A DNA stretch of 32,150 nt from Verrucomicrobiia bacterium (lineage in GTDB: Bacteria; Verrucomicrobiota; Verrucomicrobiia; Limisphaerales; DSYF01): assembly GCA_035765895.1 (NCBI GenBank), contig DASTWL010000005.1, forward strand, positions 1 through 32,150. The letters run 5' to 3'. The position numbers and the translations under genes are program-made. The notes below the pieces were generated by a model, which worked only from the letters and a program-made list of their open reading frames with translations, was not told the DNA's origin and ran no database searches. Shown here piece after piece: positions 1 to 32,150 of this stretch; position 1 is the stretch's first letter, and each line of letters begins with the position of its first letter.

Positions 1-1416
1 GACATACATCTTCAGTGAGCTGTCGGGTGCGATGGTCAGGCCGTTTTGGCCGCTGATGCTGACATCGCCTGTGACGATGAAGGTCGCGTAGCCACCCATC
101 ACCAACACGTTTGCGTTATTGATGCTCGGAACCTGGTAAACAGCCGGATGGTCCGGGTCAGAGGAACCGTAGAGGATATAGTCGTAGTTGCCCGACGTGG
201 TCGCATAGTTTGTTTGTGTCAAGTCGCTGGAATATGTGTAAGTCGTGATGGGGTAGGTGTAGTTGGTTCCCGTGATCAGATTGTAGTAGTATTTGGTGCC
301 TTTCACCGTGACCGCCCCGACGTAAGTGCCCAAGGCCGGAGGCGTCTTGCTGCTGGTCGCTACCCACAGGACGTTAGTGACCATGCCCGCCGGAATGGGA
401 ACGGGAATCACACTTACGGTATTGTAGCTGAGGTTCGTCTGCACCCCTGTTGCGGGAGCCGGGGTGGGATACACATTCGTTGTGACGAGGAGTGTGTTGG
501 AGGTGACGGTATAGGTCGAGTAATCGGTGAATGTGGCCGGACCTGATTGTGGGGTTGCATAGCCGACATTCGGAATCGTGACCGATTCGAAGGTGAAATT
601 CATGTCGTCCGAGAAATAGTCGGGTGCAATTTGACCTTGGTTCATCTGCACCCACCAATAGGGCCCAACCCCGCCATTGGGGCCAACACTCACGGTGCCG
701 CCTGGCCCGACCGAAACGTGGCCGTAGATGTCGGCGTTGCCCACGTTGACTGCGTTTATGATGCTGTCATTGCTGGCCACGTCACCACTATTCCGGATTT
801 TCAAACGGTTGCCGCTCGGATACATGCCGCCGTTGCTGGCGTTCGTCGAGGTGGAATCAAAACTGTCCGTCATCACGTTGTTGCCATTCATGTCGATGGT
901 GTGCTTGGCCACCATGGCCATCATGAACAGGCTGCTCTTGCCGGCGGTAATCTTGACCGCGCGCTGGATGCCGCTGCTGCCTCCAGAACTGATCGTTCCG
1001 GCGGTGCTGGCGGCGAAAAACGTGGATTCGGGGCCCTTGGCCAACGAGGGATTGGAAATGTTGGCCACGGCAGAAACCGTTGGCGAAACCATGTTTGCCG
1101 CATCAATGGTCACCGTGTAGCCGGTGGTGGGCGTGACGGAGCGCGTCATGCTGTATTTGGTGGATCCGTCCCATTGCCAGCCGTCGGCGGTCAAATTGGT
1201 GGGGCTGGTATTCAAATGCTCCATGCCTTCCTCAATGCCGGCTTCCGTCACACCCATCGTGAGGTTCCACACCTGGGAGCGCACGCTGAGGTAATTTTGT
1301 TGTCGGGAATGCAGCAAATACCCCGCGATGCTGATCGAGAGGATGGTGCACAAAAACAGGGTTACGAGCAGGGCCATGCCCTTCTCGCCGGATTGGGGGA
1401 CGCGGGTGATTTTCAT
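1..1416 (-). CDS. PilX/GspK-like pilus assembly protein, C-terminus cut by window edge
   Basis: An open frame of 472 codons begins at ATG 1416-1414 and has no stop before base 1, so the gene is partial. The N-terminus is basic and then reads EKG|MALLVTLF followed by a single hydrophobic helix of about 20 residues, like a class III signal sequence. Position +5 is not Glu, as is usual for PilX/GspK proteins. The rest is a Ser/Thr/Asn/Gly-rich, predicted extracytoplasmic region with a beta-solenoid look. It follows the PilW-like gene by 8 bp and is the third gene of a V-W-X-like set. The likely role is a minor pilin or a surface protein carried by a type IV filament; the pilin helix is seen and the function is inferred. 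It could also be a large filament-associated adhesin. Confidence 0.75.
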   Translation of the reverse strand, partial: MKITRVPQSGEKGMALLVTLFLCTILSISIAGYLLHSRQQNYLSVRSQVWNLTMGVTEAGIEEGMEHLNTSPTNLTADGWQWDGSTKYSMTRSVTPTTGYTVTIDAANMVSPTVSAVANISNPSLAKGPESTFFAASTAGTISSGGSSGIQRAVKITAGKSSLFMMAMVAKHTIDMNGNNVMTDSFDSTSTNASNGGMYPSGNRLKIRNSGDVASNDSIINAVNVGNADIYGHVSVGPGGTVSVGPNGGVGPYWWVQMNQGQIAPDYFSDDMNFTFESVTIPNVGYATPQSGPATFTDYSTYTVTSNTLLVTTNVYPTPAPATGVQTNLSYNTVSVIPVPIPAGMVTNVLWVATSSKTPPALGTYVGAVTVKGTKYYYNLITGTNYTYPITTYTYSSDLTQTNYATTSGNYDYILYGSSDPDHPAVYQVPSINNANVLVMGGYATFIVTGDVSISGQNGLTIAPDSSLKMYV

Positions 1417-1424
1417 AATACGGC

Positions 1425-1967
1425 TTATGGTTTGTTGCGGAGGACGATTTGTGCGGTTTGAATGTTTTCGCTGTTGGTGACGCCGTTCGGCAGACTGCGC
1501 CCGGTCTTCCAGGTCAGGTAAACGACCTTGATCTGATTAACGTTGGTCGTCGGTGTGAAAGTTCCGTCTTGGGCATACGGGCGGCTGCCGACCCCGAACT
1601 GGATCAGGCTGCAGTTGTTTAGCAGCACGGTGGAAACGCTGTTTGACGTGCGCAGCAATTGTTTGGTGGAGTTGTTGATTGTATAGAGGACCTCGGCATT
1701 GTTGCGGTCCACGAGCCGCAAATAGCTGTTTGCGCTGTTGGTGTAGTCTTTGATCTGCCTTGCGCCCCGGATTTCGCGCGTCAGAGTGTCCACGGCTTCG
1801 CGGTTTTGCTGGTCCAGCACCGAGTAGTTGGAGAGGCCCTGAAAGCTGCGGAGGCTGAAGATATAAGCGGTCGCGACAGCGGCGCTGGCGAGTGAGAACA
1901 CGGCCACCGCAAACACCATCTCCAGCAGGGTCCAGCCCCGCGCTTTTCGCTTAAGCTTAATAAACAT
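1425..1967 (-). CDS. PilW/GspJ-like minor prepilin
   Basis: 180 residues. The prepilin peptidase site is clear: KARG|WTLLEM near residues 8-16, with Glu at +5 of the mature protein, followed by a hydrophobic helix (VFAVAVFSLASAAVATAY). Downstream, the sequence around 'QQNREAVDTLTREIRGARQI' resembles the start of the globular domain of PilW/GspJ proteins. The expected role is a minor pilin in the tip complex of a type IV pilus or type II secretion pseudopilus in the inner membrane and periplasm. The ATG at 1967 lies inside the 3' end of the PilV-like gene (11-bp overlap), so the two are probably translated together. The family assignment to PilW rather than GspJ is by order and length only. 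Confidence 0.8.
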   Translation of the reverse strand: MFIKLKRKARGWTLLEMVFAVAVFSLASAAVATAYIFSLRSFQGLSNYSVLDQQNREAVDTLTREIRGARQIKDYTNSANSYLRLVDRNNAEVLYTINNSTKQLLRTSNSVSTVLLNNCSLIQFGVGSRPYAQDGTFTPTTNVNQIKVVYLTWKTGRSLPNGVTNSENIQTAQIVLRNKP

Positions 1968-2409
1968 ACGGTTGGAGGTAGTTCTGCATGCCGTCCTTCG
2001 CCACGAAGGTGGAGGCGCTGCGTGTATGGCTGATGCCCTTGCTCGTCCAGTTGAGGGTGACCGTCATCATTCGCATGTTCGTCGAATAAGAGGCGGTAAA
2101 GGGCACGCTCGCGATGGTGACCTTGCCCGTATAAACCACTCCAGAACTGCTGGATTGGGGGTCGTATTGCTCCGTGAAGTCTGGATTGAACGTGGCGAGG
2201 TTGTCCCAATTGCAGAGGCGGATCATTTCCGTCCGCTGCGACAGAATCTGCGTTGCCCGCTGATTTTCGCGTGCCGTTTGGATGGTGAAAAAGCCGTTGG
2301 CGAGGGCGCCCATCAGTCCTCCCATGCAGACGGCAAGAATGGCCACGGAAAAGACCACTTCCGCCAGGGTCATGCCCGCTTCTGATTTGACTATGAGTTT
2401 TAGTTTCAT
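1957..2409 (-). CDS. PilV/GspI-like minor prepilin
   Basis: 150 residues. A short basic leader (MKLKLIVKSEAG) is followed by MTLAEVVFSVAILAV, with the peptidase site after Gly12 and Glu at mature +5, the hallmark of type IV prepilins. The helix continues as 'CMGGLMGALANGFFTIQTAREN', typical of the PilV/GspI group. It is the first gene of a leftward three-gene set (V-, W-, X-like) and is divergent from the lipid kinase gene across 251 bp. The likely role is a minor pilin initiating or capping a type IV filament. No major pilin or assembly ATPase is adjacent within the window; an ATPase and GspF-like proteins are encoded about 8-11 kb to the right. Confidence 0.8.
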   Translation of the reverse strand: MKLKLIVKSEAGMTLAEVVFSVAILAVCMGGLMGALANGFFTIQTARENQRATQILSQRTEMIRLCNWDNLATFNPDFTEQYDPQSSSSGVVYTGKVTIASVPFTASYSTNMRMMTVTLNWTSKGISHTRSASTFVAKDGMQNYLQPYVY

Positions 2410-2660
2410 TCGGCCGTTAAAACTGCCCCGGTTTGGGCGACCATCACATCGAGACTTGCCGCCGCATTAGAATGCAAAAGCAGGCCGCGTGCCGCCCGTC
2501 ATCAGCCGCGTTCCGGCCGTGGTTCGTGGAGGTGCGTTTCCAAGGGATTTGCCGGTGTCCCGACACGGTCCAAATGTGTCTCGTTTTGAGCGTATCCTTG
2601 CCCGGCAGCCCGCCGTTGAATCTCCTAGACTCCCAGGGGGGATAATCCCGATTCTCAATC

Positions 2661-3551
2661 ATGCGCATCTGCGTTGTGTTCAATCCGGTGGCCAAAGGGG
2701 ACAAGGCCCGCCGCTTTCGCGCACACTTGGACGACATTGCGCGCGATGCCGTCTTGAAACTGACCCGTAGCGCGGGCGATGCCAAAAAGCTGGCGGCGGA
2801 AGCGGTGGCGGAGGGGTTCGACACCGTCGTGGCCGCGGGCGGGGACGGCACGCTTAACGAAGTGCTCAACGGCCTGGGCGCGGTTCCGGACGGTTTTGAG
2901 CGGGCGCGGCTGGGCGTTTTGCCGCTGGGGACGGTCAATGTTTTTGCGCGTGAACTCGGGATTCCCACCCGCCTGAATCAGGCGTGGGAACTGATTCTCC
3001 GGGGCCGGGAAGCGCGGATTGATTTGCCCAAGGTCGAGTTTATCGAAGCCGGCGTCGGGCAGACACGCTGGTTTGCCCAACTGGCGGGCGCCGGGCTGGA
3101 CGCGCGGGCCATCGAACTCGTGGACTGGCGCCTCAAGAAAAAGTTCGGCCCGCTCGCCTACGTGTATGCCGGACTGAAGGCGCTGACCGAATCCAAACCC
3201 AAGTTGCAGGTGAAAGCCGGTGACGGGGAGTTCACCGGGGAATTAGTTTTGGTGGGTAATGGCCGGCTCTACGGCGGCGATTATCGGCTGTTCCATCCGG
3301 CGCAAATGGACGACGGCCGGCTTGATGTCTGCGTTTTTCCCCGGGTCAGCTTTCTGACCCTTTTGAAGTGCGCCGTGCCGTTGCTGGCATTTCACCGGCT
3401 CCCCGAAAGCGCCGTGCGGCGATTCCAAGCGGAACGCTTTACCCTGAACGGACCCGTGCCGGGTTCTTTCGAACTGGACGGTGAGTTGGTCGGCAAGCTG
3501 CCGGCGACGTTTTCGATTGAGCCGCGCCGGTTGCGTGTCATCGTCCCGTAA
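2661..3551 (+). CDS. Diacylglycerol kinase family lipid kinase (YegS/DagK-like)
   Basis: 296 residues, the normal length for the family. The N-terminus has the beta strand MRICVVFNPVAKGDKA, and the nucleotide-binding GGDGT motif falls at residues 60-64, followed by LNEVLNGL. 'LGVLPLGTVNVFARELGI' (about residues 93-110) matches the conserved G(T)xNxFA(R)xLG segment. The C-terminal half is the beta-rich domain with 'ELDGELVGKLPATFSI', like the usual DGE motif. The family phosphorylates diacylglycerol or related lipids with ATP at the cytoplasmic face of the membrane. The exact substrate (diacylglycerol, sphingoid base or other) cannot be read from the sequence. The gene stands alone: it is divergent from the prepilin set and converges with the next gene, the two ends being 15 bp apart. 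Confidence 0.9.
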   Translation: MRICVVFNPVAKGDKARRFRAHLDDIARDAVLKLTRSAGDAKKLAAEAVAEGFDTVVAAGGDGTLNEVLNGLGAVPDGFERARLGVLPLGTVNVFARELGIPTRLNQAWELILRGREARIDLPKVEFIEAGVGQTRWFAQLAGAGLDARAIELVDWRLKKKFGPLAYVYAGLKALTESKPKLQVKAGDGEFTGELVLVGNGRLYGGDYRLFHPAQMDDGRLDVCVFPRVSFLTLLKCAVPLLAFHRLPESAVRRFQAERFTLNGPVPGSFELDGELVGKLPATFSIEPRRLRVIVP

Positions 3552-3566
3552 GTTGTGCCGGGCGAT

Positions 3567-4250
3567 TTACCGCGAATGCGATCGCTGTGGGCGCGGCGGC
3601 GGGGATTGCCCCTGGCCTTCCCGCGGACGTTGAATCTGGCGCAGGGCCCGTCGCAATTGATCCAGTTCCCGCTCGTCCTCAATCTTCTGCCGTTCGACCA
3701 GTTCGAGCGTTTCGAGGAGTTCATCAAGTTCCTCCATCACCTTTTTCAAGCTTTCCGTGATGCGATACACATCCTCAATCGCTTCGCCAATGGCTGATGA
3801 CGCAGGTGCGGGAGCGGGCGGTGGCGGCGGGGGGCGGCTGCCGCGGGGTTCGGGCGGGCGCGCTGGCGGCGGGGGGGAGACGAATTCGGCGATTGGCTGG
3901 TCATCGCCTGCGGGCCGATCGTCCTCCTCGATTGTCTCGGGGAGCGGGTTTTCCGGCAGTTCATCGGACGCCGGAAAGGGCGCCTCGCCGGCTGGTTCGA
4001 CTTCGTGAAAGGGCGTCGCCTCGTCAGCGTCGGTGGCCTCGGGCCCTGCGGCATAGGCTTCAGCGGCGTCAGTCGGCTCAACTGCCATGGGACCTCCCTC
4101 TGGTGCGGGCGTCGGCTCTTCGGAACCCTGCCCCGGGCCGCGACGGCGGGGGCGGCCGCGTCCGCCGCGGCTGCCGCGCCGCCGGCGCCGCTTTTGTGGG
4201 TCCAAGGCTTCGCCGGTTCCACCGGAACTCGATTGATTCTCGTCAGACAT
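3567..4250 (-). CDS. Low-complexity charged protein with C-terminal coiled coil, function unknown
   Basis: 227 residues from the ATG at 4250 (MSDENQSSSGG). The frame is open further upstream, but that extension would run into the divergent sulfatase gene, so the later start is preferred. Three zones are visible: a strongly basic Arg/Gly-rich patch (about residues 18-40, KRRRRRGSRGGRGRPRRRG), an acidic Ala/Glu/Pro-rich middle with a proline run (PPPPPAPAPA), and a C-terminal heptad-rich helix (about residues 165-205, 'ESLKKVMEELDELLETLELV') likely to form a coiled coil. No family is recognised. The basic patch could bind RNA, DNA or phospholipid; that is inference. It is divergent from the sulfatase and convergent with the lipid kinase. 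Confidence 0.6.
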   Translation of the reverse strand: MSDENQSSSGGTGEALDPQKRRRRRGSRGGRGRPRRRGPGQGSEEPTPAPEGGPMAVEPTDAAEAYAAGPEATDADEATPFHEVEPAGEAPFPASDELPENPLPETIEEDDRPAGDDQPIAEFVSPPPPARPPEPRGSRPPPPPPAPAPASSAIGEAIEDVYRITESLKKVMEELDELLETLELVERQKIEDERELDQLRRALRQIQRPREGQGQSPPPRPQRSHSR

Positions 4251-4331
4251 TCGTCCGAACACGTTGCCCGGAAGCCGGTCAAATGCAATGGAAAATGGCA
4301 AGGCCGCCGGCGTTGGTTGGGTTTTTCGTTG

Positions 4332-4349
4332 AACCGCCCGGCGGCGGTT
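4332..4349. promoter_or_regulatory. GC-rich inverted repeat just upstream of the sulfatase start
   Basis: AACCGCC-CGGC-GGCGGTT forms a perfect 7-bp-arm inverted repeat ending 7 bases before the first ATG of the sulfatase gene, within the 106-bp divergent region. It could be an operator for a dimeric regulator or a 5' mRNA hairpin that masks initiation. There is no T-run, so it is not a terminator. Confidence 0.3.
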
Positions 4350-4356
4350 TCGCAAG

Positions 4357-5844
4357 ATGGAAAAACTCATGAGAAACGCGCGATCAATGCGAGTCGGCGG
4401 TGGATTATGGACGGCCATTGCCGTGTATGCGGTGGCGGTGCTGCCGGGTGTGGGCCAGCCCGCCGGTTCCGTCCATCTGCCGCCACCTCCTGCCGGTCCT
4501 GCGCATCCGAACATCATTCTCATCGTGGCGGATGATTTGGGCTACGGCGACCTCGGATGCTACGGCCAGGAGAAGATTCGGACGCCAAACCTTGACCGGC
4601 TGGCCGCCGCCGGCACGCGCTTCACCAGTTTTTATGCGGGCAGCACCGTGTGCGCGCCGTCGCGTTCCTGTTTGATGACGGGGCAACACACCGGCCACAC
4701 GCGCATCCGGGGCAACGCCAAAGGCGCCACGCTGGCGCCGGATGACGTGACACTGGCGATGGTCCTGCAGGAGGCCGGCTACAAGACCGGCATGATTGGC
4801 AAATGGAGCCTGGGTGGGGAAGGCACTCCCGGACAGCCGGGCGCAAAGGGGTTTGATGATTTTGTGGGTTACCTCGACCAGACGCGGGCCCATGATTATT
4901 ACGCGCCTTATCTGGACCGCTTCGATCACGCAGATGGCGAGCGTCACATCGAGTTTCCGAAGAATTTTTCCGGTGCCAAAGGCATCTACTTTCCCGACGT
5001 GTTCAACAAGGCGGCCTTGAATTTCATCCGCATCAACAAGCCTGATCCGTTCAACAAGGAGCGGCCGTTCTTTCTGTATCTGCCCTACACCCTGCCGCAC
5101 GCGAACAACGAACTGGGCCGTCAGACCGGCAACGGCATGGAAGTGCCGGATGACCAGCCCTATGCCGCTCAGCCGTGGCCGCAGCCGGAAAAAAACAAGG
5201 CCGCCATGATCACCCGCCTCGACAAATACGTTGGCGAAATCATGGTCCGCCTCCAGCAATATCACCAGGAATCGAACACGCTGATTTTGTTCACGAGCGA
5301 CAACGGACCGCACGCGGAAGGCGGCGTGGATCCGGAATTTTTCCACAGCGCCGGACCGTTTCGCGGCCTCAAGCGCGACCTTTATGAAGGCGGCATTCGG
5401 GTGCCGCTCATTGCGGTCTGGCCGGGCCGGATTCCAGCCGGGCGCGTCAGCGACGAAACGTGGGCGTTCTGGGACTTGTTTTCCACGCTGGCCGACGTGG
5501 CTGGCGCGCGTCTGCCCCAAGCGACTGACGGTCTGTCTTATCTGCCCACGCTTTTGAATCAGACCCAGACCAATCGTCACGAATTCTTCTATTGGGAATT
5601 TCACGAACGCGGCTTCAAACAGGCCGTTCGCATGGGCGATTGGAAGGCCGTGCGGCTTACCGCAAACGGCCCGCTGGAACTCTACAACTTGACCCCGGAT
5701 CCCGGCGAAACCCGGAACGTTGCCGCGGATCATCCCGAAATCATCACGCGGATTGAAGCGTATTTGAAAACGGCCCGGACGGATTCGCCACAATGGCCCA
5801 TTCAAGCGCGGCCGCCCAAAAAGCAACCAGCCCACGCGAATTGA
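4357..5844 (+). CDS. Exported sulfatase (formylglycine-dependent, alkaline-phosphatase superfamily)
   Basis: 495 residues. After an N-terminal hydrophobic segment (about residues 14-35, a likely signal peptide) comes the sulfatase core: 'PNIILIVADDLGYGDLGCYG' with the metal-binding Asp pair at 59-60, then the signature C99-A-P-S-R103, whose Cys is converted to formylglycine, followed by LMTGQHTGHTRIRGN. Further motifs are 'MIGKWSLGG' and 'FTSDNGPHAEGG', which supplies the other metal ligands. The family hydrolyses sulfate esters, commonly on polysaccharides, in the periplasm or outside. The substrate cannot be told. In-frame ATGs at 4369 and 4387 are alternative starts; 4369 has a GGA eight bases upstream and a good basic n-region. 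No formylglycine-generating enzyme is encoded in the window. Confidence 0.92.
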   Translation: MEKLMRNARSMRVGGGLWTAIAVYAVAVLPGVGQPAGSVHLPPPPAGPAHPNIILIVADDLGYGDLGCYGQEKIRTPNLDRLAAAGTRFTSFYAGSTVCAPSRSCLMTGQHTGHTRIRGNAKGATLAPDDVTLAMVLQEAGYKTGMIGKWSLGGEGTPGQPGAKGFDDFVGYLDQTRAHDYYAPYLDRFDHADGERHIEFPKNFSGAKGIYFPDVFNKAALNFIRINKPDPFNKERPFFLYLPYTLPHANNELGRQTGNGMEVPDDQPYAAQPWPQPEKNKAAMITRLDKYVGEIMVRLQQYHQESNTLILFTSDNGPHAEGGVDPEFFHSAGPFRGLKRDLYEGGIRVPLIAVWPGRIPAGRVSDETWAFWDLFSTLADVAGARLPQATDGLSYLPTLLNQTQTNRHEFFYWEFHERGFKQAVRMGDWKAVRLTANGPLELYNLTPDPGETRNVAADHPEIITRIEAYLKTARTDSPQWPIQARPPKKQPAHAN

Positions 5845-5902
5845 GTGGCGTTTGTCGGGCCGGGCGCCCGCATGATTTCAGCCGTTTCATTTGTTCCCGC
5901 GC

Positions 5903-5931
5903 TCGACCCCGTGGCCGGCATCCCCTAGATT
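5903..5931 (+). promoter_or_regulatory. Possible sigma70-like promoter for the MFS gene
   Basis: TCGACC (5903-5908) and TAGATT (5926-5931) are 17 bp apart, placing a start site near 5938, about 16 bases before the ATG at 5954. Each box matches consensus at four positions. The position also argues against the upstream in-frame ATG at 5891. Confidence 0.3.
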
Positions 5932-5953
5932 CCGCGCGCGCCTGCCGCGCGAC

Positions 5954-7246
5954 ATGAGTTCAGCCCCCGCACAACCCGGCCCTGCCGACTCCTCGGACCC
6001 GTATCTGGTGCTCCGGAACCCCAACGTATTTCGTTACCTCATTGGCCGGTTCATTGCCAACTTCGGCCAGCAAATGTTCGTCGTCGCGCTCGGCTGGGAA
6101 GTTTACGAGCGCACGCATTCGCCGTTCGCGCTCGGCCTCGTCGGGCTGACGCAAATCCTGCCCATGTTCCTGTTCACGCTCGCGGCGGGACATCTGGCCG
6201 ACCATCACAGCCGGAAGCGAATCATCATTTTCACCGCCTCGCTGCTGGCTCTGGCGAACGTGGGTCTCGCCCTTATTTCCGCGTGGCAGGCGCCCGTGCC
6301 GTTGATTTACCTCTGCCTGCTCGTGGCCGGTTCGGCGCGGACCTTTATGGGCGCCGCCATCGCCTCGTTCCTGCCGCAACTCGTCGAACGCAACCTGTTC
6401 GCGCGCGCCGTGACGTGGAACAGCGGCCTCTTTCAGGCGTCCTGCATCCTGGGGCTTTCGCTGGGCGGCGTTTTAATCAATCTGTTCGGCCACCACGCCT
6501 GGCCGATTTACGTGATCAACGCACTGGCGGCGCTTTCGTTTTGCGGGTTTTTGGGTTTTATCCACCTGCGGCCCACGGTGACGAGCCGCGAACCGATGAC
6601 GCTCAAGAACCTGCTGACCGGGTTCAGTTTCGTTTTTTCGAGCCGGATCATTCTTGGGATCATCACGCTCGACATGTTTGCCGTGCTCCTGGGCGGCGCG
6701 ACGGCGTTGCTGCCCATTTATGCGAAGGAAATTCTGCACGTCGGCCCGCAGGGGCTGGGTATTTTACAGGCCGCGCTGCCCTTCGGCTCGGTCGTCTGCG
6801 CCTTCTATCTCGCTCATCGTCCGCCGCTGCAGAAGGCAGGCCGCGCGTTGCTGTGGGCCGTGGTCTGCTTCGGGCTCGCCACCATCGGCTTTGGCCTGTC
6901 GCAATGGTTCTGGCTGTCCCTGGCGATGCTGGTCGCCTGCGGCATGGCCGACAATGTCAGCGTCGTGGTCCGCCACACGCTGGTGCAGACATTGACGCCG
7001 GATGAAAAGCGGGGGCGCGTTTCGGCGGTCAACAACCTCTTCATCGGCACGTCGAACGAACTGGGCGAGTTTGAATCGGGTTCCGTCGCGAAGTTGTGCG
7101 GCCCGATGCTCGGGTATTCCAATGCCGTCGGCGCGATGATTTCCGTCGTTGCCGGCGGCGTGGGCACCATGATTGTGGTCGGCGTCGTGGCGTGGTTGTG
7201 GCCGGAAATCCGCCGTTACGGACGGCTGGATCAGTTCACGAATTAG
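5954..7246 (+). CDS. MFS transporter (MFS_3 / EntS-like efflux family)
   Basis: 430 residues from ATG 5954 (MSSAPAQP). An upstream in-frame ATG at 5891 would add 21 Arg/Pro-rich residues unlike an MFS N-terminus and would precede the putative promoter. About 12 hydrophobic helices are visible. The loop between helices 2 and 3 reads 'AGHLADHHSRKRI', the G-x-L-A-D-x-x-x-R-R/K signature of the superfamily. 'NPNVFRYLIGRFIANFGQQM' at the start and 'PDEKRGRVSAVNNLFIGTSNELGEFESG' in the second half match the MFS_3 type, which contains exporters such as EntS. The substrate is unknown. The gene ends 8 bp from the convergent ABC permease gene, and no hairpin terminator was seen between them. Confidence 0.88.
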   Translation: MSSAPAQPGPADSSDPYLVLRNPNVFRYLIGRFIANFGQQMFVVALGWEVYERTHSPFALGLVGLTQILPMFLFTLAAGHLADHHSRKRIIIFTASLLALANVGLALISAWQAPVPLIYLCLLVAGSARTFMGAAIASFLPQLVERNLFARAVTWNSGLFQASCILGLSLGGVLINLFGHHAWPIYVINALAALSFCGFLGFIHLRPTVTSREPMTLKNLLTGFSFVFSSRIILGIITLDMFAVLLGGATALLPIYAKEILHVGPQGLGILQAALPFGSVVCAFYLAHRPPLQKAGRALLWAVVCFGLATIGFGLSQWFWLSLAMLVACGMADNVSVVVRHTLVQTLTPDEKRGRVSAVNNLFIGTSNELGEFESGSVAKLCGPMLGYSNAVGAMISVVAGGVGTMIVVGVVAWLWPEIRRYGRLDQFTN

Positions 7247-7254
7247 CGGTGGTT

Positions 7255-8805
7255 TCAGGCCGTGCGCTGCACCACGGCTTCACGGCAGTCGTGGCTCAGC
7301 CGCACCATGGCGCGGGAGCCCAGCAGCACATCCAGCCCGAAGCTGACGACGAACCACACGAGCACGAAACCCGCCAGCGTGTCGGCCGTCAGCAGGCCGG
7401 CGACCGCCGCGGCGAACAGGCCGTTGATGAAGCCGATGCCGGGCACGATCAGCGTGACGAGCAACGTGCGGATGCAGGCGCGCGTGGCGTTACGGGCAAC
7501 CAGCCCGTTCCACAGTCCCGTCCAGCTGAGCGTGTAGCAATCCAGCAAGAACACCACCACCGCCAGCAGTGTCAGGAAGAAAATGCGCGGCTGAAAGTCG
7601 CCTTGAGCCGGGTCAACGGCGGCCTGCCACGCCAGCAGCAGGTCGAAGCCGCCGAGCGCCAGGGCCGGCAGAAAGAATCGCTGCCGTAACCCGGCCAGCC
7701 ACGCCCGCCAGACGGCGGTTTCGCCCACGGGTGTCACCAGCAGCAGTTCCAGCGCACCGCTGTCGCGTTCAACGGTGAACGCGCGGCTGGCGGCCCACCC
7801 AACCCACACCTTGAACACGCCGTGCAGCGCATACGCGGCAAATGCCACCCACAGACCGTTCATGCTGCCGGCGTGGACCAGCAGGCCGAGCGTCACGGTG
7901 GCGGCCAATGCCAAGCCCCACGCGGTCAGCGGGCCACCCAGCCGTTGGCGCGCCAGCCACACGAGCGAGTCGGAGGTTCGCGCCCGACGCGCGGCTGTTT
8001 TGCGGCAGAATGGCTGGGGGCGCTGCGGCGCACGCGGATCCTCGCGCCAGAAAAACGGCAGCCCAATGATCGCGCCGGCGAGGCAGGCCCAGCCGAGCAG
8101 ATGGCTCGTGCCCAGCGCCGTCGTGTAGGCGGACGAATCCGCGGCGAACACCGCATCCTGTGCGGTCCACAAGGCGAACGCGGGACCGGCGAGCGCGTGC
8201 GCCAGCCAGAAGTGGTTCCCTGGGGAATGCGTTTGCGTGAGCAGCAGCGCGGGCAGGGCGCCTGCCGCGCCCAGCACCACGGCCAGCGCGAGGCCAAATG
8301 CGCTGCGCCCGTTCGGGGCGAAGACCGAACACAGCAACGTGATGCTCACGGACCAGAAGAGCAGATTGACCAGCGCCACCGTGGTGCGGAGGAATTCACC
8401 GGCCGTTACGCCGCCAAGCAGAAGCGCCATGCCCATGACCGGCACGGCGGCGAGCAGGCAATGAATCGCCGGCATCGCCAGGGCCACAAATTTTCCGCCG
8501 ACGATGTCGTGGCTCCGTGTGTTGGTCAGGAACAGCAGGCCGAGCGTGCCAGCGGATTTTTCCTCCGCCACGCTGTCGGCCAGCAACACCGGCCCAGCGA
8601 GCAGGCAGATGCAATAGCTCAGGACGGTTATCGTGCGGAAGAGCGGCGCGCCCAGGCCCTGAGCCGCGCCAAGATTCCAGGTGATCGCAAATACGAGGCA
8701 GCTCACCAGCGCGATGACCATGCCCACGCCGGTGCGTAGCCAGTAAAACCAACGGCGGCGGGACAGGATCAGCAGTTCACGGTGGACGATCGGGAGCGCA
8801 TTCAT
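7255..8805 (-). CDS. ABC-2-type transporter permease, no ATPase nearby
   Basis: 516 residues from the ATG at 8805, which overlaps the previous stop as ATGA. The N-terminus 'MNALPIVHRELLILSRRRWFYWLR' has the cytoplasmic RE(L)xxxxRRRxxxxLR pattern of ABC-2 permeases. About six hydrophobic helices follow, including 'ADSVAEEKSAGTLGLLFLT', the SxExExGTL-like motif of the family. A charged linker (about residues 275-300) leads to a second set of helices that repeats the pattern 'FTVERDSGALELLLVTPV'. It is therefore a duplicated permease of about 12 helices in one chain. Such permeases normally need a separate ATP-binding subunit; none is encoded in the window. It is the last gene of the leftward pseudopilus-like operon. 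The transported substrate is unknown. Confidence 0.8.
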   Translation of the reverse strand: MNALPIVHRELLILSRRRWFYWLRTGVGMVIALVSCLVFAITWNLGAAQGLGAPLFRTITVLSYCICLLAGPVLLADSVAEEKSAGTLGLLFLTNTRSHDIVGGKFVALAMPAIHCLLAAVPVMGMALLLGGVTAGEFLRTTVALVNLLFWSVSITLLCSVFAPNGRSAFGLALAVVLGAAGALPALLLTQTHSPGNHFWLAHALAGPAFALWTAQDAVFAADSSAYTTALGTSHLLGWACLAGAIIGLPFFWREDPRAPQRPQPFCRKTAARRARTSDSLVWLARQRLGGPLTAWGLALAATVTLGLLVHAGSMNGLWVAFAAYALHGVFKVWVGWAASRAFTVERDSGALELLLVTPVGETAVWRAWLAGLRQRFFLPALALGGFDLLLAWQAAVDPAQGDFQPRIFFLTLLAVVVFLLDCYTLSWTGLWNGLVARNATRACIRTLLVTLIVPGIGFINGLFAAAVAGLLTADTLAGFVLVWFVVSFGLDVLLGSRAMVRLSHDCREAVVQRTA

Positions 8806-9083
8806 CCGGCGGCAATCGCTTGCAGGATGCCGATGGCCATGATCGTGCCGAACAAGAGGGAAAGCAACAGGCCGCCGGCGGCCAGCCATGCGCCGACGAG
8901 CAGTTGCGTGCGGGCTGCATTCCAGCGACGCCCTTTGCCGAGCACCACCGCCCGAAAGTCTGCAAATGCGAGCAGCGCGGGCACCAGCCCGACCACGGGC
9001 ACCAGACTGCACCAGCCCAGCATGAAACAACGCATCGAGCGCCGCAGCATTTCCGATTTGGGCATGTCCGTCGCCGGGTTCAT
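8802..9083 (-). CDS. Small two-helix membrane protein, function unknown
   Basis: 93 residues from the ATG at 9083, chosen because it forms an ATGA overlap with the preceding stop. The stop overlaps the ABC permease start in the same way. Two hydrophobic helices are visible (about residues 20-43 and 66-91), separated by a basic stretch (VVLGKGRRWNAAR). No family is recognised. Its place between the K-like pseudopilin and the permease, with both junctions overlapping, suggests translation coupled to the permease and perhaps a small partner subunit of it. Confidence 0.65.
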   Translation of the reverse strand: MNPATDMPKSEMLRRSMRCFMLGWCSLVPVVGLVPALLAFADFRAVVLGKGRRWNAARTQLLVGAWLAAGGLLLSLLFGTIMAIGILQAIAAG

Positions 9084-9277
9084 GGGGCGGGTGTTGAAGC
9101 GGTTTTGGCGTGGTGGCTCCAATGCGCCGTTTGGTGTTTCTCCAAAAGGCGCAGCTCGGCGTTGACGTGCTGCACGTTCGCGGTGTTGGCGGCGACGACC
9201 ACCAGCAGCAACGCGAGCAGGGCCAGCATCAACACCACAGCCGAGCCGCGGCGGTGATTGGGCGGGGGAATGGTCAT
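9080..9277 (-). CDS. Mini GspK/PilX-like protein consisting of little more than the pilin helix
   Basis: 65 residues from the ATG at 9277, fixed by ATGA overlaps at both ends. The sequence begins with a basic leader (MTIPPPNHRRG) and a helix SAVVLMLALLALLLVVVAANTANV without Glu at +5, which is how GspK/PilX proteins differ from other prepilins. A short amphipathic tail rich in His follows. Normal GspK is about 300 residues, so this is a stub or a stand-alone helix. It comes after I-like and J-like genes, the canonical place of GspK. Alternatively it may be an unrelated single-pass membrane peptide. Confidence 0.65.
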   Translation of the reverse strand: MTIPPPNHRRGSAVVLMLALLALLLVVVAANTANVQHVNAELRLLEKHQTAHWSHHAKTASTPAP

Positions 9278-9783
9278 GGCGTCATCTCCTTGCCGGGAAC
9301 GGCGGTGAAGGTGAACAACGGCCGCAGGCGCCCGTGCTTTTCCAGCGGCGCCAATTCGAGTTCCCAACGCCAGCCTGTGACGCTCTCCCGTTCGATGCGT
9401 TGCATCGCGGACGTCTGCACCCGGGACAAAACGGTGACCCAGGGTGCGTTGGTGCCGGCGCGCCGCCGGATTTCGCCGGCGGCAAACTGATAGTCCACGG
9501 GGCCGGTGCGGGTGGTCAGGCGCACGAGTTTGTTGGTCGGGGACGAGTCCGTTACCACAATGCCGGTGGCGGCGCGGATTTCCGCACGCCAACGTTCGCC
9601 GGTCCGAAGTGTCTGCCCGATGTCCTGCGCATTTCGGTTGAGCAGGCGGCTCTGGTCCCACGCCTTGGACACCGTGAAGCTGCCCACGGACATCAACACG
9701 CCCAGCACCGCAATGTAAGCGAGACATTCGATGAGCGTGAAGCCGCGGCGCGCCGCGAACGCTGGTTGAGTCAAGATTCTCAT
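9274..9783 (-). CDS. GspJ/PilW-like minor pseudopilin
   Basis: 169 residues from the ATG at 9783, set by its ATGA overlap with the I-like gene. The prepilin site is ARRG|FTLIECLAYIAVLGVL, with Gly14 before the cut and Glu at +5. The mature domain begins 'DIGQTLRTGERWRAEIRAATGI' and is beta-rich after that, as in GspJ/PilW. The expected role is a minor subunit at the tip of a type II secretion-like pseudopilus, processed by a prepilin peptidase that is not encoded here. It belongs to the tightly overlapping leftward operon. Confidence 0.75.
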   Translation of the reverse strand: MRILTQPAFAARRGFTLIECLAYIAVLGVLMSVGSFTVSKAWDQSRLLNRNAQDIGQTLRTGERWRAEIRAATGIVVTDSSPTNKLVRLTTRTGPVDYQFAAGEIRRRAGTNAPWVTVLSRVQTSAMQRIERESVTGWRWELELAPLEKHGRLRPLFTFTAVPGKEMTP

Positions 9784-10154
9784 GGCCGTTTCACCTCCCG
9801 AATGATGCCCGCGCTCAGGCGTTGGGCCGGCCGCCATGCGAGGCGAATCTTGCCCGGCGTGAGGATCAGAAGGGCGTCGCGCGTGGACAGATTGGTCGTT
9901 GCCGCGCCCGTGAGCGTGAGGTGATTGGTTCCGGCGGGATAATTGTGCCACGCGCCGGCGGCGAGCAGTTCCAGTTCGCCATCCAGACATTCCATTGCGA
10001 CCGCGCGTTCGTAGGCCACGCGCATGGCGTGCCGGTCCGCGGTGAACGAATAGGCCAGCGGAATCAGCGCCACGAACAACAGCGCCATCGCCACGAGCAT
10101 GTCCACTTCCAACATGCCGCGCGGGCGCTTGAATTGATTTCGGGTAATTACCAT
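9780..10154 (-). CDS. GspI/PilV-like minor pseudopilin with atypical N-terminus
   Basis: 124 residues. The leader MVITRNQFKRPRG is followed by MLEVDMLVAMALLFVALIPLAY. The putative cut after Gly13 leaves Asp at +5 and Glu at +3 instead of Glu at +5. The helix continues to 'ADRHAMRVAYERAVAMECLDGELE', which resembles GspI/PilV proteins. The ATG lies 7 bases inside the end of the preceding GspF-like gene. Assignment rests on the helix, the length and the order (I-like, J-like, K-like). Whether the Asp/Glu change permits normal filament entry is unknown. Confidence 0.65.
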   Translation of the reverse strand: MVITRNQFKRPRGMLEVDMLVAMALLFVALIPLAYSFTADRHAMRVAYERAVAMECLDGELELLAAGAWHNYPAGTNHLTLTGAATTNLSTRDALLILTPGKIRLAWRPAQRLSAGIIREVKRP

Positions 10155-11323
10155 AACGCCGCCGAGTCAATGAACTGGGTGATCATGCCGAACAATCCGG
10201 CGCACACGCAGCCGACCGTCGCGCCGTTGAGGACGACCAGCGCCGTGGAAAAGACATGGGCCGCGGCCTGTTCCTGCTGGAACGCGCGCGCGTCGAGGGC
10301 TTCAAACCAGCCGCGAAGCGCGCTGGTGAAGCCGCCCTGCGCGTGCGCGGCATTGGCCAGGCGCCAGCGAAATTCGCCCGCCCCATCGAGCGCGGTGACG
10401 GCCTGCGTGAGCGACTCGCCGGCTGCCAGCCGCCGGACGACGTGTTCGGCACGCCGTTGGAAAACGAAGTTGCCTGCGCATTGCGCCGCATAGGGCAACG
10501 CCTCGGCCTCCGGCACGCCGGCATCCAGGAGCACGGCGAGAATCGCGGCGAAGTTGCGTTGCATGCGGTGGCGCTTCCACGGCACCAGCCACGCGAGCCC
10601 GTCCACCACGGGCCACGCCGCCTGGCGCAGCCACGACGGTGCGCCCGGTCCGATCAGGTAAAGCACGGTGGCAATGCCCAGCAGTCCCAGAAACATTGTT
10701 TCAATCCAAACGCCGGTGCGCAGCGCCAGCCCAAGAAAATTCAGCCACGGCGCCGGCGTGTTGTCGCCTGCGATGCCGAGCGCAATTTCCTTCATCTTCG
10801 GCAGCACCATGATCAACAGCATCCACATCAGGCTCAGCGCAATCGGCGCCAGACCCAGCACCAGCACGAGGAAATAGTTCAACGCGCTGCGCACGCCCGA
10901 CCGCGCGTCCTGCAATTGCAGCCGGCAGGCGGGCAGAACCTTGCGGACGTCGCCGATGCGCTCGCCGGCCGCCAGCATGGCGATGACCGGGCGCGGCATG
11001 AGCCGGGATTTGGCCAGCGCGGTGGCGAGCCGGTCGCCCTCTTCGACATATGCAGCCGTCAGATGAAACCGCAATCCTGGTGAGCGATCATGCGTTTCCG
11101 CCATGGCTACAATGGTCGGCTCCACCGGTTTGCCGTCGCGGACGCACGTTTCCAGCACATGCAGGAACAGCCGGGCCTGTTCCCGCCGTCGTGCGGGCAG
11201 CGAGAGGAAAAAATACGCGAGATAGCTGAAGACCAGCACGGGCACCACGAAGAACAGGCCATGCACGAACAGGCTGAGCAACAGCCCGGAAACGTTGGCG
11301 AAAGTGTCGGACGGCGGATTCAT
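10148..11323 (-). CDS. Second, diverged GspF/PilC-like inner-membrane protein
   Basis: 391 residues. An extra N-terminal hydrophobic helix (about residues 12-43, 'LLLSLFVHGLFFVVPVLVF') precedes a GspF-like cytoplasmic bundle: 'RLFLHVLETCVRDGKPVEPTIVAMAE', then 'GDRLATALAKSRLMPRPVIAMLAAGERIGDV', which is the usual GspF pattern. Long membrane helices follow (about 145-175 and 212-235), then a second bundle ('ILAVLLDAGVPEAEALPYAA', 'GESLTQAVTAL') and a C-terminal helix. The family is the inner-membrane platform that converts ATPase motion into filament assembly. Two different GspF-like proteins in tandem, 4 bp apart, is unusual; they may form a heteromeric platform. Confidence 0.75.
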   Translation of the reverse strand: MNPPSDTFANVSGLLLSLFVHGLFFVVPVLVFSYLAYFFLSLPARRREQARLFLHVLETCVRDGKPVEPTIVAMAETHDRSPGLRFHLTAAYVEEGDRLATALAKSRLMPRPVIAMLAAGERIGDVRKVLPACRLQLQDARSGVRSALNYFLVLVLGLAPIALSLMWMLLIMVLPKMKEIALGIAGDNTPAPWLNFLGLALRTGVWIETMFLGLLGIATVLYLIGPGAPSWLRQAAWPVVDGLAWLVPWKRHRMQRNFAAILAVLLDAGVPEAEALPYAAQCAGNFVFQRRAEHVVRRLAAGESLTQAVTALDGAGEFRWRLANAAHAQGGFTSALRGWFEALDARAFQQEQAAAHVFSTALVVLNGATVGCVCAGLFGMITQFIDSAALW

Positions 11324-11327
11324 GGGT

Positions 11328-12347
11328 TCACATGCCGAGATTGTTCAGCAAGTCGATAAACACCAGATACGACGTGGCAACGAGATAGCCTTGCAGCATG
11401 ACCACCGAGCCGACGGCCAGCACCGAGACCGGCAGCGCCGCGTAAAGCAAGGTCTCCGAACGCGCGGTGGCGCGGGCGGCGAAGATTTCACCGGCCTGAC
11501 GAAAACCGGTCCGTATGTCCTCTCCCGCGCTGTCCACCAGCCAGATGAACAGCGGCGGCACATAGCGACTGCCGGCGGCGACGGCCGAAAAGCGCTTCAC
11601 GCCGGCGGCGATGTTGTTGCGCCATGCCAGGAGTTCGTCGCGCAGGCGGTTGGCGGGCTGAAAATCAGCCAGCAACGCGAGCGCTTCCGGCAGCGGCAAT
11701 CCGCCGTGCAGCAGGAGTTCCGCGGCGTTCGCCGTCTGTGCCAGCCGGGCCTCGCGAAACGCCGGCAGACGATCCAGCAGGCGCTGCCGCCAGTCCGGCC
11801 GCAGCCACAGCAGCAACACGCCGAGCAGCGGCACCGTGAACAGCAGCGGAAACACCCACGAATTTTGCAGCAGCGGCAGCGCCATGCGGGTGGCGGCGGG
11901 CAGCGCCCGCCCGCTGCCGAGACCAACCACGGAATCCCACCACGCCGGGAACACGACACGGCTGGTCAATTGCCAGAGCAAAACCGAGAGAAAGAAGGCC
12001 GCGATCAACAACAGCACCGGATACACCATCAGCCCCTTCAACCGCGTCCACAGCGCATGCTGACGCTGGTAGTAATCCGCCACCAACGTCAGGATGCCGG
12101 GAAGATCGTTGCCTTTGCCGCCGACGATGAGCAGCCGTTGATACAGTTCCGGGAGCCGCCGCCGGCTCAACGCCTCGGGCAGCGGCGCGCCACGGGACAG
12201 GTCGTCGGCCAGCAGACCCAGTTCGTCGCGCAATGCACTGCGTTGCATGGTGGCGATGAGCTGGCGCAGGGAACCTTCCAGCGGCAGGCCGTCGCGCAGC
12301 ATGGCCGCGAGCTGCTGGTTGAAGAAGGCGAATTCGTCCGTGTTCAT
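11328..12347 (-). CDS. GspF/PilC-like inner-membrane platform protein
   Basis: 339 residues from the ATG at 12347, which overlaps the GspE-like stop as ATGA; the longer open frame upstream is inside the ATPase gene. The two GspF repeats are visible: 'FFNQQLAAMLRDGLPLEGSLRQL' with 'LPELYQRLLIVGGKGNDLPGIL', then 'ELLLHGGLPLPEALALL' with 'PPLFIWLVDSAGEDIRTGF'. Three membrane helices are apparent, the last near the C-terminus. It would sit in the inner membrane, contact the GspE-like ATPase and support pseudopilus assembly. Placement directly after the ATPase is the canonical E-F order. Confidence 0.85.
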   Translation of the reverse strand: MNTDEFAFFNQQLAAMLRDGLPLEGSLRQLIATMQRSALRDELGLLADDLSRGAPLPEALSRRRLPELYQRLLIVGGKGNDLPGILTLVADYYQRQHALWTRLKGLMVYPVLLLIAAFFLSVLLWQLTSRVVFPAWWDSVVGLGSGRALPAATRMALPLLQNSWVFPLLFTVPLLGVLLLWLRPDWRQRLLDRLPAFREARLAQTANAAELLLHGGLPLPEALALLADFQPANRLRDELLAWRNNIAAGVKRFSAVAAGSRYVPPLFIWLVDSAGEDIRTGFRQAGEIFAARATARSETLLYAALPVSVLAVGSVVMLQGYLVATSYLVFIDLLNNLGM

Positions 12348-13486
12348 GGCCCGAAGAGGCGTTGTTGTTCCGCCCGGTTCGTGATGCCGCCGGCAATGAG
12401 CTGCTGAACGGCTTCGACGAACGAACATTGTGGCTGCAGGGCGGCAAGATCGTTTTGGCGCAATGCGCGGCGCCCGGCGTCGTTCAGCCGGAGCCATTCC
12501 ACCAGCGGCACGCGGCCGCGGTAACCCGTGCCGAGGCAGGTTTCGCAGCGCGCCGGCGGGCCGGCGTTCTCGCGGTTGGGCAGGACGGCGCGCGGCCGGA
12601 CGCCCGTTCCGCCACAGCCTGCACATACACGGCGGATGAGGCGCTGGTTCAAGACGAGTTCCACGGCGCTGGCAATGGCGAAATGATCCCGGCACATCAC
12701 CAGGAGCCGATCGAAGACGCCGTGGCAGGAGCCGGCGTGCAGCGTGGAAATCACCTGGTGTCCGGTCAGCGCCGCGCGCACGGCGAGGTTGGCCGTTTCG
12801 TCGTCGCGAATTTCGCCGATGACCAGCACCTGCGGGTCCTGCCGCAGCAGATGGCGCGCGGCCCGGGCGAAATCGAGCCCGCGGGTTTCGCAGACCTCCG
12901 TTTGCATGACGCCCGGGACAATTTGTTCGACCGGGTCCTCAACCGTGATGACATGCCGGCCGCCTTGTTCCACGAGCTGCCGTAAACAAGCGTAAATCGT
13001 CGTGGTTTTGCCGCTGCCGGCCGGACCGGTGAGGAGCAGCAGGCCCGCCGGCTGGCGCAGAAACGCCTCCAGTTCCGCCCAGGACTGCTCGGGCAAACCC
13101 AGCTCGCCGAGGCTGCGCACCACGCTAGTTTGGAACAGCCGCAGCACGATTTTTTCTCCGGTCACGGTCGGATAGGTGGCAACGCGGACGTCGTTTTGTG
13201 TCCGGGCGTCCCGGGCCTCAATGCGGCCGTCCTGCGGGAGCGAATCTTGGTAGGTCTTGAGACGGGCGAGATATTTGATCCGTCCAAACACGCGTTCGGC
13301 GACGGGCTCATCCAATCGTGAAGCCGGCGTCAGCACGCCGTCGAGCCGGAAGCCGACGTCCGCGTGCGAACCGCGCATTTGCAGGTGAATGTCGCTGGCG
13401 CCCGCCCGCTCGGCGGCGGCGATGAGCTGCTCCAGCAGTGCCGGTGCGGCACTGGCATCGTGCCCGGTGATGGCTTGGGTGTCCAT
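12344..13486 (-). CDS. GspE/PilB-like secretion or pilus assembly ATPase, short form
   Basis: 380 residues from ATG 13486; a GTG at 13501 would add five. Visible parts are a short N2-type domain ('AGASDIHLQMRGSHADVGFRLDG', about 28-50), Walker A GPAGSGKTTT at 154-163, Asp box with EDP at 183-185, Walker B VLVIGEIRD at 220-228, His box TGHQVISTLHA at 242-252, and a zinc-type tetracysteine C288-x2-C291...C314-x2-C317. The tetracysteine and the IHL/RLDG pattern point to GspE/PilB, which power assembly. The N-terminal GspL-binding region of typical GspE (about 500 residues) is missing. This is a cytoplasmic hexameric ATPase and the first gene of the overlapping operon. Confidence 0.88.
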   Translation of the reverse strand: MDTQAITGHDASAAPALLEQLIAAAERAGASDIHLQMRGSHADVGFRLDGVLTPASRLDEPVAERVFGRIKYLARLKTYQDSLPQDGRIEARDARTQNDVRVATYPTVTGEKIVLRLFQTSVVRSLGELGLPEQSWAELEAFLRQPAGLLLLTGPAGSGKTTTIYACLRQLVEQGGRHVITVEDPVEQIVPGVMQTEVCETRGLDFARAARHLLRQDPQVLVIGEIRDDETANLAVRAALTGHQVISTLHAGSCHGVFDRLLVMCRDHFAIASAVELVLNQRLIRRVCAGCGGTGVRPRAVLPNRENAGPPARCETCLGTGYRGRVPLVEWLRLNDAGRRALRQNDLAALQPQCSFVEAVQQLIAGGITNRAEQQRLFGP

Positions 13487-13567
13487 GCGTTGTCCGGCCA
13501 CGCGGGACGGGTGAATCCGGCGTCGCGTTGGCGGTCTTGAAGATTCGACCGGACGCGCGGCAAAACG

Positions 13568-14131
13568 TCACGCGAGGACAGCGGCCCGTTCGGCGGACGA
13601 GAGTTCGCGCCAATGGCCGGCCGGCAGATCGCCGAGCGTGAACTGGCCGATGCGCACACGGAGCAGGCGCAACGTGGGATGGCCGATGGCCGCGGTCATG
13701 CGGCGCACCTGGCGGTTTTTGCCTTCCACGAGTTCGAGGGCAATCCAGCAATCCGGCACACTCTTGCGGATGCGAATGGGCGGAATGCGCGGCGGCATGT
13801 TCGGTGGCGGGTCCAGCCGCCACGCGCGACCGGGCAGGGTGCGGCGGCCCTGGATGACGAGGCCCCGGGCGAGTTGCGCGAGGGCGGCGGGCGTGGGGAT
13901 GCGTTCGACTTGCGCCCAGTATTCGCGTTCGTGCGCATGGCGTGGATGCAGCAGCCGCGTGTTCAGGCCGGGTTCATCAGTGAACAACAACAACCCTTCG
14001 CTGTCCGCATCGAGCCGGCCGATGGCATACACGTCCGCGGGGAAATGGAATTCGGCGAGCGGACGGTTGGGTGATCCGTCCGGCGTGAATTGCGAAAGCA
14101 CGCCGTAGGGCTTGTGAAAGGCCAGCAGCAC
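13568..14131 (-). CDS. rluE: 23S rRNA pseudouridine synthase, RluE-like (RsuA/RluB/E/F family)
   Basis: 187 residues with a GTG start at 14131. The frame is closed by a TAG a short way upstream and no ATG is available. 'FHKPYGVLSQFTPDG' opens the catalytic domain, and 'YAIGRLDADSEGLLLFT' holds the catalytic Asp of the GRLD motif (about residues 38-41). 'IRIRKSVPDCWIALELVEGKNRQVRRMTAAIGHPTLRLLRVRIG' is the family's EGKNRQVRRM segment and closely resembles RluE. The N-terminal S4 domain of RsuA is absent, as in RluE. The enzyme isomerises a uridine of 23S rRNA in the cytoplasm. It lies 66 bp before the GTG of the pilus-type ATPase frame and after the giant protease gene; a functional link to either is not evident. 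Confidence 0.85.
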   Translation of the reverse strand: MLLAFHKPYGVLSQFTPDGSPNRPLAEFHFPADVYAIGRLDADSEGLLLFTDEPGLNTRLLHPRHAHEREYWAQVERIPTPAALAQLARGLVIQGRRTLPGRAWRLDPPPNMPPRIPPIRIRKSVPDCWIALELVEGKNRQVRRMTAAIGHPTLRLLRVRIGQFTLGDLPAGHWRELSSAERAAVLA

Positions 14132-14210
14132 GCGCCAGTAATACGGCAGCGTGCCCGCCGCGGCGAGCCGATAGCCGGAGAAAGTGGTGGAGGCGCCGCG
14201 CCGCCAGGCT

Positions 14211-17200
14211 TCAAGGCGCTACTTCGACGCGGTAGAAAGCCGGCTGGCCGGAGGCGGGCGCAGGCGCGGTGAATGAGTTGATTGCAGACCAACTGGTGGC
14301 GGGCGTCCAGTGAACCAGGTCGCCGCTGGCCAGCACCCGATACGCGCGGCCCGCGACCGTCTGCCAGTCGAGCCGCAAGGCCGGCCCGGGTTGTGGGGTC
14401 GTGGTGAGCTGGAGCTTGGACGTCGCGCTCTTTGGATCCGTGCCGGCGATGAACTCCGCGTAGTCGCTCATGCCGTCGCCGTCGGTGTCGGTGGTGCGCG
14501 TGCGGCCGGGGCTGACGCTCCCGAATTCCGCCTGCTCCCACGCGTCCGAGATGCCGTTGTTGTTGGTGTCCGTGAAGGTGTAATTGCCGGTGAAGGTCAG
14601 GGTGCCGGCCGCGGCCAGGGAGTTCGTTTGCGCCGCGGGCGTGTTGTAGTAGGGCACCGCATTAAACACCACTGAATGCCCGCCGGTTGCAGCGTTGCTG
14701 ACGACAAGGAACGGCCCGCTGTGCGCCACGCCGTCGAGTGTGTAGCTCGCCTGCCAGAGGTTGTTCGAAACAATGAGCGTGCCGGTGTTGATGTTGCTGA
14801 CCGTGATGCTCACGTCATCGAGCAGCCAGCCCGGCCGGGGCGCGGAATCCAGCGAGAAGAGGACGTGCGACCAGACGAGGTAAACCACGTTGCCGAGGTA
14901 GGGCGTGAGATCGATTTCCTGCTGTTCCCAGCCCCCGGAGGTATCGCCGTATTGCGCGAGCGGAATCACCGGCCCGGCGGAGTTGGTCAGAATGTCCAGC
15001 TCGCCGTATTCGATGATGTCGTATTCGCTGCGCGCGGTGAAATCATAGTTGTGCCAGAACTGGAGGGTGGCCTTGTTGCCGCCCACCAGTTCGATGGCCG
15101 GCCCCACGAGATAGGTTTCCACGGCCGAAACATTCGCGCCATCCAGCACGCTGCCCCAGCAGTTCGAGGGCGACCATGCGCTGGTTTCGTTGCCGTTGTG
15201 CGGCGTGCCCAGCGTCCAGCTTGATTCCGTCAGATCGCTGTCCACGATGCTCCAGTTGGTCTTCGTGGCCGTGGTTTCCATGTTGTCGAAGAACGGTGGC
15301 TGCAACGGCTGCAACGTGTGGAAGGTGTAATAGCTGCCCTGGTTGTTGTCCGTGGTGGCGTTGCCGGCCACGTCGCGGCTGACAACTTGATACGAGTAAA
15401 CGGTATTCGGCTTGAGGCCGCTCAACGTGACCTCGTGGTTGAATTCCTTGGCGTCGCGATACGCGGTGCGGTTGTTGCCGAGGCCGGGCGAACCTTCCCA
15501 GAATTGCACCAGGGCATCGGCGGGTTCGGACGTGTCCCAGCTGACCACGCAGTCCTGGTAATCCGGCGCGGCCGCCACGTTCGTGATGTCGGGCGCAATG
15601 GTGTCCACCACCGCCACGGCGGAAACCGTGCTGCCGGCTGAGGCGTCGAAATACGAGGCGTGCAGCGTGTCGCCATCCTGGGCGCGCAACTGACCTGGCC
15701 CGGCAGTGTTCGTGGCCGGCACAAGGGTGATGGTGCCGCGGAAAAGGCCGGGCAACGTCGTTTCGGTGAGCGCGACCGGCACCCCGCCGGTTTGTGTGCT
15801 GCTGTCGAACGTCACATTCAGCGTGCCGCCGCCGGCAAGATCGGAATCGCCCACCTCGACCGTGACCACGCCGGGCACGGGATAGGCGCTGTTGTCGAGC
15901 GCGATGCTGCCCGCGCCGTTCAGGCCGGGCACGAGGAAGTTGAGCATGTTGTGCAGCAAAGTTGTCCGGGTGTTGGGTGCGTTGCCGGTGTCCGGGACGG
16001 TGTCGAGCGGGAAGGAAAGAAACACCACGCGGCCCCGGCTGTCCTGACCGGTCCGCGGGAAGCGCACGCCGCAGGGCTGGCTGCTGGCCGCGTCGAGGAA
16101 AACCGGCACCGCGTCCGCCGTCGGCGTGATGGTGTCGCTGACGTTGGGGGACTGGCTGATGGTTTGCCAGAAATCCGAATCGTAATTCGAGTAGCTCAGT
16201 TCCAGGCTCATGCCGGACGAAATCGCCTCGGCCGGCAGGCCGTCGGCCACATCCACCCCGAGTCCGCCGTTGTCCTCGTCGAAGGTGGCGACGTGCAGGA
16301 TGTTCGAACGGAATGCCAGCGTGGCGGCGGCCGTGCCCATGCGGGAAAGCAATTCCATGGACGTCAGGCACAAGGCGCCGCCGTTTGTGACGTAGCCGGT
16401 CAACAACGTGAATTCATCGCCGGAAAGCCCCTGATAGCCGATGAATCCGCCATAAAGGCTGTCGTTCAGGCGCCACAGCACCGCGCGGTAGCCTTGGAGC
16501 GTGGTCAGGGGCGGGTCGCCCAACGTGTTGACGTCCCAGATTTCGTAGGGAACCCCGGTTTGATTCAGCGGATCCGTGTAGGAGCTCTGAGGAATGACCG
16601 GGCTGTCGTCGCCGCCGTCGGTGAACGGTGTGTAGGCGTCCACGAACAGCAGGGGCGGCGGCGGCACCACGACAAAGCTGAAATTCGCGCCGCCGTTGTT
16701 GTTCGTCGCGGCGTTGCCCGCCGCGTCGGTGGAACTCACGGCAAAATAGTAAGTCGCACCGGCCTGCAAGCCGTGCAGCGCGAGTGAATGCGCGGTGACG
16801 AGGTCGAGGTTGGATGCGGCCAGCGTGAGACTTGTGTTGGTGCCGAAGCGGACCAGCGAGGTCGCGGGTTCGTCGGTGGCCCACGAGATGACCACGCTGC
16901 CAAATTCATTGGTGGCGGCCACGCTGGTGAGCACCGGCGGATTCAGATCCGCAATGGCCGTGGCGCTGCGGGTTGCTCCCGCGGAAACATCCGCGTAGCT
17001 GGCCGTGATGGTGTCGCCATGCGCGATGTGCAACCGGCCATCTGCAATCACCGGAGCCAGCGCGGTGGCCACGCTGCCGGTAAAGATGCCGCTGGTGCCT
17101 GCGGGCAGCAGCGTGACGTTGAGCGGCGTCGTCTGGGTGCTGCTCGTCAGGGCGGCGCCCAGGGAAGCCTGTCCGGCGCGATCGGAATCCACGACCGTTA

Positions 17201-19349
17201 CCTGCACCGTTGCAGGCACGGTGTAGGCGTGCCGGTTCAGATAGACCAGCCCGTTGCCCGGAGGCAAAAACGCGGCGGACGTCACGAGTGCGAAATCCTG
17301 GTCCACGGCCGCGGTGTCGCGGCGCGCATCCTCCACGATGTGCGGGGCGCGCACGCGAATGACGTATTCGCCCGGCTTGGGCGTGGCGAGGTGCACGCCT
17401 TCCACGTTGTTCAGAGGGTCGCTCGCCGTCGCGTTCGGAATGGATTCGCCAGCCGCGAACTGGTTCCCGCGATACACCGTGCCGTCGGGCCCGACAACCT
17501 CGAGGTCCAGGTCGTTCACCAGCGCCGGAATCGCCGCGGGCAACGCGGGCACGTCGGTGTAGGCGAGCGTGACTTTGAGCGGTTCGCCGCTGTCGCCCAC
17601 CACGACGCGGCGCTCGAATACGCCGTTGTTGGTGAGCAACACAGTCTGGTCCACGAAGTCGTAGCCGCGGGGCGCGCCGATGAGTTCGGTCAAATCAATG
17701 CGGCCCCAGCCCTCGTCGTTGTTGGGCACCGGCTCCGTGCCGAAACTGTCATCCATGTCCACGGCGGAATTGATCAACGCGGCCTTCACCAGGGCGGGCG
17801 AGGGTGTCTGGCCGAAGTAATTGCTGCGGTAATACTGCACGAACACCGCGGCTGCGCCTGAGGCGTGCGGGCCGGCCTGGCTCGTGCCGCCCTGATACAT
17901 GTAGTTCTGTGAAATGTCCGCCCAGGCGTTGTTGTCATCGGCATATACGGAGCGCAGCGAGGCGATCCAGGTGCCGGGCGCGACGACGTCCGGCTTGATG
18001 CGGCCGTCTTCGCACGGGCCGCGGCTGGAGAAATCCGCCATGGCGTCCTCGCCGTCGGCGTAAATCAGGAAATCAAACCGGTTGTTCTGCGAGGCACCGG
18101 TGGCGATGACATTCTTCGCGACCGCCGGACTGCCCACGGTTTGTTCGCCCGGCCCCGCGTTGCCGGCGGAGAACTCGAGAATGTAAGGTTGATCGCCGGC
18201 CCTGTTCGTATCCGCATCCCGGACGAGCGCATCGAATTCCATCGCGCTCAGGTCGTAACGCCCCTGCGTATCGTCCCCCCAGCTGTTGGATCCGATGTCC
18301 GCGCCGGCGCTCTTGGCGTCGTGCGTGAGCGGCTCGAAGCTCGGGTCCTCATACATGTAATTGCCCAGACCGTCGAAGATGCGCTGGGCGACCAGGCTCG
18401 CGCCCGGCGCGACGCCGAGGCCGTAACGGTAGCCGTTTTCGTCCGTTTCACCGGTGGCGGCATTGCCGGCGATGATGCCGGCGACGTGTGTGCCGTGACT
18501 GTGTTCGTCCGCCGCATCCGTCAGGGCGCCGTAGTAGAAGAGCGCCTTCACGCGGCCCGCGATGTCGGGATGCATGGCATTGGTGTCGCCGCTGTCGAGG
18601 CCGCTGTCCGCCACCGCCACCGTGACGCCGGCGCCGGTGTAGCCGAGTTGCTGCACCACGGCATCCGTGCCGGCGTTGCCATCGTCGCCCGCGACGATTT
18701 TGGTGGCGATCTCGTCTTTCAATTTGAAATGCGGCGCCGGCTCTATCCACAGCACGGCCGGCGACGCGGCCAGCGTGGACAATTGGTTGGCCGGAACGGT
18801 GCCGCGCAGGATGGTGCCCTGGCGCAGACCGCTTTCGCCGGCGACGCGGCGAAAGCGCCCGCGCGCGGCGGCGACCGCTGCGGGTTGGGCGCGGGGTGCG
18901 AGGAGAACGTTCACCTCCAGGTCAATCGCCGGCTGGCCCTTTTGGGCGGCGGTCGAGGCGGCGCGGGCGAGTTGCGCGTGAATTTTATGCTCCGGCTTGT
19001 AGGGACCGACCCAACGCACGAAGGGCAGGGCGCGAAGTTGTCCAGGCGGCACCTGGTTCAAGGCGGCCACAAATGCGTCGTCGGGCACGTAAGTCAGCAA
19101 GTCCGCGCCCAGAGCTGCGATTTGATCCCGTTGGGCGGGCGTGGGCGCGGCTTCAAATTGGACGAGGAACAAGCCATTCGTGGGCGTGGTGTCGTTGGTG
19201 GCTCGCGCGGCGGTTGCCGCCGGCGGCGGGGTGATGATGCGCTCGTTGCGCAGATGGATGGTTTTTTCGGACGGAGCGGCGAAGGCGGAGGTCAGCGTCA
19301 ACCCAAGGGCGAACGCCAGCCAGACGGCACGACGAAGTGGGACAAACAT
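14211..19349 (-). CDS. Giant secreted subtilisin-like (S8) serine protease with duplicated Ig/FN3 modules and EF-hand-like tail
   Basis: 1712 residues. Residues 1-25 form a signal peptide ending AFA|AP. The S8 domain spans about 235-560, with catalytic Asp248 (VADSGLD), His285 (HGTHVAG), oxyanion Asn397 (SAGN) and Ser490 in GGTSQAGPHASG; the usual GTSMATPH is changed. A jelly-roll-like domain follows to about 695. A two-domain module of about 195 residues (Ig-like plus fibronectin-III-like) occurs twice, at 699-893 and 1146-1345, separated by a roughly 240-residue domain ('LLFVDAYTPFTDGGDDSP', like a peptidase-associated fold). A MAM-like domain lies near 1352-1518. Calcium-type motifs DTNNNGISDAWE (about 1594) and DTDGDGMSDYAE (about 1621) precede a 70-residue C-terminal beta domain. 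An extracellular protease is likely. A sigma70-like promoter lies just upstream. Confidence 0.92.
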   Translation of the reverse strand: MFVPLRRAVWLAFALGLTLTSAFAAPSEKTIHLRNERIITPPPAATAARATNDTTPTNGLFLVQFEAAPTPAQRDQIAALGADLLTYVPDDAFVAALNQVPPGQLRALPFVRWVGPYKPEHKIHAQLARAASTAAQKGQPAIDLEVNVLLAPRAQPAAVAAARGRFRRVAGESGLRQGTILRGTVPANQLSTLAASPAVLWIEPAPHFKLKDEIATKIVAGDDGNAGTDAVVQQLGYTGAGVTVAVADSGLDSGDTNAMHPDIAGRVKALFYYGALTDAADEHSHGTHVAGIIAGNAATGETDENGYRYGLGVAPGASLVAQRIFDGLGNYMYEDPSFEPLTHDAKSAGADIGSNSWGDDTQGRYDLSAMEFDALVRDADTNRAGDQPYILEFSAGNAGPGEQTVGSPAVAKNVIATGASQNNRFDFLIYADGEDAMADFSSRGPCEDGRIKPDVVAPGTWIASLRSVYADDNNAWADISQNYMYQGGTSQAGPHASGAAAVFVQYYRSNYFGQTPSPALVKAALINSAVDMDDSFGTEPVPNNDEGWGRIDLTELIGAPRGYDFVDQTVLLTNNGVFERRVVVGDSGEPLKVTLAYTDVPALPAAIPALVNDLDLEVVGPDGTVYRGNQFAAGESIPNATASDPLNNVEGVHLATPKPGEYVIRVRAPHIVEDARRDTAAVDQDFALVTSAAFLPPGNGLVYLNRHAYTVPATVQVTVVDSDRAGQASLGAALTSSTQTTPLNVTLLPAGTSGIFTGSVATALAPVIADGRLHIAHGDTITASYADVSAGATRSATAIADLNPPVLTSVAATNEFGSVVISWATDEPATSLVRFGTNTSLTLAASNLDLVTAHSLALHGLQAGATYYFAVSSTDAAGNAATNNNGGANFSFVVVPPPPLLFVDAYTPFTDGGDDSPVIPQSSYTDPLNQTGVPYEIWDVNTLGDPPLTTLQGYRAVLWRLNDSLYGGFIGYQGLSGDEFTLLTGYVTNGGALCLTSMELLSRMGTAAATLAFRSNILHVATFDEDNGGLGVDVADGLPAEAISSGMSLELSYSNYDSDFWQTISQSPNVSDTITPTADAVPVFLDAASSQPCGVRFPRTGQDSRGRVVFLSFPLDTVPDTGNAPNTRTTLLHNMLNFLVPGLNGAGSIALDNSAYPVPGVVTVEVGDSDLAGGGTLNVTFDSSTQTGGVPVALTETTLPGLFRGTITLVPATNTAGPGQLRAQDGDTLHASYFDASAGSTVSAVAVVDTIAPDITNVAAAPDYQDCVVSWDTSEPADALVQFWEGSPGLGNNRTAYRDAKEFNHEVTLSGLKPNTVYSYQVVSRDVAGNATTDNNQGSYYTFHTLQPLQPPFFDNMETTATKTNWSIVDSDLTESSWTLGTPHNGNETSAWSPSNCWGSVLDGANVSAVETYLVGPAIELVGGNKATLQFWHNYDFTARSEYDIIEYGELDILTNSAGPVIPLAQYGDTSGGWEQQEIDLTPYLGNVVYLVWSHVLFSLDSAPRPGWLLDDVSITVSNINTGTLIVSNNLWQASYTLDGVAHSGPFLVVSNAATGGHSVVFNAVPYYNTPAAQTNSLAAAGTLTFTGNYTFTDTNNNGISDAWEQAEFGSVSPGRTRTTDTDGDGMSDYAEFIAGTDPKSATSKLQLTTTPQPGPALRLDWQTVAGRAYRVLASGDLVHWTPATSWSAINSFTAPAPASGQPAFYRVEVAP

Positions 19350-19358
19350 GACGCTGGC

Positions 19359-19387
19359 ACATTACGCTGTTCCCCGGTGTCAGACAA
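19359..19387 (-). promoter_or_regulatory. Sigma70-like promoter of the S8 protease gene
   Basis: Read on the minus strand, TTGTCT (19387-19382) and TAATGT (19364-19359) are separated by exactly 17 bp. The -10 box ends 9 bases before the ATG at 19349, so the transcript would have only a few untranslated bases. No Shine-Dalgarno sequence is present before the ATG, which fits a leaderless or nearly leaderless mRNA. Confidence 0.5.
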
Positions 19388-19408
19388 GTGCATGGGAAAT
19401 CGCCATCA

Positions 19409-19436
19409 TTGCCTCCCCGGGCTCACCCGCTACACT
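19409..19436 (+). promoter_or_regulatory. Sigma70-like promoter of the HAD-NUDIX/folB operon
   Basis: TTGCCT (19409-19414) and TACACT (19431-19436) are 16 bp apart. The ATG at 19446 is 9 bases after the -10 box, predicting a leader of about 2-4 bases. It lies back-to-back with the promoter of the protease gene. Confidence 0.45.
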
Positions 19437-19445
19437 GCGTGGCAC

Positions 19446-20528
19446 ATGATTCGCAACATCATCTTCGACTGGTCGGGCACGTTGGTGGATGACCTGCCCG
19501 CCGTGTGGAAGGCGTCCAATTTCGTGCTGACCCAGGCGGGCCGGCCGGAGATGTCGCTGGACGAATTTCGGGCCGAGTTCTGCCTGCCGTTTACGACGTT
19601 TTACGACAAACACACCCCGGGCGTGCCGCTGCCGCGGCTGGAGGGCTGGTTTCACGAAAGTTTCCGCGCCGCGCAGGATTCGGTATGCGCGCTGCCGCAC
19701 GCACAGGAGTTTCTGGAGTTCTGCCGCGCCCGGCAGGTGCGGACGTTTCTGTTGAGCACGGTGCATCCCGATTATTGGGTGATCCAGTCCAGCGTGACCG
19801 GCTTTGCGCCGTTCATCGAAACGCCCTACACCGGGGTTTGGGACAAGCGGCAGAAGATTCACGACATCCTGGTGCAGCACGGGCTGAAGGCCGGGGAGAC
19901 GCTCTTCATCGGCGACATGGAGCACGACATCGAAACGGCGCGGCATGGCGGCATCCATTCGTGCGCGGTCCTGACGGGCTACAACACGCTGGGGCAGTTG
20001 CGCCGGGCGCAGCCGGATTTGATTGTCGAGCACTTGCGCGAGCTGCGTGACATTTTGCAGCAAAACGCAATGCATTTGCGGCCGCCGTCCGCCGCGGTCG
20101 GTGCGGCTCATCCGCCGGTGGTCACGGTGGGTGGGCTGGTTTTCAACGGCGCCGGGGAGGTGTTGTTGGTGCGCACGCACAAATGGTCGAATCTGTGGGG
20201 CATTCCGGGCGGCAAGGTGAAGTGGGGCGAGCCCTGCGAAGACGCGTTGCGGCGCGAACTCAAGGAGGAAACCAATCTCGACCTCACGGACATCCGTTTC
20301 GTGCTGGTGCAGGACTGCATTCATTCAACGGAGTTTTACCGCGACGCACATTTCGTGCTGTTGAATTACACGTGCCGGGCTGCGTTGCCGGTGGACGTGG
20401 TGTTGAACGACGAAGCGCAGGAGTTTCGCTGGGTGCCGCTGGCCGAGGCGCCGCGCCTGCCGTTGAACCGGCCGACGCAAATCCTCATCCAGGCCGTGCA
20501 AGCGAACGGCGCCCAAGCCCAGGCCTGA
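19446..20528 (+). CDS. HAD-like hydrolase fused to a NUDIX hydrolase
   Basis: 360 residues from ATG 19446; the frame is open far upstream but that part lies inside the opposite-strand protease gene and before the promoter. Residues 1-205 are a HAD domain: motif I D8-W-S-G-T12, a cap (about 15-80), motif II LLST (102-105), a motif III lysine near 134/137, and motif IV FIGDMEHD (154-161). The second motif I acid is Ser instead of Asp. Residues 225-350 are a NUDIX domain with the full box from G256: G-x5-E262-x7-REL-KEE (270-275), where the final Gly is Asn277. NUDIX enzymes cleave nucleoside-diphosphate-X bonds and HAD enzymes remove phosphates. folB follows after 3 bp, so a role in converting dihydroneopterin triphosphate to dihydroneopterin is plausible; this is inference. 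Confidence 0.88.
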   Translation: MIRNIIFDWSGTLVDDLPAVWKASNFVLTQAGRPEMSLDEFRAEFCLPFTTFYDKHTPGVPLPRLEGWFHESFRAAQDSVCALPHAQEFLEFCRARQVRTFLLSTVHPDYWVIQSSVTGFAPFIETPYTGVWDKRQKIHDILVQHGLKAGETLFIGDMEHDIETARHGGIHSCAVLTGYNTLGQLRRAQPDLIVEHLRELRDILQQNAMHLRPPSAAVGAAHPPVVTVGGLVFNGAGEVLLVRTHKWSNLWGIPGGKVKWGEPCEDALRRELKEETNLDLTDIRFVLVQDCIHSTEFYRDAHFVLLNYTCRAALPVDVVLNDEAQEFRWVPLAEAPRLPLNRPTQILIQAVQANGAQAQA

Positions 20529-20531
20529 GCC

Positions 20532-20921
20532 ATGTCCAAAATCTGCCTCACCGATCTCGAAGTGCTCTATCACGTCGGCGTGCCGGATGCCGAACGCGCC
20601 ACGGCACAGCGCCTGTTGATCACCGTGGAAATGGAATACGACTTTCGCGCTGCGGCGGCGAGTGACCGCCTGGACCAGACGATTGATTATTATGCGGTCG
20701 CGCAACGCCTGCTGCGGTTTGGCGAGGGCCGAAGCTGGAAACTGCTGGAGCGGCTGGTAACGGAGATTTGCGACCTGGTGCTGGCGGAGTTCAACGCGGA
20801 GCGCGTCAACGTGACAGTGAAGAAATTCATCATCCCGCAGGCCCGCTACGTGAGTGTCCAACTGGCCAAACACCGGGGGCGCGACGACCTGGGCGTTCAG
20901 CCCGGCACGCCGCCGATATAG
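20532..20921 (+). CDS. folB: Dihydroneopterin aldolase (FolB)
   Basis: 129 residues, normal length. 'ICLTDLEVLYHVGVPDAERATAQRLLITVEMEYD' matches the FolB start with the conserved GVxxxER (Glu21). 'AAASDRLDQTIDYYAVAQRLLRF' is the family's SDxLxxTIDYxxV segment, followed by 'SWKLLERLVTEICDLVLAEF' with the pterin-anchoring Glu73. The catalytic lysine is K97 or K98 in TVKKFIIPQARYVSV. FolB splits 7,8-dihydroneopterin into 6-hydroxymethyl-dihydropterin and glycolaldehyde in folate synthesis, in the cytoplasm. It is co-directional with the HAD-NUDIX gene (3-bp gap) and its last 25 bp overlap the opposite-strand CBS gene. A FolX-type epimerase role is less likely. Confidence 0.85.
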   Translation: MSKICLTDLEVLYHVGVPDAERATAQRLLITVEMEYDFRAAAASDRLDQTIDYYAVAQRLLRFGEGRSWKLLERLVTEICDLVLAEFNAERVNVTVKKFIIPQARYVSVQLAKHRGRDDLGVQPGTPPI

Positions 20922-21343
20922 GCCTGCAACTGCTCGATTGCGGCGCGTTGGGCGGAAATGACGGAGTTCACCAGGTCGCCGATGGACACGAGGCCGGCGA
21001 GCTGGCCGTTCACCAGCACCGGCAAATGACGCACCCGGTGGTTCGTCATCAGCCGCAGGCATTCCTCCACTGTGTGCCCCGGCGTCACGGAAATGATCCC
21101 GCCGGAAATGATTTCGCGCACTTGCGTGGACTTCGAAGACTTGCCCTGAAGCACCACTTTGCGTGTGTAGTCGCGTTCCGAAAGAATGCCAATCAAACGT
21201 CCGGCGTCCACGACGGCGAGCGCGCCGATGTTTTTTTCCGCCATCGTTTTGATGGCGTCAAACACCGTCGTCTCGGGCGTCACGCTGTAAACATTGCTGC
21301 CCTTGGCCTCAAGGATTTCGCTGATGGTGGTTGTGTCGATCAT
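20897..21343 (-). CDS. Two-CBS-domain protein
   Basis: 148 residues composed of two CBS motifs: about residues 8-65 ('VYSVTPETTVFDAIKTMAEKNIGALAVVD...GILSERDYTRKV') and 75-135 ('IISVTPGHTVEECLRLMTNHRVRHLPVLV...LVSIGDLVNSVI'). Such stand-alone pairs bind adenine nucleotides (AMP, ATP, S-adenosylmethionine) and act as cytoplasmic sensors of unknown partners. The gene is transcribed alone from a putative promoter at 21368-21396 and overlaps folB tail-to-tail by 25 bp. Nothing in the neighbourhood names the regulated partner. Confidence 0.9.
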   Translation of the reverse strand: MIDTTTISEILEAKGSNVYSVTPETTVFDAIKTMAEKNIGALAVVDAGRLIGILSERDYTRKVVLQGKSSKSTQVREIISGGIISVTPGHTVEECLRLMTNHRVRHLPVLVNGQLAGLVSIGDLVNSVISAQRAAIEQLQAYIGGVPG

Positions 21344-21367
21344 AGTGCTGCGGGGGTTCTTGTCGCG

Positions 21368-21396
21368 AACATAGCACTGCCGTGGGACAGCGTCAT
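21368..21396 (-). promoter_or_regulatory. Sigma70-like promoter of the CBS gene
   Basis: On the minus strand, ATGACG (21396-21391) and TATGTT (21373-21368) are separated by 17 bp. The start site would fall near 21361, giving a leader of about 17 bases before the ATG at 21343. Confidence 0.4.
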
Positions 21397-21440
21397 CCGG
21401 AATTTCCTTTCGCCGGAATTTTTTTGCGGGGGCGGAAACC

Positions 21441-22709
21441 TCACTCTGCGCCGGCCACGGTCTTCGGCCGGTCCACGGTGGCCCCGGCCTGATAGCGCTG
21501 CAAGGCCGCCTTGAGTTCCGCGAGCCGCGCCTTGTCGGTGGTCAGCGCGACGGCGCGTTGCTCCTGCGTCACCGCGGCGGCAGCCCGGCCGTTGTCGAAC
21601 AACGCGCGGGCGTAGGTGTCGAGCACGTCGGCGTTCTGGCCTTTGGACGCGTCCGTTGCTGCCTGGGCGAATTTCAACGCGAGCTTGAGGTTGCGGGTCT
21701 TGATGTTGGCATCGGTGAGCAGCGTCCAGGCGATTTCATTCAGCGCATCGGTGTCGTCCGACTCCATCAATTCCAGTTTTCGAGTCAGTTCGTCCACTTT
21801 GGCGGCGTCGCCATGTCCGGTCACAGCCCGGTAATAATCCTGCCAGGTTCGCTGGAGGCTGAACTTGTCACGGTAGTCGGCGAACTTGAAGCCCGGCGGC
21901 GCAAGCGGGGCGGCTTCCTGTTCAATCCGGGCCAGCTCGGTTGCGGGTTTGCCGGCGGCCACGCTGCGCTGATATTCGCGCATCAGGCTTTGGAACCGGA
22001 CCGTGCGTCGCAGGTCGGGGAGATTCAATTTTTGTCCCGGCTCGATGCCGCCCAGTTCGCGGTCCAGTGTGGTGAGTTCCGTCGCCAGGGCGTCCAGCTT
22101 GGCGGCGTCGTCGCCGCGTGCGGCCAGGGCCGTAAACTCCTGCAGTTTGCGCCGGGCGGTGACGCGTTTTTGGGCGGCAGGATCGTCCACCACCGGGGCC
22201 GCCGCCAGTTTGTCGAGCACCTTCTCCAAATCGCCCATCGGATGTCCCAGCCAGGCAACCTTGCCGTCCCGGTCCACGACGAAGGCGGTCGGAATGCCGT
22301 TTTGGTTGTAAGCGTCCATGTAGCCCTGTGACGTCTGACGATTGTTGTCCACGGCCACGGTATAGTTCATCTGGTCACCCATCTGGTCCACGAACGGCTT
22401 GACGGTGGCGGCGTCCTCGTCGCTCACGCCGACGAAGACCACGCCGCGGTCGGCGAACTTCTTCTGCAGCTCCGTCAAATGCGGAATGCTGACGCGACAG
22501 GGCCCGCACCACGTCGCCCAAAATTCCACCACCACAATCTTCCGGCCTTTGGCCTCGGCCAGGTCCACCGGCTTGCCCTTGACCCAGGTCGCGATGTTGA
22601 GCGGCGCCGCGGGATCACCAATCTGGGCCGCCGGCAACGTTGCGACGCCGGTCCAAAGGGCCAGCCCGATCCCTGAAGCGAGCAGAGTTTTCATAAATTG
22701 GGAACGCAT
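21441..22709 (-). CDS. TlpA-like thiol-disulfide oxidoreductase with long helical C-terminal half
   Basis: 422 residues; an AGG seven bases before the ATG at 22709 supports that start (ATG 22694 is an alternative). Signal peptide about residues 1-28 (ending LPAAQ). The thioredoxin/TlpA domain spans about 35-170: 'VVVEFWATWCGPCRVSIPHL' with active Cys68 and Cys71, and the cis-Pro loop NGIPTAFVVD near 137. The second half (about 185-420) is helical and unusual for TlpA, ending in 'DALNEIAWTLLTDANIKTRNLKLALKFAQAATDASK', which looks TPR-like. The family reduces or oxidises extracytoplasmic thiols. It follows the 1238-residue gene by 3 bp, so it is the last gene of the Bat-type operon. A periplasmic location is expected. 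Confidence 0.87.
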   Translation of the reverse strand: MRSQFMKTLLASGIGLALWTGVATLPAAQIGDPAAPLNIATWVKGKPVDLAEAKGRKIVVVEFWATWCGPCRVSIPHLTELQKKFADRGVVFVGVSDEDAATVKPFVDQMGDQMNYTVAVDNNRQTSQGYMDAYNQNGIPTAFVVDRDGKVAWLGHPMGDLEKVLDKLAAAPVVDDPAAQKRVTARRKLQEFTALAARGDDAAKLDALATELTTLDRELGGIEPGQKLNLPDLRRTVRFQSLMREYQRSVAAGKPATELARIEQEAAPLAPPGFKFADYRDKFSLQRTWQDYYRAVTGHGDAAKVDELTRKLELMESDDTDALNEIAWTLLTDANIKTRNLKLALKFAQAATDASKGQNADVLDTYARALFDNGRAAAAVTQEQRAVALTTDKARLAELKAALQRYQAGATVDRPKTVAGAE

Positions 22710-22712
22710 CGG

Positions 22713-25700
22713 TCAACCTGCCACACGCCACCACTTTCGCGCAATGGCTTCCACATCGGGTGCACCCGCGCTGGCCGGTGCGCCGCTGAAGTAGGCCGAT
22801 TCGATGGCGTGGATTTCGTCGGTCAACGATTGCCGGTCGGCGGCATCCAGTTTGGCGCCCGCCTCGCGCTGGAGGCGCCGCAGGAAGGCCACGACCGAGA
22901 ACGGCGTTAGTTCACCGGGCAACGCCAGCCCGGCTGCGGTGGCCGGTGCCGGACGTCGCCGTGCCCGGTAAATGAGCAACGCCAGCCCGCCGAGCACGGT
23001 CAGGGCGACGAGCCACCCGACCGTGCGCAAACCGCTGCTTACGCCGCTCGCCAGCACGACACCGGCGGCCGCCTGTGACGGTGTAAGTTCGACCAGGTCG
23101 GCGTCCTGATAATGTTTGTAGGCCACGTTGGTCGTCGTGAGGCCTGGCTTGAGCGTGGGGAAATGCAGCGTGACCGTGCCGCGCAAATCCTTCGCTCGCC
23201 GGTAAATGAACTGCCAGTTGCGGTCCGCCAGCGCGGCGGGCGCCGGGCCGTCCGTGGCCAGTTCCGTGATCGAAAGGCCGTTGTCGGTGACTTCTGCGTC
23301 GAATCCGGCCTGCTGGTAGTCGAACAACTGCGCCGGGCCCGGGATGACGCCCTGGCCCCGGGCGTTGACTTCAATGACGACGCGTCCGTCGCGCCATTCG
23401 CGTTCGTCCATGGTGAAGGTGAGCGCGAGTGCGTCACACGGCCGCGGCGCGCCGTCGCTGTCCTTGGCGTCAATCGGGAGCACGGGCGAGCGCACGGGCA
23501 GGACCACCTGGCCCGAGGTGTCGCTGAAATCCATGTCGATCTGGATGGACGGAATGCGGTCCACCGCGGCCTCCTTGGCGCGCAGGAGCACGTAAGCCAT
23601 GGGCGTTTCCTGCCAGCCTTCGCGCGGCAGATCCCGCGCGCGGACGCCGGCGTCGGCGAAGGTGACCGAACTGACCTCGAACGTCTCGTCCAGCGCGGCA
23701 TGGATGTTCTTGGTGAAGTCATCGCGGTAATTGACCCGGGCGCCCTGCGCCATCATGACCATTGGCATGCCCCGCTGCTGGGTGTTCTGGTTTTGCAGAT
23801 ACTTGGAAAAACCGCCGCTTTCGCGGGCGAGCTGCCGCGTGTGTTCCAGGCTGATGAACAGGCCAAACGGCTGGCCGTGTCCGATGCGCGGGTCGCCATC
23901 GACGCGGGTGCGGAGTTGGACTTCATCCAGCAGCTCCTGGTAATTCTTCAACGCCGTCTCTGCGGCCGCGGCGCCGGGGGTGTTTTCCCCGACGACCTGC
24001 AGACCCGCGCTGAGGAACCGCTGCCGCATGTTCGCCGGCACCTGTGGCAACAGGCTGGCCAGCATTTCGCCAAACTTTTCCAAATGATCGGCCGCCGCCT
24101 CGCCGGGCAGCGCGCGCATCGCATCGCCGATTTGCTTCAAGCCGGGATCGGACCGTGCCGCGGCGTGTGTGAGCTGCGACAGGTCGCTCGCGCCGAGCAT
24201 GACAAAGAACCACATCTGGTAAGGCTCCAGCGTCCATTGGCTGTGCGCCATCGTCGGCACCTTGGCCGCGTAAATCGCCGCAGCCTGACGGTAACTGGCA
24301 AACGCCTCCTCGCGCAGGTCCACGTATTCCGACAGCTTCACCTTCCGTGAAAACTCATATTCCGCCGCATCGAAGAACAACTGCCCGCGCACGATGAACT
24401 GCTTCCAATCGGCGTCCTCGGCGCGCAAGCCGCGTTTGACGAGCGTCATGGCGGTGCGATACCCGCGCGCGACCTCGTCCTTGGTTTCCTCCTCGGTGCG
24501 TTTGGTGCCGGCGTCCTGCTGGACCTTGGGATCCTGCCACTGTTCGCGCAATTTGCCGCGCATGCCGGTGACGAGCTGCATCAGCTCTTCGCGGTTCATT
24601 TGTTCGGGCGGACCAAAGATCGCCTCGATGTCCTCCAGCCGGTAAACCTCCGCGCCGCTGTGGAGCGTCATGAACGCCTGCACCACGAGCGTCGGGTTGA
24701 TGGGTTCGGGCGACAAGGCGCGCAGCGTTTTCAGCAGCTCCCGCAACTGGCGCACATTCTCGTTCTGACGCAGACGCGTAAGCGGGATGCCGTCCGATTG
24801 CGGTGGCCGGGAAATGATGTAGCCCATGGCCCGCATGCGGGCGAGGTTCGGATCCTCCGGCTTGGCGCTGCGCTTCTGCACCCACGCTGTGAGATAGTCC
24901 TCGCACAGCGCCTTTTCCTCGCCGGGATGGTCCTTCAAATAGGCCGCGAGGATTTCCGTCGTGTCCGGTTCGCGCGGGTCCATCAAGTTGACTTTGAGCT
25001 GCGTGAGCCGGACGCGTTGGGCCAGGCCTTCGTTCAGCCGGCGGACCAGCGCGGCGGGCGGGGCGTTGCTCAGAATGACGTCGGCGTCGAGGGTCTTGGC
25101 CTCGTTGCGCTGGCGCGCGTAGTAACTTGGCGGGCGATAGACGAAGGGATTGTTGTTCAGCTCCTCGTCGTCGGCATTGCGTGCCTCGCCGGAACGGTAG
25201 GTGGCTTCGGCCTCGTTCAACCAGTTCATGACGAGCAGGTTGGCCGCCTCGGGCAGGGCGCTCTTGCGGCCGGCAAGCACGTCAAGCAGCACGTGTTGCG
25301 TGGCGAGGCTTTGCCCGCGCAGGTTCAGGTCGTTGCGCTTCTGCGCCTGCTGGCCGGATTCCCCGAGCGTCAGCATCAGGTCCACCAGAATGGCCGGCTG
25401 CATCAGGAAATTTTCCCGGATGAGCTGCTCGGCATCGGCGGGGGGCAGGGCGGGCAGCAATTTGACAAAACGGTCCGACGCCTGCCGGAAAATCCCGCGG
25501 TCATTGGTGCCGAAGCGGCTGGTTTGCATCATGAACGCGCACACTTCGGCGGCGCGTTTGAACAACCGCTCGTCCCGCTGCTCGATGCCGGTCTGGGTGA
25601 AATGCTCCATCGTCAGCACCAGTGTGAGCGTGTCGGCCTGATCCCAAGCCTCGCGCCGCAACGGCAGGTAGGGCCCGGCGTCGCTGATCCAGCCCACGGC

Positions 25701-26429
25701 GGACAGCAACTGCGCGGCGAGTTTGCGCCCGTCCGGCGTGCTGCCGCCGAAACCTTTCAAACCATGTTGCAGGCGCGTCAGAAATTCCGCCTTGCCGGTT
25801 TTGCCAACGGCCACCTTGACCAACGTGGCGACGTTCGGGAGAAAATCGGCATTCAGGTCGGCCGGTGCGGCGGCGAGAATTGCGTAAAAATCCTCGCTCA
25901 ACAGCAGGCTGCGCTTGCCGCCGCGGCCGCCGGCGGACGGGCCTTCGTCATCGCTGTTATCCATGACGCCGGGCGGCGTGTTGCCCTGGGCCTGTTGATA
26001 AAACTGCTCGGCCGATTGCGAACCGGTGGCGAGCGCATTCAGCAGGCGGCCGTAAATGTTCAAGGCATCGGCGCCGGGCAGCGTCTTCAACACCTCGCCC
26101 ACGGTCGTCCAGTCGCCGAGCAGCACGGCGAGGCGGAAACGTTCGGCCTCGGACAGTTTTGCAGCGGCCGTTTGCGCCTTGACCGCCTCAAACAACGCCT
26201 GCGGTGTGCGATCAAAGTTCAGCTTCGCCAGCGCGCTGGCCAGCGCGTTGGTGCTGACGAACGGGGTGGCATTGGTGGCGGGCACGAGACTCGTCACGCC
26301 GGCGGACTCCTCTTCGGCCGGTGCCTCGGCGGCATCGGATGCCAGAACCTGCGCGCGGGCCAAGCTGGCGGCTCCCAACAGCAACACGCAGGCAGCCCAG
26401 CCCAAACGGCGGATGAATTTTTCCTTCAT
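22713..26429 (-). CDS. Large secreted, C-terminally membrane-anchored protein of the Bat operon, function unknown
   Basis: 1238 residues. An AAGGTG sequence lies just upstream of the ATG at 26429. Residues 1-26 form a signal peptide (LLLGAASLARA|Q). Residues 27 to about 1130 are predicted extracytoplasmic: first mostly helical and repeat-like (to about 830), then beta-rich domains ('FDAEVTDNGLSITELATDG', 'RDLRGTVTLHFPTLKPGLTT'). A single membrane helix at about 1136-1154 (GWLVALTVLGGLALLIY) is followed by basic residues and a cytoplasmic tail of about 80 residues with 'VVAFLRRLQREAGAKL' and 'LTDEIHAIESAYF'. That architecture of a large periplasmic part, one helix and a helical cytoplasmic tail recalls BatD, but no sequence match is claimed. 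It lies 46 bp after the helical-protein gene and 3 bp before the TlpA-like gene. Confidence 0.82.
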   Translation of the reverse strand: MKEKFIRRLGWAACVLLLGAASLARAQVLASDAAEAPAEEESAGVTSLVPATNATPFVSTNALASALAKLNFDRTPQALFEAVKAQTAAAKLSEAERFRLAVLLGDWTTVGEVLKTLPGADALNIYGRLLNALATGSQSAEQFYQQAQGNTPPGVMDNSDDEGPSAGGRGGKRSLLLSEDFYAILAAAPADLNADFLPNVATLVKVAVGKTGKAEFLTRLQHGLKGFGGSTPDGRKLAAQLLSAVGWISDAGPYLPLRREAWDQADTLTLVLTMEHFTQTGIEQRDERLFKRAAEVCAFMMQTSRFGTNDRGIFRQASDRFVKLLPALPPADAEQLIRENFLMQPAILVDLMLTLGESGQQAQKRNDLNLRGQSLATQHVLLDVLAGRKSALPEAANLLVMNWLNEAEATYRSGEARNADDEELNNNPFVYRPPSYYARQRNEAKTLDADVILSNAPPAALVRRLNEGLAQRVRLTQLKVNLMDPREPDTTEILAAYLKDHPGEEKALCEDYLTAWVQKRSAKPEDPNLARMRAMGYIISRPPQSDGIPLTRLRQNENVRQLRELLKTLRALSPEPINPTLVVQAFMTLHSGAEVYRLEDIEAIFGPPEQMNREELMQLVTGMRGKLREQWQDPKVQQDAGTKRTEEETKDEVARGYRTAMTLVKRGLRAEDADWKQFIVRGQLFFDAAEYEFSRKVKLSEYVDLREEAFASYRQAAAIYAAKVPTMAHSQWTLEPYQMWFFVMLGASDLSQLTHAAARSDPGLKQIGDAMRALPGEAAADHLEKFGEMLASLLPQVPANMRQRFLSAGLQVVGENTPGAAAAETALKNYQELLDEVQLRTRVDGDPRIGHGQPFGLFISLEHTRQLARESGGFSKYLQNQNTQQRGMPMVMMAQGARVNYRDDFTKNIHAALDETFEVSSVTFADAGVRARDLPREGWQETPMAYVLLRAKEAAVDRIPSIQIDMDFSDTSGQVVLPVRSPVLPIDAKDSDGAPRPCDALALTFTMDEREWRDGRVVIEVNARGQGVIPGPAQLFDYQQAGFDAEVTDNGLSITELATDGPAPAALADRNWQFIYRRAKDLRGTVTLHFPTLKPGLTTTNVAYKHYQDADLVELTPSQAAAGVVLASGVSSGLRTVGWLVALTVLGGLALLIYRARRRPAPATAAGLALPGELTPFSVVAFLRRLQREAGAKLDAADRQSLTDEIHAIESAYFSGAPASAGAPDVEAIARKWWRVAG

Positions 26430-26475
26430 AGAATCACCTTCAATGTTAAATCAGTTTCACCTTGTCGCCCGGCGG

Positions 26476-27213
26476 TTATGAGCCCGGTCCGCCGGGGAAA
26501 CGCGAGTTGGCCGCGCCGGAGCCCGGTTCGCCCTCGTCGTTTTCACCGATGCCCGGCTGGTTCCCGCGCTGGCCGCGTCGCCGGGCCATTTGTTCGCTCA
26601 AGCCCTGGCCGGACAGGGCCTGGCCTTCTTCGGGCAGCGGCCGCGCCATCAATTCGGTCAGGCTCATGCGTTGCAGCCGGACGGCGCTTTCAAGATTGGT
26701 TTCCTGCACCTGCGCGTCATTTCTCCGGCCTGCGCTCAAGCTGGACTCCGTCAACAGCCGGTAATTCTGGCGCGCGAGTTCTGCCTCTTCCATCCACAAC
26801 GCGCGCTGGGCGCCTTCGAGCCGCATGACCCACCCGGCATAATAGTGAATGCGTCCGGCCAGCTCGCGGGCCTCCCGCTGCAAGGCGGCGGGCTGACTCG
26901 CGAACGTGCCGTCGGCAAGGATGCGGTCCGCGCCATCAATCGCATCCACTGCGGCGCCCTGCCGATAGCGCATGCGCACCAGGGCGATGTCGAGTTGCAG
27001 GCGCGCGGCCGGCGTCTGGCTGCCAATGAGCCCGGCGGCTTCGCGGTAAAAGCCTTCCGCCGTGGCCCAGTCGTGCCGTGCCTCGGCCGCTTCGGCCTGG
27101 TGAATCAGCGTGTTCGCCCGGTCGCGGGCCAGCCATTTCTGACCGGGGCCGAAATGCCACACCACGACCGGCAGCGGCAGCAGCAACCAGAGGAGCAGCA
27201 GCCAGCGCTTCAA
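26476..27213 (-). CDS. Small membrane-anchored helical (TPR/BatC-like) protein, TTG start
   Basis: 245 residues from a TTG at 27213. No ATG suits the N-terminus, whereas this TTG is preceded at seven bases by GGAGG and overlaps the BatB stop as TTGA, mirroring the ATGA junctions of this operon. An N-terminal membrane helix (LKRWLLLLWLLLPLPVVVWHF) is followed by helices typical of tetratricopeptide-like pairs: 'ANTLIHQAEAAEARHDWATAEGFYREAAGLI' and 'ARLQLDIALVRMRYRQGAAVDAID'. The last 45 residues are Gly/Pro/Arg-rich and disordered. In Bat operons a TPR protein (BatC/BatE) normally follows BatB, which is the place it occupies. It probably acts at the periplasmic face of the inner membrane. Confidence 0.75.
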   Translation of the reverse strand: MKRWLLLLWLLLPLPVVVWHFGPGQKWLARDRANTLIHQAEAAEARHDWATAEGFYREAAGLIGSQTPAARLQLDIALVRMRYRQGAAVDAIDGADRILADGTFASQPAALQREARELAGRIHYYAGWVMRLEGAQRALWMEEAELARQNYRLLTESSLSAGRRNDAQVQETNLESAVRLQRMSLTELMARPLPEEGQALSGQGLSEQMARRRGQRGNQPGIGENDEGEPGSGAANSRFPGGPGS

Positions 27214-28235
27214 GCGGATGCCTCCAAGCGGGAACGATTTTGCACGGCCGCCGGGCGCGTCGTGGCCACGGTTGGCCGCCATGCGCTGCCGAAGAACTCC
27301 AGCAGCACCGGCAGCAGGCAGAGCAGGGCGGCGCTGAACGCGAGGGTGACAATGGCCAGGGTGCGCAGGCTGATTTGAAAACGGTCCGCGCCTTCGTCCG
27401 GCGCAATCAAGTGCCGCAGCAGGTCGCTCGGAATCTGCTTCGCATTGCCATCGTGATAATGGCCGCCGAGGCGCCGCGCGAGCTGCAACAGCGTGCCGTT
27501 GTCCTGCCGCGATTGATGGCCGTCGAGGAACGTTCCGCCGCGCGTGCTGCCGACGCCCACGATCAGCACGTCCGCCACCGACGACGGCATCCGGTTCAGT
27601 CCCGCATCCGGCACGGTGTCGCCGTCCGTGAGCACGAGAAACGTCACCGATTTGCGCGGGAAATCCTTCACGAAGCCGCCGGCCGTGTTCAGCGATTTCA
27701 ACAGCGATGTCTTGCCGGGCTTGAACGCGATGTGCAGGGGCAGGTTGTCGGCGAAGTTCCAGATCAGTTCGCGGTCGGCGCATTCCTTGACCAGCAGCAG
27801 CGCGTCCGAATAGAAGCACGCCATGGTGATGCGCGTTTGATCGTTGTTGGCGCGTTCCATCACGGATTTCAGCAGGGCGGCGGCGCGGTCCCGCCGGGTT
27901 TGCGCGCCGTTTTCACCGGCATCGGCGATTTCCATGCTGGGCGAAACATCGAGCAGCACCATCAGATGACGCGTGGCGGCGACATTGCGGTCGTGCGTGC
28001 GGCTCGAGCCTTCAAACGCCAGGAGCACGACCAGCGACCACACGAGCACGGCGAACGCCAGCACCCGGAGCGGTGGGACGAGCCTCGTCCACGCGCGCGG
28101 TTTTGCCTCCGGACCAAACGCCAGCCGGCCGAGCCGCTGCACGCGCCGGGCGTGGAGCCATTCGGCGAACGTCGCCAGGGCCAGCGCGCCGAACGCGGCC
28201 CACGCGGCCAGTTGGATGAATTGTTCCTTCACCAT
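27210..28235 (-). CDS. BatB-like von Willebrand factor A membrane protein
   Basis: 341 residues from the ATG at 28235 (MVKEQF), which lies within the BatA 3' end (7-bp overlap). Two N-terminal membrane helices (about 8-26 and 54-74) precede the VWA domain, with the MIDAS motif D96-V-S-P-S100 and 'FLVLTDGDTVPDAG' later in the fold. A third helix is near the C-terminus (about residues 285-307), the usual BatA/BatB layout, with the VWA domain held at the membrane between helices. Bat proteins are linked to MoxR AAA ATPases and envelope stress tolerance; the exact role is not settled. It directly follows the BatA-like gene. Confidence 0.85.
   Translation of the reverse strand: MVKEQFIQLAAWAAFGALALATFAEWLHARRVQRLGRLAFGPEAKPRAWTRLVPPLRVLAFAVLVWSLVVLLAFEGSSRTHDRNVAATRHLMVLLDVSPSMEIADAGENGAQTRRDRAAALLKSVMERANNDQTRITMACFYSDALLLVKECADRELIWNFADNLPLHIAFKPGKTSLLKSLNTAGGFVKDFPRKSVTFLVLTDGDTVPDAGLNRMPSSVADVLIVGVGSTRGGTFLDGHQSRQDNGTLLQLARRLGGHYHDGNAKQIPSDLLRHLIAPDEGADRFQISLRTLAIVTLAFSAALLCLLPVLLEFFGSAWRPTVATTRPAAVQNRSRLEASA
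27221..27225 (-). promoter_or_regulatory. Ribosome binding site deciding the TTG start
   Basis: GGAGG on the minus strand, seven bases before TTG 27213. It lies inside the last codons of the BatB-like gene, whose TGA overlaps the TTG by three bases. It is the strongest Shine-Dalgarno sequence seen in this operon and identifies the otherwise easily missed start. Confidence 0.6.
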
Positions 28236-29149
28236 GGCGTGTAACGCAGCCCGAGCAGACCCAGCCCCCACAAGCCGGCGATGACGAGCCCGGCCAGGGC
28301 CAGCGGTTGATAATAATCCACCCAGTCGGAGGTGACCTGCTTGAACTTTGCCTTTTGCATCCGGTCAATTTCGTGGAACACGGACGTCAACGTGCCCGGC
28401 TCATCGGCCAGAAACACCTTGCCCTGCGTGACGGCGGCAATCGTGTAAATGCCGTCGATCCCGAACCCGGTGGCGCCGCCGATCAAAATGGTGAACACAC
28501 GAATTTTCGCGTCGGCAAGTTCCTGGGCAATCTGCCGGTCGCGGCCGCCGAAGAAATCCGCGCTGCCGCCGTCGGTGATCAGAATGATGGCACGGTCCCC
28601 TTCCTTGGTGCGCACGAGGTGCTGTTCACAGCCGTCGAGCGCCTTGGCGATCATGGTGCCGCCGAACCACGGCAAACGGCGCGCCGGTTCGATGAACGGC
28701 AGCGCATTGCGGATTGCGGAAAGCTCCTTGGTCGGCGGGAACCAGTGCAGATATTCGTTGCCGAACACGGTCAGCCCGAAGGCGTCTCCCTGGCGGTATT
28801 CGCAGAACTGCCGCGCGGACGCGACGGCTGACTCGAAACGCGTGGAGCTGCCGAAGCGCATCGACATTGAGCCGGACATGTCGAGACAGATGATGATGTT
28901 GTTCAGGATGCGTTCGTTCTCGGGGGGCGCCGGGCGACGGGGGCCGGCCAGCACAAGCACGGCCACGGCAAGCAGGAGCGCGGGCAGCGTTTGCATGAGA
29001 TTCACCAGCCCGCGCAGGGGCCGGCCGTCGCGCTGACGGCCATGGTCAAACGGCAGCACGACCGGCTGTCCGCGGCGCACCCACTGCCAGAAACCCCAGA
29101 CAATGGGCAGGGCCAGCAACCACAGCACCGCGGGATGATGAAAGCTCAT
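28229..29149 (-). CDS. BatA-like von Willebrand factor A membrane protein
   Basis: 306 residues. N-terminal 'MSFHHPAVLWLLALPIVW' is the short hydrophobic start typical of BatA, a second helix lies at about 53-69, and a third is at the C-terminus (about 284-302). The VWA domain has the MIDAS D90-M-S-G-S94 and 'RAIILITDGGSADFFG'; 'GGTMIAKALDGC' carries the MIDAS threonine. The start at 29149 overlaps the preceding stop as ATGA. The family forms metal-dependent protein contacts at the inner membrane. The N-terminus and the MoxR/DUF58 neighbours support BatA; its partner ligand is unknown. Confidence 0.87.
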   Translation of the reverse strand: MSFHHPAVLWLLALPIVWGFWQWVRRGQPVVLPFDHGRQRDGRPLRGLVNLMQTLPALLLAVAVLVLAGPRRPAPPENERILNNIIICLDMSGSMSMRFGSSTRFESAVASARQFCEYRQGDAFGLTVFGNEYLHWFPPTKELSAIRNALPFIEPARRLPWFGGTMIAKALDGCEQHLVRTKEGDRAIILITDGGSADFFGGRDRQIAQELADAKIRVFTILIGGATGFGIDGIYTIAAVTQGKVFLADEPGTLTSVFHEIDRMQKAKFKQVTSDWVDYYQPLALAGLVIAGLWGLGLLGLRYTPW

Positions 29150-30009
29150 GGCGCCGTTCCTTTCGCCGGTGGCGGAGCGGCCGGTTGCCGATACGGTGCG
29201 AGCAGCGCCGTCACTTCGGCGGGCGATGCGCCGCCGCGCTGGTGCAGCCAGTGTTCCAGGGCGCGGAGCAGGATGCCGGCCTCCGTATGCTCGCGGAGCT
29301 GGGCCAGCGCGTCGGCCATGCGCTGGTCCGGCAGTTGCAATTTGTCCCGCCAGAAGGCAAGCAGCAGTCGTTCAAGTTGGGCTTTGCCGTCCGGTGAAAG
29401 CGTTCCCGCCGCCGCGGCTTCGACCAACGGCCGCAGGCGCTCGGCGAAGGAAGGTGCGGCGACGACGGGCGGCATTTCAACCGGCCCGCGCTTCTTCCGA
29501 TACGACACCACAAACGCCGCAATGCCGCCGGCCCAGAGAATCCCCAAGGCTGCGAGAAACGCACGGTAGCCGCCGAGAAACGGGAACGGCCGCGGCACGT
29601 AGTCGGTCAGTTGCCCGTCATGATCGGCGGGCAGGAGTGAGTGCACCTCGAACTCCACGTTGCTCAATTCATCCGGCTGGCTGCCATCGGAACGCACCAT
29701 GAAATCAGCGAGCCGATACCGGCCGGGCTCCAGGCCCATGAAGAACAATTCGTAGTGGTGCAGTCCGTTCGTGGCCGGGGTGACGGCGCCAAGGCGCAGA
29801 ATCATTTCCGTGCGGTCATCGAGCGGGCGCGGCTGGTAATCCGCCCGCGGCAGGTCGAGCGCAACCGGCGTTTCGATGCCGACCGTGCGCGCGGCGTTGG
29901 TGGTGTCGGCCGCGGGTGCGCCCGCCGTGAGCCAAACCAAAACCAGCGCGACCAGTCCGAATCCAATCGGGCATCGGCTGCGCGCCTTCCGCAAACCGCC
30001 CGGCTTCAT
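29146..30009 (-). CDS. Exported single-pass membrane protein of the Bat operon (BatD-like position)
   Basis: 287 residues from the ATG at 30009, fixed by the ATGA overlap with DUF58 and a nearby GGAGG. A signal sequence (about 14-34, GFGLVALVLVWLTAGAPAA) leads to an extracytoplasmic domain of about 120 residues with 'ALDLPRADYQPRPLDDRTEMILRLG'. One membrane helix follows at about 150-168 (FLAALGILWAGGIAAFVVSY), then KKRG and a helical cytoplasmic tail ('FAERLRPLVEAAAAG...LLLAFWRDKLQLPDQRMADAL'). The layout is like a reduced BatD. It sits between DUF58 and BatA, where such membrane proteins occur in MoxR-type operons. No family is firmly recognised. Confidence 0.75.
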   Translation of the reverse strand: MKPGGLRKARSRCPIGFGLVALVLVWLTAGAPAADTTNAARTVGIETPVALDLPRADYQPRPLDDRTEMILRLGAVTPATNGLHHYELFFMGLEPGRYRLADFMVRSDGSQPDELSNVEFEVHSLLPADHDGQLTDYVPRPFPFLGGYRAFLAALGILWAGGIAAFVVSYRKKRGPVEMPPVVAAPSFAERLRPLVEAAAAGTLSPDGKAQLERLLLAFWRDKLQLPDQRMADALAQLREHTEAGILLRALEHWLHQRGGASPAEVTALLAPYRQPAAPPPAKGTAP

Positions 30010-30863
30010 CCCATCCTCCTCGTGCCGCCGCGGGATTTCATGAAATGCCGGAGCCGCGGCAGAATCGGCCGGTCGGTTTGCAGCGGTAGGTAATCCACGC
30101 CGTCGCGCGACAAGGCGTGCGTTGCGTCCTCGGCGAACCAGCGGCTGCGTCCGTGCGCTACGAAGGCCCGGCCGGTTTCCGCCTCCACCGCCCGGAAGAT
30201 GCCGCCGCCGGTTTGACCGCGCTCCGCGGGATCTTCGAGGTGCAGAACCATGCAATCATGATCCTGCGCCATGAGCCGGATGGCGGGGATGGCATCGGGA
30301 TCGTGCAGGTCGCTCAACACGATGAACAGGCAGCGTTGCTCGATCCGCGGAATCAATTCACGCACCCGCCGGCCCAGCGTTGTGCCCTCGACAAAACGGT
30401 AATGCCGGAGCTGGTGCATCCATTGCATGACGGCGTTGCGCGCGAGGGTCGGCGTCTGGTGCAGTTCGCGTTCGCCCACGCCCAGCAGGCCGACGGGGTT
30501 CATGTGGTCCAGCGCGGCCAGCGCGAGTCCGCCGGCCAGTTGCACGGCCCAGGCGTATTTGCTCAGGTGTTGCGAAGTGATGCACATCGACGCGGACGTG
30601 TCCACGAGCAGATAGACCGGCATCTGGCGCGGCGCTTCATATTCCTTGACGTGAAAGCGGCCGGTCCGCCCGGTGACGCGCCAGTCGATGAACTTCACGG
30701 GATCACCGGGCTGGTAGAGCCGGGACTGGACATATTCGATGCCCGCGCCGAGGAACGGCGAGCTCTCCTGCCCGTAGCTCAATGCGTCCGCGAGCCGCCG
30801 CACGGCCAGTTCGAACTGGCGCGCGTCAAGCGGGTCGTGCGTGAGTTGGGCGGAGTGGCGCAT
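30006..30863 (-). CDS. DUF58 (VWA-like) protein of the MoxR operon
   Basis: 285 residues. The DUF58 signature is clear: 'GAGIEYVQSRLYQPGDPVKFIDWRVTGRTGRFHVKEYEAPRQMPV' (about 39-83), which corresponds to the family's R-x-Y-x-x-G-D-x-x-x-x-I-D-W and K-E-F/Y-E pattern. It is followed by the VWA-like metal site D88-T-S-A-S92. No membrane helix or signal peptide is seen, so it is probably cytoplasmic or peripheral. DUF58 proteins are encoded directly beside MoxR ATPases and are thought to be their partners. Here a lipoprotein gene and a repeat element lie between them. The stop overlaps the next start as ATGA. Confidence 0.88.
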   Translation of the reverse strand: MRHSAQLTHDPLDARQFELAVRRLADALSYGQESSPFLGAGIEYVQSRLYQPGDPVKFIDWRVTGRTGRFHVKEYEAPRQMPVYLLVDTSASMCITSQHLSKYAWAVQLAGGLALAALDHMNPVGLLGVGERELHQTPTLARNAVMQWMHQLRHYRFVEGTTLGRRVRELIPRIEQRCLFIVLSDLHDPDAIPAIRLMAQDHDCMVLHLEDPAERGQTGGGIFRAVEAETGRAFVAHGRSRWFAEDATHALSRDGVDYLPLQTDRPILPRLRHFMKSRGGTRRMG

Positions 30864-30869
30864 GATAAA

Positions 30870-31343
30870 TTATTTCTCTTTGGCAAAGTCGTAGGTCCAA
30901 ATCACAAATCTATCAATGTTGAGCTTTTGCTCGCCGGCAGGCACATGAAGAATTTCTCTAGCTTTATCCTCTGCAATTTCTAGTGAACGATTTGTCCACA
31001 AGCCCAGCAACTCGATGTCGTAGGGGCGATCAGATGAAGACTGGATGGTCACTGTGACATGGTTTGTATCAGAAAACTTCATCTCACCTTTTGCGCTCAT
31101 CCAAGGACTGCCTCCAACTGGGCCAACCTGATAACTAAACGTCTCAAGGGAATACTTGTAACTCAAGTTATCCGGCCCGCTGTAATCAAACTGCGGCCTG
31201 CCGCGTTCGTTGGAGGCAAGCGTGATTACGGAAGCTTGCTGGGTCGGTATAAAGGTAGAAGTTTTTTGTTCCGACTGTTTAGAACATCCAAGCAACAAAG
31301 CAAATGTTGCGCAAAAGCAAAATAGACAGGGGATGATTTTCAT
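30870..31343 (-). CDS. Small putative lipoprotein, lower GC than its neighbours
   Basis: 157 residues. MKIIPCLFCFCATFALLLGC ends in a lipobox (LLGC, Cys20), so it is likely a lipoprotein. The mature part begins with a Ser/Gln/Lys/Thr-rich linker and is then beta-rich ('YKYSLETFSYQVGPVGGSPWMSAKGEMKF'). An AAGG lies nine bases before the ATG. Base composition is visibly more AT-rich than in the flanking Bat genes. It lies 6 bp upstream of DUF58 and directly after a palindromic repeat element, so it may be an acquired cargo gene placed in the operon, or an ordinary gene with a different history. No family is recognised. Confidence 0.7.
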   Translation of the reverse strand: MKIIPCLFCFCATFALLLGCSKQSEQKTSTFIPTQQASVITLASNERGRPQFDYSGPDNLSYKYSLETFSYQVGPVGGSPWMSAKGEMKFSDTNHVTVTIQSSSDRPYDIELLGLWTNRSLEIAEDKAREILHVPAGEQKLNIDRFVIWTYDFAKEK

Positions 31344-31366
31344 CTGGCTAAACCTTGGTCAAAGAT

Positions 31367-31584
31367 GAACGCCAACGGCGTTCCATCATCCAGCCCAGGG
31401 TTGGCGCGCAGCGCCTACCCTGGGTCGTCGTTCCAAAATCTCCCCAACCCTGAAAGGGTTGCATCATCGCGTCTCCGAATTTTTCTTCAACCCCTTCAGG
31501 GTTGGAAAAAATCTGGGGAACGCAAACCCAGGGTAGCTCGTTCCTCGCAACCCTGGGCTGAAGGCTGGAACGCCTTTGGCGTTC
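31367..31584. repeat. Composite inverted repeat built from six nested palindromes
   Basis: Six hairpins lie in mirror order: A 31367-31383 (GAACGCC-AAC-GGCGTTC), B 31394-31424 (CCCAGGGT...ACCCTGGG with inner GGCGC-GCA-GCGCC), C 31445-31461 (CAACCCT-GAA-AGGGTTG), C' 31488-31504 (CAACCC-CTTCA-GGGTTG), B' 31527-31557 (CCCAGGGT...ACCCTGGG), A' 31568-31584 (GAACGCC-TTT-GGCGTTC). The left half closely resembles the reverse complement of the right half, including the sequence between hairpins. It sits between moxR and the lipoprotein gene. It resembles mobile REP/BIME- or MITE-type elements; no transposase and no clear target duplication is visible. Confidence 0.8.
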
Positions 31585-31637
31585 TTCAGAATTCCGCGAT
31601 GAACATTTATGCTTCATCACCTTCGGCTTCGTTGCAC

Positions 31638-32150
31638 TCACCCCAACTTCTTCAAAATCTCCTCCAGCACTTTCGCCGGTTTCTGGCCTTCGGCGAGGGC
31701 TTCGTAGCTCAGGCGGATGCGGTGCAGCACCACGTCCTCGGCGAGCTGGAACAAATCTTCCGGCACGACGTAGTCGCGGCCGACCACAAAGGCGCGGGCG
31801 CGGGCCGCTTGCACGATGGCCAGCCCGGCGCGCGGCGAGCAGCCGAGTTCGATGCTCGGATGCGTGCGCGTGAGGCGGACGAATTCCACGCAGTGTTTCA
31901 TGAACACGTCGCTGACGTGGACTTGCTGCACGGTTTCCATCGCCTTGGTGAGGTCGTCAATGTGGCAGACGGGCTGGCCGGAAATCATGTCGAACGCGGT
32001 CTTGGGCATCGCGCCTTGTTCGGTGCGCTTGAGCCCCATCTTGACTTGGCGACGCAACACTTCTTCTTCCTGCTCGGGATTCGGATACGTCAGGCGATGG
32101 CAAAGCATGAAGCGGTCGAGCTGCGCTTCGGGCAGTTCAAACGTGCCCGC
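31638..32150 (-). CDS. MoxR-family AAA ATPase, C-terminal part (start beyond the window)
   Basis: The frame is open through base 32150; about 170 C-terminal residues are present. The first visible residues, AGTFELPEAQLDRFML, are the MoxR sensor region just after the Walker B end of the AAA core. The rest is the helical lid domain: 'YPNPEQEEEVLRRQ', 'HPSIELGCSPRAGLAIVQAARARAFVVGRDYVVPEDLFQLAEDVVLHRIRLSYEA', the conserved GxSPRA sensor 2 and AxxxGRxYVxPxD pattern. MoxR ATPases act as chaperone-like partners of DUF58 and VWA proteins. It is the first gene visible of the leftward Bat operon. Walker A is outside the window. Confidence 0.92.
   Translation of the reverse strand, partial: AGTFELPEAQLDRFMLCHRLTYPNPEQEEEVLRRQVKMGLKRTEQGAMPKTAFDMISGQPVCHIDDLTKAMETVQQVHVSDVFMKHCVEFVRLTRTHPSIELGCSPRAGLAIVQAARARAFVVGRDYVVPEDLFQLAEDVVLHRIRLSYEALAEGQKPAKVLEEILKKLG

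Follow-up and report, generated by a model that had tools for sequence, protein, structure and literature searches.

The moxR locus and anatomy of the element

The window, a stretch of 32,150 nucleotides from the source genome (G000), contains the 3' part of a moxR-like AAA+ gene (31638 to 32150, minus strand; AAA_lid_2) and a small putative lipoprotein gene (30870 to 31343, minus strand; no family match). Between these two genes of the same strand, filling most of the 294-nt gap, lies an element at 31367 to 31584, with moxR upstream and the lipoprotein gene downstream of it in operon direction. It is a gene-less pair of three-hairpin ends, with no strand as a whole, delimited by inverted arms, folding and a covariance model.

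The first-pass annotation described six palindromes in the order A-B-C-C'-B'-A', with the left half aligning to the reverse complement of the right. The six palindromes were borne out and are far above chance. The C palindrome pattern had three matches in the window against 0.1 expected, all within C and C', and the RNA folding energy was -128.8 on one strand (shuffles -72.7 ± 4.7, z -12) and -146.1 on the other (shuffles -79.7 ± 5.0, z -13). The long inverted arms were likewise confirmed at 31364-31403/31548-31587 (88%), 31415-31434/31517-31536 (85%) and 31433-31461/31488-31516 (79%).

The left half (31367 to 31467, plus strand; A-tag-B-C-tag) scored 106.3 bits with covariance model R1, and the right half (31482 to 31584, minus strand), which is the same unit inverted, scored 97.4 bits. 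The model was built from 33 halves, both window halves included, and its edges coincide with the outer coordinates of the first-pass annotation. On the plus strand, hairpin A (GAACGCC-AAC-GGCGTTC, 31367 to 31383), whose pairs covary in relatives, is followed by the tag CATC (31384 to 31387), which on the opposite strand is GATG and lies 5' of the hairpin. Then come hairpin B (31394 to 31424), a palindrome with its outer helix 98.9% paired, hairpin C (CAACCCT-GAA-AGGGTTG, 31445 to 31461), recognized as a palindrome and by covariation, and a second CATC (31462 to 31465), identical to the tag after A and covarying with it. The palindromes C' (31488 to 31504), B' (31527 to 31557) and A' (31568 to 31584) follow on the minus strand. 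The short centre between the halves (31468 to 31481) is the site at which gene-bearing copies in relatives carry a Y1 transposase gene. By its profile, a half of about 101 nt consists of A (17 nt with a 3-nt loop), a short tag, B (about 31 nt), a spacer of 20 nt, C (also 17 nt with a 3-nt loop) and a matching short tag. An Rfam search with the element matched no family.

Copies in the source genome and its relatives

Searches of G000 (4.6 Mb in 96 contigs, 96% complete) found four full mirrors, the window copy and one each on contigs C86, C3 and C23, while C12 and C80 carry fragments. With the covariance model of a single half, 10 halves were detected in all. The other three full mirrors sit between genes that differ from site to site, and the small ORFs overlapping the C23 copy appear spurious. 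Among 58 genomes (G000 and 57 relatives of the same order), the covariance model gave matches in 42 and plain DNA similarity in 28, with at least 60 halves in the richest genome. Copies thus exist elsewhere, in the genome and in relatives, and a mobile origin survives the search. The model found no halves in G001 (same genus) or G003 (same family) and three weak matches in G002. One relative, G024 (97% complete), has nine halves including full mirrors and no Y1_Tnp match, and so resembles an orphaned population.

In a pattern scan of named genomes, Verrucomicrobia made up most of the matches listed, among which were also Planctomycetes, Lentisphaerae, Kiritimatiellota and a few Acidobacteria and Anaerolineae. 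Records titled Akkermansia muciniphila or Klebsiella pneumoniae also carry the PVC-type repeat (L130, L141, L151, L175); these titles look like mislabelled environmental MAGs.

Neither a clean empty site nor a target duplication was found at the copies examined. The closest homologue of the operon, in G004, lacks the element but also lacks the lipoprotein gene. A few copies have direct repeats in their flanks, which were rejected as target duplications because the clear ones are 63 to 242 nt long and belong, at least in part, to other repeat families. The C86 mirror (L003/L022) is flanked by a 175-nt direct repeat (91%) that contains another palindrome family (GCGCCGTAGGCGC-GGCATAG), indicating that several repeat families cluster there. 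Elsewhere, a mirror (L044, G048:C231, about 1477-1692) and a Y1 gene (L089, G006:C138) are flanked by direct repeats of 153 nt (90%) and 112 nt (98%), respectively, which resemble the coiled-coil tail at the C-terminal end of a putative type I restriction specificity gene.

Covariation of the hairpins and coupling of the tags

Base pairing has been maintained through sequence change. Across 33 halves, 91.3% of cells in the three hairpins were paired (84.5% after shuffling), with 52 double-sided changes (10.2 shuffled) and 14 pairs showing double changes (5.6 shuffled), each value being reached by none of 500 shuffles. When the partner was shifted by one column, pairing fell to about half. The helix is not conserved at the inner tip of B (54.5% paired in the same halves).

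The tags after A and C also vary together. In 62 halves they agreed at 2.77 of 4 positions, compared with 1.97 ± 0.10 in shuffles (0 of 5000), and in a larger set of 225 halves agreement was 2.72 against 2.13 (0 of 5000). The coupling was still present with a single half per genome (0 to 1 of 5000 shuffles). Inside single genomes it was weak (327 of 5000 shuffles reached the observed value), so tags change mainly between lineages, and differences among lineages may account for the coupling as much as constraint on each copy does. The commonest tags 3' of a hairpin were ATC, GTC and GGC, that is, GAT, GAC and GCC on the other strand. They are similar to guide sequences described for IS200/IS605 and REP systems (PMC6006769, PMC8266576) and, by this analogy, would be guide sequences themselves. 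The target-site consensus gave just a weak preference for C outside hairpin A, which was not used as evidence.

The gene-bearing form and its transposase

As a rule, halves occur in facing pairs. Facing halves of gene-less mirrors are separated by about 12 nt, mostly 9 to 17 nt, with others at 24 to 207 nt. A second class of facing halves has a gap of 474 to 493 nt (about 480 nt) that holds a single Y1 (IS200-like) transposase gene. This arrangement was found in relatives (L064 in G013, L076 in G008 and L111 in G041) and on named contigs (L143, L184, L208, L232 and L234), while in L040 (G005) the gene is flanked by a full mirror plus one further half. Halves lay within 500 nt of 17 of 41 non-redundant Y1 ORFs, a sample that is partly biased because the element itself was used to fetch many of the loci. 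The Y1 genes adjoining element copies at G005:C12, G013:C176, G008:C54, G041:C237 and G048:C86 came from a list of Y1 genes in 22 element-bearing relatives that was compiled independently of the element.

The gene-less mirrors have their ends in common with transposase-bearing elements (L064, L076, L111, L232), as MITEs do. As in TIRtrons, long TIRs surround a tyrosine transposase gene and recur elsewhere and, as in REPINs, two inverted palindromic units are dispersed in intergenic DNA. In L040, L064, L076 and L232 the transposase stop codon lies at or beside the inner-hairpin tag of the downstream end (...TGG GAT TGA T-TCAACCC...), so that the gene runs up to or into the end of the transposon.

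The element-associated transposases group together in the tree (2 label changes, compared with a mean of 11.9 after shuffling; 0 of 500). Four proteins exceeded the Y1_Tnp cutoff, and three of four exceeded that of the IS200/IS605 model NF033573. REP_Tyr_transpos matched only one of four, at 20.7 bits against a cutoff of 80. The motif Y---Q--HH was present in 14 of 15 element-associated rows, L207 being the exception, and in nearly all Y1 proteins of the set, none of which had Y---NP. Two tree outliers were rejected as true associations: L207, a weak match on a very long branch, and L039, a gene with ends of its own that simply lies next to a mirror. Y---Q--HH is the signature of TnpA_Y1 subclass 1.2 (PMC6006769). 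By this motif and their IS200-type core domain, as read from sequence, the element-associated transposases are assigned to that subclass.

The IS200-like gene sought alongside the repeats is thus present between halves in relatives, but a matching transposase was not found in G000 (96% complete), and for this reason its copies are probably stranded relics. The two subclass 1.2 genes that G000 does have were rejected as the source of the element because their flanks belong to other families. Two Y1 genes of G000, L018 (C52) and L019 (C72), are flanked by palindrome clusters in identical, direct order on both sides (317 nt at 87% and 118 nt at 88%, respectively).

The three-hairpin plan in other Y1 families

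Inverted ends of 70 to 107 bp also flank other Y1 genes of the order, and most of them follow the same plan in unrelated sequence: A, 11 to 12 nt usually finishing in TAG or CAG, a longer-stemmed B, a spacer, and C. The model built on the window's family still detected ends of other families (L104, L105, L106, L108 and L093). Tag coupling was also seen in these other TIRs, with a mean shared run of 3.29 against 2.00 ± 0.23 (0 of 20000) in 14 ends, part of them related to each other; in some families (L083, L088) no shared tag was visible. Outside the order, a subclass 1.2 gene on a Persicobacter (Bacteroidota) plasmid has the same three-hairpin arrangement, in other sequence, mirrored around it; the inverted ends of another Bacteroidota gene do not read clearly as three hairpins. 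It is a tentative but serious possibility that the whole of subclass 1.2 represents an undescribed kind of single-strand transposon, found in PVC and Bacteroidota, with inverted three-hairpin ends bearing two coupled guide tags each, and also moving gene-less mirrors in trans. In the open-access papers searched, neither three-hairpin ends nor coupled tags are described, and subclass 1.2 is given no DNA partner.

Origin of the element

Very probably, the element is a non-autonomous copy made up of two IS200-like (Y1, HUH) TIRs that stand back to back and enclose no gene. It is best read as a MITE- or REPIN-like derivative of a TIR-tnpA-TIR element. In each terminal repeat, of about 101 nt, the order of the three hairpins is fixed, and the same short tag follows A (outer) and C (inner). 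A subclass 1.2 transposase would bind hairpins A and C in single-stranded form, the tags would act as guide sequences choosing the cut sites in the manner of IS608, and the enzyme would move gene-less copies in trans.

The first-pass annotation had proposed a MITE or a BIME-like array moved by a RAYT transposase. Its MITE- or BIME-like part is upheld by the dispersed intergenic copies and by the halves that flank a Y1 gene in relatives, but the RAYT label is not. A canonical REPIN or BIME, whose REP doublets depend for movement on a class 2 tyrosine transposase (RAYT, TnpA_REP), would share with the element its inverted palindrome pairs, intergenic copies, association with a Y1 protein and tag at the hairpin foot. 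However, the proteins match IS200/IS605 rather than REP_Tyr_transpos and carry Y---Q--HH instead of Y---NP, the tags are of the ATC/GTC/GGC type with no GT[AG]G 5' of the hairpin, and each end has three hairpins, not one. The canonical RAYT reading is unlikely and, to judge from motif and tag, largely refuted.

Single halves and truncated copies (C12, C80), and the other palindrome families flanking the C86 copy, could instead point to a decayed cluster, a BIME-like mosaic into which halves were inserted singly, repeatedly and independently, and not a unit with two ends. This is very unlikely, as facing pairs recur across many genomes with a gap of mostly 9 to 17 nt, and the gene-bearing form shares both ends with the gene-less form.

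Left and right halves of one element were no more alike (identity 0.735) than halves of other elements in G000 (0.762), which fits a mirror of two inverted ends and argues against selection for a long cruciform; a specially maintained cruciform was rejected on this ground. That the element is a conserved structure processing, stabilizing or attenuating the mRNA between moxR and the remaining operon, as had also been suggested, accords with its position between same-strand genes and with the very stable hairpin expected in the operon transcript, but is very unlikely: there is no excess of left-right complementarity, the terminator scan showed no terminator-like site at the element, copies adjoin unrelated genes, and moxR and DUF58 are only 27 bp apart in G004, which means that this locus does not conserve the structure as regulatory DNA. 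The promoter scan gave nothing relevant to the element. Any effect on RNA of the moxR operon would be a by-product of insertion of the gene-less transposon copy.

Significance and comparison with known systems

The element probably shows the DNA that subclass 1.2 single-strand transposases are built to handle. A subclass catalogued as generally without the typical IS200 terminal structures (PMC6006769) would thereby gain a candidate DNA partner, whose hairpins and tags can be synthesized for experiments. The coupled tags would offer a natural series of guide variants bearing on cut-site choice by Y1 enzymes. A common, so far nameless palindromic repeat of Verrucomicrobia genomes would also be explained, and such structures should not be taken for regulatory RNAs.

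Four known systems come close. In TIRtrons (TIRYT), a tyrosine transposase gene lies within long TIRs that recur in the genome singly, as dimers and in clusters, and some of these repeats are 'double palindromic' (Di Nocera et al. 2013, PMC3733652). TIRYTs were treated there as relatives of RAYTs and later reassigned mostly to subclass 2.1 (PMC6006769). The elements described here are alike in having a tyrosine transposase gene with long TIRs that recur elsewhere, but differ in their three-hairpin ends, coupled tags and subclass 1.2 protein.

REPINs are inverted REP doublets, non-autonomous and thought to be moved in trans, in which compensatory changes preserve the hairpins (Bertels and Rainey 2011, PMC3116915). 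An inverted pair of palindromic units as a non-autonomous element is common to both systems. In REPINs, however, there is one REP per side, a GTAG tag and a class 2 RAYT, compared with three hairpins per side here; movement of the present element is inferred.

IS608, an example of the IS200/IS605 family, has subterminal hairpins at whose foot lies a short guide sequence (PMC6006769, PMC8266576). It resembles the gene-bearing form in its Y1 HUH transposase and in a hairpin with a foot tag, but its two unlike ends have one hairpin each, in contrast to the near-symmetric, inverted three-hairpin ends found here.

TnpA_Y1 subclass 1.2 itself comprises kin of the IS200 transposases, of low copy number and mostly from Cyanobacteria and Bacteroidetes (Quentin et al. 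2018, PMC6006769). The proteins associated with the element share its Y---Q--HH motif, its low copy number and its kinship with IS200 transposases, but they occur across Verrucomicrobia and are accompanied by elaborate three-hairpin ends.
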